The translations under genes were made by a program, and so were the position numbers. A model generated the notes under the pieces. It saw only the letters and a program-made list of their open reading frames with translations. It did no database searches and was not told the origin of the DNA. Shown in pieces: positions 1-64,000 of a stretch of 64,000 bases of DNA. The stretch lies in IMG/VR virus record IMGVR_UViG_3300001533_002564, positions 1-64,000 of that record. One strand, 5' to 3'. The stretch comes from a virus. Within the stretch, counting starts at the first letter, position 1, and the number at the start of each line of letters is the position of its first letter.

Positions 1-73
1 CAAATCGCTGCAACGAAATAACTGTTTATAGCATTGTGCGAGAAACTTGTTGGATTGCAGTCCAACTCGTTTG

Positions 74-146
74 CGGAAGATGAAGGATTTGAACCCCCGA
101 CCTAATGGTTAACAGCCACTTGCTCTACCAACTGAGCTATCGGTGC
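74..146 (-). tRNA. tRNA-Asn(GTT)-like, mismatched acceptor stem
   Basis: The D arm, the anticodon arm (loop CTGTTAA) and the T arm (loop TTCAAAT) are well formed and the length is normal. The 5' acceptor strand (GCACCGA) does not pair with the 3' strand (ATCTTCC); only about two of seven positions match. It reads like a chimera of two tRNA genes joined by recombination. A functional tRNA is doubtful. Confidence 0.6.
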
Positions 147-147
147 A

Positions 148-390
148 TAAAAAAATGGATTCTGGTGTAAGCCTTTTACTTACGACCCCCGAAAATATTT
201 CAAAATTCATAAATGTCTCTGAGAATGAGATGTGAGGTAGTGCGATTTTATCCGTCACTACTATGCCATTCCAACTGAACATTAGGGCAGTGCATTATCC
301 AAACCAGAACCCCATTCTAATATAGATTACTAGTATAAATATATTAGAATGATATGTAAATGAATCACTAGTACTTATTCATTTACTTTG
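148..390. other. non-coding stretch without a clear gene
   Basis: No convincing ORF or canonical tRNA. On the minus strand around 235-300 there are D-arm-like and hairpin-like pieces (GTAGTG pairing with CACTAC), but no acceptor or T arm, so at most a decayed tRNA. Confidence 0.4.
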
Positions 391-473
391 CGGAGAATAA
401 AGGAATCGAACCCTCGCCCCGAAGGACGGCACGGATTTCAAGTCCGCTTATCCACCATTGGATGCTACTCTCC
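391..473 (-). tRNA. tRNA-Ser(TGA)
   Basis: Acceptor strands GGAGAGT and ATTCTCC pair over seven positions. The anticodon loop CTTGAAA gives TGA, and there is a long variable arm (GCCGTCC..GGGGC) as expected for serine. The T loop is TTCGATT. No CCA is encoded. Confidence 0.9.
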
Positions 474-561
474 AGTGTCACTATGGAGAGGGTTTCACTC
501 CCAATTTCATATGTAGTGACATGTATATCATATGAACCCGAACCATTATTTATCGGCATTG

Positions 562-641
562 TGGTTGGGATGATGGGAATTGAACCCACATGTAACCAAT
601 TACTCTTTCTACACGTTATCAGCGTGAGGAGATACATCCCA
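562..641 (-). tRNA. tRNA-Ile(GAT)-like, D arm missing, CCA encoded
   Basis: The acceptor stem TGGGATG/CATCCCA is perfect, the T arm (GTGGG TTCAATT CCCAT) is intact and the 3' end encodes ACCA. The anticodon-like arm (CACG CTGATAA CGTG, anticodon GAT) begins only about six nt after the acceptor stem, so no D arm can form; a 20-odd-nt variable region with a small hairpin (GTAA..TTAC) follows. The last codons of the upstream HNH gene are read from the 5' half. It may be a D-arm-deleted remnant, a partial replacement, or an unusual RNA. Confidence 0.5.
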
Positions 642-1205
642 ATGTTCTTCATAATGTAATTCTCTATGACAATTTGAACATAATAAATCACATTTATCTA
701 ATTCAATCATAATCTTTAACCAACTCAAATTTTGATATTTTGAAACACTAAATTCTTTTTCATTTGGGTCTCGATGGTGAAAATCTAATGCTGCGATACA
801 TTTATTGTAACCACATTTCATACATTTACCTCCTAAATATTCAACACTCATTTCTTTTAATTTTTGTCGTCGGGATTTTACTCTTTCATAATTTCTTTTT
901 CGCCTTTCAATTTCATTTAACACAATTCTTTTATTTTCAGTATTTGCAATCACTGTTGTTCTTGACACATTAAATTTTTCTGCTGTTTCGAGAATAGTAT
1001 GTTTCTTATAATATTCATTTAATTCAATAATCTCTTTTTCATTTAATATTTTTCTACCATCAATTGGTTCATTTAATCCAGCACTAATGCAATGATATGA
1101 AACAGTAGGTTTTGATATACTTAATTGTTTACTTATTTCATTATAACTTTTCCCTAAAAGTCTTAATCTTATTACTTTATCTTTTGTTTTCATACTTTCG
1201 ACCAT
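609..1205 (-). CDS. HNH homing endonuclease with N-terminal helix-turn-helix
   Basis: A 198-residue protein. Residues 10-45 look like a resolvase-type helix-turn-helix (LLGKSYNEISKQLSISKPTV), and a second HTH-like stretch follows around 75-95. The C-terminal third is an HNH nuclease: zinc ligands in CMKCG, the catalytic DFHHRDP, and LCSNCHRELHYE. Such free-standing HNH enzymes nick or cut DNA and spread themselves by homing. The 3' end overlaps the D-arm-less tRNA-Ile-like element, so the gene sits at the 5' end of a tRNA, as most endonucleases in this window do. A second possible start, Met5, lies 12 nt downstream. Confidence 0.85.
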   Translation of the reverse strand: MVESMKTKDKVIRLRLLGKSYNEISKQLSISKPTVSYHCISAGLNEPIDGRKILNEKEIIELNEYYKKHTILETAEKFNVSRTTVIANTENKRIVLNEIERRKRNYERVKSRRQKLKEMSVEYLGGKCMKCGYNKCIAALDFHHRDPNEKEFSVSKYQNLSWLKIMIELDKCDLLCSNCHRELHYEEHWDVSPHADNV

Positions 1206-1296
1206 ATTATTATCTTATTATTTATAATAAATATTCGAAAGTTAGAAAATATTATTAATATTTGTCGCAAAAATAGTAAATATTTGAGACAAATTG

Positions 1297-1371
1297 AGCA
1301 CGTAGAGGGATTCGAACCCCCGATTGTACGCTTTTGCAGAGCGTTGCCTTTGACCACTCGACCATACGTGC
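1297..1371 (-). tRNA. tRNA-Cys(GCA)
   Basis: Acceptor GCACGTA/TACGTGC is perfect, the anticodon loop is CTGCAAA, and the T arm is GGGGG TTCGAAT CCCTC. A boxA-like element and a terminator hairpin lie upstream on the same strand. Confidence 0.93.
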
Positions 1372-1408
1372 ATATTTGTAAAACTTTAGTCAATCCATAG
1401 ATTGTGCA

Positions 1409-1443
1409 GTAATCACCACGTGCAGGTAGTTTTACCTGATTAC
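1409..1443 (-). other. hairpin between boxA and tRNA-Cys
   Basis: Inverted repeat GTAATCA/TGATTAC encloses a smaller GGTA/TACC hairpin. It lies between the boxA-like element and tRNA-Cys, the same position as the long hairpin before tRNA-Asp at 26.7 kb, so it may be a leader or processing structure. Confidence 0.4.
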
Positions 1444-1448
1444 CTAAA

Positions 1449-1469
1449 CCAACATGTCAAAGAACTATA
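1449..1469 (-). promoter_or_regulatory. boxA-like antitermination element
   Basis: On the minus strand it reads TAGTTCTTTGACATGTTGG, closely resembling the boxA region of Bacteroidetes rRNA leaders (GTTCTTTGACATATTG). It sits 77 nt upstream of tRNA-Cys. A 21-nt identical copy occurs at 26817-26837, also upstream of a tRNA. BoxA binds NusB/NusE; a role here is inferred. Confidence 0.6.
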
Positions 1470-1485
1470 ATAATTATTCATAAAA

Positions 1486-1514
1486 AAACCCGAAACTTTT
1501 TAGGTTTCGGGTTT
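1486..1514. terminator. bidirectional intrinsic terminator
   Basis: Eleven-bp hairpin AAACCCGAAAC/GTTTCGGGTTT with A/T tracts on both sides. It lies between a micro-ORF (1538-1666) and the boxA/tRNA-Cys unit. Confidence 0.8.
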
Positions 1515-1537
1515 GTGTTTTTATTGTGGTATTTTAT

Positions 1538-1666
1538 TTATATTCTAATATCCATTAAACCTTCACCCGAATCCATATTTCTGCCAAAATTTGAACAGAA
1601 TATACCATTCCCGTTACGACTAATAGTCGTTGTCGAAATAATAATATTTGTAATTCGTGTTTTCAT
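1538..1666 (-). CDS. micro-ORF before a terminator and tRNA-Cys
   Basis: A 42-codon ORF starting MKTRITNIIISTTT and ending MDIRI. A host-like promoter (1718-1748) precedes it and an intrinsic terminator follows. The same order, promoter, tiny ORF, terminator, then tRNA genes, recurs at 13.5, 27.0 and 31.6 kb with unrelated peptides. It could be a small phage protein or a leader peptide. No function is recognised. Confidence 0.45.
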   Translation of the reverse strand: MKTRITNIIISTTTISRNGNGIFCSNFGRNMDSGEGLMDIRI

Positions 1667-1717
1667 TTTTATATGTTTATTAATTTAATTGTAAATATCT
1701 TTTATCTAAATACGAGA

Positions 1718-1748
1718 CAAAGATATAAAATGTTACAATATAAACAAA
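1718..1748 (-). promoter_or_regulatory. host-like (Bacteroidetes) promoter
   Basis: TTTG, 19 nt, then TATCTTTG on the minus strand, matching the Bacteroidetes -33/-7 consensus with ideal spacing. The stretch TTGTAACATTTTATATCTTTG is also identical at 27086-27106. Confidence 0.75.
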
Positions 1749-1755
1749 TTATTTT

Positions 1756-2037
1756 TTATTTTTTTACTAATAAAATATCTTGTTTTTTTATAATCTCTAG
1801 ATTTTCAGGAGTATATGATATTAAATTAAATTTTAATTTTGTTGTATCTGATTGATGTTTTATTTCAAAATTACCATTAAAATCAGAATAAATGGTATCG
1901 CAATCGGAAATTATTCTTACACCAGCTAATTCTTCTCTGGTGTTTTTATCTAATATTTTACCACTAATTATATTTTTATTTGAAATTGTTGGATTTATAA
2001 ATATTAATAATAAATAAACTAATAAAATTTTTAACAT
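1756..2037 (-). CDS. small secreted CarboxypepD_reg-like protein
   Basis: A 93-residue protein with an N-terminal hydrophobic signal segment (LLVYLLLIFIN), followed by ISGKILDKNTREELAGVRI and YSDFNGNFEI. That pattern is typical of the CarboxypepD_reg-like beta-sandwich common in exported Bacteroidetes proteins. It should be exported to the periplasm or cell surface. It lies between the CRISPR array and the tRNA-Cys unit with no operon partner and was probably acquired from a host. Its role is unknown; it could be a moron altering the host envelope, but that is inference. Confidence 0.65.
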   Translation of the reverse strand: MLKILLVYLLLIFINPTISNKNIISGKILDKNTREELAGVRIISDCDTIYSDFNGNFEIKHQSDTTKLKFNLISYTPENLEIIKKQDILLVKK

Positions 2038-2112
2038 AATCTTTTTTACATAATTACTGTTAAATGATGATATGTATATTATGTAAATATTATATATATG
2101 TTATTATTTTAT

Positions 2113-2152
2113 GTTGTTTGTATTTACCATTTAAATGAATTATATATTCAAC
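2113..2152 (-). repeat. degenerate terminal CRISPR repeat
   Basis: Keeps GTTG and CAAC ends and a TTTACC.TTAAATGAA core, but has many substitutions and is 40 nt long. It is separated from the first good repeat by 29 nt, almost one spacer length. Degenerate repeats usually mark the end distant from the leader, which supports transcription of the array on the minus strand. Confidence 0.7.
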
Positions 2153-2181
2153 ATTTTCCTTAAGATACGTTTATTATTTAA

Positions 2182-2745
2182 GTTGTAATTACCTTTCAAA
2201 TGAAGACCATACACAACAAATATGATAATGCCGAGGATATTGGCAGGGTTGTAATTACCTTTCAAATGAAGACCATACACAACTCCTTGTATAAAATTTA
2301 TACTCATATCATCGTTGTAATTACCTTTCAAATGAAGACCATACACAACTGCATACCATATTTATCTGATATACCTGTAGTTGTAATTACCTTTCAAATG
2401 AAGACCATACACAACTTTAATAAAGAATATAGTTTCATTTGGACTGTTGTAATTACCTTTCAAATGAAAACCATACACAACGTTGAGAGATGATATTATT
2501 TCAATTATCAAGTTGTAATTACCTTTCAAATGAAGACCATACACAACTTAGTAAGAAAGGTTTTAGCATTAATATCGGTTGTAATTACCTTTCAAATGAA
2601 GACCATACACAACAAGGTTTGTGAATAGTGGTTATTTCATCTAGTTGTAATTACCTTTCAAATGAAGACCATACACAACAAACTAATGCCAAATATATTA
2701 CTTGACCTTGTTGTAATTACCTTTCAAATGAAGACCATACACAAC
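2182..2745 (-). CRISPR. CRISPR array, type VI-B-like repeats, no cas genes in window
   Basis: Nine 36-nt repeats (plus strand GTTGTAATTACC..CATACACAAC) and eight spacers of exactly 30 nt. Repeats start at 2182, 2248, 2314, 2380, 2446, 2512, 2578, 2644 and 2710. All are identical except the one at 2446, with one G-to-A change (GAAAACC for GAAGACC). Read on the minus strand, the repeat (GTTGTGTATGG..GGTAATTACAAC) has the 36-nt length, GTTG/CAAC ends and general layout of type VI-B (Cas13b) repeats, whose spacers are also 30 nt. The degenerate repeat at 2113 places the leader on the right. No Cas13, Csx27/28, Cas1 or Cas2 is present; the nearest nuclease gene is tnpB. The array may use a nuclease of the host or of another part of the phage genome. 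The type assignment is from repeat features only. Confidence 0.95.
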
Positions 2746-3013
2746 CTATATCGTATAATAATCTATTAATCATGTATTTCCTTTTATTTTTATTAAAAAA
2801 ATTTGAAAGATTCAATCCTATTATCGATGTTTCAGTTCAGATTTTAAAACCTAATTGGAATTAAGTCTGCTTCAGCATCTAAGAATTTTATTTTTTTAAA
2901 TCTCGGATGTTACATCACCCACATGATTTTATTTTAAATATTTTCAAAGAACTTTTTATTTTAAATAATATTTTCAAATATAAACTAAATAATTTTAATT
3001 ATCAAATAAATTA
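2746..3013 (-). ncRNA. possible TnpB omega-RNA / IS605-type right end, overlapping the CRISPR leader
   Basis: Non-coding stretch directly after the tnpB stop codon and before the array. In IS605-type elements the omega-RNA comes from the tnpB 3' end and runs into flanking DNA. A hairpin (GGATGT/ACATC) and a compact non-AT-rich block on the minus strand (GATGCTGAAGCAGACTTAAT) would fit a scaffold. No element end could be fixed by eye. The same stretch must also hold the leader of the array. Confidence 0.35.
2940..2957 (-). promoter_or_regulatory. boxA-like element upstream of the CRISPR array
   Basis: Minus strand AAAAAGTTCTTTGAAAATA, matching the core of the boxA-like elements before the tRNA genes. 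It lies about 195 nt upstream of the first repeat. BoxA elements are known in leaders of some bacterial CRISPR arrays, where Nus factors prevent early termination; here it is an inference from sequence. Confidence 0.45.
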
Positions 3014-4324
3014 TCATTTATTTTCAAAATATTTTTCTTTAATATTAATTGCTGCATTTAAATCAGCGTTCATTGTATGACCACATATAACACAAATAAA
3101 TTTTGATTGTGTTTGTCTATTTAATTTATTAGTATGACCACATTTTGAACATTTTTGTGATGTATGTTTAGGGTTAACAGTTACAACATTTTTACCGACA
3201 TATTCTGCTTTATATTGCATTTTAGTCCTCAATGAATATAAACCAACATCACTAAGAACCCGATTTAAATTACTTTTATTATTTGATTTACCTTTTCCAC
3301 TTCTTTTCATCATACCTTTTAAATTCAAATCTTCAAGAATATAAGTATCTACATCTTCTAATTCAATTAATGATTTTGAGATACAATGCTGTATATAATC
3401 ACGTTTTTCAGTTATTTTAAAATAAAGATTATTTATTTTTTTCTTAATTCTTTTATATGATGTAGTTTCCCAGAAATTAATGTCGGTTTTATTTTTTTTA
3501 TGATAATCTCTTTTTCTATTTAATATTTTTGATAATCGGTGTAATTCAGATTTATATTGTTTTAATAATGATATGGAATTTTTATAAATATCAATATTAA
3601 AATGTAATTCATCTGATGTTGTAATTGGTCTATGAACACCGAAATCAATACCAACACTAGTTTTTTTATCTATTGGTTTTTTTGTTTCAATAATTAATTT
3701 ATTTGGGTCATTTACATCACATTGTAATGATATAAAATATTTATCATTTTTTCTAGAAATCGTATATGAATTAATTTTAATAAATTTATTATTATCCCAA
3801 TTTTCAGAAAAAAAATGATTATGACATGATATTTTAATTTTTTTTATTTTAGGTATATCAATTAATCCAAATTTATTATTCAATAATTTTAAATTAAATG
3901 TTTTAGGTTTATTTTCATTATATTGTATTTGTCCTGTAAATGAATGTTTTGATTTTTGATTTTTAAATTTAGGAAATCCACTTCCCATTTTTTTTATATT
4001 AGCAAACGCTTTTTCAATAGCTTTTAAACTATATGTTTTACTTGTTGAGTCAATATTTTTTAAAAACCAAAATTCATCTGTATTTCCCATTTGAGTTAAA
4101 ATTTTACTCATTTCATATCTATTAAAATACAGGTTATTATCTTTCATATATTTATTACGTTCTTTTTTATCAACAATACCTATTTCAGTCATTTTATCTG
4201 AAATATCAATTTGTTGTCTTAAGCAATAATTATAAATAAATCTTGAAGTTCTAAATGAATCATCAAATGATTTAATTTGTTCGGGTGTTGGGTATATTCT
4301 AAACTTAAATGCTTTAGATATCAT
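3014..4324 (-). CDS. tnpB: TnpB-type RNA-guided nuclease (IS605 OrfB family)
   Basis: A 436-residue protein with the TnpB N-terminal start (FKFRIYPTPEQ) and a split RuvC domain. D227 is in SVGIDFGV (RuvC-I), E331 in YILEDLN (RuvC-II) and D421 in NADLNAAINI (RuvC-III). A four-cysteine zinc knuckle (CSKCG at 392-396, CVICG at 411-415) lies between RuvC-II and III. All catalytic residues are intact. TnpB proteins cut DNA guided by omega-RNA and are ancestral to Cas12. No tnpA transposase is visible in the window, so the gene is solitary. Its 3' end points at the CRISPR array, so read-through would run into it. It could be a selfish homing-like nuclease, or could have been recruited to other guides. 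Confidence 0.93.
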   Translation of the reverse strand: MISKAFKFRIYPTPEQIKSFDDSFRTSRFIYNYCLRQQIDISDKMTEIGIVDKKERNKYMKDNNLYFNRYEMSKILTQMGNTDEFWFLKNIDSTSKTYSLKAIEKAFANIKKMGSGFPKFKNQKSKHSFTGQIQYNENKPKTFNLKLLNNKFGLIDIPKIKKIKISCHNHFFSENWDNNKFIKINSYTISRKNDKYFISLQCDVNDPNKLIIETKKPIDKKTSVGIDFGVHRPITTSDELHFNIDIYKNSISLLKQYKSELHRLSKILNRKRDYHKKNKTDINFWETTSYKRIKKKINNLYFKITEKRDYIQHCISKSLIELEDVDTYILEDLNLKGMMKRSGKGKSNNKSNLNRVLSDVGLYSLRTKMQYKAEYVGKNVVTVNPKHTSQKCSKCGHTNKLNRQTQSKFICVICGHTMNADLNAAINIKEKYFENK

Positions 4325-4346
4325 ATGATTTTTTATTGAAGTAAAA

Positions 4347-4374
4347 TAAAACGCATCGATTTCGATGCGTTTTA
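4347..4374. terminator. intrinsic terminator
   Basis: Perfect hairpin AAAACGCATCGA/TCGATGCGTTTT followed by T-rich sequence on the minus strand. It ends the VWA gene and insulates tnpB. Confidence 0.85.
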
Positions 4375-4381
4375 TTATTAT

Positions 4382-6652
4382 TTAGATTTTTTCTTCTTTT
4401 TCGGCTAAATTAAAAGTAAAGTCTAAGTCTTTACCATCGAAATTTACAGATAAAGTATTTTCATCAAAACTCTTGAATTCAGTAAACCATTTTTTACTAA
4501 GAATCAACGAGAATTTAATTTCAGCAATTTCTTGCAATACTTTTCTCCTTTGTTTATTAAGGATTTTTGATTTAGTTTCAAGATATGTTTTTAAAACATT
4601 CTTTTGTTGTTCTTCGCTAAGTGATTTATACATATCAGAATCTAATTGAGAAAGATATTTCTTAATTGCATCTGCCATAACAAATTCATTAAGTTTTAAT
4701 GCAGCACCAGACTCAATTTTCTTAACAACGTCTTCAACTTTTGGAAGACTGGATAATCCTTTAATTTTTGTTTCAAGAACAACTGACATATAAAAATCTG
4801 TTGCTTCTGCGCTTGTAACTTTAGGTGAGAATCCATTGTAATCGGTAATTCCAATCTCTTTAAGCCAATCTGCTGCATCTTGTCCAACCAATTTAACAAA
4901 CGAATCACTTGTTTTTGGAAATAATGATTTCTTGTAGTAATCATAAACTTTCTTAGTACCTTGTAACTTCTTGAGTTCCCATTGTTGTTTAGCAAGTTGC
5001 ATTGCAGAAATACTTTTTACCATACTTTTATTAATAATTGGAATTGAAGTCAAGTCAATAACAATTTTTGTATCTTCACTTGGTGGTACTGGTACTGAAC
5101 TTCTCCATAAATCATATTTAATACCATTATTAAATAAATGTGCAACTAATTCATCGGAATAACTTACTGGAAGTTTTTCAATGTTTACAATACCATCTTT
5201 TATAATTGTAAAAGTATTATATTTAAAAGATGCAACATTATCAATACCGAATTTATTTTCTGGTAGAATCGCCTGACCTTCAATATAAATTCTTACACTA
5301 AGATTTGCTCTACTTTCATTCCATACTAAATCAGTTAATGGATAACCTCTATTGGGGTTGGTATTAATAAATTCAACATCGACTTTCTTTTCAGCAAGTT
5401 CGGCAGTTATTTTACTTAATTCTTCAACATTTTTTGCTTCACTAAGTCTTTTTTTATCGGCTTCAGTAATTGTTGACCCAACAATAACTTTTTTTCTACC
5501 TATTCTATTGTAATTAAATTCTTCATGATTTGGATAGAATAAACAGTTTTCAATATTACCTAAATCTTCAATAAGATTCATTAGACAATAAGCATCATCA
5601 GGCACTGGTTGAATGGTTGTTTGACCTTCAGGAAATCTTTTTGCTGTGTCTTCAACACATTCTTTAATTGCTGTTTTAAATGCATTTAGTTTTTGTTTAC
5701 CAAAAGCATTAACAAGCATTTTGTAATGATATTGATCACCTAATGCATAAAATATTTTTTCGGCATCTTCATTTAATAATTTATCTGAAAGAACGTAGAT
5801 TGCTGCATAAAGAGCACGTATAACACTATTAGTAAATTCAATAGTAATGCCAATTGCATTAAATGAAAAGAAATGTATTTCTTTAACATCAGAACCAACC
5901 ATTATTTTACCATCAGTAATATTATACAATAATACTGAACCATCACTCACACTAAATGCGAAATCATATAAATAACTATCGTTAATTTCAACAACATTTT
6001 TCTTTCCACCACGAGCACTATTTGATATTTTGGCATCGAACATTGGTTCGAAATCATCGAAACCATTACAACTAATTTTTTCACCACCAATAATACTTGC
6101 CATTTCAGTTAATCTACGTGAGTCAGCATAATAACCATATTCAACAAATGTTGAAGATGATATGTCATTCTCCATTCCTTTAAGTGTTGTAATGACTTCA
6201 TTCCAAGGACAGTCATTATTATAACCATCGGTAAGGAAAATCATTGAAAATACTGAGTCTGGTCTGTTATTTTGGATTCTTTTAATTAATCCATCGACTA
6301 ATTGGAGTGGTTTTAAGAATGCAGTTAATCCAACAGGACGAAGCCATTTATCAATAGCATCATTTAAATCGCTAAGTGTTTTTAAGGATTTAACTTCAAC
6401 TTCTTCTTTAAGAATTCCAGCATCTCTACTACCAGAAAACCATACTATAGAAATAGTATCACCTTCCATCATTAAGTTGGAAAGTTTGTTTTTTAATTGT
6501 GTTCGGATTAAAGGAAGTTCATAATACATTGAACCAGATACGTCAACTACGAAGATGTGATTTGTTTTTTTTGTAACCTCTACTGTTACATCGCTATTTA
6601 CTTCTTGAGTAGTGAGAAAATAGTTTTCACTAAATTTTACATTTGTTTTCAT
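4382..6652 (-). CDS. large VWA-domain protein
   Basis: A 756-residue protein. Residues 30-210 form a von Willebrand factor A domain with an intact MIDAS metal site: DVSGSM at 37-42, a threonine in the GLTAF region and LTDGYN. The long C-terminal part has no motif I recognise; residues 570-756 are predicted helical. VWA domains bind protein partners through a bound metal. A second VWA protein lies at 10.9 kb, with ribonucleotide reductase between them. A weak host-like promoter (TATATTCG) lies upstream and a strong terminator downstream. Function unknown. Confidence 0.8.
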   Translation of the reverse strand: MKTNVKFSENYFLTTQEVNSDVTVEVTKKTNHIFVVDVSGSMYYELPLIRTQLKNKLSNLMMEGDTISIVWFSGSRDAGILKEEVEVKSLKTLSDLNDAIDKWLRPVGLTAFLKPLQLVDGLIKRIQNNRPDSVFSMIFLTDGYNNDCPWNEVITTLKGMENDISSSTFVEYGYYADSRRLTEMASIIGGEKISCNGFDDFEPMFDAKISNSARGGKKNVVEINDSYLYDFAFSVSDGSVLLYNITDGKIMVGSDVKEIHFFSFNAIGITIEFTNSVIRALYAAIYVLSDKLLNEDAEKIFYALGDQYHYKMLVNAFGKQKLNAFKTAIKECVEDTAKRFPEGQTTIQPVPDDAYCLMNLIEDLGNIENCLFYPNHEEFNYNRIGRKKVIVGSTITEADKKRLSEAKNVEELSKITAELAEKKVDVEFINTNPNRGYPLTDLVWNESRANLSVRIYIEGQAILPENKFGIDNVASFKYNTFTIIKDGIVNIEKLPVSYSDELVAHLFNNGIKYDLWRSSVPVPPSEDTKIVIDLTSIPIINKSMVKSISAMQLAKQQWELKKLQGTKKVYDYYKKSLFPKTSDSFVKLVGQDAADWLKEIGITDYNGFSPKVTSAEATDFYMSVVLETKIKGLSSLPKVEDVVKKIESGAALKLNEFVMADAIKKYLSQLDSDMYKSLSEEQQKNVLKTYLETKSKILNKQRRKVLQEIAEIKFSLILSKKWFTEFKSFDENTLSVNFDGKDLDFTFNLAEKEEKI

Positions 6653-6729
6653 ACAATAATTTATTATTTACAGTTATTTATTTTTCAATTACTAATTAAA
6701 TTATACGAATATAATTTTAATTTGTTACA

Positions 6730-6918
6730 TTATTTCAGTTTTTTTACAATACGTTCATGGTTTTTCAACCAATTTTCAATATATGTTCTGTCATTACTTA
6801 CAAACCCATCATAACAATCAGCTTGGAAATCTCTCATAAGCAGTTCTAAATCACTAAGGGTTAAATAATATCCATCAACATATTCTTCATTAATAAGTTT
6901 ACTTTCCAAGACTATCAT
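6730..6918 (-). CDS. hypothetical small protein (62 aa)
   Basis: Starts MIVLESKLINEEYVDGYYLT, rich in aromatic and charged residues, no signal peptide or membrane segment. It follows the nrdJ terminator and a boxA-like sequence at 6963. No family recognised; real because the frame is closed at both ends and fills the gap between two genes. Confidence 0.5.
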   Translation of the reverse strand: MIVLESKLINEEYVDGYYLTLSDLELLMRDFQADCYDGFVSNDRTYIENWLKNHERIVKKLK

Positions 6919-6962
6919 AATAAATGAAATTAGAAAGCAAATCTATGTATTTTATTTTTAAT

Positions 6963-6977
6963 ATCAAAGAACTTTTT
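6963..6977 (-). promoter_or_regulatory. boxA-like sequence
   Basis: Minus strand AAAAAGTTCTTTGAT, the same core as the element before the CRISPR array. It lies between the nrdJ terminator and a small ORF; its target is unclear. Confidence 0.3.
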
Positions 6978-6996
6978 ATTAAATACTTTAAATAAA

Positions 6997-7025
6997 AAAA
7001 TGGTCTCGTGTTTAGAGACCATTTA
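6997..7025. terminator. intrinsic terminator of nrdJ
   Basis: Hairpin AAATGGTCTC/GAGACCATTT followed by a T run on the minus strand, seven bases after the nrdJ stop codon. Confidence 0.85.
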
Positions 7026-7031
7026 ATTATA

Positions 7032-10000
7032 TTATCCACATTTACTATTTCCACATCCCATACAAATAAGACATCCTTCTTTGTATTGTAGGTCATTACT
7101 GCCACATACAGGACAAGTGCCTTTACCTTTTTCACCGTCTTTAATATATCTTTTAATGACACGAGTAACACCATTTTTCCAAGTATTAATATAATCTTCT
7201 TTAAAATTTAATGAATCAATTAATTCAAAAACATATACTAATGGCATTTTATGTCTTAATACCCCAGAAATAAATTTAGCATAATTCCAGAATTCGGGAT
7301 TAAATGCGTGGTTTAGTCCAGTAAAAATATGTTTATCTCCTTGTGAATCAATATATTCAATATCATATCGTTTTCTTTTTACTTTAACTATTTTACCATC
7401 AATAAGTTCATCTATTTCAATAATATTTTTTACAACTTCACATTCAGTAATTAATGGAGGTAGTGAACTTAAACCATTTTCAAGACGACCAGTAAAAATT
7501 TCGTATGGATGACCATCTTTTAATCCAACAACAGCAATCCATTTTTCAAGTTTATTTTGAAAACGATGTATTTCTGCTTTTAATCTTTTTCCTCTTTTGG
7601 GTGCATGAACTTCTTCAATTGCCACTTCTTTTTTCTCATTATTAGATATTAGAACACCACTTCTACTACCTTCACGATAAACAGTCATTCCTTTACAACC
7701 AGCACTCCATCCAGTTTCATATACTTGACGAACTAAATCTTCAGTTGCTTCTTCGGGTAAATTAACTGTCACACTAATACTATGGTCAACATGTTTTTGT
7801 ATTCTACCTTGCATTTCAACTTTCTTAACCCAATCAACATCATTTGAAGTAGCTTTATAATAAGGTGATTTTTTTACTATTTCATCAACTTGTTCTTCTG
7901 TCATTGTTTTAACAATATCAACATCATAATCATTTGCTTTTAACCATGTTTTAAAGTTGTTATGGAAGACAAGATATTCTTTCCATGCAATTCCTTCTTC
8001 ATCAACAAAATCTATTTGAATATCTTTTTCTTGTGGATTAATTTTTCTTCTTCTTTTATAAACAGGTAAGAAAACAGGTTCAATTCCTGATGTTGTCTGT
8101 GTCATTAAACTTGCAGTACCTGTAGGTGCTATTGTTAATAATGCAATATTTCTACGACCATATTTAACCATGTCTGCATATAGTTCAGGATTTGCTTCTT
8201 TTATACGTAAAATAAATGGATTATTCTTTTCTCTTTTAGCGTCATAAATTGGAAATGCTCCACGTTCTTTTGCTAATATAACCGATGATTTATATGCATT
8301 TAATTTTAAATTTTCATGTACTTTTTCACTAAAATCATTTACACTATCAGTCCCATATGTAAGACTTAATGCTGCAAGCATGTCACCTTCAGCAGTAACA
8401 CCTAAACCAGTTCTTCTGCCTTCAATTGCTTTTTCTCTGATTTTAGTCCATAAATTAATTTCATATAATTTAATGAATTCATCTTCAGGGTCTAATTTAA
8501 TTTTAGCTAGAATATTATCAATTTTTTCTAATTCTAAATCAATAATATCATCCATATAACGCATAGCAATAATTACATCATTTTTAAATAAATCCCAATC
8601 AAAATAAGAATCAGAAGTAAATGGATTAACAACATATCCGTACAAATTAAGTGCAAGTAATCTACAACTATCATATGGACATAAAGGTATTTCACCACAA
8701 TTGTGCACACTAATTCCATTGCAATCAAATTCATGTGCAATATCAACATTACAATCATAAACATCTTCAACACCTACTAATTTTATTGATTTAATTGAAT
8801 CAGTGAAATATTCTTTATATAAACCACGCTTTAAATTATTTAATACATTATCTAATTTTGTTTGTTTATTAACGTCCTTAAAACCAATACGTTTATTAAA
8901 AACCAATAAATTTTCTTTAGATATTACTAACTCATGTTGTGCTTTTACATTATATTCTTTTTTACCACCATTACCATCAGGTAACATTTTTTTACTGTCT
9001 AATCTCCTATTTTTAAATATTGATGAGACGATACCTAACCTTAGTAACATTCTTTGAATAACTTCCAGATTATTAAGATTAGATGAAGATAGTCTAACAT
9101 TAATACCCTTTTTACTATTATTTAATACTGTACCATCAGCATCTAATATTCCTGAAATAAAACCACGATAAAAATCAGAACTTTGTGATTCAATTGCATA
9201 ACCTAAATTCTTACCGTCAAACAATCCTAAATCATTTGCTATTCTACCTAATGGATTTGATTTAACAGTAATTATTTCATTATTATCGTCACCACTACCA
9301 AGACTATCGTTATAATTCAATGATGTTTTAATTAAATCAACAGCAATTTTTTTCATTGTTGCTCGATTTTCACCCCAATATCTTAAATATGCAGTTTCAT
9401 TTACTAGAGAACCATCACCAACTAATGAACCAATTAACCAACCAATTTTATCATCGTAATTACTATCCCATGAAGATTTTAAATTTTGGTTTTTATTATA
9501 ATTTAAATTAAGTACGTCACCTTCAATCAAATCACCTAACTCAACCCATTCATATGATTTTTTTCCTCGATTTTGTTTAATAACCCTTTTAAACTTATGA
9601 TTATCAGTAGCTTTTATCTTTAAACCACGATTAGTTTCAACTTCATAAACCTTTTTATCTCCAGTATAGAAAAAACCGCCTTTTGATAAATATTGCTCGT
9701 TATCAACCAGTGCAGTAAAATCTTTACCAATTAATTCATTAACTTGTTTCGGTCCTTCATTTGTCATCACCCAAGAATCACTTGTAACACAAGGATTAGT
9801 ACTTGTTGTTTTAAATCCTAAGTCAGCATAACAATCAGGAATACTTTCAGAGATTACTTTATCCCAGAAAAGAATACCGGGTTCGCCTGATTTCCATGCA
9901 TTATGTATTATTTTTTTCCAAAGTTTTGTTGGGTCAATTTCTTTTATGATTTTAGGATTATCGCTATCAATTGGATATTTTTGTTCAAAAGCATACTCAT

Positions 10001-10688
10001 ATTTTGCAGCTTTCATAAATTCATCAGTTAATCTTACTGAAACGTTAGCACCAGTAACTTTACCTTCACTCATTTTTGCATCAATAAAATCTTCAGCATC
10101 AGGATGATTAATTGAAACACTTAACATTAATGCGCCTCTTCGACCATCTTGTGCTACTTCTTTTGTACTATTTGAATATCTTTCCATAAAAGGAACAATT
10201 CCAGTACTTGTTATCGCACTATTTTTTACTGGACTTCCTTTAGGACGAATAAATGACAGGTCTTGTCCTACTCCACCTCGTCTTTTTTGAAGTTGAACCA
10301 TATCTTGATCGAGTTTCATAATTCCACCATAACTATCACTGTCTTTATTATTTCCAATTACAAAACAATTAGATAGTGATATTATTTGAAAATTATTACC
10401 AATACCAGACATCGAACCACCTTGTGGAACAATTCTTTTAAAATTTTTAATTGTTTTATAAATTTCTTTTGCAGATAATGCATTAGGATATTTAGCTTCG
10501 ATTCTCGCAAATTCTTTTGCTAATCTCCTATGCATATTATCTGGGGATAATTCATAATAATTATTATCGTCTTTTAAACAATATTTTTTTATCCAGACAT
10601 CTGTAGCTAATTGGTCGTTATTAAAATAAGTTAATGTTGCTTCTTCAACTTGTTCTTTTGTATAAGTTTTTTTGGTTTTTTCTATCAT
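7032..10688 (-). CDS. nrdJ: class II (adenosylcobalamin-dependent) ribonucleotide reductase with intein
   Basis: A 1218-residue precursor; removal of the 364-residue intein leaves 854. The enzyme reduces ribonucleotides to deoxyribonucleotides for phage DNA synthesis using coenzyme B12. Visible signs are SNCFVIG (redox cysteine region), RRGGVGQDLSFIRP, the radical-cysteine motif NP/CGEI split by the intein, APTGTASL in the substrate-binding barrel, and a C-terminal cysteine cluster (CPVCG, CLICMGCG) typical of NrdJ tails. C664 is both the first residue after the intein and the expected thiyl-radical cysteine, so the enzyme is inactive until splicing. A host-like promoter at 10722-10752 suggests early expression. 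Confidence 0.95.
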   Translation of the reverse strand: MIEKTKKTYTKEQVEEATLTYFNNDQLATDVWIKKYCLKDDNNYYELSPDNMHRRLAKEFARIEAKYPNALSAKEIYKTIKNFKRIVPQGGSMSGIGNNFQIISLSNCFVIGNNKDSDSYGGIMKLDQDMVQLQKRRGGVGQDLSFIRPKGSPVKNSAITSTGIVPFMERYSNSTKEVAQDGRRGALMLSVSINHPDAEDFIDAKMSEGKVTGANVSVRLTDEFMKAAKYEYAFEQKYPIDSDNPKIIKEIDPTKLWKKIIHNAWKSGEPGILFWDKVISESIPDCYADLGFKTTSTNPCVTSDSWVMTNEGPKQVNELIGKDFTALVDNEQYLSKGGFFYTGDKKVYEVETNRGLKIKATDNHKFKRVIKQNRGKKSYEWVELGDLIEGDVLNLNYNKNQNLKSSWDSNYDDKIGWLIGSLVGDGSLVNETAYLRYWGENRATMKKIAVDLIKTSLNYNDSLGSGDDNNEIITVKSNPLGRIANDLGLFDGKNLGYAIESQSSDFYRGFISGILDADGTVLNNSKKGINVRLSSSNLNNLEVIQRMLLRLGIVSSIFKNRRLDSKKMLPDGNGGKKEYNVKAQHELVISKENLLVFNKRIGFKDVNKQTKLDNVLNNLKRGLYKEYFTDSIKSIKLVGVEDVYDCNVDIAHEFDCNGISVHNCGEIPLCPYDSCRLLALNLYGYVVNPFTSDSYFDWDLFKNDVIIAMRYMDDIIDLELEKIDNILAKIKLDPEDEFIKLYEINLWTKIREKAIEGRRTGLGVTAEGDMLAALSLTYGTDSVNDFSEKVHENLKLNAYKSSVILAKERGAFPIYDAKREKNNPFILRIKEANPELYADMVKYGRRNIALLTIAPTGTASLMTQTTSGIEPVFLPVYKRRRKINPQEKDIQIDFVDEEGIAWKEYLVFHNNFKTWLKANDYDVDIVKTMTEEQVDEIVKKSPYYKATSNDVDWVKKVEMQGRIQKHVDHSISVTVNLPEEATEDLVRQVYETGWSAGCKGMTVYREGSRSGVLISNNEKKEVAIEEVHAPKRGKRLKAEIHRFQNKLEKWIAVVGLKDGHPYEIFTGRLENGLSSLPPLITECEVVKNIIEIDELIDGKIVKVKRKRYDIEYIDSQGDKHIFTGLNHAFNPEFWNYAKFISGVLRHKMPLVYVFELIDSLNFKEDYINTWKNGVTRVIKRYIKDGEKGKGTCPVCGSNDLQYKEGCLICMGCGNSKCG
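8700..9791 (-). mobile_element. NrdJ intein with LAGLIDADG endonuclease
   Basis: Residues 300-663 of the precursor. It starts at C300 (CVTSDSWVMTNEG), has a block B-like TDNHKF, two LAGLIDADG helices (IGSLVGDG near 419 and ISGILDADG near 511) and ends with the C-terminal splice motif VYDCNVDIAHEF..SVHN before Cys. All splice residues look intact. Insertion at the active-site cysteine is a known site for ribonucleotide reductase inteins. Confidence 0.93.
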
Positions 10689-10721
10689 AATGTGTTATAA
10701 TTTTTTATAATTTTTGAGTGA

Positions 10722-10752
10722 CAAATATATACATTAGTTTGAATAAATACAA
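10722..10752 (-). promoter_or_regulatory. host-like promoter of nrdJ
   Basis: TTG, 20 nt, then TATATTTG on the minus strand, close to the Bacteroidetes consensus. An AGTATTTATA-like phage element (GTATTTATTC) overlaps its upstream part. Confidence 0.65.
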
Positions 10753-10844
10753 GGGTTTCTTAAAAATATAAAAAAAATTATTAGTTATTTTTTATATTTT
10801 TTTTATTTGAGAATTTAACAATTTTATTGTCAGTATATTAAAGA

Positions 10845-10875
10845 AAAAGGAGTGCTAAAAGCACTCCCAAAAAAA
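10845..10875. terminator. intrinsic terminator
   Basis: Hairpin GGAGTGCT/AGCACTCC followed by TTTTTC on the minus strand, ending the small VWA gene. Confidence 0.85.
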
Positions 10876-10922
10876 ACGGAAATTGATACAAAACAGAAAA
10901 AAACTATTATTAATTTCTTTTA

Positions 10923-11630
10923 TTAATCATCATTTTTATCATCAATTAATGATTTTGATATCGTTTTAAAATCATCATGACTTGAACTCATACTTCTATA
11001 ACTTACAGCAGCGTCATTTAATGTATTTGACATATTAAATACACCATCACTTGATGCTGTATAAGTATATGTATTACCAATACTTACACCAAAACTACTT
11101 CCAACAGAAAAAGCATCTTGATTTGCAGCAAGATAGATGAAATTCCAATCATCATTTTCACAATCTTTAATAAGTTTTTTTACATCATCTAAATCATATT
11201 CTTTACTTGTATTATTAAGTCCATCAGTTATAATACATACAAGTACTTTTGCTGATGCTTCAACTCCGAGTTTACGATGATTTGCTTTAACTTCATTAAT
11301 TGTTTTACCAATTGCATCATAAAGTGAAGTACTTCCTCTCGGATACCACTCTTTTTCAGTAATTTCTTTTACTTTTTTAATATCGACATCATCATAAAGT
11401 AATTCATATTTATCGTCAAAAAGTACAACAGTTAATGTTGCTTCGTCAGGTAATTCTTTTTGTTGCTTTATAAAGGTATTGAATCCACCAATACTATCGT
11501 CCATTATACTTGACATAGACCCACTACGGTCTAATATACAAATGATTTGTGTTTTTTCATTTGTATTAATGTTTTCTTCAACTACGGTTTTAGTGACAGT
11601 TGTAGTTACTTTCTTTTTATTTTTAGCCAT
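10923..11630 (-). CDS. VWA-domain protein
   Basis: A 235-residue protein that is almost entirely one VWA domain. The MIDAS site has DRSGSMS at 34-40, GSTSLYDAIG and ITDGLNN. This layout resembles small TerF/YegL-like VWA proteins. The N-terminus is lysine- and threonine-rich (MAKNKKKVTTTVTKTV) and the C-terminus serine- and aspartate-rich. A host-like -7 element (TATCTTTG at 11668-11675) precedes it. With the 756-residue VWA protein it flanks nrdJ on the same strand, so the two may act together, which is inference. Confidence 0.82.
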   Translation of the reverse strand: MAKNKKKVTTTVTKTVVEENINTNEKTQIICILDRSGSMSSIMDDSIGGFNTFIKQQKELPDEATLTVVLFDDKYELLYDDVDIKKVKEITEKEWYPRGSTSLYDAIGKTINEVKANHRKLGVEASAKVLVCIITDGLNNTSKEYDLDDVKKLIKDCENDDWNFIYLAANQDAFSVGSSFGVSIGNTYTYTASSDGVFNMSNTLNDAAVSYRSMSSSHDDFKTISKSLIDDKNDD

Positions 11631-11667
11631 TTTTATACATAAGCATTTATTTTAAAGTTATTTTCAT

Positions 11668-11675
11668 CAAAGATA
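11668..11675 (-). promoter_or_regulatory. host-like -7 element
   Basis: TATCTTTG on the minus strand 38 nt upstream of the VWA start codon. The -33 region is only T-rich. Confidence 0.45.
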
Positions 11676-11845
11676 ATTCAATTTCAATTAAAATGCAAGA
11701 TTATTTTTATTTAGATTAAATAAAAATTATAATTAATTGAAAATAAAAAAGTTATGTTTTATTGTATAAATCTTAAGTTTAACTTGATTTAAATACAATA
11801 AAGACATAAAATCTGAAAATAGTTTAATATTTAAAAATAAAATTT

Positions 11846-12535
11846 TTATTTAATCCATTTTCTAATAGCATTATCACTAACACCATATTTACGACCTGTT
11901 TCTGAATATCCTAATACATTAATTTCATTTAATAATTGTTCTTGTGGTGGTCTTTGAACTTTTCTTTGTTCCATATTATGACATTTCATACATAATTTAG
12001 AATTTCTTTTTATTTTTACACCACATATAGAACAATAATTCTTTGGTGTATATTTTTTAAATTTGAATGGTCTTTTGAATTTCTTTGCGTTTCGACCACA
12101 GTGTGTCGAAAGTGTTGCATTACAATTTGGACATAAAATTCTCAAATTTATTAAACGATGATCATTATTTATACCATTAATATGGTCAAGAATTAAACTC
12201 ATTTTTTCACCATACCACATTTCATCTTGTCCACATTTTTCACATATACGTTCTTTTAATCCTTCATCAAACAAACGTTTTTTTAATGAAGTTCGACTAT
12301 ATGTTGAACCAGAAACTAAAATTTCTTCAATAGGTATTTTTAATTGATTTAAATTTTGTGTTTGATTTTTTCTATTAAAATGCGAAATATCAATATTATA
12401 TATTCTTAAGTATCGATTTAATGTGTCATAATTTCCAGTAAATGATTTCAGTCCTAAACATATTAATGTTTCTGATTTATTTGTAGATTTATTAACGCAG
12501 TTTATTAAATTTTCTTCATCCCATCGATTTTTCAT
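11846..12535 (-). CDS. HNH homing endonuclease
   Basis: A 229-residue HNH enzyme. A cysteine pair CEKCG precedes the core LILDHINGINNDHRLINLRILCPNCNA; a second zinc ribbon (CSICG, CMKCH) follows, and a C-terminal helix-turn-helix (YSETGRKYGVSDNAIRKWI) probably binds DNA. It is paralogous to the genes at 25941, 30245 and, in part, 19517, which share the same core and tail. A phage-type promoter lies 14 nt before the start. A tRNA-like gene lies 63 nt upstream. Confidence 0.9.
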   Translation of the reverse strand: MKNRWDEENLINCVNKSTNKSETLICLGLKSFTGNYDTLNRYLRIYNIDISHFNRKNQTQNLNQLKIPIEEILVSGSTYSRTSLKKRLFDEGLKERICEKCGQDEMWYGEKMSLILDHINGINNDHRLINLRILCPNCNATLSTHCGRNAKKFKRPFKFKKYTPKNYCSICGVKIKRNSKLCMKCHNMEQRKVQRPPQEQLLNEINVLGYSETGRKYGVSDNAIRKWIK

Positions 12536-12549
12536 AATTTTAAATTTAA

Positions 12550-12559
12550 TATAAATACT
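12550..12559 (-). promoter_or_regulatory. phage-type AGTATTTATA element
   Basis: AGTATTTATA on the minus strand, 14 nt before the HNH start codon. Confidence 0.6.
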
Positions 12560-12598
12560 CGAACTATGAAAATATTTATATTAAATTTAAAATTTGTT

Positions 12599-12687
12599 GT
12601 CGGAGCAAGGGGTTCGAACCCCCAATGTTTACCCTATGGGAACTGATTTATGGTCAGTCACAACATCACCATCATTGCCGTCTTCCC
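12599..12687 (-). tRNA. tRNA-like element, class II body, mismatched acceptor
   Basis: The T arm (GGGGG TTCGAAC), a variable arm (CCC..GGG) and an anticodon-like arm ACTGA CCATAAA TCAGT are present. Position 33 would be C rather than the nearly universal T, and the acceptor strands (GGGAAGA, GCTCCGA) do not pair. Identity unassigned; possibly a recombination chimera. Confidence 0.4.
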
Positions 12688-12701
12688 ATTATATTTATTA
12701 G

Positions 12702-12796
12702 TGAGATAAAGAGGATTTGAACCTTGTCTTAGTTAGACTTCATCTAACCCTATGTGCACAAATAGGACGGTTTCACCACAACCGAAAAGTTATCTC
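12702..12796 (-). tRNA. class II tRNA-like, GTG in an 8-nt anticodon loop
   Basis: The acceptor stem GAGATAA/TTATCTC is perfect and the variable arm is long (GTTAGA/TCTAAC). The anticodon-like arm CCTAT/ATAGG holds an 8-nt loop with GTG. The D arm (GGTT/AACC) is shifted and the T stem is weak. Identity uncertain; histidine by triplet, but the body is not histidine-like. Confidence 0.45.
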
Positions 12797-12801
12797 ATTA
12801 G

Positions 12802-12880
12802 TGGGGATGGTAGGACTCGAACCTACATGCCGAAGCGGGACTTTTACAGAGTCTTGGGTATTCCAGCACCCAACATCCCC
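12802..12880 (-). tRNA. tRNA-Tyr(GTA)
   Basis: Perfect acceptor GGGGATG/CATCCCC, loop CTGTAAA, long variable arm CCGCTTCGGC, T arm GTAGG TTCGAGT CCTAC. Confidence 0.95.
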
Positions 12881-12951
12881 CAATTGAATTTTTTTACATG
12901 AATACCTTTCCTCAGTTCATCGAAAAATTCTAAAACGTTCTACCCTGTTTG

Positions 12952-13024
12952 TGCGCCCGAAGGGACTTGAACCCTTAACTCCCGATTTAAAGGACCGGTA
13001 CTCTACCAATTGAGTTACGAACGC
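12952..13024 (-). tRNA. tRNA-Lys(TTT), C at position 33
   Basis: Acceptor GCGTTCG/CGGGCGC, normal D and T arms. The seven-nt loop is CCTTTAA, giving TTT but with C instead of T at position 33. Confidence 0.8.
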
Positions 13025-13029
13025 AATTG

Positions 13030-13102
13030 TGACCCCTGTGAGGCTCGAACTCACGACCCATGCCTTAAAAGGGCATTGCTCTACCAACTGAGCTAAGAGG
13101 TC
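13030..13102 (-). tRNA. tRNA-Lys(TTT)
   Basis: Acceptor GACCTCT/AGGGGTC, canonical D arm, loop CTTTTAA, T arm GTGAG TTCGAGC CTCAC. Second lysine tRNA in tandem. Confidence 0.93.
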
Positions 13103-13121
13103 AATTTCACATTGGATGTTA

Positions 13122-13206
13122 TTCATTATACGGGACTCGAACCCGTGCGCAAGGATTAAGGATAGCATGTGCGTTTCCTTTGCTCTACCAACTGAGCTAC
13201 TAATGC
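13122..13206 (-). tRNA. tRNA-like with enlarged anticodon loop
   Basis: Canonical D arm (GCTCAGTTGGTAGAGC) and T arm (ACGGG TTCGAGT CCCGT), but AAGGA/TCCTT closes a 13-nt loop, the variable region is 11 nt, and only five of seven acceptor pairs form. Anticodon not assignable. Confidence 0.5.
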
Positions 13207-13408
13207 AACCAATGTGTCTACTCACATAATTACTAATATTGATTACTTATTTAATTTACTAATATATTTCTAATTATCTTGCCTGTCAGCACCTTCCACT
13301 GCTCAAGTTTTTTTATCTCACGATTGCGATTGTTACATACCATCTTTTCACACATTTTACTTTAAGATTTTCATCTTCTCTTTCATATCACTTTCAATTT
13401 TATATTAA

Positions 13409-13443
13409 TAAAAAAACCCGACTCTTTCGAATCGGGTTTTTTT
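13409..13443. terminator. bidirectional intrinsic terminator
   Basis: AAAAAACCCGA..TCGGGTTTTTTT hairpin between a micro-ORF (13462-13554) and the tRNA cluster. The 200 bases between it and the cluster contain no gene that I can see. Confidence 0.8.
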
Positions 13444-13461
13444 ATTATAAAGTCATTACTT

Positions 13462-13554
13462 TTATATCATAACTTTAGACATAATTATCCCGATTCGTAT
13501 AAGATACTTCTTATAAGATTTTTTACAGTAATAATATTTTCTAAAAGTTGTCAT
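13462..13554 (-). CDS. micro-ORF before a terminator and tRNA cluster
   Basis: A 30-codon ORF, MTTFRKYYYCKKSYKKYLIR.., basic and tyrosine-rich. A GTATTTATG element lies about 40 nt upstream and an intrinsic terminator downstream. Same arrangement as the micro-ORFs at 1.6, 27.0 and 31.6 kb. No function recognised. Confidence 0.4.
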   Translation of the reverse strand: MTTFRKYYYCKKSYKKYLIRIGIIMSKVMI

Positions 13555-13686
13555 TTCTAATTATTTTAAATTTGATTTTACAAAACTATAACATAAATAC
13601 GTAAAAAACAAGAAAATGTTACAAAAATTTAAAATTATTTTTTATTTAATACATAAACTTACTATTCTTTAGATATTTTTTCATAA

Positions 13687-14769
13687 TTACACATCATCAT
13701 AACCATTACTAAATGGTTTACTATATTTTGGTCTAATCATTTTCCAAATAATATCTGCATATGGTCTTTTATCATATAATTTAAATAAAATTGCACGATA
13801 ATTTGATTGTTTTGCTTGTTCAGCAAACTCAGTACGGTTACTTATGTCATTAATATGATAAATTCTTACAAATTCCAATAATGATTGTCTTTCAGTTTCA
13901 TTATATTGATTTTGTAGTTTATTTATTGTTCTTTTTAACCAATCATAAAATTCATCAGGAACTCTATCAAATAACCCATCAAAATCATAATTATTTTTCA
14001 AATGTTCCCAAACAATTACATTAGAAACATTTGTTAATATACCATGCAATCTAACATATTCATTAAACTTAACTTTAACTCTAAATCCATTAAAAAATCT
14101 AATTACAAAACCTTCTTTATTTTCTTCTTCAAGTGCTTTAAGTTCAGTTAAATTTTCAATATTCTTAATTTTATGTCTTTTTACAATGGTAAATAATTTT
14201 GAATATTGTGCAACCATATCGTCATAATATTGTTCAAAACCTGTTTCCGTATTAATTACTGATAATAAAATTAAGTCATACATATCACCATAATCAACAA
14301 CAATCCTGTTTTCAGGATAAATTATTTCAAATAAATAAGTATTATTTTCGTCAAATTTATCATAAGTATTTACATTAAGCATCTTTTTTGCTTCGATTGC
14401 TTGTTCTGAAATAAATGAACCTCTTGATGCAATAATCCAAACCATACGTGGTTTATAGTAGAATAATATAATTAAAGAACCATCCATTTTTTCAAAAATA
14501 TCATAATCTTGTGATAAATCAATTTCTGTTGAATCATGTTCTTCAATATTCTTGAATTTCTGGAATGGACGAGCTAATATATTACCATCAATATCAACAA
14601 CCATTCCACGACAAGACATAGTATATTCATCCCAAAACTTCTTTGATTGTGCTTTAGGACTATAATTAAGTATCCACATATCGTATTCTAGATGTTTATT
14701 TGCTATAATTAAATTATTATCAATATAATGATTTAATTTTTCCCAATTTAATTTTTTTAACATTTTCAT
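13687..14769 (-). CDS. rnlA: T4 Rnl1-like RNA ligase
   Basis: A 360-residue ATP-dependent RNA ligase. The nucleotidyl-lysine motif is KMDGSL (K94); other family features are SCRGMVVDIDGNILARPFQKFKN before it, FEIIYPENRIVVDYGD (motif III region), KEGFVIRFFNG (motif IV) and VKVKFNEY (motif V). T4 RNA ligase 1 reseals tRNAs cut by host anticodon nucleases. With over 20 phage tRNA genes around it, tRNA repair is the likely role; the usual partner kinase/phosphatase is not in this window. The start codon overlaps the stop of the methyltransferase reading frame (ATGA), indicating translational coupling. Confidence 0.88.
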   Translation of the reverse strand: MKMLKKLNWEKLNHYIDNNLIIANKHLEYDMWILNYSPKAQSKKFWDEYTMSCRGMVVDIDGNILARPFQKFKNIEEHDSTEIDLSQDYDIFEKMDGSLIILFYYKPRMVWIIASRGSFISEQAIEAKKMLNVNTYDKFDENNTYLFEIIYPENRIVVDYGDMYDLILLSVINTETGFEQYYDDMVAQYSKLFTIVKRHKIKNIENLTELKALEEENKEGFVIRFFNGFRVKVKFNEYVRLHGILTNVSNVIVWEHLKNNYDFDGLFDRVPDEFYDWLKRTINKLQNQYNETERQSLLEFVRIYHINDISNRTEFAEQAKQSNYRAILFKLYDKRPYADIIWKMIRPKYSKPFSNGYDDV

Positions 14770-15763
14770 TTTACAAATAAATATATTGGTTCATACTTAA
14801 ATTTATTATCTTTTTTTCTTAAATTAACATTCGAAAGTGCTAATTTATATGCTGTTCTATACTTAAAACCGACCTTTTCAGCCGTTTTAATTAATTCTTG
14901 TCTTTTATGTCTGCAATATTAATAAGCATCACAGCACCCGATTTTAACCCATAATAACAATTTTTAAAAGTTTCTGTAAGATAACCTTCAATCCATTCTT
15001 CTTTAGTTGGATATTTTATATAACTTTGAGTTTTTTCATCACTATATTTTTCTAAATCAAAATATGGTGGTGAAGTAAAACATAAATTCAAACTATTTTT
15101 ATTTGGTTTATAATCTTCACTCCCCATATTATAAATCCATGTATCAATATTTTCACCATAATCTTCAACAATTTCCATTAATCCTTCGAATGTTTCTGTT
15201 GATGGTTCTGTTGCTATATATCTTTTAACACCACTTGCAATAGCACCAAACAATCTTCCACCCCAACCACCAGACATATCCCAAACAACTCCATCTTTTG
15301 CAAATACATCATAAATTGTTGCTGCTGCTGTTGGTCTGAAATTAGAAACTGCTTGAACACCTGAATATATTTTCAACATTTTTCTTATACCAGAGTCTGA
15401 CATATATGTTCCCATTTTCAATCTTTTTTGAATGACTTTCATAAATATTTCATCATCCATAAATGCTTCATATGGACTTATTTTATTTCCACATTTTACT
15501 TCAAAAGAATATGGAAAATATGACCAAGCAAGTCCTAATCCATGCATTGTTTGTTTAAAAACACCGTCTTGAAATAAATTACTTCTATCGTAATTCATTA
15601 ATTTTCTAAATTCTTTCAGTCTACTTTCATCATCGAAATAATAATATGGAAATCCATGTTCTCTATAATAATGGAATATGTCTCTAGCAAAATAATTTAA
15701 TTCAGTCTCGGACATATTTCTCCAATGCTTTTCATTTACAAAAACCTGTTCTTTATTTATCAT
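14766..15763 (-). CDS. DNA methyltransferase, apparent -1 frameshift near the C-terminus
   Basis: Residues 1-290 (to the stop at 14891-14893) contain the SAM-binding motif DMSGGWGG (162-169) and the catalytic motif TSPPYF (230-235), as in amino-methyltransferases acting on cytosine N4 or adenine N6. After IADIKDKN the frame stops. The -1 frame continues without a break (RQELIKTAEKVGFKYRTAYK.. to ..IYLFVK) and ends in a TGA overlapping the RNA ligase ATG. About 45 residues are therefore split off by one base near 14899-14910 (ATAAAAGAC). It may be a sequencing error, a recent mutation or programmed shifting. The gene begins five bases after the upstream small gene. Confidence 0.8.
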
Positions 15764-15767
15764 ATTA

Positions 15768-16061
15768 TTAATACTTTAATATTTTAATTCGTTTAGCTAA
15801 ATACCATAATCCACCTTGATTTTCAGGTCTTTTTAATTCACTAAAATCTTCAATTAATACTTTTTTCCAAACTCTCATTTCACCATTTTTTAATTTCATT
15901 TTTAAATGAGATGCTTCAGGTTTAGCTGTGCAATGCCACCCTTCTCTAATAGCAAAACCATTAGTTGGGTGATTTTCACTTTCCATCCATTTATTAATAA
16001 ATAATGATGTTATTTCACCTGACTTTAGTTGTCTAAATAATTTATACGCAATTTTTACCAT
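15768..16061 (-). CDS. hypothetical protein (97 aa)
   Basis: Contains GFAIREGWHCTAKPEASHLKMK and ends GGLWYLAKRIKILKY. Basic, soluble, no known motif. It is the first gene of a three-gene operon with the methyltransferase and RNA ligase. A host-like TATCTTTG lies 29 nt upstream. Conserved-looking but function unknown. Confidence 0.7.
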   Translation of the reverse strand: MVKIAYKLFRQLKSGEITSLFINKWMESENHPTNGFAIREGWHCTAKPEASHLKMKLKNGEMRVWKKVLIEDFSELKRPENQGGLWYLAKRIKILKY

Positions 16062-16089
16062 AATGTTATATTAAAAATATTAATATAGA

Positions 16090-16097
16090 CAAAGATA
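16090..16097 (-). promoter_or_regulatory. host-like -7 element
   Basis: TATCTTTG on the minus strand upstream of the 16061 gene; the -33 region is T-rich (TTTTC). Confidence 0.5.
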
Positions 16098-16120
16098 TAA
16101 AAATATTTTAGAAAACATAT

Positions 16121-16130
16121 AGTATTTATA
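16121..16130 (+). promoter_or_regulatory. phage-type AGTATTTATA element
   Basis: Exact AGTATTTATA, 15 nt before the start codon at 16146. Confidence 0.65.
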
Positions 16131-16145
16131 TAAAATTGTAATCCA

Positions 16146-16604
16146 ATGAAAATTAAAGATATTATTAATGAAGAACTAAAAGAAGTTTTAAAAGAAGGAT
16201 ATGTGATGGAACACGATAATTTTAATTTCCGTCAACAAGTAGAACCAACAAAAATAGGTTTTTATAATTATGAAAATTTTTCAAATGATTTCGATGTAGA
16301 TATTAGTGAAAATAATATTGTTGTTAATTGGCGCATTGGTTTTTGGTTAAATGATATGGGTGTTGAGAACTTCTTAGTTCAAGCAGACAGTGTTGAAGGT
16401 ACATATAAAGTTGTCTTAAGAGATAAACAAAGTGATGAAATTACTCAAGAAAATGATAAAAATATTGCTGAAATACCTTGGAAATTTCAAATCTATGATG
16501 CAGAATTAAAACTAAGAGATAGTTTATATGTTGAATCGCTTGATTTTGACTTCAGTACAAAAATATGTACGGTTACATTCTTTGATTCAGATAATCAAGT
16601 ATAA
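16146..16604 (+). CDS. putative packaged protein with IINEE N-terminus
   Basis: A 152-residue acidic protein starting MKIKDIINEELKEVLKEGYV. The first ten residues are shared with the genes at 29345 and 31931 and contain I-N-E, matching the (I/L)xE cleavage rule of T4-type prohead proteases. The rest (beta-rich, WRIGFWLNDMGVENF, TVTFFDSDNQV) has no family that I recognise. Capsid packaging is inferred from the N-terminus only. Confidence 0.6.
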   Translation: MKIKDIINEELKEVLKEGYVMEHDNFNFRQQVEPTKIGFYNYENFSNDFDVDISENNIVVNWRIGFWLNDMGVENFLVQADSVEGTYKVVLRDKQSDEITQENDKNIAEIPWKFQIYDAELKLRDSLYVESLDFDFSTKICTVTFFDSDNQV

Positions 16605-16618
16605 CATGTTGGAAATTG

Positions 16619-16692
16619 TAGCGAGAGAGGGATTCGAACCCTCGGTCTTCAGGTTATGACTCTGATGCTTTAGCCAACTAAGCTACCTCGCC
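16619..16692 (-). tRNA. tRNA-Met(CAT)
   Basis: Acceptor GGCGAGG/TCTCGCT with wobble pairs, loop GTCATAA, T arm GAGGG TTCGAAT CCCTC. One A-C mismatch in the anticodon stem. Confidence 0.85.
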
Positions 16693-16707
16693 ATTAAATA
16701 TTTATTT

Positions 16708-17124
16708 TTAATATTTCAACACACAATTTAATGGTTCAACTATTAAAAATGGTGTTTGAAGTTCATCATTGCTATAATCTAATTCGCCAAAATTAATTGT
16801 TGGTACATTTTTAACATAAACAACCCATTCATCTATTGCCACCCCTGTTGGGTCTAAAGAGTTTATTTTGATTTCAAATAATATTTTACTATCATTTTCA
16901 TTGGTTTTAAGAAATTCTACTATTTTAAATAAACTTTGTGATGCTGATGGTGCTGCTATTGTATCAATAAATTCAATTTTAATATTTTCCCATTTATTAT
17001 TAGTATAATTTGGTTTATTTATTTTTTGAATAGTCCATGATTTTAGATTGAATTGTTTTGGAAATTCCACTAAAAACAAATTATTTCTTTTTGGTTCATA
17101 TTGTGTTAAATTAGAATCTACCAT
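16708..17124 (-). CDS. gp19-like tail tube protein
   Basis: 138 residues from MVDSNLTQYEPKRNNLF. The motifs PKRNNLFLVEFP, IAAPSAS, LDPTGVAIDEWVVY and INFGELDYSNDEL..PFLIVEPLNCVL are the hallmark of T4 gp19-like tail-tube proteins. It should form the inner tube of a contractile tail, or cap or initiate it. The frame is open upstream to 17181, but ACTATTTATA lies 17 nt before this Met, so the shorter start is chosen. It stands alone among tRNAs and small genes, apart from other tail genes. Confidence 0.8.
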   Translation of the reverse strand: MVDSNLTQYEPKRNNLFLVEFPKQFNLKSWTIQKINKPNYTNNKWENIKIEFIDTIAAPSASQSLFKIVEFLKTNENDSKILFEIKINSLDPTGVAIDEWVVYVKNVPTINFGELDYSNDELQTPFLIVEPLNCVLKY

Positions 17125-17141
17125 AGTTTTTATATTTTTTT

Positions 17142-17151
17142 TATAAATAGT
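17142..17151 (-). promoter_or_regulatory. phage-type ACTATTTATA element
   Basis: 17 nt before the tail-tube start; decides the start codon. Confidence 0.6.
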
Positions 17152-17174
17152 AGATTTCAAAAAATATATCGACA

Positions 17175-17477
17175 CTACCAAGTAATATCGATATAAATTC
17201 TTTTAGAATGTCTAGTTAGTTTTTCTTTGCTAACTTTAACCCCATTTTTCATCCATTGTTTTCTATTTTTACTAACAAGTTTCCAATTAGGATGTCTTAT
17301 ATTTTCATTTTTATCATCAATAAATCCACCATACCATTTAGTAGTTTTATTTTCACCACGATGATATTTACAATAACTACAATGAATGCCATTTTTTTTG
17401 TGTTCTAAATACCTTTTATAAACACGATTAAATTCACCACGATTTGTTGTGGTGTCTAAGATTTTTTTTACTTTCAT
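17175..17477 (-). CDS. hypothetical basic protein with Cys/His pair (100 aa)
   Basis: Contains HCSYCKYHRGEN and WKLVSKNRKQWM; very lysine-rich. The CxxC and His could bind zinc. A hairpin (AACGCA/TGCGTT) and an eight-codon ORF (MKEKFKVL) lie upstream behind an ACTATTTATT element at 17537-17546. No family recognised. Confidence 0.6.
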   Translation of the reverse strand: MKVKKILDTTTNRGEFNRVYKRYLEHKKNGIHCSYCKYHRGENKTTKWYGGFIDDKNENIRHPNWKLVSKNRKQWMKNGVKVSKEKLTRHSKRIYIDITW

Positions 17478-17548
17478 GTTCTTATAAACGCACCATTAGA
17501 GTTGCGTTACAAGACTTTAAATTTTTCTTTCATAATAATAAATAGTTA

Positions 17549-17671
17549 TTAATTTAAGTATATATTTTTATTAACTAATCTGGAATTAATTTCCATCCCG
17601 ATATTAAACCAGATTATTACTGTTTTCATTGTTTTAGCATTTTTTATTTTATTAACAATAAAATCAGCCAT
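17549..17671 (-). CDS. small ORF overlapping the LAGLIDADG gene end (40 aa)
   Basis: MADFIVNKIKNAKTMKTVII.. with one short hydrophobic stretch. The start codon lies inside the last codons of the upstream endonuclease gene (ATGGCTGA), suggesting coupled translation or the remnant of a gene interrupted by the endonuclease. Function unknown. Confidence 0.35.
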   Translation of the reverse strand: MADFIVNKIKNAKTMKTVIIWFNIGMEINSRLVNKNIYLN

Positions 17672-18452
17672 CTTTTGTAATAATTTTCTTTTCATATTCT
17701 ATTAATAAATAGTTATTTATTTGATATTTTGTACCAATATTATTTTTTAAATAATTAACAACATCTCTTTTACGTAGTTGAGTTTCGTTCATTTTACTTG
17801 TTTTAGTATATGATAATCCAAGATTATTACAACAAGTTTGAAATATCTTATGTATGTCTAATGATTTATTTGAAAATGAATATGAATCATATTCATAACC
17901 ATTAACTTTATTTATATAATAACAACCATCAGAATGAAATAATCCCATTAATAAATATTTATAAGAAATAATTTCAGTTTGCCATTTAGTTAATATAATT
18001 TTTCTTTGATATTTTCTACCAATTCCATGCTGAGGAAATAATTTTTCTAATTTATTTGAATGTACATATATTTCCAAATAAGTATTTCTATTAACAAAAC
18101 CAACAACATTACTTGGAAATAATTTTTCTAATTCCAATTTAATTAACATATTTAATTTTGAATATTTCGCATCATTAACAATTCGTAGTTTATGTGTTCT
18201 TTTCATCTTATTAATGTAACCATCACCTAAATACAATCCTAATATATATGAATAAGTTTCATTTAAATTATTATCTTCAATATATTTTTTAGGATTAAAA
18301 TTTGTTTTTTGAAATTTATTGAAATTTGGTTTATTTTTTATCCAATCATTAATGGTTGTTCTCGGAATATTTAATATTTTTGATATCTCACAATTATTTA
18401 ATCCAATATTTTTAAAATTAATTACTTTTTGATATTCTTTTTCTGTTCTCAT
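17664..18452 (-). CDS. free-standing LAGLIDADG homing endonuclease
   Basis: 262 residues. An N-terminal helix-turn-helix (NNCEISKILNIPRTTINDWI) is followed by two LAGLIDADG helices, ILGLYLGDG (near 71) and LLMGLFHSDG (near 168), each ending in the catalytic Asp. It cuts a long DNA site to drive its own spread. tRNA-Leu(CAA) lies 43 nt upstream. An AATAAATACT (AGTATTTATT on the coding strand) element is only 3 nt before the start codon. Confidence 0.9.
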   Translation of the reverse strand: MRTEKEYQKVINFKNIGLNNCEISKILNIPRTTINDWIKNKPNFNKFQKTNFNPKKYIEDNNLNETYSYILGLYLGDGYINKMKRTHKLRIVNDAKYSKLNMLIKLELEKLFPSNVVGFVNRNTYLEIYVHSNKLEKLFPQHGIGRKYQRKIILTKWQTEIISYKYLLMGLFHSDGCYYINKVNGYEYDSYSFSNKSLDIHKIFQTCCNNLGLSYTKTSKMNETQLRKRDVVNYLKNNIGTKYQINNYLLIEYEKKIITKDG

Positions 18453-18455
18453 ATT

Positions 18456-18465
18456 AATAAATACT
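18456..18465 (-). promoter_or_regulatory. phage-type AGTATTTATT element
   Basis: Three nt before the LAGLIDADG gene start; unusually close. Confidence 0.5.
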
Positions 18466-18494
18466 TTAAAATACCAAAAGCGTCATATTTTTTG

Positions 18495-18581
18495 TGATAT
18501 AAGTGGGAGTCGAACCCACAAGATTATTTCTAATCGATAGATTTTGAATCTATTGCGTCTACCAAGTTTCACCATTATATT
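18495..18581 (-). tRNA. tRNA-Leu(CAA)
   Basis: Loop TTCAAAA, long variable arm, leucine-type D arm (GTGAAACTTGGTAGACGC), T arm GTGGG TTCGACT CCCAC. The acceptor has an A-C mismatch at the first pair. Confidence 0.9.
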
Positions 18582-18611
18582 ATTAAATTATACCAGTTCC
18601 ATCATCTGGGG

Positions 18612-18728
18612 TTAACGTTTCTTAACTGTTTTTTTGTAAACAAGTTTTCTTTTTTCTGTTCTTTTTACACGTTTACCACAACAATTCTCATTTAGTTTGG
18701 GTTTAACTGCTTTAATCGTTTTTTTCAT
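18612..18728 (-). CDS. small basic protein (38 aa)
   Basis: MKKTIKAVKPKLNENCCGKR.. ending VYKKTVKKR; about 40% lysine and arginine. The start overlaps the end of the upstream gene by 17 bases, indicating an operon. It contains KLNEN, the same L-N-E motif seen in putative packaged proteins, so it could be a DNA-binding head protein; that is inference. Confidence 0.55.
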   Translation of the reverse strand: MKKTIKAVKPKLNENCCGKRVKRTEKRKLVYKKTVKKR

Positions 18729-19077
18729 AACTTTTAGACATATTATTTATTTTATATCTATTTTTTAATTCCTTAGTTACTATCATATTATTATCACAAA
18801 AAACTTGAGTATCTTCATATACAATAGTAAAAGGAGCTAATATTAACCCAACATATAGTTTATATGCCTTACAAATATCTCTATTCCAAAATTTCCACCA
18901 TTTACAGATTTTAGACATTTCTTTAGCTATTAATCCATTATATATTCTATTGTTATCTGTTTTACTCTCAAAAACTGCTTTAGATATTCTTTTACCAAAC
19001 ATTTCTTGCATTTCAGAAATACTATATTCAGTAATTCTTTTAGTTTTAGTTTTGAGATTAATTTCAGGTGTTTTCAT
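18712..19077 (-). CDS. hypothetical protein (121 aa)
   Basis: Starts MKTPEINLKTKTKRITEYSI; a tryptophan-rich KWWKFWNRD and hydrophobic KLYVGLILAPFTIVYED in the middle. Overlaps the 19064 gene upstream and the 38-residue gene downstream, so it is the middle of a three-gene operon. No family recognised. Confidence 0.6.
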   Translation of the reverse strand: MKTPEINLKTKTKRITEYSISEMQEMFGKRISKAVFESKTDNNRIYNGLIAKEMSKICKWWKFWNRDICKAYKLYVGLILAPFTIVYEDTQVFCDNNMIVTKELKNRYKINNMSKSYEKND

Positions 19078-19417
19078 TTTTATTTCGTTTTAATGCTTTT
19101 TCATATATTTTGTCAGCCATATCTCTCCACATCTTATTTTCTTCAGTAAAAGGATTACCTGAATTACCCAAAAATTCTAATGGTGTTAATTTTGAAAATT
19201 TCATTCTGTCTTCCATTACTGATTCTTGATTATTTGCTCTTAATGTAATTGAAAAACCTTTAGCTTTACCTTTTTCATGTGCTTCAGTAATTGCCATTAA
19301 ATCACGATGATAAAAATGTAATTTACTTCTTAATGCCAATAATGTATAATAACATTCTTCATGTGAAGGAATTTTACCTTCTGCTGCATCTGATATTATT
19401 TGATTAATTGTTCTCAT
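19064..19417 (-). CDS. hypothetical protein (117 aa)
   Basis: Starts MRTINQIISDAAEGKIPSHE; helical, with a two-helix look (CYYTLLALRSKLHFYHRDLM). First gene of the operon; its end overlaps the next gene by 14 bases. tRNA-Leu(TAA) lies 14 nt upstream. Function unknown. Confidence 0.6.
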   Translation of the reverse strand: MRTINQIISDAAEGKIPSHEECYYTLLALRSKLHFYHRDLMAITEAHEKGKAKGFSITLRANNQESVMEDRMKFSKLTPLEFLGNSGNPFTEENKMWRDMADKIYEKALKRNKNENT

Positions 19418-19430
19418 AATTTAATTTTTG

Positions 19431-19514
19431 TAGCACAAGCGGGAGTCGAACCCGCACGAGCAATTGCTCACAGCATTTTAAGTGCTGCATGTATACCAAT
19501 TTCATCATTGTGCC
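19431..19514 (-). tRNA. tRNA-Leu(TAA)
   Basis: Acceptor GGCACAA/TTGTGCT, loop CTTAAAA, variable arm GAGCAATTGCTC, T arm GCGGG TTCGACT CCCGC. Confidence 0.93.
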
Positions 19515-19516
19515 AT

Positions 19517-19972
19517 TTAATTTCTACATTTACTTCTAAATGTTTTTGTTTGTGAATGACAATTAGGACATAATATTCTTAAATTTTCTAACAAATGATT
19601 AGTTCTATCACCGTCAATATGGTCTAATTCCATGTTTAATAATTCTCCTTTCCATTTATTTTTTTGTCCACATTTTTCACATTCGTTTTTTTTATAACCT
19701 TCAGCAAATAATCTATTTTTTAATTTGAATGTTTGATATTCAGGATGTTTTCCTTCAAAAATAATTTCTTCTAAAGGTATTAAACGACCAGATTTTTTAT
19801 TGATTCCTTTACCTGATTGATTAGGTTCATAACAACCTAATTCAATTGCTCTTTTTTTAAAACTATTGAAATGTAGTTTTAATGTTGCTGCTGCTTTCGC
19901 CATTGTTAATGATTCTTCACATGTTTTAATAAAGAACTCATCATCAATTCTATCTTTTATTTTATTTCCCAT
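19517..19972 (-). CDS. HNH homing endonuclease, short paralogue
   Basis: 151 residues. An N-terminal HTH-like part (MAKAAATLKLHFNSFKKRAIEL) is followed by CEKCGQKNKW..MELDHIDGDRTNHLLENLRILCPNCHSQT, an HNH core like the 11846, 25941 and 30245 genes but without their C-terminal tail. The stop codon is two bases from the 5' end of tRNA-Leu(TAA). A phage-type promoter lies 15 nt upstream. Confidence 0.88.
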   Translation of the reverse strand: MGNKIKDRIDDEFFIKTCEESLTMAKAAATLKLHFNSFKKRAIELGCYEPNQSGKGINKKSGRLIPLEEIIFEGKHPEYQTFKLKNRLFAEGYKKNECEKCGQKNKWKGELLNMELDHIDGDRTNHLLENLRILCPNCHSQTKTFRSKCRN

Positions 19973-19987
19973 TTATTAGTATTTTAA

Positions 19988-19997
19988 TATAAATACT
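19988..19997 (-). promoter_or_regulatory. phage-type AGTATTTATA element
   Basis: 15 nt before the HNH start codon at 19972. Confidence 0.6.
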
Positions 19998-20027
19998 AAA
20001 CACAATGGAAAAAGAATTTTTTAGTGT

Positions 20028-20348
20028 TTATTCTTCAGTGGTATCTAAAATTATTTTATTTTTAAATCCACCACGTTCTTTTTTCTTATTAATTTTAATT
20101 TTCTTTAATTCTTCAAGACTAATATTATGAAACATTCTTATTGCATCAATAACTTCCAATATATCAGCTAGTTTTTCGATACTAGGTTTAAGTATGAATT
20201 CTTCTAATTCTTCTTGTAATTTCAAATATAATTCACTTTCATATTCGTTATCATCGGCAATATGAAATTCATAATCAATACCTTTATTTTTTAAAATATC
20301 AGGAACATTATCCCTAACTAATTTATTATGTTTTTTATATTCTTTCAT
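20028..20348 (-). CDS. MazG-like nucleotide pyrophosphohydrolase
   Basis: 106 residues. HNKLVRDNVPDILKNKGI, LKLQEELEEFI and KLADILEVIDAI match the all-alpha NTP pyrophosphohydrolase (MazG / phosphoribosyl-ATP pyrophosphohydrolase-like) fold, with EELEEF and ExxD supplying the metal ligands; the tail KERGGFKNKIIL is typical. It may hydrolyse aberrant NTPs or alter (p)ppGpp-type signalling. The start overlaps the stop of the upstream gene by four bases. Confidence 0.8.
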   Translation of the reverse strand: MKEYKKHNKLVRDNVPDILKNKGIDYEFHIADDNEYESELYLKLQEELEEFILKPSIEKLADILEVIDAIRMFHNISLEELKKIKINKKKERGGFKNKIILDTTEE

Positions 20349-20773
20349 AACTCTAATAATAATCTCATATCATCTTTATTATATATTCTAATTAATGTTC
20401 CTTGACCATAAATAAATTGGAAATAATAACCTTTAAATTTCCAAATATCATTTGGGAAATCACATTTTAGTTTTTTTACATTAACTGGATGTGCAGCATC
20501 ATTCCTTGTCACATAGTTAATAATAAATATTAATTTATTATTTGGATATGGTTTACGTCCTTCATGATAACATTTCTCAATATATTCATCATTATATTCG
20601 TTAATTAAACGATACATCAATTTATCAAAATCATTTGTTTTTAACCATTCTTCAAAACGTTTATAACGTTGATTTATTATTTTTTGTTTTTTAGTTAAAT
20701 CTTCAAAATATTGTTGAACTGCTTCAGACTCAAAAAATTTATCAATTTTATCTTTTATATTATCTAATTTCAT
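20345..20773 (-). CDS. hypothetical protein (142 aa)
   Basis: Coiled-coil-like N-terminus (KIDKFFESEAVQQYFEDLTKK) and a beta-rich end (FKGYYFQFIYGQGTLIRIYN). Translationally coupled to the MazG-like gene. A structured RNA and a tmRNA lie upstream. No family recognised. Confidence 0.6.
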   Translation of the reverse strand: MKLDNIKDKIDKFFESEAVQQYFEDLTKKQKIINQRYKRFEEWLKTNDFDKLMYRLINEYNDEYIEKCYHEGRKPYPNNKLIFIINYVTRNDAAHPVNVKKLKCDFPNDIWKFKGYYFQFIYGQGTLIRIYNKDDMRLLLEL

Positions 20774-20785
20774 ATTTAATAATTT

Positions 20786-20920
20786 AAAAAAGGGACTTTC
20801 TTAAAGTAATCATTATCGGTCACGCTCCGAAACGGTCTAAGATAATTCTTTCATAACTTTCCCCATGAAATCCAGTTATGTATGTTTGCAAACTTTCTTT
20901 AAGTTTTATTCGTCCCTTTA
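20786..20920 (-). ncRNA. structured RNA directly downstream of tmRNA
   Basis: Closed by long-range stems GGGAC/GTCCC and CTTAAAG/CTTTAAG, with internal hairpins ATAACT/AGTTAT and ATTATC/GATAAT (the latter enclosing GACCGTTTCGGAGCGTGACC), and ending in a T run. No ORF. It may be the tmRNA terminator region enlarged into a separate RNA. Identity unknown. Confidence 0.5.
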
Positions 20921-20921
20921 G

Positions 20922-21285
20922 TGGAGTTGACGGGATTTGAACCCGTGTCCGCATGGTTGATTAATTAATTTTCTACAAGTTTAGGATAAAATTTTCTAAT
21001 TTTCCAAAAATAGTATGATTTAATTCTTAGTTTTTATTCTGGATTCATTACTTTTCTCATACAAACTCATTTCACCAGAAAGTTTTTGTTGATTTTTTTA
21101 CGACTTCCTATGCTGCAAATGCAAGTTCAACATTCTTTGCAAATACACTTTCTCCTCTCGTAAGAGAAGTCGGAATAGACATTATGTCTTCTGCGTTTAT
21201 TGTTTTGTACTTTTTTTAAGTAAATATTACAACTACTACTTGCTTATTAATCTCTCTACACCATCGTCAAAACCAAGACAACCCC
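20922..21285 (-). ncRNA. ssrA: tmRNA (transfer-messenger RNA)
   Basis: 364 nt. The tRNA-like ends pair GGGGTTG with CAACTCC, followed by discriminator A, and the T arm ACGGG TTCAAAT CCCGT is canonical. The 5' half has the tmRNA-typical GGTTTTGACGATGG. A GCA at tmRNA position 92, the place of the E. coli resume codon, opens a 28-codon tag frame beginning AEDIMSIP and ending KNVELAFAA, then TAG at 21108-21110. A stem CGACTTC/GAAGTCG encloses much of this frame. If the internal GCA at 21138-21140 were the resume codon, the tag would be the usual ten residues, AKNVELAFAA. It rescues stalled ribosomes. Confidence 0.93.
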
Positions 21286-21288
21286 ATA

Positions 21289-21549
21289 TTATAATAAAAC
21301 ATTCCATTTTTCTTTAAATAATTCTTCGTAATCAATTCCATCACAAACATTTAATCCCATAACATTACCACCAGTCATAATACCAAGTAAAATATATTTT
21401 GGGTTTTCTATTCCTTCAAATAATATTGGTTCAAATGCTCTTATAGCAACTTCTTCACCTTGTAAACATTTTAACAATACATTACCATCTTCTCTATATT
21501 TAAGAAATATTGCTGGAATAATAATTATTTCATTTATTTTTTCACTCAT
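21289..21549 (-). CDS. hypothetical protein (86 aa)
   Basis: MSEKINEIIIIPAIFLKYRE.. followed by GILLGIMTGG-like stretch (YILLGIMTGGNVMGLNVCDG). Soluble and beta-rich, no family recognised. Ends four bases before the tmRNA 5' end, on the same strand, so they may share a transcript. Confidence 0.55.
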   Translation of the reverse strand: MSEKINEIIIIPAIFLKYREDGNVLLKCLQGEEVAIRAFEPILFEGIENPKYILLGIMTGGNVMGLNVCDGIDYEELFKEKWNVLL

Positions 21550-21571
21550 ATTTAATTGTTAAACCATATAG

Positions 21572-22288
21572 TTATTTTTTTGTTGGTTTTTTTCTAAAAC
21601 TCCATTTATCAAAACCATGTTGTGGAATTTTATATTTATCATCGACTTCAATTATTTCTTTTTCACCAGCACCTAATACACCACTAATATACATTTGAAT
21701 TTCTTGAAAAGCAGTAAAACTATCAACTACTTTATAGAATTTATAATCTTTTAAATTAGGATTAATAATTAATGTACCTGTATTAGATGGTCTACCAGAA
21801 ATATGTTCATCATAAATAAATATTGGACTATTTAATTCTCTAAAAATATTAATTGGATTATAATTCAACACATAATCAACATCTTCTTGTATTGTATTTT
21901 TCCACCAATTACTTTTAAGATATTTTTTAGCATTATCATAACCATAAATAATATCTGTCTTAGTTACATCAACAATATTATCATAAATATCAACTTCTTT
22001 TGCATCATATTTAAATTTCCAACCTAAATAAAGTTTTCCACAAAAACCTACAATAAAAAAATCAACTTTTTTATATTTCTTTGAATCAGTACCCATTTGA
22101 CCTATATTCAAAAAATGATTAGTGCGTCTATAATTCCAACTTAAATTATTATCTAATTGAAATTCATTAGGCATATTTTTTACATCATCAATTTCAATAG
22201 TGTTTCTTTCATATACAATAGTTTTGTCAATACCCATTGTACCAACAACTCCATCGTAATAATCCTTATGTTTCGATATTATATGCAT
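21572..22288 (-). CDS. conserved-looking phage protein of unknown function (238 aa)
   Basis: Starts MHIISKHKDYYDGVVGTMGI and ends PQHGFDKWSFRKKPTKK. Both ends resemble a hypothetical protein family of large phages and bacteria that I know only as uncharacterised. Middle region has YLGWKFKY and SPIFIYDEHISGRPSNTG. No catalytic motif visible. The upstream TATATTTA may be a host-like -7 element. Confidence 0.65.
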   Translation of the reverse strand: MHIISKHKDYYDGVVGTMGIDKTIVYERNTIEIDDVKNMPNEFQLDNNLSWNYRRTNHFLNIGQMGTDSKKYKKVDFFIVGFCGKLYLGWKFKYDAKEVDIYDNIVDVTKTDIIYGYDNAKKYLKSNWWKNTIQEDVDYVLNYNPINIFRELNSPIFIYDEHISGRPSNTGTLIINPNLKDYKFYKVVDSFTAFQEIQMYISGVLGAGEKEIIEVDDKYKIPQHGFDKWSFRKKPTKK

Positions 22289-22391
22289 AATATAAAAATA
22301 TTGATTGCTAAATTAAATAAATATACGAAGAAATGCAAGGATTGTTACAAAAAAGAATTATAATAGTAAAAACTAAATTATAAAATTTTAG

Positions 22392-22463
22392 CACACCGAG
22401 GGCGATTCGAACACCCGACATTTGGTTTTGGAGACCAACGTTCTACCACTGAACTACCGATGT
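22392..22463 (-). tRNA. tRNA-Trp(CCA)
   Basis: Acceptor ACATCGG/TCGGTGT with wobbles, loop TCTCCAA, T arm GGGTG TTCGAAT CGCCC, discriminator G as usual for tryptophan. The 3' end of the Vsr-like endonuclease gene overlaps its 5' end by ten bases. Confidence 0.92.
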
Positions 22464-23218
22464 ATTTTAATTATATTTTCAATAATATTTAGATATTTTA
22501 ATGATGACTTTTCTTTAAAATATTTCTGTTGTGATGTATCAATAATACATAGTTCAATTCCTTGTTCTAAACATACTTGAAATTTACGATTATCGTTGTT
22601 TTGTATTTGCGAAAGTTTATCTTGACCATGTATTGGTTCATAATGATATATCCCGTTTAATTCAAATCCAAGTTTTAAACTTGGAATATAAATATCAAAC
22701 TCAGAATTTATTGCATCTTTACGATTAAAATGAAAATCTATATTAGGATATAATTTTGTTAATTTAAATTCTAACCATACTTCTAATTTAGATTTTCTTG
22801 TACCATACTTTTTATGTATATTATTATATGTTGCAGCACAAGATTTAGAACAAAAATGATTACCTGATTTAGACTTATTTATTTGAGATATTGTTTTACT
22901 GAATTCATTACCACAATTAGTGCAATTAACTATTTTCGATTTATTTTTTGATAATTGAATACATTTTTTTGAACAAAAATCACCAATATTTCTATCATAA
23001 TTATTAAATGTTCTTTTTATTACTCTTTTTAATTTATAGAAAGTATCACCACATTCTTTACATTTACATGGTAATTTATCATTTTCTCTGGCTAAAGAAA
23101 ATTCTAATTCTGTATATAATGGAATTATATCAATAAATACTCGAAAATAAAATTTCGAATCATAACACATGTGCAACATTCTCCAGACACTGACTGGAAA
23201 ATTAAAATATATTAACAC
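22454..23218 (-). CDS. Vsr-like (EDxHD / PD-(D/E)xK-type) homing endonuclease
   Basis: Up to 254 residues. Two zinc-knuckle units (CKCKECG..FCSKKC and CTNCG..HFCSKSC) are followed by a Vsr-like nuclease: SKLEVWLEFKL, EFDIYIPSLKLGFELNGIYHYE and LCIIDTS. Such enzymes form a phage homing endonuclease family related to the mismatch nuclease Vsr. The 3' end runs into tRNA-Trp. The start is unclear: a phage-type AGTATTTATT element (23132-23141) lies inside the frame with no ATG soon after it, while the upstream Met at 23164 lies beside a repeated hairpin. The N-terminus may be eroded. Confidence 0.8.
   Translation of the reverse strand: MLIYFNFPVSVWRMLHMCYDSKFYFRVFIDIIPLYTELEFSLARENDKLPCKCKECGDTFYKLKRVIKRTFNNYDRNIGDFCSKKCIQLSKNKSKIVNCTNCGNEFSKTISQINKSKSGNHFCSKSCAATYNNIHKKYGTRKSKLEVWLEFKLTKLYPNIDFHFNRKDAINSEFDIYIPSLKLGFELNGIYHYEPIHGQDKLSQIQNNDNRKFQVCLEQGIELCIIDTSQQKYFKEKSSLKYLNIIENIIKIHR
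23132..23141 (-). promoter_or_regulatory. phage-type AGTATTTATT element inside the Vsr-like frame
   Basis: Inside the open frame of the Vsr-like gene; no ATG follows at the usual 10-20 nt. Confidence 0.4.
23179..23203. repeat. hairpin repeat copy 1
   Basis: TTCTCCAGACACTGACTGGAAAATT-type element (25 bases), similar to 25692-25718. Both share CAGTGTCTGGARAAT on the minus strand and form TTTCC/GGAAA hairpins. Confidence 0.45.
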
Positions 23219-23672
23219 CTAATGTGATTGTTATTGCAATAAAAACAGCTAATTCTGCCCACCACATAAAATGTTTTTTATCTACTAGATAAAGTATTGG
23301 TAGTGATGCTGCAACACCTGCTGTCATATACCACATATCGTATTGAAATATCATTGCTAATCCACCTAATATCATACCACCAATTGCTGCTACTAAATGA
23401 ATTGTTTTTGTAGGATTTTTATGCATAGCAGCATTTGCTCCAACCCAAACAATACCACCACCAGCAAAAAACATTAAAATACTATTCCCAATAAATATTA
23501 CTGGAAATGCAAATAACCAAGTAAATAATACAAATAAAAAGTTTCGTTTCTTTGGTAATACGTAATAACTTTTAGAAATACTTTTTTGAATACCGTATTT
23601 TATCCAGATATAAGATACATATGATATGAAATCTAATATCATTAATGTAAATAAAATTTTTATTAATGTCAT
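23202..23672 (-). CDS. multi-pass membrane protein (156 aa)
   Basis: Four or five hydrophobic segments: ILFTLMILDFISYVSYIWI, LFVLFTWLFAFPVIFIG, VAAIGGMILGGLAMI, AAVASLPILYLVD-like (GVAASLPILYLVD) and WAELAVFIAITITLGVNIF. It is an inner-membrane protein of unknown role. The frame is open upstream through tRNA-Ala, but GTATTTATA 11 nt before the Met of MTLIKILF fixes the start. Confidence 0.7.
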   Translation of the reverse strand: MTLIKILFTLMILDFISYVSYIWIKYGIQKSISKSYYVLPKKRNFLFVLFTWLFAFPVIFIGNSILMFFAGGGIVWVGANAAMHKNPTKTIHLVAAIGGMILGGLAMIFQYDMWYMTAGVAASLPILYLVDKKHFMWWAELAVFIAITITLGVNIF

Positions 23673-23683
23673 AATTTTTTTAA

Positions 23684-23693
23684 TATAAATACA
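23684..23693 (-). promoter_or_regulatory. phage-type GTATTTATA element
   Basis: TGTATTTATA, 11 nt before the membrane-protein start. Confidence 0.6.
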
Positions 23694-23705
23694 ATATTGT
23701 TTTAA

Positions 23706-23740
23706 ATGTGGAGTGTTTGGGTTTTGAACCCGATGTTGTT
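23706..23740 (-). other. tRNA 3'-half remnant
   Basis: A T-arm-like hairpin (TCGGG TTCAAAA CCCAA) followed by an acceptor-like ACACTCC, directly after tRNA-Ala. No 5' half is present. Confidence 0.4.
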
Positions 23741-23741
23741 G

Positions 23742-23815
23742 TGGAGTCGAGGGAGTACGATTCCCCATTTATGCGGTGCAAGCGCATCGTGTTAGCCAGT
23801 TATCACTACGACCCC
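23742..23815 (-). tRNA. tRNA-Ala(TGC)
   Basis: Acceptor GGGGTCG/CGACTCC, loop CTTGCAC, D arm GTG/CAC. The T loop is ATCGTAC instead of TTCGANT. Confidence 0.85.
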
Positions 23816-23846
23816 AAATTTAAATATTAATATCAAACAATTTTTG

Positions 23847-23928
23847 TCCCTTTAGAGAGAATCGAACTCTCACACCTTTCGGCACATGTTTCTAAGACAT
23901 GCGTGTCTACCAATTCCACCATAAAGGG
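23847..23928 (-). tRNA. tRNA-Leu(TAG)
   Basis: Acceptor CCCTTTA/TAAAGGG, loop CTTAGAA, variable arm GCCGAAAGGT, T arm GAGAG TTCGATT CTCTC. Confidence 0.93.
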
Positions 23929-24038
23929 GTTATTTATCGGTTGTAGATACGATAAAGATGATTTATCAATATATTTACGCATAAATAAATTTATTTGTTA
24001 TTTTACCTACATTGACAACTCTTCATCATATACAACTT

Positions 24039-24115
24039 TGGTACTCCCTGCTGGAATCAAACCAGCGACTTTCTGCATGTAAGGCAGACACTCTATCAAT
24101 CTGAATTAAAGGAGC
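24039..24115 (-). tRNA. tRNA-Val(TAC), CCA encoded
   Basis: Acceptor GCTCCTT/AGGGAGT, loop CTTACAT, T arm GCTGG TTTGATT CCAGC; the 3' end ACCA is encoded, unlike most tRNAs here. Confidence 0.9.
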
Positions 24116-24159
24116 ATGAAGTGCTACGCCACCTTGCACCATCCCGTTTAAGAATCACC

Positions 24160-24206
24160 AGAAACGAGCAGGAATCGAACCAGTTAAGAACTATTGCAAT
24201 AAGTTG
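24160..24206 (-). other. tRNA-like 3' part (anticodon-like GCA and T arm)
   Basis: AACT..AGTT arm with TTGCAA in the loop, then a TGG TTCGATT CC T arm and acceptor-like TCGTTTC. The 5' acceptor strand and D arm are missing; it abuts tRNA-Val. Probably a deletion remnant. Confidence 0.4.
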
Positions 24207-24293
24207 TACCCACAGATGGATTCGAACCACCGTTATACTACTCGCCTCTTCCTTGTAAGGGAAGTGCTCTTAACCTGACTGAGCTATGTGGGC
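24207..24293 (-). tRNA. tRNA-Val(TAC) with extended variable region
   Basis: Acceptor GCCCACA/TGTGGGT, D arm GCTC/GAGC, loop CTTACAA, T arm GGTGG TTCGAAT CCATC. The variable region is about 16 nt (AGGCGAGTAGTATAAC), long for valine. Confidence 0.85.
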
Positions 24294-24294
24294 A

Positions 24295-24429
24295 TTTAAT
24301 TATTTTTGATTTACCACCTTTTCTCACCTTTCTTATTTCATTAACAATAATTTCTAGGTCATAATTTTTCTTTTTAAAAAAAGAAGGTGGTGTATCAATA
24401 AATTCACGTATAATATTTATAATATTCAT
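24295..24429 (-). pseudogene. ORF running into tRNA-Val
   Basis: MNIINIIREFIDTPPSFFKKK.. to KGGKSKIIK, after which the frame continues into tRNA-Val to a stop at 24238. It follows a truncated Rossmann gene, so it may be a piece of a gene cut short by tRNA insertion. No function recognised. Confidence 0.3.
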
Positions 24430-24447
24430 TATTTTCTATTTTTAAAT

Positions 24448-24561
24448 TTATATAAAGACATCATTATTGTTTTTGGATGGCGAAAGATAATTCCAACCAG
24501 TTTGTTTAATTAATTCAAAACCTAAAAGTCCATCACCTAATATTAATATTTTTTCTTTCAT
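24448..24561 (-). pseudogene. truncated NAD-dependent epimerase/reductase-like gene
   Basis: 37 codons: MKEKILILGDGLLGFELIKQ.. is a typical Rossmann nucleotide-binding start (GDGLLG) of sugar-nucleotide epimerases or reductases, but the frame ends after SPSKNNNDVFI. A host-like promoter (TATATTTG at 24577-24584) precedes it. Likely a remnant; a full gene would be over 200 residues. Confidence 0.5.
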
Positions 24562-24576
24562 AATGTCTTTTTTTGA

Positions 24577-24584
24577 CAAATATA
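24577..24584 (-). promoter_or_regulatory. host-like -7 element
   Basis: TATATTTG on the minus strand, 15 nt before the truncated epimerase-like ORF. Confidence 0.45.
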
Positions 24585-24591
24585 CTGAAAA

Positions 24592-25242
24592 TTATTTCAT
24601 ATTTCTACCTTTAATCCAGCCAAAATTAACATAATCATTTAATAAATCTTTTTTTATTTTTTTATTCACACCGTTTTTATTTACCCAACATCTACCATAC
24701 TGAGAATTATTTTCACCAAGACCCTTTCCTTTGCTAGATTCACTCATTTTTTGTTTAGTCTCAATTGAATGTCGTTTATTTTTAAAATTATTATATTTAA
24801 TTTTACCCTCTTGATGTCTTTTTTTCATTTTTATTGAAGATTGTGCTGAATGAATTTTAAAATATTCAGGGTCATTTTTTAATTTTTTTGCTGTTGCTTT
24901 TCCACCAGCACTAGTAATTTTAAATATTTTTTCTTTAGATAACCCAACTAAACCACCATCACCACCTGTTTTTAAATTCATACACATTGGGTCTTTTAAC
25001 ATTTCTTCATTTACCAAATTTTTTTCACGTTCTTTTAGTAAATTTCTATTTTCATAAAAATCAATTATTTCAATTTTATGATTTTCTTTACCATATTTAT
25101 TAATTGAATACCAAAGTCTTTTACCACTACCAATATAACCGTCATTTAAATTATTAGTACTATGCATTCCATAATAAAATTTTTCTGTAATAATACAAGT
25201 TGTTTTATAAATAAAATGATATTTTTTTTCTTTTCGTACCAT
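24592..25242 (-). CDS. GIY-YIG homing endonuclease
   Basis: 216 residues. The N-terminal GIY-YIG variant reads HFIYKTTC..EKFYYGMHST with NDGYIGSGKRLWYSINKYGKENH and a catalytic glutamate in LLKEREKNLV. A basic linker with NUMOD3-like repeats (HSIETKQKMSESSKGKGLGENN) provides DNA contacts. It lies downstream of tRNA-Glu. A phage-type promoter is 13 nt upstream. Confidence 0.88.
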   Translation of the reverse strand: MVRKEKKYHFIYKTTCIITEKFYYGMHSTNNLNDGYIGSGKRLWYSINKYGKENHKIEIIDFYENRNLLKEREKNLVNEEMLKDPMCMNLKTGGDGGLVGLSKEKIFKITSAGGKATAKKLKNDPEYFKIHSAQSSIKMKKRHQEGKIKYNNFKNKRHSIETKQKMSESSKGKGLGENNSQYGRCWVNKNGVNKKIKKDLLNDYVNFGWIKGRNMK

Positions 25243-25255
25243 CTTAATATTTTAT

Positions 25256-25265
25256 TATAAATACT
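25256..25265 (-). promoter_or_regulatory. phage-type AGTATTTATA element
   Basis: 13 nt before the GIY-YIG start at 25242. Confidence 0.6.
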
Positions 25266-25286
25266 AAGACGGTACAAAAAGTTCAA

Positions 25287-25361
25287 GGTAGCGTACAGGG
25301 GAATCGAACCCCTGTTTCTAGGATGAAAACCTAGCGTCCTAGTCCACTAGACGAGTGCGCC
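25287..25361 (-). tRNA. tRNA-Glu(TTC)
   Basis: Acceptor GGCGCAC/GTACGCT (one mismatch), loop TTTTCAT, T arm AGGGG TTCGATT CCCCT. Confidence 0.9.
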
Positions 25362-25371
25362 ATATGAATAA

Positions 25372-25584
25372 TTAAAATTCACCTTTAATTATTCTTACGA
25401 TATCTTTACTACTGACCACGTTACATTTTGTAGTAATTTCATCAATTCTTTTTTTAGGAATATCATAATGATTTTTATAAAACCAGTATTTCCTAATTTT
25501 CAATTTTTTTGCCATAAGATGCAAATTCTCAATGGAATATGGCATACAAACGACATGTCTACTTTTGTCACAGTAAAATTCCAT
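25372..25584 (-). CDS. DUF4031-like small protein (70 aa)
   Basis: HLMAKKLKIRKYWFYKNHYDIPKKRIDE resembles the short DUF4031 family found in phages and bacteria, where a His-rich core and HYDLP-type motif recur. Function unknown. It sits between two glutamate tRNAs. Confidence 0.65.
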   Translation of the reverse strand: MEFYCDKSRHVVCMPYSIENLHLMAKKLKIRKYWFYKNHYDIPKKRIDEITTKCNVVSSKDIVRIIKGEF

Positions 25585-25610
25585 CTCAAATAGTTTTTAA
25601 TTAATATTAG

Positions 25611-25685
25611 TAGTGCCAACGGGACTCGAACCCGCATTTGCCAGTTTGAAGGACTGATTTCCTATTCCATTTAGAAGATAGCACC
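25611..25685 (-). tRNA. tRNA-Glu(TTC)-like, C at position 33
   Basis: Acceptor GGTGCTA/TGGCACT, D stem TTCT/AGGA, loop CCTTCAA (TTC with C33), T arm GCGGG TTCGAGT CCCGT. Confidence 0.75.
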
Positions 25686-25691
25686 ATTTTG

Positions 25692-25718
25692 AATTTTCCA
25701 GACAGTGTATGGAAAATT
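25692..25718. repeat. hairpin repeat copy 2
   Basis: AATTTTCC/GGAAAATT inverted repeat around CAGACAGTGTAT, similar to 23179-23203. May act as a weak terminator or be a mobile remnant. Confidence 0.45.
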
Positions 25719-25740
25719 GAAAATACTTTACATACTTTTT

Positions 25741-25813
25741 GGCAAGTGATGATTTTTTCATGTCACAGGCTTCTGCTTATTTAAGGCAGATATGCTTATT
25801 GCACCAACTTGCA
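25741..25813 (-). tRNA. tRNA-like element with 9-nt anticodon loop
   Basis: Acceptor pairs six of seven (TGCAAGT/ACTTGCC), a small D arm, and stem TCTGC/GCAGA with loop CTTAAATAA. The T arm lacks TTCGA. Probably decayed. Confidence 0.35.
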
Positions 25814-25865
25814 GTATTCTCATAAATTATATCCACCTGATATAATCCGACAGTAAAGTACTTAG

Positions 25866-25938
25866 CACCCCCGACAGGACTTGAACCTGCAACCTTGGCG
25901 CAGACAACGCCTTATTCTGCCAATTGAACTACGAGGGT
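25866..25938 (-). tRNA. tRNA-Asp(GTC)
   Basis: Acceptor ACCCTCG/CGGGGGT, loop TTGTCTG, T arm GCAGG TTCAAGT CCTGT, discriminator G. The HNH gene upstream ends two bases before it. Confidence 0.93.
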
Positions 25939-25940
25939 AT

Positions 25941-26600
25941 TTATTGTTTTTCATAATATTTTTTCCACTTCCTAATCGCATTATCACTAACACCATATTT
26001 ACGACCAGTACCAGAATAACCTAATTCATTAATCTCAATTAATAATTGTTCATATGAAGGTCGTTTAACTTTACGTTGTTTAACTGAACGTTTTTTTAAT
26101 GAGATTTCTTTTTCTTTATTATTTAATTCATTATAATATTTTTTTCTCTTAGAATTAGATTTAAACTTAATATTTTTACCTCCATGAGTAGGAAGTGTTG
26201 CATTACAATTTGGACATAATATTCTAAGATTAATTAATCTATTATCATCATGATTTCCATTGATATGGTCAAGAATTAGACTTATTTTTTCACCATACCA
26301 CCATTCATCTTGTCCACATTTTTCACATTTACGTTCTTTTAATCCCTCATCATATAATCTTTTTTTCAGATTTTTAGTGTTATATGTTGAGCCAGTAACC
26401 AAAATTTCATTTAATAATAATTTACCATTATAATTGTTTTTTGGTTTAAAATCAAAATGTGATATATCTATATCATATTCATTAATTCTTTTTTTTATTG
26501 TTTGTCTATTACCACAATAATTATTATCATATATTTTTTTTGATACATCACTAAATGATTTCGATTCACTTACAATTTGTTTAAATTTTTTTATGTCCAT
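25941..26600 (-). CDS. HNH homing endonuclease
   Basis: About 219 residues. CEKCGQDEWW, LILDHINGNHDDNRLINLRILCPNCNATLPTH form the HNH core; the C-terminal YSGTGRKYGVSDNAIRKWKK is a DNA-binding HTH shared with the 11846 and 30245 genes. Frame starts at 26609, but the Met at 26600 is the usual distance (13 nt) from the phage-type promoter at 26614-26623. The stop is two bases from tRNA-Asp. Confidence 0.88.
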   Translation of the reverse strand: MDIKKFKQIVSESKSFSDVSKKIYDNNYCGNRQTIKKRINEYDIDISHFDFKPKNNYNGKLLLNEILVTGSTYNTKNLKKRLYDEGLKERKCEKCGQDEWWYGEKISLILDHINGNHDDNRLINLRILCPNCNATLPTHGGKNIKFKSNSKRKKYYNELNNKEKEISLKKRSVKQRKVKRPSYEQLLIEINELGYSGTGRKYGVSDNAIRKWKKYYEKQ

Positions 26601-26613
26601 AACTGTCATTTAA

Positions 26614-26623
26614 TATAAATACT
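26614..26623 (-). promoter_or_regulatory. phage-type AGTATTTATA element
   Basis: Exact AGTATTTATA upstream of the HNH gene. Confidence 0.6.
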
Positions 26624-26669
26624 GTCAGTTCGACAAATATAATAATAAATGACAATTAAAACAACTCAG

Positions 26670-26741
26670 CCGACCACGTGGGATTCGAACCCCGCCCCCT
26701 CATAGACAGTGAGGAATACTTGCCATTATACTACGCAGTCG
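26670..26741 (-). tRNA. tRNA-Asp(GTC), second copy
   Basis: Acceptor CGACTGC/GTGGTCG, loop CTGTCTA, T loop TTCGAAT but only three T-stem pairs, discriminator G. Confidence 0.8.
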
Positions 26742-26747
26742 ATATTT

Positions 26748-26790
26748 GGAATGGATTATATGATTTTTTCAATACTATATAATCCATTCC
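26748..26790 (-). other. long hairpin between boxA and tRNA-Asp
   Basis: Perfect 14-bp inverted repeat GGAATGGATTATAT/ATATAATCCATTCC with a 15-nt loop, at the same relative place as the hairpin before tRNA-Cys. Confidence 0.55.
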
Positions 26791-26816
26791 TATGAATTTA
26801 ATAATTTTTACTTTTT

Positions 26817-26837
26817 CCAACATGTCAAAGAACTATA
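26817..26837 (-). promoter_or_regulatory. boxA-like antitermination element
   Basis: Identical over 21 nt to 1449-1469 and 75 nt upstream of tRNA-Asp. Resembles Bacteroidetes rRNA-leader boxA. Confidence 0.6.
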
Positions 26838-26849
26838 CACACTAAAATC

Positions 26850-26888
26850 AAAAAACCCGACTCTTTTTAGTTAGTCGGGCTTCTTTTT
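26850..26888. terminator. intrinsic terminator
   Basis: Hairpin CCCGACT/AGTCGGG with T-rich flanks, between a micro-ORF and the boxA/tRNA unit. Confidence 0.8.
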
Positions 26889-26913
26889 AAGAAAGGAGTG
26901 TGTAATATTATTA

Positions 26914-27000
26914 TTACCCGACTGAACATAATCTATCCTCATCTGCTGCCCATAAGACTGCATCCAGAACTACCATTAATATGTCGAGTAAATTTTTCAT
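26914..27000 (-). CDS. micro-ORF before a terminator and tRNA unit
   Basis: 28 codons: MKNLLDILMVVLDAVLWAAD.., with a hydrophobic amphipathic look and less AT-biased codons than its surroundings (CTC, CTG, GTC, GCA). A strong host-like promoter precedes it and a terminator follows. Possible small membrane-active peptide or leader; unknown. Confidence 0.45.
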   Translation of the reverse strand: MKNLLDILMVVLDAVLWAADEDRLCSVG

Positions 27001-27085
27001 TTGTCTTGTTATTTTTTTATTAATACTATTTTTTCATCAATTTGTTTTTAAATAAACTTATTGTCTTGAGTTCATAAATACGTAG

Positions 27086-27116
27086 CAAAGATATAAAATG
27101 TTACAATAATACCAAA
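27086..27116 (-). promoter_or_regulatory. host-like (Bacteroidetes) promoter
   Basis: TTTG, 19 nt, TATCTTTG on the minus strand; its inner part is identical to the promoter at 1718. Confidence 0.75.
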
Positions 27117-27198
27117 CTTTTTTTGATTTATTTTTTAATTATTTTCTATCGACAGCCAAAAGTACTTGATAATAAGGAGATTTGGCTAATAATAGATA

Positions 27199-27561
27199 TT
27201 AATATTCATCAGATAATGAGAAAAATCTTTGAAGTTCTAACATCTTTTGTTTATCTTCATTATAAACCTTATTATAAATTGTATCTAATATTATTTTTAA
27301 ATCTTCTCTAGTAAATGTTTCGTTATTTACTAAAGAAGCAAGATTATTCCATTCATTATAATTACCATTTTCATCTAAATCATCATCACGATATTCATCA
27401 GGATCTGGTTCATTATTTTCATCATCTTCATATGGTTCATTATATGGTGCAGTTGGGTCATATTCTGCTCCAGCAGGATAATTTTCATTTAAAGGCATAC
27501 CACCTACTTTATTCATCATTTCAAAAAGCATATCTTTGCTACTATCTTTTTGTTTTTTCAT
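27199..27561 (-). CDS. acidic putative packaged protein with LNEN N-terminus
   Basis: 120 residues. It starts MKKQKDSSKDMLFEMMNKVG and has GMPLNENYPAG near 21-31. The pattern MKK..LFE.M..LNEN is shared with the 35971 gene; L-N-E fits a prohead-protease cleavage site. The middle is very acidic (EDDENNEPDPDEYRDDD). It may be a scaffold or internal head protein. Inference only. Confidence 0.6.
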   Translation of the reverse strand: MKKQKDSSKDMLFEMMNKVGGMPLNENYPAGAEYDPTAPYNEPYEDDENNEPDPDEYRDDDLDENGNYNEWNNLASLVNNETFTREDLKIILDTIYNKVYNEDKQKMLELQRFFSLSDEY

Positions 27562-27577
27562 AATATTCTAAATTTAT

Positions 27578-27587
27578 AATAAATACT
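27578..27587 (-). promoter_or_regulatory. phage-type AGTATTTATT element
   Basis: 16 nt before the start at 27561. Confidence 0.6.
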
Positions 27588-27600
27588 TTATAACTATAAA

Positions 27601-27636
27601 AAAGGTGATAATAGTAGCGAACTTCTTATCACCTTT
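27601..27636. terminator. bidirectional terminator
   Basis: AAAGGTGATAA/TTATCACCTTT hairpin, 11 bp, with A/T flanks. Confidence 0.75.
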
Positions 27637-27690
27637 ATATGGTCGAAACCATAACAGTCCTAAAACCGTATATCGTTAAATTATCTTTTA
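27601..27690 (-). ncRNA. candidate small RNA
   Basis: A phage-type promoter (AGTATTTATG, 27692-27701) and a strong terminator delimit about 90 nt with no ORF beyond five codons. Contains a hairpin TATGGT-TTCG-ACCATA. Confidence 0.35.
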
Positions 27691-27691
27691 A

Positions 27692-27701
27692 CATAAATAC
27701 T
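27692..27701 (-). promoter_or_regulatory. phage-type AGTATTTATG element
   Basis: Precedes the candidate small RNA at 27601-27690. Confidence 0.45.
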
Positions 27702-27719
27702 TATTCAAAATATAATATT

Positions 27720-27736
27720 CTGGCACGTTTATTGTT
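27720..27736 (+). promoter_or_regulatory. sigma54-like -24/-12 promoter
   Basis: CTGGCACG-TTTA-TTGTT, close to the sigma54 consensus YTGGCACG-N4-TTGCW, ending 21 nt before the secreted-protein start. A chance match cannot be excluded. Confidence 0.4.
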
Positions 27737-27757
27737 TTTTAATTAAAAATTATTCAC

Positions 27758-28498
27758 ATGAAAAAATTATTACTTACATTATTATTATTTTTATTTACAA
27801 TTCCATTATTTTCACAAACAGCATACATTAATGATAACAACAGAGAACGTTTAATTAAACAATTTTTTTCTGTCGATACAATTCAGAAAGATACAACATA
27901 TACTATTCAATATACTTTATATGTAAATAGATTAGTTCATTATGTATATCCATTTGGTTATAGGTCATTCTATAATAGACATTATCCTTATTATAATAAT
28001 TATTGGTCATATGATTATACTTGGTGGTATAATAACGATTGGTATAATCCTTACTGGTTTTACTATGATAGTTGGTATTATAATAATTATAGATGTTATT
28101 ATAGATATTATTGGAACTATCACAAACCATATTATAAACCAATTAGACAAAGAACTGTTGTAACTAGAAATGCTAAATCTGTTAAGCATGATATTAAATC
28201 AACAAGAGTAAGCACTCAAAATCATACTAGACCTGCTACTAATAGAACAGAAAGATATAATAGACCAAGGAGTCATTATAATAGTGAATCAAGATATGTT
28301 CGACAAGCAAAAACTTATGAAAATACTAGACCAAATAATAATAGAAGAAGTTCATATACAAGAACAAATCCAAGAACACGTAGTTATAACACACCAACAA
28401 GGTCGAAGTCAACTACTGTAAGAAGTTCTAATTCAAGTGGAACAAGAAGTTCTGGTAGTAGAAGTTCTTCAGGAAGTAGAAGTGGTGGTAGAAGATAA
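27758..28498 (+). CDS. secreted Tyr/Arg/Ser-rich protein
   Basis: 246 residues. A signal peptide (LLLTLLLFLFTIPLFSQ, cleavage after FSQ) is followed by a Tyr/Trp/Asn-rich region (residues 60-130, repeated YY, YW, NYW) and a basic Arg/Ser/Asn-rich tail ending SGSRSGGRR. This composition and the FSQ cleavage site recall Bacteroidetes exported proteins, suggesting a host-derived moron. A sigma54-like promoter lies upstream. It could be a surface or cell-wall-associated protein; no enzyme motif visible. Confidence 0.65.
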   Translation: MKKLLLTLLLFLFTIPLFSQTAYINDNNRERLIKQFFSVDTIQKDTTYTIQYTLYVNRLVHYVYPFGYRSFYNRHYPYYNNYWSYDYTWWYNNDWYNPYWFYYDSWYYNNYRCYYRYYWNYHKPYYKPIRQRTVVTRNAKSVKHDIKSTRVSTQNHTRPATNRTERYNRPRSHYNSESRYVRQAKTYENTRPNNNRRSSYTRTNPRTRSYNTPTRSKSTTVRSSNSSGTRSSGSRSSSGSRSGGRR

Positions 28499-28499
28499 T

Positions 28500-28922
28500 T
28501 TATTTTTTAAAATGTGGATTTAATTTAATTGGACTATATTCAATTTCATATATTTTAAAATAGGTTTCAAACAATGACTTAATATTTATACTTCCATATG
28601 AATTCATTGAATGTATAATGATTTCATGTGGAAGTTCTAATTTATTATCCATACAATAATTAATAAGCCATTTAGCACAATGATATCCAGTTTTTTCACT
28701 GTCTTCTTTACTATAATCGAAATTTTGTTGTTTATAATGTTCATAAGCAAGGTCATGGTCAAAAGCAATTACTTCTGGAATACCTTTCTTTTCAATAAGT
28801 GATATAAATTCATAGTAATTCCTAACAATAACTCAATCAGGTTCGTTAAATACTGGAAGTCCCATATAACTAAATGTTTCTTTCGGTATTCTCACATCAT
28901 CCAAAAATAATTTATAATCCAT
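28500..28922 (-). pseudogene. cREC-like receiver-domain gene with in-frame TGA
   Basis: 141 codons. MDYKLFLDDVRIPKETF, VIVRNYYEFISLIEKKGIPEVIAFDHDLA and GYHCAKWLINYC match the cyclic-phosphate-processing receiver-like (cREC) family common in phages. Codon 30 (28833-28835) is TGA, exactly where relatives have Trp before VIVRNY. TGA is used as a normal stop elsewhere in the window, so this is most simply a TGG-to-TGA mutation; readthrough cannot be excluded. The last gene of an operon with 28912 and 29058, it converges with the secreted-protein gene. Confidence 0.75.
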
Positions 28923-29061
28923 TAATTTCTTTTCTTATTACTTTTTTATCTACATTTCTACGTATTTTAGCTGTCAATTTTTTTCCCCATTTTCTTACAT
29001 GACCTGCCCATTCTTTATTTAAGAATGAATTTTCTTTATGTCCAACTCTCAATTTACTCAT
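28912..29061 (-). CDS. small basic protein (49 aa)
   Basis: MSKLRVGHKENSFLNKEWAG.. with HVRKWGKKLTAKIRRN; strongly basic. It overlaps both neighbours (four bases upstream, eleven downstream), a tight operon. Looks like a small conserved phage protein, possibly nucleic-acid binding. Function unknown. Confidence 0.65.
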   Translation of the reverse strand: MSKLRVGHKENSFLNKEWAGHVRKWGKKLTAKIRRNVDKKVIRKEINGL

Positions 29062-29282
29062 AAATCATTTTTTCTTAAATTTTGTATTCCAACTAAATCT
29101 TTTAGATTAATATTAAATCTCGGTATCATTCCACCTTCAACCTTTTTCATTACAATGAATGAAACATTATATTGTAAGTCTTTAGGGTCATACATAGTTG
29201 GTGTTATTATTGCTTCGTATTCAGAACCTAATTCTTCTTCAACGAATTCTTTTATTTTTTTTATCAATTTTTCTGCTTCCAT
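29058..29282 (-). CDS. hypothetical protein (74 aa)
   Basis: MEAEKLIKKIKEFVEEELGS.. then beta-rich YEAIITPTMYDPKDLQYNVSFIVMKKVEGG. Promoter TTG-N19-TATCTTTG at 29287-29316 ends four bases before the ATG, so the mRNA may be nearly leaderless. Function unknown. Confidence 0.6.
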   Translation of the reverse strand: MEAEKLIKKIKEFVEEELGSEYEAIITPTMYDPKDLQYNVSFIVMKKVEGGMIPRFNINLKDLVGIQNLRKNDL

Positions 29283-29286
29283 AATA

Positions 29287-29316
29287 CAAAGATAATAATT
29301 TTACAATAATTAGCAA
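29287..29316 (-). promoter_or_regulatory. host-like promoter
   Basis: TTG, 19 nt, TATCTTTG on the minus strand, directly before the 29282 start. Confidence 0.6.
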
Positions 29317-29331
29317 GAAATGTTATAAAAT

Positions 29332-29341
29332 AGTATTTATT
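29332..29341 (+). promoter_or_regulatory. phage-type AGTATTTATT element
   Basis: Three nt before the ADP-ribosyltransferase-like gene start. Confidence 0.5.
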
Positions 29342-29344
29342 ATC

Positions 29345-30028
29345 ATGAAAATAGTTGATATTATAAATGAAGAGATTAGTAGTTATTTGAATGAACAAAA
29401 TATATGGTATCATGGAACACCAGATAGTAAAGAATTAAAACAAAGTGGTGGATTTACACAGAGAACTAGTACAACTGATTATATTTCAGACCCTAAAAGA
29501 TGGCGAGAATTGCAGAATGAAATGCAAATAGCAAGAAATACTGGAAAAGAAGACCTGTACTTCGAATTATTAGACCAAGCAGGCGCATTAAGAAAACACA
29601 TGAAATATAAAAAACCAATATATTTTACTGATAAATCTAATGTTGCTAGTACATATACTGATGATAAAAGAGCATTTGATTATCAAAGTGCTGAACCAGC
29701 ATTATTAAAAGCAGAAATTAATGATAGTGGAAATGTTCTTAAAGTAAATGCACAAGGAGAAAATTTTCGTGGAATTAAAATAAATATTGTTAGAGATGCA
29801 TTAATAAAGGCAGGTATTAGTGAAAATGAAATTGAAAAATATTTCGATATGTTTCCAACTGATATAAGAAATGGTAAAATGTCAGCAGAAACTCTGGCAA
29901 TTATTGCACAATTATTAGGTTTTGATATTGTTGATGTACAGGGTGTTTTAGATAGTTATAATGTTGGTAATACTAAATCTACAATAAGAATGGTTTTCGA
30001 CCCACAGAGAATTAATATTATTAATTAA
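29345..30028 (+). CDS. ADP-ribosyltransferase-like protein with capsid-targeting-like N-terminus
   Basis: 227 residues. After MKIVDIINEEISSYLNEQN comes WYHGT (21-25) and, near 95, KPIYFTDKSNVASTYTDD. The YHGT and YFT..A..Y pair is typical of H-Y-type ADP-ribosyltransferases (ART fold); the third catalytic residue is not certain by eye. The first residues match the 16146 and 31931 genes and contain I-N-E and L-N-E, fitting prohead-protease sites. In T4, the ART Alt is packaged in the head and injected to modify host RNA polymerase, so an injected effector is an attractive model. It could instead be an RNA 2'-phosphotransferase-like protein. Confidence 0.65.
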   Translation: MKIVDIINEEISSYLNEQNIWYHGTPDSKELKQSGGFTQRTSTTDYISDPKRWRELQNEMQIARNTGKEDLYFELLDQAGALRKHMKYKKPIYFTDKSNVASTYTDDKRAFDYQSAEPALLKAEINDSGNVLKVNAQGENFRGIKINIVRDALIKAGISENEIEKYFDMFPTDIRNGKMSAETLAIIAQLLGFDIVDVQGVLDSYNVGNTKSTIRMVFDPQRINIIN

Positions 30029-30031
30029 TTG

Positions 30032-30104
30032 CTGTCCTTGCAGGACTCGAACCTGCACTCTTCACAGCCAAAATGTGACGTGTTGCCAATTACACTAAAG
30101 GACA
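30032..30104 (-). tRNA. tRNA-Gln(TTG)
   Basis: Acceptor TGTCCTT/AAGGACA, loop TTTTGGC, T arm GCAGG TTCGAGT CCTGC, discriminator G. Confidence 0.93.
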
Positions 30105-30117
30105 ATTTTTATGCACT

Positions 30118-30158
30118 CCAGAACTCATAAACATACTTTATGAGTCCCAGAACTCATA
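30118..30158. repeat. alternative hairpins between two tRNA-Gln genes
   Basis: ACTCATAAA/TTTATGAGT (9 bp) and a second ACTCAT copy let two hairpins compete; CCAGAACTCATA occurs twice (second copy with one flanking difference). May be a processing signal. Confidence 0.4.
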
Positions 30159-30163
30159 TTTTG

Positions 30164-30247
30164 CTGACCCCGTGGGACTCGAACCCACAAACCTTTACGG
30201 CATCTGCTTCAAAGACAGACGTGTTTAGCCAATTCCACCAAAGGTCA
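30164..30247 (-). tRNA. tRNA with TTG (Gln) anticodon and class II body
   Basis: Acceptor TGACCTT/GGGGTCA and discriminator G, as in glutamine tRNAs, and loop CTTTGAA (TTG). The D arm (GTGGAATTGGCTAAACACG) and 14-nt variable arm (TGCCGTAAAGGTTT) are leucine-like. Confidence 0.85.
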
Positions 30248-30973
30248 ATTTCTATTTTGTTCGTATTTTTTTTGCCATTTTTTTATTGTAACATCACTAA
30301 CACCATATTTTCTACCCGTTGCAGAATAACCCAAATTATTAATATCACACATTAATTTTTCATAATCTGGTCGTTTTACTTTTCTTTGTTTTAAACTAAT
30401 TTCATTTTGACAATTTTCACAAAAAACTTTATTATTAACAGAAATACCACATTTTATACAATAATTAAGTTTTCTTTTTTTATTGTTTTTCTTTTTTTTA
30501 CCAGCATAATTTTCAGTTTGCGAATGACAATTTGGACATAATAATCTTAAATTAGTTATTCTATTATCATTATTCTTACCATTAATGTGATCTAATTGTA
30601 ATACCAATGGTTTATCTAACCAAGAATTAATTTGACAAATAGCGCATTCATTTTTTAATAATCCTAAATTCAATAATTTTTTCTTTAAATTTACTGAAGA
30701 AGTATATGTTGAATTTTTAACTAAAATATTTTCAATTGGTATTGGTTTAAATTTATTCCCTTGTGAAATATTTTCTTGTCTTCTTTTTTTCACATTATTA
30801 TTGAATTTTTCATGACTAATATTTTCAATTTTTGTTCTATATCGAAGCATTTTTATTAATGATTTCGAAACATTTAAATTTATTTTTTTGAAAAATTCAT
30901 CATATGATGATGAAGTATCTAAATTTTCTTGTATCAACTCTTTACTAAATTGCCATATAATATGTTTTCTCAT
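30245..30973 (-). CDS. HNH homing endonuclease
   Basis: About 242 residues. CAICQINSW, LQLDHINGKNNDNRITNLRLLCPNCHSQTENY give the HNH core; a zinc ribbon (CIKCG..FCENCQ) and the HTH tail YSATGRKYGVSDVTIKKWQK follow, as in the 11846 and 25941 paralogues. The stop overlaps the 5' end of the class II tRNA-Gln by three bases. The frame opens at 30979; Met3 (30973) fits the promoter spacing better. Confidence 0.88.
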   Translation of the reverse strand: MRKHIIWQFSKELIQENLDTSSSYDEFFKKINLNVSKSLIKMLRYRTKIENISHEKFNNNVKKRRQENISQGNKFKPIPIENILVKNSTYTSSVNLKKKLLNLGLLKNECAICQINSWLDKPLVLQLDHINGKNNDNRITNLRLLCPNCHSQTENYAGKKKKNNKKRKLNYCIKCGISVNNKVFCENCQNEISLKQRKVKRPDYEKLMCDINNLGYSATGRKYGVSDVTIKKWQKKYEQNRN

Positions 30974-30987
30974 ACCCACAAATTTAA

Positions 30988-30997
30988 TATAAATACT
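30988..30997 (-). promoter_or_regulatory. phage-type AGTATTTATA element
   Basis: 14 nt before Met3 of the HNH gene. Confidence 0.6.
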
Positions 30998-31015
30998 GTG
31001 GGTTTGAGAAAAATG

Positions 31016-31088
31016 TCGAGAATGTCAGATTCGAACTGCAACTTATCATCCCAAATGATATATGATACCTGATTTCACCACATTCTCG
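31016..31088 (-). tRNA. tRNA-Pro(TGG)
   Basis: Acceptor CGAGAAT/ATTCTCG perfect, loop TTTGGGA, T loop TTCGAAT with a weak stem. Confidence 0.85.
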
Positions 31089-31093
31089 TAATA

Positions 31094-31110
31094 ATATTTC
31101 AAAGAACTTA
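31094..31110 (-). promoter_or_regulatory. boxA-like element between two tRNA genes
   Basis: AAGTTCTTTGAAATATT on the minus strand, between tRNA-His and tRNA-Pro. Confidence 0.4.
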
Positions 31111-31119
31111 AGTTTTTAG

Positions 31120-31192
31120 GGTGTAAGGACGGTACTGACCCGTCTTCTCCAAATTCACAGTTTGGCGCCATCACCTTAATGCTTCAAACACC
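31120..31192 (-). tRNA. tRNA-His(GTG), divergent
   Basis: Loop CTGTGAA, discriminator C and an extra 5' G as in histidine tRNAs. T arm GACGG GTCAGTA CCGTC lacks TTC; acceptor pairs five of seven; D arm weak. Confidence 0.7.
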
Positions 31193-31208
31193 ATATAATA
31201 TTTTATTG

Positions 31209-31283
31209 TCTGAGTGGCAAGATTCGAACTTGCGAACACGTGCTTCCAAGGCACGCCCATATAGCCGTCTGTGGAACACCCAG
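31209..31283 (-). tRNA. tRNA-Pro(TGG), second copy
   Basis: Acceptor CTGGGTG/CACTCAG, loop CTTGGAA, T arm GCAAG TTCGAAT CTTGC. Confidence 0.92.
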
Positions 31284-31317
31284 ATAAAATTTATAACTGT
31301 ACTATATCCCGATTGTC

Positions 31318-31446
31318 TTACTTCTTGCCTTTTAAAGCAGCCAGTCTACCCTGCATTCTACGTGCCTTTTCTGGATTGTCTTTAAATTGCAGAAGCTGTC
31401 TTTCCAATCTCTTTCTTCTGTTTTCAACACTTTTTTCCTTTGCCAT
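31318..31446 (-). CDS. small basic helical protein (42 aa)
   Basis: MAKEKSVENRRKRLERQLLQ.. ending LAALKGKK; highly charged helix. Codons are less AT-biased than usual here (CTG, CGT, GGC), suggesting strong expression. It lies between a terminator and tRNA-Pro. Function unknown. Confidence 0.55.
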   Translation of the reverse strand: MAKEKSVENRRKRLERQLLQFKDNPEKARRMQGRLAALKGKK

Positions 31447-31479
31447 GTCTTATACGATTTTATTTAAAAAAGGTTATAA

Positions 31480-31508
31480 AAAAACCCCACTCTTTTCAGA
31501 ATGGGGTT
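31480..31508. terminator. intrinsic terminator
   Basis: ACCCCA/TGGGGT hairpin with A/T flanks, after the 31540-31614 micro-ORF. Confidence 0.7.
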
Positions 31509-31539
31509 CGTGTTTAACCCAAAACTTCTTCTCGAAAAA

Positions 31540-31614
31540 TTAAGTGTAGCTTCCCCATTCACCATCCTGTGGATGTTGTTGCGGTTGGGGTTGTATGTTC
31601 ACTAAATTTTTCAT
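31540..31614 (-). CDS. micro-ORF before a terminator and tRNA unit
   Basis: 24 codons: MKNLVNIQPQPQQHPQDGEW.., proline/glutamine-rich, with GC-richer codons. A strong host-like promoter lies 20 nt upstream and a terminator follows. Starts MKNL like the micro-ORF at 26914. Function unknown. Confidence 0.45.
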   Translation of the reverse strand: MKNLVNIQPQPQQHPQDGEWGSYT

Positions 31615-31633
31615 CTTAAAAATATATTCAGTG

Positions 31634-31664
31634 CAAATATAGCACTTAAAATCATAAATACAAA
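31634..31664 (-). promoter_or_regulatory. host-like (Bacteroidetes) promoter
   Basis: TTTG, 19 nt, TATATTTG on the minus strand. Confidence 0.72.
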
Positions 31665-31700
31665 GAAATCTGATAAAAAATCGATTTTTTATTAAAAAAA

Positions 31701-31731
31701 GATTGCACCACGAAATAAATGTGGTGCAATC
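31701..31731 (-). terminator. intrinsic terminator
   Basis: GATTGCACCAC/GTGGTGCAATC hairpin followed by a T run on the minus strand. Confidence 0.85.
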
Positions 31732-31846
31732 AGAAAATTAGTCAAGTCTCAAATTTTACATAACCACTATCTGGCAATAAAATTAAAAAACCATTCCTGA
31801 TTTACTCAGACCTAACTTAATTTATAATTAAGCAATGACTTTCAAG
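31701..31846 (-). ncRNA. candidate small RNA
   Basis: Delimited by a phage-type promoter (31847-31856) and the terminator; no ORF over four codons with ATG. Contains a CTTAATT/AATTAAG hairpin. Confidence 0.4.
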
Positions 31847-31856
31847 AATAAATACT
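31847..31856 (-). promoter_or_regulatory. phage-type AGTATTTATT element
   Basis: Upstream of the candidate small RNA. Confidence 0.5.
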
Positions 31857-31907
31857 CATAAATCTATTTTTCAATATAAAAAAATAAAAAATTTTATAAT
31901 ATTTCTA

Positions 31908-31917
31908 ACTATTTATT
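31908..31917 (+). promoter_or_regulatory. phage-type ACTATTTATT element
   Basis: 13 nt before the start at 31931. Confidence 0.55.
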
Positions 31918-31930
31918 AATAAAATATGTC

Positions 31931-32512
31931 ATGATTAAAAGTAATGTAATTGAAATCATTAATGAAGAAATATCAGATTTTGATTTTCTTGGAAATGATG
32001 AGTTTCTTAAAGAACAAGAAGTTGTTGATTTATTAAAAAATGAAGAACTACAAAAACAGTTTATTTGTGATTCACTTTTAAATAAAGATGATAAAGTGAA
32101 AATAGTTAAAATTGCTGATTCAAGTATTACTGGAGATTGGAATGAGCTTAATACTGAAGAAACTAACCGATTAAGATTGGAATATTCAATTGATATGGCA
32201 TATGTTTATGATTCATCAAAAGAACCATTATTATTTAATTTATATTTTAATTCAGATGATATTGATATTAGTGTTGATGGATTGCAAGATGATGGTGATG
32301 CTTGGTATAATGGTTTTGATTGGAGTGATGTTAATGTTTCTTTATTTACTATGGACGGTGATGAAATTAAATTTACTGCTTTTGAAAATGCACCAGAAAA
32401 AATTCAAAGATTATTTATTCGACAATATATTCAAGATTTCATAGAAAATGAATCATTAAATATAAAAACACCAGAAATAAAAGATACGATAAAAGATACA
32501 TCATATTGTTAA
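31931..32512 (+). CDS. putative packaged protein with IINEE N-terminus
   Basis: 193 residues, acidic. Starts MIKSNVIEIINEEISDFDFL; the EIINEEIS part matches the 16146 and 29345 genes and holds an I-N-E site. Middle part SITGDWNELNTEETNRLRLEYSI-like and DAWYNGFDWSDVNVSLF; no known domain. It is followed after one base by the 32514 gene, so they form an operon. Confidence 0.6.
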   Translation: MIKSNVIEIINEEISDFDFLGNDEFLKEQEVVDLLKNEELQKQFICDSLLNKDDKVKIVKIADSSITGDWNELNTEETNRLRLEYSIDMAYVYDSSKEPLLFNLYFNSDDIDISVDGLQDDGDAWYNGFDWSDVNVSLFTMDGDEIKFTAFENAPEKIQRLFIRQYIQDFIENESLNIKTPEIKDTIKDTSYC

Positions 32513-32513
32513 A

Positions 32514-32975
32514 ATGAATGCTGAAAAAAAAATAATATTAGAAAAAATTGATTCACTTATAAGTAAAAGTAAAATTAAATTACTTAAAGAATTGCCATCA
32601 ATTCACGAAATTACTGATGGATTTATTGTTCGTTTTTTTACTGAATGGGATAATTGTGAAGATAATGTTGATATTAAATATAAAAAAATCATTAATAAAA
32701 ATAATCCTAATGAATCTAATGTGTTTTTCTTTATTCCACAAAATTCTTATTTTCAATTAAAACAACGTTTTTATGTTGGTTCTTTAATGTGTTTAAATGG
32801 GAAATTAGAAATTGATTTTGATGGTATGACATATATTCTTAATAATTATTCTAAGTTAGAAATTAATTCTGATGAACTTGAAGGAAAAGCATTAGAGAAC
32901 ACATATGTTGTTACGACAAGTAATAGATTAGATTGGTCTAATCATATCCATAAATATGCTAAAACCAATTATTAA
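32514..32975 (+). CDS. hypothetical protein (153 aa)
   Basis: Helical start (MNAEKKIILEKIDSLISKSK) and beta-rich rest (NVFFFIPQNSYFQLKQRFYVGSL, KLEIDFDGMTYILNNYSKLEI) with a cupin-like rhythm, though no metal ligands are evident. Operon with the 31931 gene. Function unknown. Confidence 0.55.
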   Translation: MNAEKKIILEKIDSLISKSKIKLLKELPSIHEITDGFIVRFFTEWDNCEDNVDIKYKKIINKNNPNESNVFFFIPQNSYFQLKQRFYVGSLMCLNGKLEIDFDGMTYILNNYSKLEINSDELEGKALENTYVVTTSNRLDWSNHIHKYAKTNY

Positions 32976-33179
32976 TTACCATTTTTTTATTCTACAATGT
33001 GATTTAAGACTTCTTACTTTAGCTGGCATATAACAACCACATAGAACACAAAAATTCCTATTATTTAATTTATTACATTTAACACAGATTTCAATACGTT
33101 TTTTTGCTTCTTCTTCTATTTGAGAATTTTGAAATGTTAAATTTTTCCATCCATTATAAATTTCAGATAATTTACTCAT
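32976..33179 (-). CDS. small zinc-ribbon protein (67 aa)
   Basis: CVKCNKLNNRNFCVLCGCYMPAKVRS with a further Cys near the end (HCRIKKW): four to five cysteines for one zinc site. This pattern is common in small phage proteins of unknown role. Its start overlaps the end of the 33172 gene. Confidence 0.65.
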   Translation of the reverse strand: MSKLSEIYNGWKNLTFQNSQIEEEAKKRIEICVKCNKLNNRNFCVLCGCYMPAKVRSLKSHCRIKKW

Positions 33180-33828
33180 TATCTTTATAATAATTTAAAA
33201 TTTCTTCATTTATTATTTTTAATATAGTTTCATCCATTCCTGAAATCCTATTTAATGATGCTTCACCACCTTCAATAAATAATTCAGATAAATCAGACCT
33301 TTGGTGTGATATATCTAATGCTTTATTTATTAAAACTAATATTTCATTAGGGTCGTTAGTATTAATTAAATCTTCAACAATTTTTCTCAGTGATTCTAAA
33401 CCATAATCACTAATTAAATCATGTCCGTTTGAAAATCTAGGTAAAATATTATCTAATATTTCATCATATCCCATTTTTTCAATATATTTCATTGCTTCAC
33501 CCCAATCATTTACTCTTTTTCCTGTTTCATCAGTATTAAGTACCATATCATTAAAAGCATCAACATCAAAATAACTAGTATGACCAAAAAACATTGTAAT
33601 AACATCTAAATATAAAAAATTTTGAATAATTATATTTTTCCAATCATAAATATATTTTGTAGGATAATGTGTTATTTTACCAAATTTCATGAAATCATTA
33701 AGTGCTTTTTGATACATATTTGGATTTATCTTTCGTAAAATATGTTTTTTTGAAGACTTATTGACCATATCCATCAATATTTCTCTGAATAAATTTTCAT
33801 ATTCTTCGTAATAATTATCAATCTCCAT
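33172..33828 (-). CDS. hypothetical protein (218 aa)
   Basis: Helical and acidic; MEIDNYYEEYENLFREILMD.. with DYGLESLRKIVEDLI. No known motif. It lies directly behind the large LamG-like protein (three bases) and may be its partner or chaperone; that is inferred from position. Confidence 0.55.
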   Translation of the reverse strand: MEIDNYYEEYENLFREILMDMVNKSSKKHILRKINPNMYQKALNDFMKFGKITHYPTKYIYDWKNIIIQNFLYLDVITMFFGHTSYFDVDAFNDMVLNTDETGKRVNDWGEAMKYIEKMGYDEILDNILPRFSNGHDLISDYGLESLRKIVEDLINTNDPNEILVLINKALDISHQRSDLSELFIEGGEASLNRISGMDETILKIINEEILNYYKDNE

Positions 33829-33830
33829 AA

Positions 33831-35867
33831 CTATCTATATATTATTCTACCACCTTTATTTATCTTTAAATTATCAGTTAAGTCATTATTTGATTCAATC
33901 ATTGCATTATGTAATATTTCTGATGATGTTAAAGCATTATTATATATTCTTAATTTTTGAATTCCACCAATAAAACTATAATCAAAATTTTCTTCAATAG
34001 TTAAATTATTTTTTCTTTCATCTTTCACTAATATATCAGCAGCAGTATATTTAAAATCATTTACGAAGATAGTACCACCACTAATAAGTTCTTTAGTTGA
34101 TTCAATTAATAATCCAAGATAAACTGAATTTTGACCAGTATTATCCGAAGTTCTGAAAGTACTTTGTAAATCAAGCCAAGTTTCTTGACCAGTAACAGCA
34201 TAACCAATTTCACCAGTATCTAGACGACTATAACCAACTAAATTAATATTTTCTTTGGTTACTGGAAATCCAGTTTCACCATAATATACAATTTTATCAA
34301 CAGACCATTGATATTCTAATCTATCTGGAAATGGATGTAAATCCAGCGCATTATCTTGTAATAAAATAGTATTACTTAAAGGATATATATATTCAATATC
34401 ATTAACAATATTAACATCAACATCATCACTATACATTAAAATACTAATTTTATTTTTTGCATCACTATTAAAAATATTTTTAACAAACACAGATAAATCA
34501 ACAACATAATCTCTATTGGATAATACTGATATTGGTTGATTGAATTTAATAAAATAAGTATTACCTGTTCCACCAGTATATTCGATTTCCATTACAGTAA
34601 GAGGAAGTTCGATATCGGGTTCACAGGTATTTACATAAGTAAATGTTGTGCTGTTAGCACTTAATGATAATCCCGCTAAATATGTATCACCAGTTGGTGG
34701 TGTATAACAATCAGTAGGTATTGGGTCGGGTTCAACAATAAATTTATTATTAACATATGTACTATCTTGATTATTATAAATCATATATGTTTGATAATCA
34801 TAATGCCATGATTCTCCTAATCCAAAACTACCACCACCCCAGCTAATTGAATACGGAACACCTATCTGTTTTTCTTTTTCATTAATAAAACCTTTAAAAT
34901 AAAATTCAGAAAATTCTTTAATTATCCAAAATCTACGACCATTAACATAAAAGATTAGCTTACCTAATCTACGTTCAGCACATTCTAGTTCATCTGAACT
35001 AATAATATTATCTGGAACGAAAACTATATCAATTATTGTTCGACCACTTTTTGAATCAATTGTTGATGGTGATGTATTTGATATTATAATACCATCATCA
35101 TTAATATATTTATATCCTAATCTTTTATCTGGTGTTAATTCAAATGCAATAATATTATTTTTTATGTTATCAATAGGTTGGACTTCACGATATTTTGTAC
35201 GATACATATTTTCAGGTTCTCTAAAATTATCTTTTAATACTTTATATGATTCTAAAGCATCAAGAAAATTATTTAAACTAGTTGTTACACCACTAACTGT
35301 ACTTCCCGTAATAGTTTCGCCACTAAAATATGGATTATATTTATTTTCAGAACGAGCACCCATCATATAAAAAATACCTTGCGATTCTGTATTCAAAAAT
35401 AATATTGTTTCAATAGTAATTCCATTATCATATCGAGCAGGTAGTAATTCATAATTATAATCTTCTAATTTAAAAAAACCTTGTAAATAACCACCATCTA
35501 ACTCAAAATAATTTCCAGAAGTTCCAGATGTTATTCCTGTTATTGGTAGAAATTCCGTTGTTACAGTAACACCACTAGTTTCTTCTGTAGTTGGATTATT
35601 AACGATATTATAACCAACTCTATGCATTGAAAATAAATTATTGTTTGGTGTTAATGTAATACCATCCCACATTATATTTGTTCTACCGTTATCAAAACCA
35701 GTTAAACCAAAATCAATTAAGTTTAGATTATCTGAAATAGCATTAGACCATTTAGTTAAACTAAATGATGTTAAACCAGTATTTAAATCCCATGAATTAG
35801 GATTTGTGAGGTCAATATGTATTGCCAAATTACTGGTAATTATGTTGTTTTTACATTCTAAATTCAT
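33831..35867 (-). CDS. large beta-rich virion/adhesin-like protein with LamG-like domain
   Basis: 678 residues, rich in Thr, Ser, Asn, Gly and aromatic residues. The N-terminal IDLTNPNSWDLNTG and the C-terminal FIGGIQKLRIYNNALTSSEILHN are typical of concanavalin/LamG-like jelly-roll domains in phage tail and adhesion proteins. Likely a surface-exposed virion protein, perhaps a receptor- or glycan-binding one. It heads a three-gene operon with the 33172 and 32976 genes. AGTATTTATT lies 17 nt upstream. Confidence 0.65.
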   Translation of the reverse strand: MNLECKNNIITSNLAIHIDLTNPNSWDLNTGLTSFSLTKWSNAISDNLNLIDFGLTGFDNGRTNIMWDGITLTPNNNLFSMHRVGYNIVNNPTTEETSGVTVTTEFLPITGITSGTSGNYFELDGGYLQGFFKLEDYNYELLPARYDNGITIETILFLNTESQGIFYMMGARSENKYNPYFSGETITGSTVSGVTTSLNNFLDALESYKVLKDNFREPENMYRTKYREVQPIDNIKNNIIAFELTPDKRLGYKYINDDGIIISNTSPSTIDSKSGRTIIDIVFVPDNIISSDELECAERRLGKLIFYVNGRRFWIIKEFSEFYFKGFINEKEKQIGVPYSISWGGGSFGLGESWHYDYQTYMIYNNQDSTYVNNKFIVEPDPIPTDCYTPPTGDTYLAGLSLSANSTTFTYVNTCEPDIELPLTVMEIEYTGGTGNTYFIKFNQPISVLSNRDYVVDLSVFVKNIFNSDAKNKISILMYSDDVDVNIVNDIEYIYPLSNTILLQDNALDLHPFPDRLEYQWSVDKIVYYGETGFPVTKENINLVGYSRLDTGEIGYAVTGQETWLDLQSTFRTSDNTGQNSVYLGLLIESTKELISGGTIFVNDFKYTAADILVKDERKNNLTIEENFDYSFIGGIQKLRIYNNALTSSEILHNAMIESNNDLTDNLKINKGGRIIYR

Positions 35868-35884
35868 TTTATATAGGAATTTAT

Positions 35885-35894
35885 AATAAATACT
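35885..35894 (-). promoter_or_regulatory. phage-type AGTATTTATT element
   Basis: 17 nt before the LamG-like gene start. Confidence 0.6.
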
Positions 35895-35945
35895 GAACCC
35901 AATTGAATATAATTGAGTATTTATAAAAAATGATTAATTAAATTA

Positions 35946-35955
35946 AGTATTTATA
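35946..35955 (+). promoter_or_regulatory. phage-type AGTATTTATA element
   Basis: 15 nt before the start at 35971. A second copy lies at 35912-35921 ahead of a three-codon ORF. Confidence 0.65.
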
Positions 35956-35970
35956 TTAAAAATCAAGAAT

Positions 35971-36453
35971 ATGAAAAAAAATAGTAAGGAAAGATTGTTC
36001 GAAGTTATGGGTAGACTCGATAAAACATTTAAACCAACATTAAACGAAAATTTTGAAGAATTAGAAACTACTGATGATATCGAAATACCTGCTGAAACTG
36101 GTGAAGAAACTTCTGATGTTCCAGAAATAGAAGAAAAATCTCCAGAAGAAAAACTTCAAGAAATAACTGCAAAGGTTGATGAAATTTATGCATTAGTTCA
36201 TGGTGATACAGAAGAAATTTCTTCAGAAGAAATTTCTTCTGAGGAAATTGATGAACCAGAAATAAATGATAATGAAGTTGAAATTCAAGAAAATAATTTA
36301 AATGAACATCATTTAGATGACAGAAAATCTCAAGAAAATTTTATCTGTAAAAATGACAAAACTTGTAAGAAAGAAGATTTAAAAGACCTTTCAGATGATG
36401 AAGTTAAGAAAAAATACAATGCTCTTGAAAAGAAAATGGGAATTGTAGATTAA
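35971..36453 (+). CDS. acidic putative head protein with LNEN N-terminus
   Basis: 160 residues. MKKNSKERLFEVMGRLDKTF.. then TLNENFEEL near 22-30; resembles the 27199 gene. The remainder is glutamate-rich with a repeated EEISSEE, typical of scaffold or core proteins removed or processed during head maturation. Head function inferred. Confidence 0.6.
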   Translation: MKKNSKERLFEVMGRLDKTFKPTLNENFEELETTDDIEIPAETGEETSDVPEIEEKSPEEKLQEITAKVDEIYALVHGDTEEISSEEISSEEIDEPEINDNEVEIQENNLNEHHLDDRKSQENFICKNDKTCKKEDLKDLSDDEVKKKYNALEKKMGIVD

Positions 36454-36466
36454 TTATTTTATTATT

Positions 36467-37279
36467 ATGAGTGAAAATAAAAAAAATCCACGTTTTTGGG
36501 CTGCGAAGTATTGGAGAGGACATAATATTTCAGAAACACTGAAAGAAGTTGTTGAACCCGATAATGTTGATGTATCAACCATTCAAATGCATGATACATT
36601 AAATCCACTTATATGGGAATCTGATGAGAAAATTAAAAATGATGTTAGAAAAACATTATTAATGAATGCCAAGAGATTCATTGAATTTAGTAATGTTGAA
36701 AATCTTAAATTTGATGATATTATTTTAACAGGTAGTATGGCTAATTATAATTATAATGAAAATTCTGATTTGGATGTTCATATTGTAATGGATTTTACTC
36801 AAATTTCAGAAAATAAAGAATTTGTTGGCGATTTTTTAAAATTAAAAAAACAATTATGGTCTAATCAATTACCAATTAAAGTTAAAGGTCATGATGTTGA
36901 AATGTATTTTCAAGATAGTGCTGAGCCACATCATTCATCGGGTACTTATTCTTTAATAAAAAATGATTGGATTAGAAAACCTACAAAAAAAATTGTTAAT
37001 ATCGATAGTGCAAATGTTCAATTGAAAGCTGCTGATATAATGAATAATATTGATGATTTAGAAGATAATATGGATGAAGAAAACTTCATAAAAAAATATG
37101 AATCATTAAAAAATAAAATAAAAAGATATAGACAATCTGGACTTAATAAAAGTGGTGAATTTTCAACAGAAAATCTTGTATTTAAAATTTTAAGAAATAG
37201 TGAATACCTTGAAAAATTAATTAATATGAAAAAAGATTATCTTACTAAAACATTAAGTCTTGATGAAATAATTAAATAA
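36467..37279 (+). CDS. nucleotidyltransferase-fold protein
   Basis: 270 residues. ILTGSMANYNYNENSDLDVH (87-105) is the Pol-beta-type nucleotidyltransferase motif GS..(D)xD with G89, S90, D101 and D103; DVEMYF near 143 may be the third acid. The family transfers nucleotides to RNA, proteins or small molecules. The N-terminus contains NISE, a possible protease site, and neighbours are putative head proteins, so packaging is possible. Target unknown. Confidence 0.75.
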   Translation: MSENKKNPRFWAAKYWRGHNISETLKEVVEPDNVDVSTIQMHDTLNPLIWESDEKIKNDVRKTLLMNAKRFIEFSNVENLKFDDIILTGSMANYNYNENSDLDVHIVMDFTQISENKEFVGDFLKLKKQLWSNQLPIKVKGHDVEMYFQDSAEPHHSSGTYSLIKNDWIRKPTKKIVNIDSANVQLKAADIMNNIDDLEDNMDEENFIKKYESLKNKIKRYRQSGLNKSGEFSTENLVFKILRNSEYLEKLINMKKDYLTKTLSLDEIIK

Positions 37280-37282
37280 TCT

Positions 37283-37531
37283 ATGAAACGATTTATTATT
37301 ACAAATGCACAACTAAATGAATATGTTGAAAGTAAAAGAGCAGAAAAAATTTTCTATGATATTGTAAAAAGTTTACATAATAATACAAAATTTTTAAATG
37401 AAAATGTTTCAAATAAAAAAGCAAATCAATCAATAATAAATAATTATAAACGTAAGAATCTCATAACTCCAAGAGTTTTTGAGATGCTTATTAAGAATAA
37501 AATTATTAATGAAAATAATGAAATAATATAA
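37283..37531 (+). CDS. small protein with several LNE/INE motifs (82 aa)
   Basis: MKRFIITNAQLNEYVESKRA.. with further FLNEN and IINEN. Three possible (I/L)xE sites in 82 residues suggest a head core or scaffold protein cut up by the prohead protease. Three bases after the nucleotidyltransferase gene. Confidence 0.55.
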   Translation: MKRFIITNAQLNEYVESKRAEKIFYDIVKSLHNNTKFLNENVSNKKANQSIINNYKRKNLITPRVFEMLIKNKIINENNEII

Positions 37532-37557
37532 GATACTTATATTTTTATACTTAATTA

Positions 37558-37567
37558 AGTATTTATA
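37558..37567 (+). promoter_or_regulatory. phage-type AGTATTTATA element
   Basis: 42 nt before the 37610 start. Confidence 0.5.
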
Positions 37568-37609
37568 AAAAAATATAAGACAAATAATTCATATAAAAAA
37601 TTTATTCAA

Positions 37610-40225
37610 ATGAAAAAACATACATCAGAAGAAGCATATTACGAAAGAATGCGAAATTTAAGTAATATAAATGAAACTTCGATAAAAGAATCTAAAAATC
37701 GTACATTAGGTACTTTAATTGATTACAAAAGAGCACCAGATGGTGTTGCATATGGTATTGTTAAAGAACAACATAAATATTATATTAAAAAAGGTGGTCT
37801 TAATGAAAACTTAAGTATTGCAGATTTTGCTTATATTGGTGGACTACAAAATCTTACTGAATTTCAATATGGTAAATTAGCAGAAGCTGAAAAGCAAAGA
37901 AATATGTTGTTTAATACAATTAATGAAAGTATTTCAACTAAAGTAAGTAAAAACGGTAGTAGAGCAGAAGCAAAAAAAATGTTGACAGAAGATAAAGCTA
38001 GTCAAGAAATTGAAATGGCTACTCAAAAAGTTGATGATTTGGACGCTGCTACTGATGCTGCTCAAGTTCCTGCTGAACCAGAAATACCTCCTGCAGGTAA
38101 AGAAGGTGGTGAAGAAATGGATGCTGGAATTGATGCAATGCCAAATGCTGATGGTGGTGATATGCCTCCTGTTGATACATCTGCTGATGGTGGTGAAGAA
38201 GTTGATGTAGATGTTGATGGTGAAGAAGATAATGGTGAAGGTGAAGAAACTGATAATGGTGAGGGTGAAGAAGGTGAAGCTACAAGGGAAATTGAAAAAA
38301 ATCTTGGTAAATTAACTAACACTTTAAGAAAAACTGAATTAACTGATTCTCAAATTATTTCATATGTTAAAACATTTCTATCTGCATTTAAGGAAAAATT
38401 TCCAGATATCGATATTGAAGATAGAAAAGAAATGGCAGAAAAAATTACAAAAGTAGTTCCACCTGAAGATATTGAAGATTTAGGTCAAAATGTTGAAGAT
38501 ACTGATGGTAGTAAAACAGAACCTGAATTAGCTGAAGAAGAATGTTCAGAATGTGGAGGTTTTGCACAATATGCTGAGTCACGTGGATATGATGCCGATT
38601 CAATTAAAGAATGTGGTGAAGAAGAAATGACTAATTTAATTAGCGGTTATGCTAATGCAAATAGTGAAGGTCAAAATGATGGTGATTTTAAAGTAATTGC
38701 TTTATTTATAACACCTGAAATTATTGAAAAATTAAAAGGTGATTATGGTCATGAAGAATTTGCAAATCAAGTTGAACCGTTTTCAACTGAAATGAATGAA
38801 ACAACAACTGAAGACCGTGATGCTCAAATTAATGAATTATTTGGTGGTCTTAAAAATTTAGCTAAAGATGCTGGTCAAGGTATTAAACGTGGTGCTCAAG
38901 CAGTAGGACAAAAAGTAGGTGATGCTGCAACAGCAGTTAAACAAAGTTATCATACAGGTGAATTACCAAAAGAAGTAAAAAAACTTGAAGGTTTTGCAGC
39001 AAATCTTGGTAAACAAATTGATGCTTTAAATAAAAGAATGAAAAAGGCTGGTAAAGAACCAATTAATGTTCAAAGTATTTTAACAACAATAAAAAATCAA
39101 GTTGCTTCTGGTGGTAGTGCTGATTTAAGTAGATATACCAATGAAGAAGGACTTCCTATTGACCATACTGAAATTCAACCAAATATGGAACTTGAAGAAG
39201 AAAATAGTGAGATGAGTTCAGATAAAATTAATTCAGAAGAAGAATTTAGAGAATATGCTACTACTGTATTAAAAAAAGCACATGGTGATGATTATGATAC
39301 AGATAAAGCAGATTATATGATTAAGGGTTTAGTTAATATGACAAAAGCTAGTGATGAAGAAAATTGGGGAGATGCTATTGGTATCTTACAACAATCACTT
39401 GATGAATCATCACTTGATGAAGATGTTAATATTAAAATTATTGAAAAAGCAGGGAAAAAACTTAGTCCAGATAATACACCTGAAGTAGAAATGAAAGAAA
39501 GTGTTGAAGAGAAAGAAGATGATTTAGATATTGATAATCTTGATATCAGTACTGAAGAAACTCCTGCCAAAGAAACAGAAGATAATTTTTTAGATGTAAG
39601 TAAACATAAAGAACCTGAAATGGATATACATTCTGGATTTGATTCAATGGGTGGTGGTGTTGTAAAACCTGATGGTTCAGAAACAACAACAGTTGAAGTG
39701 ACTAAAGATAGTGTAAATGTTAGCTTAAATGAAAATAAAAAAGATGTTAGTAAAACTGAAAAAAAACTTAGAAAATATATTCGAAATAGACTTGAAGAAC
39801 ATGCTGGTATAAAAAAACCTAGTTTAAATGAGAGTGCAAAATCTAAGGCAATTCAAAAACTTGATAGAGTTATTGATAAACAATTCAAATTATATGAATC
39901 TGAAATTGTTAAAAAAAAAGATAATATAAATGAAATATTTGGTTTTAGTGTTAAAGAAAAATTTCAAAAACTAGACCCAAATGACGCAGAAAGTGTTGAG
40001 AAATTATTTAATTCTACATATAGTAGTGTATTAGGTAGTATGGGTGCAGTAAGAAATGTTGCAAAAAATACACCAACTAATGTTAAATATGATTTAATAA
40101 AAAAATATGTTGAAAATGATGGTGGTACAATAAGATTAAATAATGGACAACTTGCTTATCAACCACAATCACTAAAAGATAAATCAACAACATTTGCTGG
40201 TGGTGGTAGAAGTAGATTAGGATAA
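37610..40225 (+). CDS. large acidic head/scaffold-like protein
   Basis: 871 residues, very rich in Glu, Asp and Lys. Many (I/L)xE motifs (NINE, GLNE, TINE, MLTE, SLNE) are spread along it. There are low-complexity stretches around 190-225 (GEEVDVDVDG, EGEE repeats) and a short basic helix (GIKRGAQAVGQKVGDAATA). It looks like a prohead core or internal protein processed by the protease at 54261. A strong terminator follows. No enzyme motif. Confidence 0.6.
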   Translation: MKKHTSEEAYYERMRNLSNINETSIKESKNRTLGTLIDYKRAPDGVAYGIVKEQHKYYIKKGGLNENLSIADFAYIGGLQNLTEFQYGKLAEAEKQRNMLFNTINESISTKVSKNGSRAEAKKMLTEDKASQEIEMATQKVDDLDAATDAAQVPAEPEIPPAGKEGGEEMDAGIDAMPNADGGDMPPVDTSADGGEEVDVDVDGEEDNGEGEETDNGEGEEGEATREIEKNLGKLTNTLRKTELTDSQIISYVKTFLSAFKEKFPDIDIEDRKEMAEKITKVVPPEDIEDLGQNVEDTDGSKTEPELAEEECSECGGFAQYAESRGYDADSIKECGEEEMTNLISGYANANSEGQNDGDFKVIALFITPEIIEKLKGDYGHEEFANQVEPFSTEMNETTTEDRDAQINELFGGLKNLAKDAGQGIKRGAQAVGQKVGDAATAVKQSYHTGELPKEVKKLEGFAANLGKQIDALNKRMKKAGKEPINVQSILTTIKNQVASGGSADLSRYTNEEGLPIDHTEIQPNMELEEENSEMSSDKINSEEEFREYATTVLKKAHGDDYDTDKADYMIKGLVNMTKASDEENWGDAIGILQQSLDESSLDEDVNIKIIEKAGKKLSPDNTPEVEMKESVEEKEDDLDIDNLDISTEETPAKETEDNFLDVSKHKEPEMDIHSGFDSMGGGVVKPDGSETTTVEVTKDSVNVSLNENKKDVSKTEKKLRKYIRNRLEEHAGIKKPSLNESAKSKAIQKLDRVIDKQFKLYESEIVKKKDNINEIFGFSVKEKFQKLDPNDAESVEKLFNSTYSSVLGSMGAVRNVAKNTPTNVKYDLIKKYVENDGGTIRLNNGQLAYQPQSLKDKSTTFAGGGRSRLG

Positions 40226-40246
40226 TAAAAATAATATTAAAATATA

Positions 40247-40278
40247 AAAAAACCGAAAATTAATTTTCGGTTTTTTTT
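40247..40278 (+). terminator. intrinsic terminator
   Basis: AACCGAAAAT/ATTTTCGGTT hairpin then eight Ts. Confidence 0.88.
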
Positions 40279-40324
40279 GTAACATATAGTTTAATTAGTC
40301 GTATAATAATAAAAATGATTAATT

Positions 40325-40738
40325 ATGATACATAGAACATTTGAAGGTTTTAAGTTAACAAGAATTTATCTTGGTGGTTCTAAGAAAAAAGAAAAAGATA
40401 TATTTTCAACTGTCCAAGATGTTGAAAATGATTATCTTGCTTGTGATTGGTTAGAATTTAGAAGAATTATTGTAAAATATTGGGACGATATATTACATGT
40501 AATACATTCATGGGAAATTATATTAAAATTAATTACATTATTTTTATTGATATCATCAATATTATTATTTAAATATCAACATACTTCCTTGATATTGTTT
40601 AGTATTTCAATAATCTTTTTTTCTATTTATTCTTATATAAAACAAAGAAGAATTCATATATTAAAAATGTATGGTTTTACATTATCAATAACTAATGATA
40701 AAATAAAAGAATTATTTGGTTTTGATTCATTAGTTTAA
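40325..40738 (+). CDS. membrane protein (137 aa)
   Basis: Two adjacent membrane segments (ILKLITLFLLISSILLF and SLILFSISIIFFSIYSYI) flanked by charged tails. No known family. It could be a small inner-membrane phage protein. Confidence 0.6.
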   Translation: MIHRTFEGFKLTRIYLGGSKKKEKDIFSTVQDVENDYLACDWLEFRRIIVKYWDDILHVIHSWEIILKLITLFLLISSILLFKYQHTSLILFSISIIFFSIYSYIKQRRIHILKMYGFTLSITNDKIKELFGFDSLV

Positions 40739-40747
40739 GTATTTATA
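40738..40747 (+). promoter_or_regulatory. phage-type AGTATTTATA element
   Basis: 13 nt before the 40761 start, overlapping the end of the previous gene. Confidence 0.6.
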
Positions 40748-40760
40748 TTAAAATCATATT

Positions 40761-41246
40761 ATGGATTACGATGAAAAAAATTTAAAGCTAATTTATGTAT
40801 TAAAAATTGGTTATAATGCAAAAGATGAAGGATTATATGAATTTATTTTTTCATTAGACCCAGAAAATATTGAAGTTGAAGATTGGTGCTGGGATTTAAG
40901 TCCTGCGTGTGACAATGTGTTACCACCAACTGAAAATTATATTAATGGTATTTTTAATTTAAAAACAAGTTCATTTGATTTATTCTGTTTGCATGAAGCT
41001 GTTGATAGAGAATATATGCATGGTTATCATACAATTCATGCATTAGCTTATGAAATTGAGAAAGAAGATGATAGTCCAGCACCTTTTAGTGATTATGAAA
41101 GTATGTTCGAAAACAATAATGATGATATTCCATTATTAGTTTTTCATTATGGTATGACGCTTGAGAAAGTTAAGAATCTATTAATTTCAAGAAAGATGAT
41201 TTTAAAAAACAATAGTTTTGTTGAAACTTCATCAATTGAATTATAA
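40761..41246 (+). CDS. hypothetical protein (161 aa)
   Basis: MDYDEKNLKLIYVLKIGYNA.. with DWCWDLSPACDNVLPPTENYI and HEAVDREYMHGYHTIHALAYEIE; acidic and His/Tyr-rich. No family recognised. Own phage-type promoter and a downstream terminator. Confidence 0.6.
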   Translation: MDYDEKNLKLIYVLKIGYNAKDEGLYEFIFSLDPENIEVEDWCWDLSPACDNVLPPTENYINGIFNLKTSSFDLFCLHEAVDREYMHGYHTIHALAYEIEKEDDSPAPFSDYESMFENNNDDIPLLVFHYGMTLEKVKNLLISRKMILKNNSFVETSSIEL

Positions 41247-41321
41247 TTACTAATCTTATTATATAAAAAATTTAAATATTCAATAATTAAGTTCATCTTG
41301 CCGTTCAGAAGAAGGAAATCG

Positions 41322-41353
41322 AAACACGATATATTAAAATATATGTCGTGTTT
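41322..41353. terminator. intrinsic terminator
   Basis: AAACACGATATAT hairpin partner of ATATATGTCGTGTTT, followed by Ts. Confidence 0.8.
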
Positions 41354-41363
41354 TGCTATTTAT

Positions 41364-41373
41364 AGTATTTATT
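41364..41373 (+). promoter_or_regulatory. phage-type AGTATTTATT element
   Basis: 15 nt before the terminase start. Confidence 0.6.
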
Positions 41374-41388
41374 TATAAATATTTATAA

Positions 41389-43809
41389 ATGACTGACGAA
41401 CTTGATATTAATTTAGATTCTTCTGAAAAAAATGATGTTAGTTTAAATCTTAATTTAAATGAACAATCTAAAAGTGATGATTCTAATTTTCCAGAACACA
41501 TTCCTTTAATACCTATTGATACACAAAGACAACAAGAAAAGGATGATGCAAGAAAATTAGCTAAAAAATTAAAAAAACAAGGAAAGATTCAACCAATTAT
41601 CATCACAAAAACTCGTGGTGTTAAAAAGGTTAGTGAATTAAATTTTACTGAACAAGAAGATGAAATTCTTCGTTGTGCAATGAATCCAATTTATTTCATT
41701 GAAACATATTTAACAATTTTTGACCAAACACAAGGTGTTTCTGGTACAATTGTACCATTTAAATTATTTGACTTTCAAAAAGATTTAATTAAATCATATC
41801 AAAACCATCGATTTGTTGTTGCTAATAAATATCGTCAGGCTGGTGTTAGTACAACAACATGTGCATATATTGCTTGGTATATAATGTTTAATCGAAATAG
41901 ACAAGTTGCAATTGTTGCTGATAAATTAGAAACAGCCACTGGTGAATTAATGAGTGATGTTGTTGATTTTATTGATAGTTGTCCTGCGTGGCTTAGACCT
42001 AAAACTGGTAGAAATACTGAAAAGAATTTAAAAGATACTCAAAAACTTAAAATATATGATAATGATTCAAAATTAGGTGCATTCGCATCTAAAAGTTTAC
42101 GTGGTTATACACCAACATTATTATTTTGGGATGAAACTGCATGGGCAGAAAAAGGAAATGAATTTTGGACAGCAGCTTTACCATCATTAGTTACTGGTGG
42201 TCGTGCAATAATGGTTAGTACGCCTTCAGGACTTGATGCTGTTTTCTACAAAACATTTGATGGTGCAAGAAAAAATGAAAATAATTTCCATGCAGTTGAA
42301 CTTTGGTGGTATAATGACCCAAGATATAATAAAGACTTGGTTTGGTTAAAAAATAAAGGTAAGAAAAATGAAATTACATTAGAAGATAATGGTAGGTCTC
42401 ATGAACAAAGAAAACAATTAGTTGAAGATGGTTGGGAAGCAAGTAACGCTTGGTTTGATATACAAGTGCGTAATGCTAATGGTGATATGCGTAAAGTTGC
42501 ACAAGAGTTATTGTGTGTTTATGGTAATGCATCATTAACTATTAGAAATAAAAAAACTGGTGAAATTGGAAAAATTAGTATTGAAAATTTATATAAAAAA
42601 TTAAAAGAGCAAAACAATTCTTCTGAGTATTTATATAAAAGTAAATTTATGAATAAAATAAAATTATTAAATAAGATATTATCGATTAATATTGAAAAAT
42701 ATAGAATAAAAGGTGGGTTATCAATGTTTAATAAAGATTTTCCAAATTTAATTAATGTAGTTAATGAATATACTAAAGACATGCAAATATGTTCCATGAA
42801 TAAAACATTATATGCAAAATTATTATTTTTAAAAAAATATTATTGTAATATTAACAATATCACAATAAATGATAAAATAATGGTTTTTGATAGAACCATA
42901 GGAGATTTTATTGAAAAATCAGATAACTCAGCAAAAAAATATTGGGATAATATAAATCAAACTATAAAAAACACCAATAAATTTTATACTAAAGAAGAAA
43001 CAATTGAACTCTTAAAAAATGATTATAAAAATTATTTAGGAAAATCAGGTAATAGAAAATTAATTTCCAAAGATATTAATTTATATTGTAGTGTTTATCA
43101 TCACACCAAACACATGGATAATTTAAATAAAAATTTAAATAAATTTTCATATAGATTATTAATTTTAATTAATAATGTTAATATTTATTGTGAAAAACAC
43201 AATAAATTAAAACATTGGAAGTTCAATGCAGATAATGAATTGGTTATCGGGTGTGCACAATGTGAGCCTAAATATCCATCAAAAAATTGGTTTAAATTAA
43301 AATTTGGTGATGATTGGAGAAAGCATTATGAATTTAGAAAAAATAAGGTTAAATTAAATAAAACAAATAGTTTAGAATGGCATATTAATAAATATGGTGA
43401 TGTAGGCATTGAAAAATATGAAAAATATGTTTTAAAAAAAATGAAGACATTAACTAAATTAAAAGCAAATCGATATAGTAAAATTTCTCAAGAATTATTT
43501 TGGGAGTTATATGATTCAATTCCAGATAAAGAAGACACATATTTCCATAATTTAAATCATGAATATGTTATCCGAATACCAAAGAAATATAATCACGAAA
43601 ATATAATAATGATGATAGATTTTAAACATAAAAATAAAATTATTGAATATAATGGAAATTATTGGCATAATAAAGAAAAGAATAATATTAGATATTCAAT
43701 TTTAAGAAAGATGGGTTATCAAATACTAATTATTACATCTGACGATTATAATCGAAATAAAAAACCTAAAGAAATTATCAATAAATGTCTTAAATTTTTA
43801 ACATGTTAA
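41389..43809 (+). CDS. terminase large subunit N-terminal part + N-intein + endonuclease
   Basis: 806 residues. Residues 1-375 are the ATPase of a gp17-like terminase: Walker A-like KYRQAGVSTTT (147-157), Walker B LLFWDETAW (244-252), coupling motif MVSTPSG (275-281). C376 begins an intein (CVYGNASLTIRNKKTGEIGK..ISIENLYKKL), a short block A-type N-intein. The rest carries a Vsr-like/PD-(D/E)xK endonuclease (DFKHKNKIIEYNGNYWHNKE..RKMGYQILIITSDDY near 743-790). The frame stops at 43807, overlapping the start of the second half. Active terminase, which packages DNA into heads, needs trans-splicing with the next ORF. Confidence 0.9.
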   Translation: MTDELDINLDSSEKNDVSLNLNLNEQSKSDDSNFPEHIPLIPIDTQRQQEKDDARKLAKKLKKQGKIQPIIITKTRGVKKVSELNFTEQEDEILRCAMNPIYFIETYLTIFDQTQGVSGTIVPFKLFDFQKDLIKSYQNHRFVVANKYRQAGVSTTTCAYIAWYIMFNRNRQVAIVADKLETATGELMSDVVDFIDSCPAWLRPKTGRNTEKNLKDTQKLKIYDNDSKLGAFASKSLRGYTPTLLFWDETAWAEKGNEFWTAALPSLVTGGRAIMVSTPSGLDAVFYKTFDGARKNENNFHAVELWWYNDPRYNKDLVWLKNKGKKNEITLEDNGRSHEQRKQLVEDGWEASNAWFDIQVRNANGDMRKVAQELLCVYGNASLTIRNKKTGEIGKISIENLYKKLKEQNNSSEYLYKSKFMNKIKLLNKILSINIEKYRIKGGLSMFNKDFPNLINVVNEYTKDMQICSMNKTLYAKLLFLKKYYCNINNITINDKIMVFDRTIGDFIEKSDNSAKKYWDNINQTIKNTNKFYTKEETIELLKNDYKNYLGKSGNRKLISKDINLYCSVYHHTKHMDNLNKNLNKFSYRLLILINNVNIYCEKHNKLKHWKFNADNELVIGCAQCEPKYPSKNWFKLKFGDDWRKHYEFRKNKVKLNKTNSLEWHINKYGDVGIEKYEKYVLKKMKTLTKLKANRYSKISQELFWELYDSIPDKEDTYFHNLNHEYVIRIPKKYNHENIIMMIDFKHKNKIIEYNGNYWHNKEKNNIRYSILRKMGYQILIITSDDYNRNKKPKEIINKCLKFLTC

Positions 43810-44126
43810 TAAATACCGATTTTGAAATATTAAATTCGTCAGGTGAGTTCGTTGATTTTGCAGGTATTAGTAAAACAAAAAAAGATATCGCATATAAGAT
43901 TACTCTTGAAAATGATGATACAATTATTGTTAGTGAAGACCATGTATTTATTGCAGGTAATGTTAATGTTTTTGTTAAATCTATTGTACCTTACGTATCA
44001 TATTTAACTACAACTGATGGTGATTTTTTTGTTAAATCAATTGAGATTGTTGATGGGTGTGATTTTTATGATGTGATTGATACTGAAAATGCTGAATATT
44101 TTGCAAATAATATATTAAATCATAAT
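42514..44126 (+). mobile_element. atypically split TerL intein with endonuclease
   Basis: Runs from C376 of the first ORF to N108 of the second. The N-intein part is very short (block A only), the C-intein part (108 residues) holds block B (IIVSEDHVF), block F (DFYDVIDTENAEYFANNI) and the terminal LNHN before Cys. This early split point matches the known atypically split TerL inteins. The endonuclease lies between the halves, in frame with the first. Confidence 0.85.
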
Positions 44127-45104
44127 TGTTCTTTCCTTGGTTCAGGTGATAACTTTATTGCTAAAGAATATCTTAAAAGAATTCAAGATAATGAAATTTT
44201 ACCACCAATACGTCAAGAATATGTTGATAATAATATGTGGATTTGGGAAGAACCTGTTGTTGGAGAGAATTATATAATGGCAATGGATGCTTCACCGGGT
44301 CATGGAGAAGATTTTTCAACATTAAATATGTTAAAAACTGTTGAAATTATTGAAGAAAAAGTTATTAATAAAAATGGTAAAATAAAAAAAGTAAAAATTA
44401 AACGACATAAAGTAGAACAGGTCGCTGAATATTATGGTAAAATAAGTCCACAATTACTTGCAGAAATTGCATATCAATATGGTAAAAGATATAATAATGC
44501 ATATGCTGTTATTGATATTACTGGTGGTCATGGTGTCCATACTGTTGAAAAGTTGCTTGAAATTGGTTATGATAATGTGCATCATGCTGAAATAACACAT
44601 AAACCTACTAGAGATAGATTACAAGGTTATATCAAAAAAGGTCAAAAAACTATGTCTGATGGTGCTATATCGGCTGTTGATTTAATTCCCGGGTTTTACA
44701 TCGGTAATAATCGTCCATCAATTTTACTTGAGATGCAAAGAGCAATTCATTTAGAAGATGTTATTATTAGGTCAAGTAGATTATTATCTGAATTAAAAAC
44801 ATTTATTACTGTCCCCGGAAATCGTGTAGCTGATCATAAACGTACATTTCATGATGATAGTATAATGGGTTTGGCAATTGGTTTATTTGTATTAAATTTT
44901 GATATGGCTAAATTCAAACAAAATAGAGGTATTAATGAAAAAATGATTAAAGGCATTCTTACCTTAAATGATATTGATGAAATAGGGAAAAATATAAAAA
45001 ATTTAAAGAAACCAATGTTTGATAGAGATGAAGCAAATCCTCTAAATCCGTATGGTGCAAACTCATGGTTATTTAAAGAAATTAAAGAAACAAATAAAAG
45101 ATAA
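43803..45104 (+). CDS. C-intein + terminase large subunit C-terminal nuclease part
   Basis: 433 residues. MLINTDFEILNSSGEFVDFA.. to NILNHN (108) is the C-intein; C109 (CSFLGSGDNF) starts the C-extein. The extein is the RNase H-like nuclease of TerL with acids in AMDASPGHGEDFS, YAVIDITGGHG and FHDDSIMGLAIG. Joining 375 + 325 residues gives a 700-residue terminase of normal size. The ATG overlaps the stop of the preceding ORF (ATGTTAA), so the two are translationally coupled. Confidence 0.9.
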   Translation: MLINTDFEILNSSGEFVDFAGISKTKKDIAYKITLENDDTIIVSEDHVFIAGNVNVFVKSIVPYVSYLTTTDGDFFVKSIEIVDGCDFYDVIDTENAEYFANNILNHNCSFLGSGDNFIAKEYLKRIQDNEILPPIRQEYVDNNMWIWEEPVVGENYIMAMDASPGHGEDFSTLNMLKTVEIIEEKVINKNGKIKKVKIKRHKVEQVAEYYGKISPQLLAEIAYQYGKRYNNAYAVIDITGGHGVHTVEKLLEIGYDNVHHAEITHKPTRDRLQGYIKKGQKTMSDGAISAVDLIPGFYIGNNRPSILLEMQRAIHLEDVIIRSSRLLSELKTFITVPGNRVADHKRTFHDDSIMGLAIGLFVLNFDMAKFKQNRGINEKMIKGILTLNDIDEIGKNIKNLKKPMFDRDEANPLNPYGANSWLFKEIKETNKR

Positions 45105-45142
45105 TTTGTATTTATATTTAACTGACTTTTCCAAAATATTAA

Positions 45143-45152
45143 AGTATTTATA
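45143..45152 (+). promoter_or_regulatory. phage-type AGTATTTATA element
   Basis: 23 nt before the portal start. Confidence 0.55.
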
Positions 45153-45175
45153 AAAAACTATAAAAAATTATAAAA

Positions 45176-47161
45176 ATGGCTGCCGAAAAAGAAAATAAAG
45201 GAACAATATACCAACAATTAAATAAGATGTTAAATCTTGATGGTTTTGGTCATCAAGAAGCATCACCAATTGCACCTGTAGCAAGTCCTGATAAATCAAA
45301 GATTGTTATTAAAGGGAATAGTCCTGAAGAAATACATAGAAAAGGATTAGAATTAGAACAAAAACGTGAACTTCAAAGTAAATTTTTCCGTACAACAGAT
45401 AGGGGATTTCAAAAAGCACTTCAATATGAAGCAGCAAGACTTCCAGCATATATTGATTATGAAGGTATGGAGTATTATCCAATAATTAGTAGTGCATTGG
45501 ATTTATTTATGGAAGAAGCAACTAGTATTGGTTTGAACGGTAAAATGATGAATATTTATTGCAATAAAGAAAGAATAAAACTATTATTAGAAGAATTCTT
45601 TTATGATATTGTAAATGTTAATGTTAATTTACCTTTCTGGGTAAGAAATGTTTGTAAATATGGTGATAATTTTGTTTTATTATATGGTGAACGTAAAAAA
45701 GGTATTACTCACGTAAAACAGTTGGTTAATTACGAAATTGAACGATTTGAAAGAATTCAAGACGGTAAACCAATGGTTAAGTTTAAAGAAAGAATGACTG
45801 GTGACGAATTTAATGTATTTGAAATTGCTCATTTTAGACTATTAGGTGATGATAAATATTTACCCTATGGTTCATCATTATTGAATAAGGTGCGTAGAGT
45901 ATTTCGTCAATTAGTAATGGCTGAAGATGCTATGCTTACTTATCGTATTATTCGTGCAGGTGAGAAAAAAGTATTTAAAATTGATGTTGGAAATATTGAT
46001 GAAGACGATATTGAAGATTACATCTATAAAGTTGCAACAACTTTTAAGAAAAAAGCACAAGTACAGCCAAATGATGGTCAAATTGATTATCGTTTTAATA
46101 TATTAGGTAATGATGAAGATTACTTTTTGCCTGTAAGAAATGCCAATACCGAAACAGGTATTGAAACGCTTCCGGGTGCTTCGAATCTTGACCAAATACA
46201 CGATATTGAATATCTTAGAGATAATTTATTTATTGGTCTTGGTATCCCTAAACCATTTTTAAGTTTTCAAGATGCCACTGGTGGTGGAAAAAATATGGCA
46301 CAATACGATATTAGATTTGCAAAAAAAATTAATCGTATTCAACAAGCAATGATTCAGGAACTTAATAAAATGGCGATGGTTCATCTTTATTTATTAGGTT
46401 ATAGTGGTGAAGATTTAAGTAGTTTTTCAATAACATTAACAAATCCTAGTACACAACAAGAATTATTGAAATCAGAATTACTTCGTGATAAAGCACAAAC
46501 ATATACTGAATTAACTCGTGGTGAAGGAGGTATTGCAGCAATGTCACATACAACAGCAAAACGTATGATTTTCAATATGAGCGATAGAGAAATTGTTGAT
46601 GATTTGAAACAACAAAAAATGGAAAAAGTTGTTATGCAGGAATTACAAGATTCTCCAGTTACAATTAAGAAATCTGGTTTATTTACTGATATTGACAAGA
46701 GATTTGGTGAACCTATTGAAGATATGCCACTTACTGGTGATACTCAAGGTGGAATGCCACCAGAAGAAGGTGGTGAAGAAGGTGAAATGCCACCATTAGG
46801 TGGTGGTGCTCCTCCTGCTCCTGTAGGTGGTGAAGAAGGTGAAATGCCACCATTAGGTGGTGGTGCTCCTGTTGGTAGTGGTGCTCCACCTATGATGGAA
46901 AATATGAGCGAAGATGAATACATTAAACAAGTAGAGAAATTAGTTTATGGTAGTCCACAAGAACCTGAAAAAGATAAACAAGTTAAAGAAAAAGAAATAA
47001 TTCAAGAAAATAATAATATTAATGATAAATTAAATAAAGGTGCTGAAAATATGATTAATGAGATTGATATTTTATTAAAATCAACTGAAAGCATTAATAA
47101 AACAGAAAAAATAAACGAAACTCAAGATATTGATATTGAAAATATTGACTTAGAAGAATAA
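45176..47161 (+). CDS. portal protein (gp20-like)
   Basis: 661 residues. LPAYIDYEGMEYYPIISSALDLFMEEAT, CKYGDNFVLLYGERK, LLGDDKYLPYGSSLLNKVRRVFRQLVMAEDAMLTYRIIRA and LFIGLGIPKPFLSFQD are typical of T4-like portal proteins, which form the dodecameric DNA entry ring and start head assembly. After residue 515 comes a Pro/Gly/Glu repeat region (GEMPPLGGGAP twice) and an acidic tail with NINEtype sites (KINETQDI), perhaps processed. Lies directly after terminase as in T4-like genomes. Confidence 0.92.
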   Translation: MAAEKENKGTIYQQLNKMLNLDGFGHQEASPIAPVASPDKSKIVIKGNSPEEIHRKGLELEQKRELQSKFFRTTDRGFQKALQYEAARLPAYIDYEGMEYYPIISSALDLFMEEATSIGLNGKMMNIYCNKERIKLLLEEFFYDIVNVNVNLPFWVRNVCKYGDNFVLLYGERKKGITHVKQLVNYEIERFERIQDGKPMVKFKERMTGDEFNVFEIAHFRLLGDDKYLPYGSSLLNKVRRVFRQLVMAEDAMLTYRIIRAGEKKVFKIDVGNIDEDDIEDYIYKVATTFKKKAQVQPNDGQIDYRFNILGNDEDYFLPVRNANTETGIETLPGASNLDQIHDIEYLRDNLFIGLGIPKPFLSFQDATGGGKNMAQYDIRFAKKINRIQQAMIQELNKMAMVHLYLLGYSGEDLSSFSITLTNPSTQQELLKSELLRDKAQTYTELTRGEGGIAAMSHTTAKRMIFNMSDREIVDDLKQQKMEKVVMQELQDSPVTIKKSGLFTDIDKRFGEPIEDMPLTGDTQGGMPPEEGGEEGEMPPLGGGAPPAPVGGEEGEMPPLGGGAPVGSGAPPMMENMSEDEYIKQVEKLVYGSPQEPEKDKQVKEKEIIQENNNINDKLNKGAENMINEIDILLKSTESINKTEKINETQDIDIENIDLEE

Positions 47162-47212
47162 TTCAAGTATTTATTAATAAATTACATGAAATAAATATTT
47201 GTAATTAATAAT

Positions 47213-47222
47213 AGTATTTATA
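47213..47222 (+). promoter_or_regulatory. phage-type AGTATTTATA element
   Basis: 19 nt before the 47242 start. Another copy (47165-47174) precedes a two-codon ORF. Confidence 0.6.
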
Positions 47223-47241
47223 TTAAATCAAATTATATAAT

Positions 47242-48021
47242 ATGAAAAACATCAACATAGGAATTGCTAATATAATAATTTCTAATAAATTAAATGAATC
47301 ATATCTAAATGATAAATTAATTGAAGAATCAAAAAAAATCGCATTTGATTTTTTTGATGTCATAAAAAAATCACCTGTTCTTCAATTAGAATTTAAAGTG
47401 TTTAATAATATTGAAAGTAAACACATAGATAATGATATTTTCGCTAAAGAATATATTGATAATAATATTAAATTATTTGAAGTTTATACTATTGATGAAA
47501 TTATTAAGGAACGTCAAAAATTAAATAAATTCATTAATGAAGATATTCTAAATGAAGATGATGAAAAGGTTCAATTATATAATGCAATTAATAATCTAAT
47601 TGATGAATCATTAAAAACTAATGATGATGTTGATGTTGATAAAATTCATGAATCATTTACATTCGTTTTTAATTATATTAAAACTCCAAAGAAAGCATTA
47701 CTTGAAAATGTTGATGTCGAAGAAATAAATGAAGATGTTATTGAAATTGCTGTTAGTAAATTTAACGAAAAATATGAAAGTCTTGATGAAGGTGATAAAG
47801 AATTATTAAAAACACTAATTAAAGCAAGTACTAAGGAAAAAAAATCATTACTTGAAACTTATAAGAAAGACACACTCAATATTTTAGAAGGAATTGATAA
47901 AGCTAATATTCAAGACAATATTCAGAAAGCAATTGAGAAAATAAAAGAAATGGTTTATAATCAAAAAAATGTTGATGATAATATTATTGGACTCCATGAT
48001 TTGAAGAAGGAATTATTATAA
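47242..48021 (+). CDS. putative prohead core protein (259 aa)
   Basis: Helical, acidic; MKNINIGIANIIISNKLNES.. with many (I/L)xE sites (KLNE, FINE, ILNE, EINE). Position between portal and protease corresponds to the small core proteins (gp67/gp68) of T4-like phages. Assignment by position and composition only. Confidence 0.55.
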   Translation: MKNINIGIANIIISNKLNESYLNDKLIEESKKIAFDFFDVIKKSPVLQLEFKVFNNIESKHIDNDIFAKEYIDNNIKLFEVYTIDEIIKERQKLNKFINEDILNEDDEKVQLYNAINNLIDESLKTNDDVDVDKIHESFTFVFNYIKTPKKALLENVDVEEINEDVIEIAVSKFNEKYESLDEGDKELLKTLIKASTKEKKSLLETYKKDTLNILEGIDKANIQDNIQKAIEKIKEMVYNQKNVDDNIIGLHDLKKELL

Positions 48022-48040
48022 ATTAATAAACGTTTTAATA

Positions 48041-48072
48041 AAAAAGGTATGTATTATATTACATACCTTTTT
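48041..48072. terminator. bidirectional terminator
   Basis: AAAAAGGTATGTA/TACATACCTTTTTT hairpin between convergent genes. Confidence 0.88.
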
Positions 48073-48075
48073 TAT

Positions 48076-48915
48076 TTAACCAAGAGTACCAAAAAATTTA
48101 TCGAAATTTTTTGCTCCTTCTTCTGTTATATTAAGTTGTTTATAACCAAATCTATCATATAATAATTTAAATATTTTATATACATAGTTAATGCCTTCAA
48201 GCTCATAGTTTGGTTCATGTCTTTTTGCAGCATTTATCCAAATGGTATATGATGATGATGGTTCATTTAATAAATACGGTCCACGACTGTATCCAAATAA
48301 CGTACAACTTGCTAAATCATCACATTTTTTTGAAATCTCATCCATATATACACACTGTGCTTTAATCATAATTTCAGGATTATCGATAATGTTTTGAAAA
48401 ATTATTATTCTATTTTCTAATCCTTCAGAATTGTTTTGAATGAATGATTTTTTTGATGGAATTTCGTCTGGTTTATATGTGTAATCAATCATACCCTTTG
48501 TAATTGCTTTTATATCACTACCATTCATTCCTTTAAATTTGTTATCAATAATAACATCATAAATTGTTGGATATGTAAATTGACTAATTCCAGATGCGCT
48601 ACTAGGAAATGGAGCATAATTCCATACTTTATATCCTGATTCAATATATGCTTGTGCTGCTATAATATTTGCGTCAACATTATATAATGCAGCATACTTA
48701 TTATACCAATTAATTATTGCTTTAGCAAGTTCATCGTTGGTTTCAATACCACCATTAATATCTGGATTTGAAGTCCAATATCTATCTGGTGATATTGGTG
48801 TTGGAGTAAAAGGTAAAACATAATCATTTTTTCCTTTAAGATTTGAATTACCTTTCCCTTTACATTTTTCTTTAATATGTTCTTCACCTAATGTTGTTAA
48901 TCTTTTATATGGCAT
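48076..48915 (-). CDS. virion lytic transglycosylase (SLT-like)
   Basis: 279 residues. YNVDANIIAAQAYIESGYKV (79-98; catalytic Glu92) and SSASGISQFTYPTIYDVI form the SLT lysozyme-like core. It should cut peptidoglycan when DNA is injected. It is four bases downstream of the hub-like giant gene, so a baseplate-associated lysin is likely. The C-terminus (QLNITEEGAKNFDKFF) may anchor it to the virion. Confidence 0.82.
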   Translation of the reverse strand: MPYKRLTTLGEEHIKEKCKGKGNSNLKGKNDYVLPFTPTPISPDRYWTSNPDINGGIETNDELAKAIINWYNKYAALYNVDANIIAAQAYIESGYKVWNYAPFPSSASGISQFTYPTIYDVIIDNKFKGMNGSDIKAITKGMIDYTYKPDEIPSKKSFIQNNSEGLENRIIIFQNIIDNPEIMIKAQCVYMDEISKKCDDLASCTLFGYSRGPYLLNEPSSSYTIWINAAKRHEPNYELEGINYVYKIFKLLYDRFGYKQLNITEEGAKNFDKFFGTLG

Positions 48916-48919
48916 ATTA

Positions 48920-51900
48920 TTAAATTTTTAATGTAATTTCATTTTTATCATCAAAATTATTTGGGTACATTGCCAAATAATGTGTCTGAACATTATTACT
49001 AACAGTAATTTGACTTTGTTCAAAAGCAAGAGTAGCTGCATCTGCTCCGCTTAATCCATTATATCTACTTAAAGCATTTGCTTCTAATACTCTTGGTATT
49101 GGATATTCTAATAATTTTGTACCACTAAAACTTGTTATCATTTTATTTGGAGTTATATCATGTTCAACATTTAAGATAATATATGCCCCATTAAATAATG
49201 GAATATTTTCTAATTGAAAATATTGTGTTGGTTGAATCATTACATTTCCTAATCCAGTAACTGTTGCTTTATATGACCTGTTCTCATATAAATTATAAAG
49301 ATTTTGTCCAATTGGAACTTTAGCATCTGGACTATTATCACTAGCCAATCTTGATAAAATTTGAATACTTTCATTAGTTTCTGGATATTCTTTACTATCA
49401 ATTTTTATATCAGTAAACATTGATTGGTTTTGTTCTCCAAATCTAACTCTAAATGCTCTTACTTGACTCCAAGGAAAATTATCATTTTTTTTAACTTGAT
49501 TAACATTTTCAGTATAACTTTCTTCATCAGTATTTCTTGAAAACCCACTAATATTTGGTTTACTAATATCGATAATCCCATCATTTTGAAAACCATTATT
49601 TGATATTGATGGATAACTTGATGACCCACCAACATACATACATACAAAATGTGTATTTTGAATATCATCATATCCACCATCATGTATTTTAAATGAATCA
49701 ACCCAACTATTTTTTGTTTCAAAATTTAAAAAATTTTGTAATGGAAAAAATTCAAAACCATTTAATGATAATAATTGTGATAACACTGAAAACAGACTAA
49801 TATTAGGGTCTTCTAACATTTCAGTTAAAATTTCACAATTAATGATTGTTTCACCAATTGGGTTCATTCCTCTATCAACAAATGCAAATGAATCAATTAA
49901 ATTTTTATTTTTATAATTAAATGGATATTTTTTATCACTATTTGATTGATTATACAACCATTTATCATTAATATTTTTAAATGAATAATATAATTGATTT
50001 ATAATGTGGTCATTTCCTTTTATTCTTTTTAATTCATCATTTTTATTATCAATCTCATCTTGAATTTCATTAAGATTTTTTTTTAAATTTAAAAAAAAGT
50101 TTTTAAAATATTTTTCATTATATTTTTCATAAACAGAATTTTCTTCATTTAATGATTTAATTGAAGAATAATTAGTTGGGTATGTTTCTACCATCTTAAA
50201 TGTTTGTTCTGAAAAATTAATTATATTTTTTCTTTCAATTAAATTACTTAAAATAGGATTAAAATATATTCCTTTATTACCAATATAATTATATTCATCA
50301 TATTTATTACCTATATTTGAGTCTAATAGATAAAGGTAAATCGAGATTTTACTATTATATTGAATTTCTTTCATTTTTGTTAAGCCTTCAATATCTTTAC
50401 TATCAATATATTTTCCTTTATTTGTAACATTAACAGCGTCATACATATCTTTAATACTTAACACAATACCATTATGAATATTATTTTTATATCTATTATA
50501 TATTAATTTAAATTGTTCTTTATCATAATCAGATAAATACTTATTAACGTCATGTAAATCAGCTAAAACATAGAATCCACGATTTTCAAATTTACTACCA
50601 GTTTTTGTTGTAAAATATTCAAAAATATCATCATCCCATCCATCTTCAATCGCAGTGAGAAGTGCACCAATATATGGTGAATAAAATGCTGGAACTTGAA
50701 ATACTGCTGCATTATTAAAAATTTGAGAATTTAATGAATTTTTATATACATTAAATGGACTAATTGTGTATCCAAAATTAGATAAAATTAATAATCGACT
50801 TAAATTTTGTGTTGTTGAACCAATAATTGTATCAATTATTTCATTATCTAATTTACCAAAAATAGTTGCCCATATTGTAATAATATTATTACCATAATCA
50901 AAAACATTATTTTCATCTAATTGTTTAAATGAAATATTACCAAGATCTCGTGCAATTGTTTGTCTTTCAGAATCAGTACCAGTTCCCGGGAAGTCGGTAT
51001 TTTTTGTTGAGAAATCAAATTTTGGGTCTGGATAAGCATATTTTTCTCTTTCACTATAATAACTTAAGTATTCACCCTCTGCTAAATACCTGCTATAAGT
51101 TTGTACACCACCAATAACGTTTTCATCTCTATCTTTACTCAAGAATGAGTCCGTAACAACATTAGTAACATCTAATATATATATTAAATTTTCTGTTGTA
51201 TATTTAAAATAATATTGAATATCATTTAATTTTAAATATTTAGTATACCAAGCATCAGTACCAAATGTATTTAACCAAGTATTGATTGATGTTTCAGAAG
51301 ATGTATCTCCTTGATAACTTATATTATTAACTTCCAAGTTTACACCCTTAAAATTGGGATTTTTTTTATCAACATAAACATCGCCATCACCAATTTGAAA
51401 ACTTTCTGGTTCATCTGAAAAATCATATATTGTACCATAATCAGTATTTATTTTACCCATTGCAGTATATAAATTATTAATTGATTTAGAATATTTATTA
51501 ACCATATCAGTAAAAAGACCAATGTTTTTTTCAGTAATAAATGACATTAAATTAATTGCTTCGGCTTCAGAATATAAATCAATATTTGCGCTAGCTAATG
51601 AAATATATTCATCATTTATTGGGTAAAATGATTCTGTAAGTGTTCCTTGACTTAAAACATAAAAACGTTCAACTAATTTTTTTAATACTTCATCATGAAT
51701 GTTATCTGTTATTTCTAAGTATGGACTTTTTGATGATGCACCACCAAGTGTTGAATCATATGGAGATATTGGTATCCAATTATTAACATTATCTTCATTT
51801 TTATCGTCTCTAGCAAAATATTGTTGAGTAAAAGTGATTTGGTCACTAAATGCATCAATAAATTTATCAACAAGATTAAGTTCAGGAAAAGGAACTTTTC

Positions 51901-53560
51901 TACTCAATTCTAGTGGTGCTACACGACTTTGTCTACCTGCTGTAGTGTTAACTATTAATGGAAATGGATAAATATGAGGATTATTTTCTTTATCTTCATT
52001 ATATGAACTATCAGCTAAAATTATTCTTTTATTTGAACTTATATTATGTGACTCATCAGCAGTAGTTACTGTTGAATTTAATGTAAAAAAGAATTTATCT
52101 ACATCATCTAATATTATTTTAAATATATTGTATATTGACGGGGTCATTCCCAATTTTTCTAGAGTTAATGCATTAATTTTTGTTGTTAACTCTATTGCAA
52201 TATTTCTATTTTTTATTTCTAATTTATCTTTTTGTTTATATAACTTAGTATAATATGTTGTAATATCAATACCATAATATTTTGTATTAGTTTTACTATT
52301 ATTATCTCTAAAATCTTTTATATTATAAAATGATTCTGGTTTACCAATATCACTATCACTAATATTATCTAATAATACATTTTGATTTAGTAAAATTTTT
52401 CTATATTCAAGCAATGGTGTTTCAAATAATGAATTGTCTTCAGTTGTAAATTCCCAAAAAGATTCTTTGGGTTTATTTTCACTAATTGTTTTATTTGTTC
52501 CAGCAACATAAAGAATAAATAATTTTGTTGATGATAATGTTTCAATACCATTTGATTCTTGATTTTTAATTCTATTATTAATTACTGATAAATCATTAAT
52601 TTCTGTTATATCATTATCACTTAGAATACTGTTTTGAGTGTTATCTTGATTTTTTACATGATTCGTATCAACCATAACTAAATATGATTCATTTTTATTT
52701 AATATTTCATTATTTTTAATATTTGAAGGATTTAACATTTCCATAACTGAATTAATTGATTTAATAATGTCAAGATTATTCTTTATATCATTATTTTCTT
52801 GTTCAGTTTTCAATAAATCAGAAGTCGCACTATAAAGACTTTTTAATTGTAATATTAATTGAAAAGTGTTCTTTGGTATTTCTTTTGGTTCAGGGTTCAT
52901 TGAGTTATTACCATCATCATTATTATCAATTAATGATGTATTAACAACATATCCAAATAAAATATCTGTTAATGGTGCAAATGTTAGTGCAACAAATTGT
53001 GCATCAATAACAAAATTACCATTAGCAGCATTAAATTCTGATGTATATTTAACTAAGTGTAAGTCATATGCTATTGGTTTTCCATAATATCCTTTAACTG
53101 TTAATTTAAATATTGGTGGTGGAAAATCAAATAGCATTTGATATGGTGAATCAGTTTGATTAAAAAATGCCAATCCTCTAATATCAATAAATTGAATATT
53201 GACTTGTGGAATAAACGATGAATTTATTGTAATTTTTATATTATTAATACCGAAACCTTCATAATGCTGTCCATCTGGATTACTTCCATCATAATAATTT
53301 GTAGTAAAATTTAAATGATTGGGGTCGTTCGTTTCATTATCTTGATTGTTACCAATAAAGTTAATTGGGGGTTTTGATTTAGTACTACTTACATTATTAT
53401 CAATGATAACAGTTCTTTCTTTACTTTTTGCAGTTAATTCAGCAAAAATATACATATTTTCATATTGAGGTATACCATTAACAATATTATTATTAATATT
53501 TATTGTATTTGGGTCAATTAATATTACGTTACCATTATCATCTACATTCTCTTCAGCCAT
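48920..53560 (-). CDS. giant baseplate hub-like structural protein
   Basis: 1546 residues from MAEENVDDNGNVILIDPN. The C-terminal part (TGLGNVMIQPTQYFQLENIP, GAYIILNVEHDITPNKMITSF) is typical of tail hub or late-control proteins that hold the tail tip; the N-terminal INNIKITINSSFIPQVNIQF-like region also suits a baseplate beta-structure. The frame begins at 53575 (MKNII), but that ATG touches the phage-type promoter (53575-53584), so the Met at 53560 is preferred. Operon with the transglycosylase. Confidence 0.7.
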   Translation of the reverse strand: MAEENVDDNGNVILIDPNTININNNIVNGIPQYENMYIFAELTAKSKERTVIIDNNVSSTKSKPPINFIGNNQDNETNDPNHLNFTTNYYDGSNPDGQHYEGFGINNIKITINSSFIPQVNIQFIDIRGLAFFNQTDSPYQMLFDFPPPIFKLTVKGYYGKPIAYDLHLVKYTSEFNAANGNFVIDAQFVALTFAPLTDILFGYVVNTSLIDNNDDGNNSMNPEPKEIPKNTFQLILQLKSLYSATSDLLKTEQENNDIKNNLDIIKSINSVMEMLNPSNIKNNEILNKNESYLVMVDTNHVKNQDNTQNSILSDNDITEINDLSVINNRIKNQESNGIETLSSTKLFILYVAGTNKTISENKPKESFWEFTTEDNSLFETPLLEYRKILLNQNVLLDNISDSDIGKPESFYNIKDFRDNNSKTNTKYYGIDITTYYTKLYKQKDKLEIKNRNIAIELTTKINALTLEKLGMTPSIYNIFKIILDDVDKFFFTLNSTVTTADESHNISSNKRIILADSSYNEDKENNPHIYPFPLIVNTTAGRQSRVAPLELSRKVPFPELNLVDKFIDAFSDQITFTQQYFARDDKNEDNVNNWIPISPYDSTLGGASSKSPYLEITDNIHDEVLKKLVERFYVLSQGTLTESFYPINDEYISLASANIDLYSEAEAINLMSFITEKNIGLFTDMVNKYSKSINNLYTAMGKINTDYGTIYDFSDEPESFQIGDGDVYVDKKNPNFKGVNLEVNNISYQGDTSSETSINTWLNTFGTDAWYTKYLKLNDIQYYFKYTTENLIYILDVTNVVTDSFLSKDRDENVIGGVQTYSRYLAEGEYLSYYSEREKYAYPDPKFDFSTKNTDFPGTGTDSERQTIARDLGNISFKQLDENNVFDYGNNIITIWATIFGKLDNEIIDTIIGSTTQNLSRLLILSNFGYTISPFNVYKNSLNSQIFNNAAVFQVPAFYSPYIGALLTAIEDGWDDDIFEYFTTKTGSKFENRGFYVLADLHDVNKYLSDYDKEQFKLIYNRYKNNIHNGIVLSIKDMYDAVNVTNKGKYIDSKDIEGLTKMKEIQYNSKISIYLYLLDSNIGNKYDEYNYIGNKGIYFNPILSNLIERKNIINFSEQTFKMVETYPTNYSSIKSLNEENSVYEKYNEKYFKNFFLNLKKNLNEIQDEIDNKNDELKRIKGNDHIINQLYYSFKNINDKWLYNQSNSDKKYPFNYKNKNLIDSFAFVDRGMNPIGETIINCEILTEMLEDPNISLFSVLSQLLSLNGFEFFPLQNFLNFETKNSWVDSFKIHDGGYDDIQNTHFVCMYVGGSSSYPSISNNGFQNDGIIDISKPNISGFSRNTDEESYTENVNQVKKNDNFPWSQVRAFRVRFGEQNQSMFTDIKIDSKEYPETNESIQILSRLASDNSPDAKVPIGQNLYNLYENRSYKATVTGLGNVMIQPTQYFQLENIPLFNGAYIILNVEHDITPNKMITSFSGTKLLEYPIPRVLEANALSRYNGLSGADAATLAFEQSQITVSNNVQTHYLAMYPNNFDDKNEITLKI

Positions 53561-53574
53561 TATTATATTTTTCA

Positions 53575-53584
53575 TATAAATACC
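53575..53584 (-). promoter_or_regulatory. phage-type GGTATTTATA element
   Basis: 14 nt before the preferred hub start; decides the start codon. Confidence 0.6.
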
Positions 53585-53629
53585 TTAGAATAAAAAATAT
53601 AATAATTACTACCAAATTGAATTATTTAA

Positions 53630-53639
53630 ACTATTTATA
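53630..53639 (+). promoter_or_regulatory. phage-type ACTATTTATA element
   Basis: 10 nt before the 53650 start. Confidence 0.55.
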
Positions 53640-53649
53640 TTAAACGAAA

Positions 53650-54066
53650 ATGATGTTATTAAAAGCAACAGAGATATTAAATCAAAATATTCATTCAATT
53701 TGGGAAAATATATTCTTCTATTTATTTATTGTAATAATATTATTTTTTTTAATATCAATATTTTTCCATATAAAAATTTTTAGAAAGAAGAATAATGAAA
53801 TTAAATTATTACAACAACAAAATATAACACGAATAGATAATATTAGAAAAGAAAATTCAAGTGTTTTAGATAATCTTAGAGTTGAAATGTTAAAACATGA
53901 AAATGAGAGAATCCGTCAATGGATGGAAAGTGAAAAAGAAACCCTTCATGTTTTAAATGGTGTTTCAACATTATTAGAATTAAGTGATAAAGTTGATAAG
54001 GTTGAATTTAAAAATATTCGTGAAGCATTAAATGTAATTGAAAAATTAATAAAAGACCTTAAATAA
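53650..54066 (+). CDS. membrane-anchored coiled-coil protein (138 aa)
   Basis: One membrane helix (IFFYLFIVIILFFLISIFFHI) near the N-terminus followed by a long charged coiled coil (KLLQQQNITRIDNIRKENSS). The topology resembles phage spanins or membrane adaptors, but no family is recognised. Operon with the next small ORF and the protease region. Confidence 0.6.
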   Translation: MMLLKATEILNQNIHSIWENIFFYLFIVIILFFLISIFFHIKIFRKKNNEIKLLQQQNITRIDNIRKENSSVLDNLRVEMLKHENERIRQWMESEKETLHVLNGVSTLLELSDKVDKVEFKNIREALNVIEKLIKDLK

Positions 54067-54078
54067 AATAGAATTCTG

Positions 54079-54228
54079 ATGGGAAAAATTAATAAACTTA
54101 AGGAAATTAATAAGAAAATAAGTAGAATATTAAATGACTTAGAGACGGATATATTTATAAAAAATATTGATATTGAAAACAATAGAATCATTAAGAAATA
54201 TAATCAAACCCTTATTAACTCAAAATAA
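54079..54228 (+). CDS. small helical protein (49 aa)
   Basis: MGKINKLKEINKKISRILND.. basic helix, 12 bases after the coiled-coil gene. Function unknown. Confidence 0.5.
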   Translation: MGKINKLKEINKKISRILNDLETDIFIKNIDIENNRIIKKYNQTLINSK

Positions 54229-54236
54229 AATTATTA

Positions 54237-54246
54237 ACTATTTATT
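54237..54246 (+). promoter_or_regulatory. phage-type ACTATTTATT element
   Basis: 14 nt before the prohead protease start. Confidence 0.55.
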
Positions 54247-54260
54247 AAAAACAAATTAAT

Positions 54261-54977
54261 ATGTTTAAAAAAAAATTAAGCAGAATATTAGAAGAAGGTG
54301 ATACTGGTTTCGGTATTTTAATTGAACATGATGCTGGATTTATTAATTCTGAAATTAACAAAAATATCCTTAATGAAAATTTTGAATTAAAACCTAATGA
54401 ACCCGTACTAGTTAATTGTATATTACAAAAATGGGGTGTAAAAAATAAAAATGGTAGGATTTATCCAAAGGAAGTATTATTACCACAAGTTAATATATAT
54501 CAAGAATTAGTTAATACAAATAGTGCTGTATCTGAAGCAGACCATCCTGATTCATCAATAATATCATTAAATAATATATCACATATGATAACTAAAATGT
54601 GGTGGGGTATTGGTGAACAAGAAAATGTATTATTTGGTCAATTAAAATTAATTGTATCACCGGGATACATTAATTTTGGTATTGTTTCAGTTATTGGTGA
54701 TAAAATTGTATTGTATTTACAAAATAAAATTAAATTAGGTATTTCAAGTCGTGGAGTAGGAACTTTAAAAGAAATTAATGGTGAAAATTTAGTTCAAGAT
54801 GATTTTGAATTAATTGGGTTTGATTTAGTGGCAACGCCAAGTACACCGGGAGCATTTCTTTTTCCTGAAAAAAATGGTGATATGAGTTTCGGAGAAAATT
54901 ATGTAAATAAAAACGGTATTTTATTAAAAGAAGATAACAATAAAATAATAACTGCAATAGATAAATTTTTATTATAA
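54261..54977 (+). CDS. prohead core protease (gp21-like)
   Basis: 238 residues. KNKNGRIYPKEVLLPQV, SEADHPDSS (catalytic His95) and LGISSRGVG (catalytic Ser at 162/163) match T4 gp21-type serine proteases. This family cleaves head proteins after (L/I)xE during maturation. Its own N-terminus has RILEEG and ILNEN, likely self-cleavage sites. Placed before scaffold and capsid genes as in T4. Confidence 0.9.
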   Translation: MFKKKLSRILEEGDTGFGILIEHDAGFINSEINKNILNENFELKPNEPVLVNCILQKWGVKNKNGRIYPKEVLLPQVNIYQELVNTNSAVSEADHPDSSIISLNNISHMITKMWWGIGEQENVLFGQLKLIVSPGYINFGIVSVIGDKIVLYLQNKIKLGISSRGVGTLKEINGENLVQDDFELIGFDLVATPSTPGAFLFPEKNGDMSFGENYVNKNGILLKEDNNKIITAIDKFLL

Positions 54978-55062
54978 AAGCGCATAATATAATGATAAAA
55001 AATTGTATATGCAAGAAAATTAGGTGTTTTTTATTAAAAATTACACTTTTTCATAATAAGAA

Positions 55063-55072
55063 TGTATTTATA
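55063..55072 (+). promoter_or_regulatory. phage-type TGTATTTATA element
   Basis: 34 nt before the scaffold start. Confidence 0.5.
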
Positions 55073-55106
55073 TAAAAATTATAGTATTAGATATTACATA
55101 TAAATA

Positions 55107-56633
55107 ATGAAAAACGATAAAAAAAAATCGGTAATTAAAGAAGCACTTGTTGAATATACTGAGATTCAAGAAGCTGCTATTGCTAATGCTAAAAAAAATT
55201 TAGCTGAAAAATATCCTGAAAAGTTTAATGATTTATTAAAGGAAGAATTAAATAAAAATAAAAAGACAAAAGAGTCATATAAAAAAATAGACGAAAGTAA
55301 AGAATCTGAAAAAGATGATGTCGAAACTAATAAAGAAGATGATGTTATGAAAAAACAAACTAAAGAGACTAAAAAAGTTGTAAAAGAAGGTAAAGAAAAG
55401 AATCAACCATTTGATGAAAAAGCACCAGAAAACGGACCTGACGTTGTGAAAGAAGAACGTGAGAAAGATTTCATGGGAGATGTTGAAAAAGATACTCCTA
55501 ATAAAGCTGATGGTAAAACCGAAGACGGTGATACTTACAGTGAAAAAATTACTACAAAAAAAGAAACTCTTGCGAATAAGACTTCTGTAAAAGAAGAGTT
55601 TGATATGACAGACCTTGACCAACAAGCTGTTGGTTCTGCAATCGAAGAAGCAGAAGATGATGATGAAATTATCACAATGAATGAAATTGAAAATGAAATT
55701 CAAGGGATGGACTCTTTAGAAGAAGAACTTAGCGACATGAGTGGATTGCCTCGTCCAGAATTAGAACCACGTGGTTCTGCTCAAGGTCAAGAAGGTGATG
55801 CATTTACTAAATTAGTTAAGATGAGAGAACAACTTGACGAAATGATAAGTGGAATGAATGTTGCCGAACAAAAAAATAATGGTGGACAGGGTGCTAATAA
55901 AGTAAATGCTGGCGGACCGACTCAATCAATGATTGATGAAGAAGATATTACTGATGCTGATGTTGAAGCAGTTTTAGGTTCTGCTCCAGAAATGGATGAA
56001 CAAGAAATTGTTGATGAACAAGAAGTTGATGAAAATATGGAACATACTCAAACTCATCATAATGCAAGAAAAACAGGTTCTCATAACAATACCAATTATG
56101 GTAAAGAAAATAGATTGCGTGACGCAATGAAAGAAAATGAAAATAAAAAGATTAGTAGTTTAATTAGTGAAAACAAAGGTTTAACAAAGAAATTGAACGA
56201 AACTAAGAAATTCAAGCAGTCAGTGACTACATTAGTAGAACAATATAAGTCTGCACTTGAAAAATATCGTAATCAACTTAAAGAAATGGCTACATTTAAT
56301 ACCAATTTGGCACATGTAAATAACCTATTGGTTAATGAAAGTCTTGCTTTAACTCAACAAGATAAAATTAAGATTATCAACGAGTTTAAAAAAGTAGATA
56401 CAATTGCTGAATCACAGAAAAAGTATAAAACATTTTTATCAGAAATGAAAGAAAATAAACCTACTTTATCTGAAAGTATTGAAAAAAAGGTGAGTGCCTC
56501 TATCTCACCATCTTCAAAACAAAATATTGAGGAAGCAAAAGAAGTAACAGCATACGCAGATGATGAACACATCAATAAAATGAAAAGATTAATCGAGTAT
56601 GTTGAAAAAAGAGAGAATAAAAAAATAATTTAA
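55107..56633 (+). CDS. prohead scaffold protein (gp22-like)
   Basis: 508 residues of highly charged, helical sequence (KKSVIKEALVEYTEIQEA, Glu/Lys runs) with a long coiled coil (ISSLISENKGLTKKLNETKK, LVEQYKSALEKYRNQLKEMA). Placed between protease and capsid genes exactly like T4 gene 22. It should form the core around which the shell assembles and then be degraded. Confidence 0.8.
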   Translation: MKNDKKKSVIKEALVEYTEIQEAAIANAKKNLAEKYPEKFNDLLKEELNKNKKTKESYKKIDESKESEKDDVETNKEDDVMKKQTKETKKVVKEGKEKNQPFDEKAPENGPDVVKEEREKDFMGDVEKDTPNKADGKTEDGDTYSEKITTKKETLANKTSVKEEFDMTDLDQQAVGSAIEEAEDDDEIITMNEIENEIQGMDSLEEELSDMSGLPRPELEPRGSAQGQEGDAFTKLVKMREQLDEMISGMNVAEQKNNGGQGANKVNAGGPTQSMIDEEDITDADVEAVLGSAPEMDEQEIVDEQEVDENMEHTQTHHNARKTGSHNNTNYGKENRLRDAMKENENKKISSLISENKGLTKKLNETKKFKQSVTTLVEQYKSALEKYRNQLKEMATFNTNLAHVNNLLVNESLALTQQDKIKIINEFKKVDTIAESQKKYKTFLSEMKENKPTLSESIEKKVSASISPSSKQNIEEAKEVTAYADDEHINKMKRLIEYVEKRENKKII

Positions 56634-56655
56634 AAAACATAAAAAATATAAATAA

Positions 56656-58326
56656 ATGGGATTTTTAATGGAAAGTGCGGAAGTTGGTAATATTGGATTA
56701 AAACAACTCCGTGAACAAAGAGAAATAACATCTAATCGTTGGGAAAAGATTGGATTGTTAGAAGGATTAGAAGGAAATATAAAAGAAAACTGTGCTCAAT
56801 TATTTGAGAATCAGTTGTCACACATGATTAATGAATCATCAGATTCATCTAATAGTGGTCAATTTGAAACAGTTGCTTTTCCTGTAATTCGAAGAGTATT
56901 CGCTAAATTATTAGCAAATGATATCGTGTCAGTACAAGCACTTAACTTACCTATTGGTAAATTGTACTATATTAACCCTAAAACTAGTGTTAGATCAGAA
57001 CAAACTGCTGGCGTTCATACTTCACCTGATGGTGCTTATGGAAATGCTGCTGATAAAGCTGCTGATTCAAGAACTCAGTTCGAAACTCGTTCATTATATG
57101 ATGCATTCTATGCAAGTAAATATGATGAAGAAGGTACATCATTATTTGACCGTTCAAAAGGTGATATTACTGTTGTAACTGGTGCAACTACTGCTGAAAC
57201 ATTTACAATTGGTATTGATAAATATGTACAATTAACTGTTGGTGATATTTATAGTACTGCTGAAGGTAAATTGGTAGGACCTACTGGTGTTCCAATGGAC
57301 ACTGAATCATTCCTTGCTGGTTTAAGAGTTGTTGCTGACGTTGATTTAACTGCTCCAGCACCTTATACTGAAGAAGGTATTACTGCTGGTGATGCAATTC
57401 CTTTCAATGTAAAAGTACAGAAATACGGACAAGCTATTGTAAGTAAAGACGGTGAATTAATTTTACTTGTTGACCTTACTTATGCTGGTACTAATGGTTA
57501 TCAACCACTTAGTGGTGCAAGTACACTTAATTTCAGTGTAACTTACAGAACATATTCTGACCTTGAAGAAGACTCAAGAATGGCTGAAGTTTCCTTCCAA
57601 TTAGACCAAGTTCCTGTTTCTGTTGAAACACGTAAAATGCGTGCTATGTGGACACCTGAATTAGCCCAAGACGTTTCTGCATTCCATAATATCGATGCTG
57701 AAGCAGAATTAACTGCTTTATTATCTGAACAAATGGCTGCTGAAATAGACCGTGAAATTCTTCGTGACTTACGTAAAGGTGCTGCTTGGACTGCTCGTTG
57801 GGATTATAATGGACTACGTAAACAAGGTAGTACTAATCAATATTACGGTGTACAAAAAGACTGGAATCAAACATTGGTTACTAAAATCAATCAGATTTCT
57901 GCACAAATTCACAAAGCAACACTTCGTGGTGGTGCATCTTGGGTAGTTGTTTCTCCTGAAGTATCTGCTGTATTTGATGACCTTGAATATTTCCACGTAT
58001 CTAATGCTGCTCCAGAGCAGGATAAATACAACATGGGTATTGAGAAAATCGGTATTTTAAGTGGACGTTATTTAGTATATCGTGACCCATATTCTCCAGC
58101 TAACACTGTGCTTATTGGTCATAAAGGAACTAGTATTCTTGAGACCGGTTACATATATGCGCCATACGTTCCTATGCAGTTAACTCCTGTAATGTATAAT
58201 CCGTTTGATTTCACACCAATACGTGGTATCATGACTCGTTATGCTAAGAAAATGGTATTAAACCGTTACTATGGTAGAATCTATTGCGATGGTCTTCAGA
58301 CTTTCGGAATCGGTGACTTACAGTAA
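56656..58326 (+). CDS. major capsid protein (gp23-like)
   Basis: 556 residues. N-terminal ITSNRWEKIGLLEGLEGNIK contains LLEG/GLEG, the expected maturation cleavage site. FPVIRRVFAKLLANDIVSVQ, PIGKLYYINP, TRKMRAMWTPELAQDVSAFHNIDAEAEL-like and GYIYAPYVPMQLTPVMYNPF are typical of T4-like HK97-fold capsid proteins. Codons are less AT-biased than the average gene here, as expected for the most abundant protein. Terminator downstream. Confidence 0.95.
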   Translation: MGFLMESAEVGNIGLKQLREQREITSNRWEKIGLLEGLEGNIKENCAQLFENQLSHMINESSDSSNSGQFETVAFPVIRRVFAKLLANDIVSVQALNLPIGKLYYINPKTSVRSEQTAGVHTSPDGAYGNAADKAADSRTQFETRSLYDAFYASKYDEEGTSLFDRSKGDITVVTGATTAETFTIGIDKYVQLTVGDIYSTAEGKLVGPTGVPMDTESFLAGLRVVADVDLTAPAPYTEEGITAGDAIPFNVKVQKYGQAIVSKDGELILLVDLTYAGTNGYQPLSGASTLNFSVTYRTYSDLEEDSRMAEVSFQLDQVPVSVETRKMRAMWTPELAQDVSAFHNIDAEAELTALLSEQMAAEIDREILRDLRKGAAWTARWDYNGLRKQGSTNQYYGVQKDWNQTLVTKINQISAQIHKATLRGGASWVVVSPEVSAVFDDLEYFHVSNAAPEQDKYNMGIEKIGILSGRYLVYRDPYSPANTVLIGHKGTSILETGYIYAPYVPMQLTPVMYNPFDFTPIRGIMTRYAKKMVLNRYYGRIYCDGLQTFGIGDLQ

Positions 58327-58347
58327 TCAATAAACTGAAATATTTTT

Positions 58348-58377
58348 AAAAAGAGTTGGAATGTTCCAACTCTTTTT
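58348..58377. terminator. intrinsic terminator of capsid gene
   Basis: AAAAGAGTTGGAA/TTCCAACTCTTTT hairpin then a T run. Confidence 0.88.
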
Positions 58378-58408
58378 TTATTTTTGTATTGCATTAACAC
58401 ATATCTTT

Positions 58409-59866
58409 ATGGAAGCATATCAATTTAAAATAAGAAAACAAAAATCTCAATCAGAAAAAATTGATTTTGATTTAAATCAAATTACGCTTAAAAATTCTGA
58501 AATTAAATTAATTGATAAAGAAACAGCAAAAAAAATAATTATTGAATATGAATGGTTAGAATCAATGCCATTTATAGTTAAATATTGTTTTGGTATTTAT
58601 TTTAACGTTAATAATAAAAAACAAATTGGTGGTGTATTAGTTTTTAGTAATGATTATGCCGATAATACTGGTGTCTGGGATAAATATGGTTTTACTGATA
58701 AATTAATATTATTAAGTAGAGGAGTTTGTTTATGGTGGACACCAAAAAATACAGCATCATATTTTATATCAAAAGCTACTGATTGGTTAAAAAAGAATAC
58801 TAAATATAGAATAATAACAGCAACAGTAGACCCTGCTGCTGGTGAAGTTGGAACAATATATCAATCATTAAATTGGAAATATGTTGGTGTTATGAGTGGA
58901 AATTATTATCATAAAAAAGAATCTAAGAGATTTGGAGTCATAATTGATGGAAAATTGAGAGGTAGTAGGTGGTGTAGAAGTAATTTAGGTTGTATGAAGA
59001 AAGAAGTTATTTTATCGAAATACCCTGATGCTAAGTTTGTTCATCAATATAGAAAAAAACGATATTTTTATTTTATCGATACTAAAGCAAATAATAAAAA
59101 ACATCTAAATGCAATTAAACATCTTCTTTTACTCTATCCTAAAAGGAATCAAGATATAATTGGTATCATTTATTTAATTAGGAATAAAGTAAATGATAAA
59201 AAATATGTCGGTCAAACAATTCGTGCATTAAGTGATAGAATTAATGACTATAAAAGAGGTTTTGGTAATGATTATTTAAATAATTCATTTAATAAATATG
59301 GTTGGGATAATTTCGAATTTTCAGTTATTGATTCAGCACAAACTATTGAAGAACTAAATTCGAAAGAAATTAAATACATTTTAAAATATAATACAACTAA
59401 CAAAGAATTTGGATATAATATTGAAATAGGTGGTTGTAATTCAATTCCAAATATCGAAACTTTAGAAAAAATGTCCAAATCTCATTTAGGTATTAAACAA
59501 ACAGATGAATGGATTAATAAAAGAATAGCTAAAGCAGGAACTGATAATGCTAAAAAATATGGTAAAATAAAGACTGATGATGAAAAACAAGAACTTAGTC
59601 TAAAATCACCAAAATATTGGTTAGGTAAAAATCATGATATTGAGACAAGAGAAAAAATAAGTAAAACAAAAAAAGAAAGGGGTTTATCTGTTAAACAAAA
59701 AGAAGTGTTATGTAAGAAAGTATATAAAATAAATATTATTGATAATAATACAATTGATTATGATTCAACAAAACATGCTTCAATAATTGAAGGTGTAAAT
59801 CAATCAACAATATCAAGATGGTGTAAAAACAAAAAAACTATTAATGGATTTTTATGGAAATATTAA
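58409..59866 (+). CDS. Mom-like DNA-modification protein fused to GIY-YIG endonuclease
   Basis: 485 residues from MEAYQFKIRKQKSQS; the frame opens at 58361 inside the terminator, so Met17 is chosen. Residues 30-170 resemble the Mom-like GNAT family: GIYF..KQIGGVLVFSND, LSRGVCLWWTPKNTASYFIS, PAAGEVGTIYQSLNWKYVG. Mom of phage Mu adds a bulky group to adenine and blocks restriction. After LLYPKRNQD (near 245) a GIY-YIG nuclease begins (GIIYLIRNKVNDKKYVGQT) with NUMOD-like repeats and an HTH end (GVNQSTISRWC). No stop separates the two parts. Function of the fusion is unknown; homing insertion at the gene end is likely. Confidence 0.75.
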   Translation: MEAYQFKIRKQKSQSEKIDFDLNQITLKNSEIKLIDKETAKKIIIEYEWLESMPFIVKYCFGIYFNVNNKKQIGGVLVFSNDYADNTGVWDKYGFTDKLILLSRGVCLWWTPKNTASYFISKATDWLKKNTKYRIITATVDPAAGEVGTIYQSLNWKYVGVMSGNYYHKKESKRFGVIIDGKLRGSRWCRSNLGCMKKEVILSKYPDAKFVHQYRKKRYFYFIDTKANNKKHLNAIKHLLLLYPKRNQDIIGIIYLIRNKVNDKKYVGQTIRALSDRINDYKRGFGNDYLNNSFNKYGWDNFEFSVIDSAQTIEELNSKEIKYILKYNTTNKEFGYNIEIGGCNSIPNIETLEKMSKSHLGIKQTDEWINKRIAKAGTDNAKKYGKIKTDDEKQELSLKSPKYWLGKNHDIETREKISKTKKERGLSVKQKEVLCKKVYKINIIDNNTIDYDSTKHASIIEGVNQSTISRWCKNKKTINGFLWKY

Positions 59867-59877
59867 TTTACTTATTT

Positions 59878-60159
59878 TTATTCTTCTAAAGCAATCCATT
59901 TTAATACACTAAATCCTTTATTTAAATTTTCAAATTCATCAACTCTTTTATTCAGAATAAAAAGAACTTGTTCCATATTTTCTTGAATATCTTCTAATGA
60001 AATATCTAATTTATCATGAATAATTTTACTAAAAATTTCCCAATTATTTTTAGCTTTATATTCACCATTAAAAATGATTTTTTCATCAATAGGATTAAAT
60101 ATTATTCGAATCCTTTTATTCTTGTTTTCTTCACCTTCTATTTTAACAATCCAATCCAT
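59878..60159 (-). CDS. hypothetical protein (93 aa)
   Basis: MDWIVKIEGEENKNKRIRII.. beta-rich start and helical end. The start lies 17 bases inside the end of the upstream GIY-YIG gene, so the endonuclease was probably inserted directly before it. Function unknown. Confidence 0.6.
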   Translation of the reverse strand: MDWIVKIEGEENKNKRIRIIFNPIDEKIIFNGEYKAKNNWEIFSKIIHDKLDISLEDIQENMEQVLFILNKRVDEFENLNKGFSVLKWIALEE

Positions 60160-60961
60160 GATTAACTTTTTTTATCCATTTATAATTATTATATATCTGA
60201 CTTTTACTTATATTACATGCATATCTTAACGCATTATCAGAAGTTTTATTAATTCTTGCTGCTTCTTTGTATGAATCATAGGTTTCTACAATACGATTTG
60301 TTTTTATATCTATTTTATGAATCTTAATAGATTTTCTCTTATTAGACAAATGTTTTTCAGTTTCTTTAATTTTTCTTATTAAATTTTCAACATTAAATTC
60401 ATTTTCATACATCCATATATATTCACCAGATGAATATCTTTTTCCTCTTAAACAATTACTTATTGATGAAATTGAAATATTAGAATATATCGATGCCTTT
60501 TTTATGGAAGAAAAATGTTTAATAAATTGACCATCGATTGTAAACATAATAATTTCTTTTCTATTTACAGCATTTTTACCATAATTATAATGTTTTTCAC
60601 CACGACATGCATCACCAATTTTCTTTTTATGACTTTCAGTAAATTCTCTTTTTTTAATAAAATTAATTCCACTACCTCCCTTAGTCATATTTTTTAAATC
60701 ACTACCGTAGAATGATATCCAATATTTTTCTCTATTATTTAATAGTTCAATGTCAATTTCTTCAATTAATTCGATTATAGGTAATGAATTTTTATCTAAT
60801 AAACTATTAATCCATAAATATATATTTTGATTTTTAGTTTCTTCATACCTACAATTTCTAATGTGCTCATTAAGTCTCTTAATTAAACTAAATTTAGTTT
60901 GACCAACATATTTAATTTTATTAGTTATAGGGTCTTTTAATGAATATATTTTTCCTTTCAT
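60143..60961 (-). CDS. GIY-YIG homing endonuclease
   Basis: 272 residues. GKIYSLKDPITNKIKYVGQTKF is the GIY-YIG core with LIKRLNEHIRN and the catalytic Glu in NNREKYWISFYG. NUMOD1-type repeats (IMFTIDGQFIKHFSSIKKAS, IHKIDIKTNRIVETYDSYKEAAR) bind DNA. Phage-type promoter 12 nt upstream. Confidence 0.9.
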   Translation of the reverse strand: MKGKIYSLKDPITNKIKYVGQTKFSLIKRLNEHIRNCRYEETKNQNIYLWINSLLDKNSLPIIELIEEIDIELLNNREKYWISFYGSDLKNMTKGGSGINFIKKREFTESHKKKIGDACRGEKHYNYGKNAVNRKEIIMFTIDGQFIKHFSSIKKASIYSNISISSISNCLRGKRYSSGEYIWMYENEFNVENLIRKIKETEKHLSNKRKSIKIHKIDIKTNRIVETYDSYKEAARINKTSDNALRYACNISKSQIYNNYKWIKKVNHGLDC

Positions 60962-60973
60962 AACATCTTTTAA

Positions 60974-60983
60974 TGTAAATACT
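60974..60983 (-). promoter_or_regulatory. phage-type AGTATTTACA element
   Basis: 12 nt before the GIY-YIG start. Confidence 0.5.
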
Positions 60984-61025
60984 AAGAAATTATAAAAAGT
61001 TTGCTCATGTAAAGTCTAAGTAAAA

Positions 61026-63536
61026 TTAATCTTCATCTGACCAATTATGGTCATAAATTAAGTCTAAACGACTTCTTGTTATTGCGACATATTCCAAGTT
61101 TTTTTCTTGAGCAAATTGCCAAGGTTTTGCTGTTTGCATTGGTAATAAATCTGGTCTGATAATAAAAACTCTATCTGTTTCTAATCCTTTAATTTTATGT
61201 ACTGTACTTAATACAATTCCCTGTATTTCATCAGTAAAAATTGTTTTTATTTTATATTTTAAATCCAATATGCTATCAGAAATTCTAGCAAGAAATAATA
61301 ATGTCATTACTTTATCTTCAAGTGCTGTATATCCACTATGGTCATTTGGGTTTAAAATGCCTTCTTTTTTTAAATCTTTTCTAAATGACTGAAGTTCTGT
61401 TTCCCAAAAACTTTTTAATTTTTCAATATTATTAATTTTACCAATTAATTCAATTAAATGAACTCCAATATCACTTCCCTTAATAATTGCTTTTTTACGT
61501 TGTGTAAGAAATTCAAAAAAGAGTTTTACTAGTGGCATTGTTGTTCTACAAAGTACAAAATCACCACTACGTGCTTCTTCTAAAACATTACCATCTCTAA
61601 CACTGCCTTCTGGAGCATCTGGAAGTGCTTTTATATTAGGAACAATCTCTTGCGCTTTTCTAATAACTGCTTGTGAACATCTAAATGATACTGAAAGTGG
61701 TAATATTTTAGTATTAGGAAATTTCTCAAACCACTGAAAACTTTTTTCATCAGCAGCATTAAAACCATAAATTCCTTGAAAGAAATCTCCGACACTAATT
61801 AATCTACCTTCAAGTTTTTTTGTTGTTCGATTACGTTTTAAAACCTTTTCAATTATTCTAATCTGACAACGATTTAAATCCTGTACTTCATCAACAAAAA
61901 CATAGTCTTGTGGAAAAAACCAAATACTATTATCAATTGCAGGTAGAAAAACCATATCTGTATAATCAAATGTTTTTCTATCTGTTGTCATAAAATCCAA
62001 TACTTTTAAGATACGTTTAATATCTTTTGGTTTATTAAGTGGAATATCATAGCGTTCTGATATATATGGAATAAATTCTGGTTTTATTGTTAAAGTCAAT
62101 CTACATAAATTACAGAGTTTCTTCATGTTATTGAGGTATATCGAAATTTCTTCTTCAGATTTTAATTCATCATCCAATCCCCATGATTTCGATTTTTTTA
62201 AAATAACCTTATCTGCCTTAAATTCATCAAATTGGATTTTATCACCATATTTTCTTTTAATTGCACCCATACCCAAACCATATGTAGTATAACATCTAAC
62301 GTGTTTAGGTAATTTTGTACCAAGTTCTTCTTTAATATGTTTATTAAACGCCAAAAACATTATTGATTTATCAACAGGTAATAATTTAACTGCTTCAACA
62401 ATTGTACTAGTATTGTGTGTTATTGTGAAATCACCTAATAAAAATCTTCCATTACCGTCTAATGTAAAACCATAATATTTTCCAATACCAATATTTTTAA
62501 CCTTAAATCCTGTTCTTAAAACAGATTTTATTTGTTTTCTTGCTTCACATTTCTTTCTAACTAATAAACAAGGTAGATTTTCAAATGAACCTGTTATTAT
62601 TATTCTCCAATAATTACCAATAAAGTTTAGTAATTTAATTCTCCCCTTTTTAGGTATGATATATGCACCAAAACCCAAACTTCTTGCAAGAAATAATAAA
62701 TCTTTTGCAAATTCAGTATGTTTTGTTGTAATCTCATAATATTTATTATTTGAATGTCCATCACTATCAATGATTCCAGCCAATAGTTTTAATCTATTCT
62801 CTTTTGAATTAATTAAATAATTTTTAGGTATTGAAAAACTACCATTAGTATTTAAGCATTTCTTAAACTCATCTCTTACTATATTATTTACTTTTCTCCC
62901 GTTAAAATTAGGTGTGGTTAATGAGACAGTTATTAATTTTTTTTGATATTCATTGAATTTTGGTGTAATATTTTTATATTTAATATTACCTAAATATTCT
63001 AAGATGGGTTTTTCATTAACATTTACTGAAATTGTCGGTGACCCATTTTTTTTTGTTCCATCACCTAACCATAAACCCATTAAATATGGGTCAATTTTTA
63101 TTGTCTGTGTCTTAAAATCAACCCCAACTCTTTGTAGTCTTGCATACTTGAAATTACCGTTTGGGTATTTAGGGTAATTTAATTCATTTAATGGAATATC
63201 CAATAATTTCTTTTTTTGTTCATGATGGTGAGTTAAAACATGAACATCATTACATACCCATTCATCCCCTTTTGTTGGTATCACCTTAAATAAATCACCA
63301 AAACCATTATTAGTTTTTAATACTTTTCTCGGTGTTGAATCATCACCAATTAATAAATCACCAATTTTAATATCTTGAACAAATTTAATTGTACCATCAT
63401 ACATTAATATTGGAGTATTAATTCCTAGACATTTTCCTGTACCTGCGTATGCCTTAATCAAAATATTTTCAGGTCTTTTTCTCGTGAACATGAATATTCT
63501 TTCCTGTTCTGGTGTTGCTATAATCATACTATCCAA
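61026..63536 (-). CDS. SF1 (UvrD-like) DNA helicase with intein
   Basis: 836-residue precursor, 496 after splicing. Walker A AYAGTGK/TSTIVEA is split by the intein between K35 and T376. Other motifs: YVFVDEVQDLNRCQ (Walker B), GDFFQGIYGFNAAD, LSVSFRCSQ, STVHKIKGLETDRVFII and YVAITRSRLDLIY. It is a 3'-5'-type SF1A helicase by motif style, probably for replication or recombination. The start overlaps the 63529 gene. Confidence 0.9.
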   Translation of the reverse strand: MDSMIIATPEQERIFMFTRKRPENILIKAYAGTGKCLGINTPILMYDGTIKFVQDIKIGDLLIGDDSTPRKVLKTNNGFGDLFKVIPTKGDEWVCNDVHVLTHHHEQKKKLLDIPLNELNYPKYPNGNFKYARLQRVGVDFKTQTIKIDPYLMGLWLGDGTKKNGSPTISVNVNEKPILEYLGNIKYKNITPKFNEYQKKLITVSLTTPNFNGRKVNNIVRDEFKKCLNTNGSFSIPKNYLINSKENRLKLLAGIIDSDGHSNNKYYEITTKHTEFAKDLLFLARSLGFGAYIIPKKGRIKLLNFIGNYWRIIITGSFENLPCLLVRKKCEARKQIKSVLRTGFKVKNIGIGKYYGFTLDGNGRFLLGDFTITHNTSTIVEAVKLLPVDKSIMFLAFNKHIKEELGTKLPKHVRCYTTYGLGMGAIKRKYGDKIQFDEFKADKVILKKSKSWGLDDELKSEEEISIYLNNMKKLCNLCRLTLTIKPEFIPYISERYDIPLNKPKDIKRILKVLDFMTTDRKTFDYTDMVFLPAIDNSIWFFPQDYVFVDEVQDLNRCQIRIIEKVLKRNRTTKKLEGRLISVGDFFQGIYGFNAADEKSFQWFEKFPNTKILPLSVSFRCSQAVIRKAQEIVPNIKALPDAPEGSVRDGNVLEEARSGDFVLCRTTMPLVKLFFEFLTQRKKAIIKGSDIGVHLIELIGKINNIEKLKSFWETELQSFRKDLKKEGILNPNDHSGYTALEDKVMTLLFLARISDSILDLKYKIKTIFTDEIQGIVLSTVHKIKGLETDRVFIIRPDLLPMQTAKPWQFAQEKNLEYVAITRSRLDLIYDHNWSDED
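62412..63431 (-). mobile_element. helicase intein with LAGLIDADG endonuclease
   Basis: Residues 36-375. Starts CLGINTPILMYDGTIK, block B CNDVHVLTHHHE, LAGLIDADG helices LMGLWLGDG (152-160) and LLAGIIDSDG (251-260), and ends YYGFTLDGNGRFLLGDFTITHN before Thr. Inserted in the ATP-binding loop, so only spliced protein can bind ATP. Confidence 0.92.
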
Positions 63537-63780
63537 TTATTTCAATATTTGTTTCACGTATATCTAATTCATCATGTGTCATTTTGGGGTATTCAATACT
63601 TTTAGTTAAGAATCTTCTACTACTTAAATGCAATATATTATCTAATTCTATTAAAGATATTGTATTATTTAAATCACATTCATAAATATTTTTTGTAAAT
63701 AATTCTAAAATTAAAGAATATTCTTTTCGTGATAATCCCTGCACATCCAATTGGATATTAAATTTAATATTATTTATCAT
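63529..63780 (-). CDS. hypothetical protein (83 aa)
   Basis: MINNIKFNIQLDVQGLSRKE.. with SLIELDNILHLSSRRFLTKS. Small, soluble, no motif. Overlaps both the helicase start and the end of the upstream gene, so it is part of one operon. Confidence 0.6.
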   Translation of the reverse strand: MINNIKFNIQLDVQGLSRKEYSLILELFTKNIYECDLNNTISLIELDNILHLSSRRFLTKSIEYPKMTHDELDIRETNIEIIG

Positions 63781-64000
63781 TTCTATCTAATTTTTCATTA
63801 ATTTCTTCAGTACTTAATTTAACCCAATGGTCATTAGTTATTCCATCAACTAATTCATATATTTCAATAATTGGTGAGAAATCATGTTGTCTATAAAAAT
63901 ATTTATTTTCACCACGTGGGTCACTATTAAGTTGAACACGTAATCCTTCTACCCTATCAAATAGTTTACCATTAAAAAAAATTTCTTTATTAGGTAATGC
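63770..64000 (-). CDS. hypothetical protein, 5' end outside window
   Basis: At least 76 residues; visible part includes IFFNGKLFDRVEGLRVQLNS, RQHDFSPIIEIYELVDG and ends EINEKLDRNDK. The stop overlaps the start of the 63529 gene by eleven bases. No family recognised. Confidence 0.55.
   Translation of the reverse strand, partial: ALPNKEIFFNGKLFDRVEGLRVQLNSDPRGENKYFYRQHDFSPIIEIYELVDGITNDHWVKLSTEEINEKLDRNDK

What the first reader, a model, noticed from the sequence alone, without database searches (positions are those of the whole stretch)
2113..2745. Phage CRISPR mini-array with type VI-B-like geometry and no cas genes
Nine 36-nt repeats and eight spacers all exactly 30 nt, the geometry known for Cas13b arrays. 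The minus-strand repeat has GTTG..ACAAC ends and a GGTAAT(T)ACAAC 3' end as in VI-B repeats, and the degenerate repeat at the left fits minus-strand transcription. No Cas13b or adaptation genes are present. The phage may lend guides to a host Cas13b against rival phages, or act as decoy. An RNA-targeting array in a phage using another genome's effector would be unusual.
Basis: partly seen in the sequence, partly recalled or inferred. Interest (0 to 1): 0.88.

Follow-up and report, generated by a model that had tools for sequence, protein, structure and literature searches.

The report
Cas-less phage CRISPR array beside TnpB
Three related viruses of Bacteroidota-type bacteria carry a short CRISPR guide array whose repeats look like those used by the RNA-cutting enzyme Cas13b; none of the three records has a Cas13b gene, and in all three the array sits right behind a TnpB nuclease gene, so the phage either borrows its host's Cas13b or uses TnpB as a home-made effector.

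Summary
The array is real: nine 36-nt repeats (eight identical, one with a single change) and eight 30-nt spacers at 2182-2745, plus a degenerate tenth repeat at 2116-2152 on the side away from the leader. The 104-kb virus record holds no detectable Cas13b or Cas1. The 36/30 geometry is not diagnostic, because most Bacteroidota Cas9 arrays sampled here share it. Repeat sequence, fold, leader-repeat pairing and direction do point to type VI-B: 25 of 31 bacterial genomes with this repeat signature encode Cas13b, against 5 of 296 Bacteroidota at large. Two more IMG/VR phages carry the same kind of array (repeats 4-5 of 36 bases different, different spacers, no Cas13b). In all three the array lies directly 3' of, and on the same strand as, the only TnpB gene found, with a conserved RNA element between. 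Best reading (about 0.45): crRNAs meant for a host Cas13b. Strong rival (about 0.35): a new TnpB-based type V-like system in which a split omegaRNA pairs with the repeat. No protospacer, and no host with a matching repeat, was found. New variant of a known kind.

The parts
2116..2152 (-). degenerate leader-distal (terminal) repeat, in the 66-nt register
   Evidence: two sister arrays (L004, L051) have a truncated repeat at the same end
2182..2745 (-). CRISPR array: nine 36-nt repeats, eight 30-nt spacers; crRNA strand inferred to be minus
   Evidence: repeat compared with bacterial arrays
2801..2811 (-). anti-repeat in the leader (ATCTTTCAAAT), pairs 11 nt with ATTTGAAAGGT of the repeat
   Evidence: equivalent CCTTTCA(A) at -32 in L004/L051
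2746..3013 (-). leader / non-coding RNA region between TnpB stop codon and array
2905..2920 (-). conserved hairpin GGGTGATGTAACATCC (GGGTGRTGTRACATCC in all three phages), candidate part of the TnpB omegaRNA
   Evidence: not in 296 Bacteroidota genomes; preceded by TTCTTTGA.AAT, it occurs in viral contigs only in the two sister loci
2975..3005 (-). Bacteroidota-type promoter TTG-N20-TATATTTG just after the TnpB stop codon, reading into the array
   Evidence: only match in 2.7 kb, 0.26 expected in shuffles
3014..4324 (-). TnpB (436 aa), RuvC D/E/D residues and zinc ribbon present
   Evidence: NF040570 E=1.6e-71, Pfam Cas12f1-like_TNB, OrfB_IS605, translation; only TnpB found in the record

Best explanation
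It is a cas-less CRISPR array of the type VI-B kind that a lineage of T4-like Bacteroidota phages has kept next to a TnpB gene. It is transcribed on the minus strand, leader to array. The leader pairs with the first repeat, so the useful products are spacer-repeat crRNAs. In the infected cell a host Cas13b would load these crRNAs. That would turn the host's RNA-targeting enzyme against other transcripts (rival phages or plasmids) and at the same time fill Cas13b with guides harmless to this phage. New spacers would come from the host's Cas1-Cas2. Shown here: array, repeat family, direction signals, leader-repeat pairing, absence of cas13b from three viral records, spacer turnover between sister phages. 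Inferred: a host with a compatible Cas13b, crRNA production, and target identity.
For: A 22-position VI-B repeat signature that this repeat and L004's repeat satisfy hit 32 bacterial loci, all in Bacteroidota or relatives, mostly with 66-nt period. 24 of the 31 genomes carry Cas13b by profile, plus one more found at the array, against 5 of 296 sampled Bacteroidota. None of 27 arrays beside Cas9 fits the signature. The nearest bacterial repeat, Sphingobacterium hungaricum beside Cas13b, has 30/36 identity. The two-stem repeat fold occurs in 16/16 VI-B repeats, 5/16 type II repeats and all three phage repeats. In all three phages the leader out-competes the first repeat's own fold (52-69% of its bases pair with the leader, shuffle p 0.047, 0.17, 0.07), as in 8 of 10 bacterial VI-B arrays here and as shown experimentally for VI-B (PMC13187072); such blocking suits spacer-repeat crRNAs. 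The degenerate repeat lies opposite the leader, and F. columnare VI-B arrays are read leader to array (PMC8092290). Sister phages L004 and L051 share the leader (91%) but no spacers, so the array turns over.
Against: No bacterial genome with the phage repeat was found: 0 exact matches in 84,980 species and 0 of 399 genomes of one Flavobacteriaceae-type family at up to 3 mismatches. This repeat's own fold is weak (-4.0 kcal/mol, z -0.2), weaker than cellular VI-B repeats. No protospacer was found in phages or plasmids or in the three phage records. The model does not explain why TnpB is linked in all three phages. The signature was drafted with this repeat in view, and VI-B and II-C repeats of Bacteroidota overlap in sequence.
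Confidence: 0.45

Rival explanations
1. TnpB is the effector. The omegaRNA that follows tnpB has lost its own 3' end. Its terminal hairpin is completed by the CRISPR repeat, whose 3' half (UUGAAAGG-UAAUYACAAC) pairs with the CCUUUCAA stretch of the leader. The leader RNA thus acts as a tracrRNA, each repeat-spacer unit as a crRNA, and the spacers guide TnpB to DNA: a new, phage-borne type V-like system.
For: All three cas-less arrays of this repeat type in 2.9 million viral contigs lie directly 3' of, and on the same strand as, a TnpB, the only TnpB found in each record. Other viral and bacterial TnpBs at like identity have no such array beside them. RuvC residues are intact. These TnpBs are far from transposon TnpB (IS200_TnpB 173-262 bits against 381-632 in three phage controls). 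The TnpB-array spacer is more conserved than the gene (91% against 80%). A hairpin plus AATTTAA..TTGTGG sits 12 nt after the stop codon, as in Lak-phage TnpB (9 nt). CAACAAGAG directly before the anti-repeat resembles the CAAGAAG block before omegaRNA terminal hairpins. About 50 independent TnpB-CRISPR associations are reported (PMC12669027), two predicted in landfill viruses (PMC12607003).
Against: A covariance model of omegaRNA 3' ends finds nothing at the phage leaders, though it also finds only about a third of unseen relatives. Sequence likeness to omegaRNAs is not significant alone (p about 0.1, and 0.46 for the window). The repeat stays 86-89% identical between phages whose TnpBs share only about 30%, which is odd for an effector-repeat pair. 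VI-B leaders show the same pairing without TnpB.
Confidence: 0.35
2. RNA decoy: the repeats saturate host Cas13b (or another Cas protein) and spacer content is irrelevant, like the RNA anti-CRISPRs made from single repeats.
For: Phage repeat mimics inhibit many CRISPR types (PMC10651486); no spacer target was found.
Against: A decoy needs one repeat, not eight different spacers of exactly 30 nt that differ completely between sister phages. The cited survey found solitary repeats for every type except type VI.
Confidence: 0.1
3. Relic: an array picked up from a host and no longer used.
For: The window's repeat folds weakly and the end repeat is decayed.
Against: Eight identical repeats, a consensus promoter, and retention with TnpB and leader in phages whose capsid proteins share 53% and whose terminases share 36% identity.
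Confidence: 0.1

Closest known systems
Type VI-B CRISPR-Cas arrays (Cas13b; Bergeyella, Riemerella, Sphingobacterium, Flavobacterium)
   Same: 36-nt GTTG..CAAC two-stem repeat, 30-nt spacers, leader that pairs with repeat 1, leader-to-array transcription, no own cas1/cas2 needed
   Different: no cas13b, csx27 or csx28 found beside it; on a phage; eroded inner stem; TnpB where cas13b would stand
Virus-borne cas-less mini-CRISPR arrays (archaeal SPV1/SPV2, PMC6858448; huge phages, PMC7162821)
   Same: array and leader without cas genes, spacer turnover between sister viruses, proposed use of host Cas proteins
   Different: those described there are DNA-targeting or unassigned types; here eight spacers, VI-B-like repeats, TnpB linkage, no spacer target found
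TnpB-derived type V variants (V-U, Cas12f)
   Same: TnpB-family nuclease, RNA element with an anti-repeat between gene and array, array on the same strand
   Different: repeat and leader look like VI-B; no test of a tracrRNA or DNA target; protein scores as TnpB, far below the Cas12f2 and C2c8 cut-offs
RNA anti-CRISPRs (solitary repeat units, PMC10651486)
   Same: phage-encoded CRISPR repeats without cas genes
   Different: full array with spacers and leader; type VI was the one type not found in that survey

Membership tests
Type VI-B CRISPR-Cas system | Cas13b effector gene at the locus | tested here: not met
   no PADLOC Cas13b hit in the three viral records; all three are linear records, possibly fragments
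Type VI-B CRISPR array (array only) | repeat sequence signature of VI-B | tested here: met
   window and L004 repeats fit all 22 fixed positions; genomes with the signature carry Cas13b in 25/31; 0/27 type II arrays fit. L051's repeat misses two of the fixed positions.
Type VI-B CRISPR array (array only) | two-stem repeat hairpin | tested here: inconclusive
   predicted for all three phage repeats, but the window's is no more stable than shuffles
Type VI-B CRISPR array (array only) | about 30-nt spacers and 36-nt repeats | tested here: met
   not discriminating, since II-C arrays share it
Type VI-B CRISPR array (array only) | leader pairs with first repeat | tested here: inconclusive
   pairing in all three phages, shuffle p 0.05-0.17
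Virus-borne mini-array using host Cas | host carries the same repeat and a cas effector | tested here: inconclusive
   no matching host found in 84,980 species or 399 family members; host unknown
TnpB-derived type V (V-U-like) system | TnpB/Cas12-family nuclease with intact RuvC next to the array | tested here: met
   3 of 3 phages
TnpB-derived type V (V-U-like) system | tracrRNA/omegaRNA scaffold joined to the repeat | tested here: inconclusive
   anti-repeat and omega-like blocks visible; covariance model negative
TnpB-derived type V (V-U-like) system | spacers match DNA next to a TAM/PAM | tested here: inconclusive
   no protospacer found
Type II-C array | Cas9 and tracrRNA; II-C type repeat | tested here: not met
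   no Cas9 among leading family hits; window repeat closer to VI-B than to the II arrays sampled, though some II-C repeats share the 3' half

The most novel reading that the evidence does not exclude
The locus is a phage-borne, two-part CRISPR system in which TnpB is the effector. The omegaRNA was split so that its 3' terminal hairpin is formed between the leader and each CRISPR repeat, while the repeats keep a VI-B-like form so that the host's Cas1-Cas2 (and perhaps host Cas13b) can still use them.
Probability: 0.35. Interest if true: 0.85.

Novelty: new variant of a known kind. Interest (0 to 1): 0.64.

Why it matters
Cas-less viral arrays are known, but I found no report of one with type VI repeats, and a survey of viral solitary repeats found all types except type VI. 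If a host Cas13b uses it, a phage is programming the host's RNA-cutting, dormancy-inducing defence. If TnpB uses it, it is a snapshot of how a transposon nuclease becomes a CRISPR effector, caught in a phage with its omegaRNA half-split into tracrRNA and crRNA. The two readings predict different RNA partners and can be told apart with one pull-down.

Tried and rejected
Exact repeat scans of viral and genome collections found nothing. The one-locus hits L005-L007 of a looser pattern were not followed up. Spacers gave no significant match in phages (170 records, all E of about 2 or worse), plasmids, the own record or the sister phages. Spacer open-frame bias towards the sense strand was absent. 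Type II-C was considered because some II-C repeats end in ATTTGAAAGCAAATCACAAC; dropped because no Cas9 was seen, the window repeat scores closer to VI-B, and no II array fits the signature. Rfam has no family for the leader RNA. A covariance model from 14 omegaRNA 3' ends did not hit the phage leaders; its sensitivity on unseen relatives was low, so this is not decisive. TnpB phylogeny neither supports nor rejects one clade of array-linked TnpBs (AU p 0.20). Host search in one family was negative.

Full report
OBSERVATION. The array is present as described. Nine 36-nt repeats start at 2182 and recur every 66 nt to 2745; eight are identical, one has a single change, and all eight spacers are 30 nt. 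A degenerate tenth repeat stands in register at 2116-2152. The window is bases 1-64000 of a 104,188-bp IMG/VR virus record. Structural genes are T4-like, and the best isolate match of the major capsid protein is Flavobacterium phage immuto at 34%, so a Bacteroidota host is likely but not proven.

NO CAS13B. A Cas13b profile finds nothing in the record, nor does a Cas1 profile. The leading PADLOC and NCBIfam hits of 67 ORFs contain only one CRISPR-like protein, the TnpB at 3014-4324 on the minus strand. The record is linear and may be a fragment.

WHAT THE REPEAT IS LIKE. Geometry alone does not decide: most of the type II arrays next to Cas9 sampled in Bacteroidota also have 36-nt repeats and 30-nt spacers. 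Sequence does help. I scanned 84,980 species with a 22-position signature drafted from recalled VI-B repeats and this one, and got 32 loci, all Bacteroidota or relatives, most with 66-nt period. Of 31 genomes, 24 have Cas13b by profile and one more has it at the array, against 5 of 296 in an even sample of the phylum. None of 27 type II arrays fits the signature. The nearest bacterial repeat differs at 6 of 36 bases and lies beside Cas13b in Sphingobacterium hungaricum. All three phage repeats fold into the two-stem form seen in 16/16 VI-B and 5/16 type II repeats, but the window's fold is weak. Caveat: the signature was drafted with this repeat in view, and a few II-C repeats share the 3' half.

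TWO SISTER LOCI. The same signature hits one other viral contig, L004 (187 kb); a search with its TnpB found L051 (70-kb record), and a relaxed signature found only these two. Repeats differ from the window's at 4 and 5 of 36 bases; spacers are 30 nt and unrelated; the end repeat is truncated at the same side; no Cas13b and no Cas1. L004 and L051 come from close relatives, the window's phage from a distant one (36% in the terminase, 53% in the capsid protein).

TNPB IS ALWAYS THERE. In all three, the array lies 112-270 nt downstream of a TnpB gene on the same strand, and it is the only TnpB found in each record. TnpBs of equal distance in other viruses and bacteria have no such array. The window TnpB shares about 30% identity with the other two and cannot be placed (AU p 0.20). 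The array-linked TnpBs score 173-262 bits with the transposon TnpB model, against 381-632 for three phage controls. RuvC residues are intact.

THE RNA BETWEEN. Between L004 and L051 the spacer region is 91% identical, the gene 80%. All three share TTCTTTGA.AAT followed by the hairpin GGGTGRTGTRACATCC; this combination occurs nowhere else in the viral collection. In the window a Bacteroidota-type promoter lies between the TnpB stop codon and this element (3005-2975, minus); in L004 and L051 it lies before tnpB. Each leader carries CYTTTCA(A), which pairs with TTGAAAGG of the repeat, and 52-69% of the first repeat's bases pair with the leader. Bacterial VI-B leaders behave alike, as shown experimentally for Porphyromonas gingivalis (PMC13187072). 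The same leaders also resemble TnpB omegaRNAs: the hairpin and AATTTAA..TTGTGG follow the stop codon as in Lak phages, and CAACAAGAG precedes the anti-repeat where array-less omegaRNAs have CAAGAAG before their last hairpin. This likeness is suggestive only: shuffles give p about 0.1 for L004/L051 and nothing for the window, and a covariance model of omegaRNA ends misses the leaders, though it also misses about two thirds of unseen true relatives.

MECHANISM. Two readings remain. (1) Host Cas13b takes phage crRNAs. This fits repeat, leader, direction and precedent (virus-borne arrays, PMC6858448, PMC7162821; VI-B arrays using Cas1 in trans, PMC8092290). It does not explain TnpB, and no host with this repeat was found. 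(2) TnpB takes the guides through a split omegaRNA. This fits the linkage and the many reported TnpB-array unions (PMC12669027; two predicted in landfill viruses, PMC12607003), but the repeat is more conserved than TnpB, which is unexpected for an effector and its repeat. I put 0.45 on the first, 0.35 on the second, and the rest on decoy or relic. No spacer target was found.

NOVELTY. A survey of viral solitary repeats found all CRISPR types except type VI (PMC10651486), and I found no report of a cas-less VI-B-like phage array or of one fixed beside TnpB (the paper library is incomplete). I rate it a new variant of a known kind.

Noticed in passing
window 7032-10688 (-): B12-dependent ribonucleotide reductase large subunit carrying a LAGLIDADG intein.
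   Followed up: no
window 20919-21285 (-): phage-encoded tmRNA with tag AEDIMSIPTSLTRGESVFAKNVELAFAA, amid 20 or more tRNA genes.
   Followed up: no
window and L002/L003, many places: numerous HNH, GIY-YIG and group I intron-type homing endonucleases.
   Followed up: no
L051 3430-4900, L050, G001: repeated small genes sharing a start like MKKIIRLTESDLTRLVKRIINE, several copies near the array in both sister phages.
   Followed up: no
L154-L183: Bacteroidota type II arrays mostly have 36-nt repeats and 30-nt spacers, so this geometry cannot be used to call VI-B.
   Followed up: yes
L022, L016, L038 arrays: bacterial VI-B arrays with some repeat-to-repeat gaps of about 146 nt between normal 30-nt spacers; unexplained here.
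   Followed up: no
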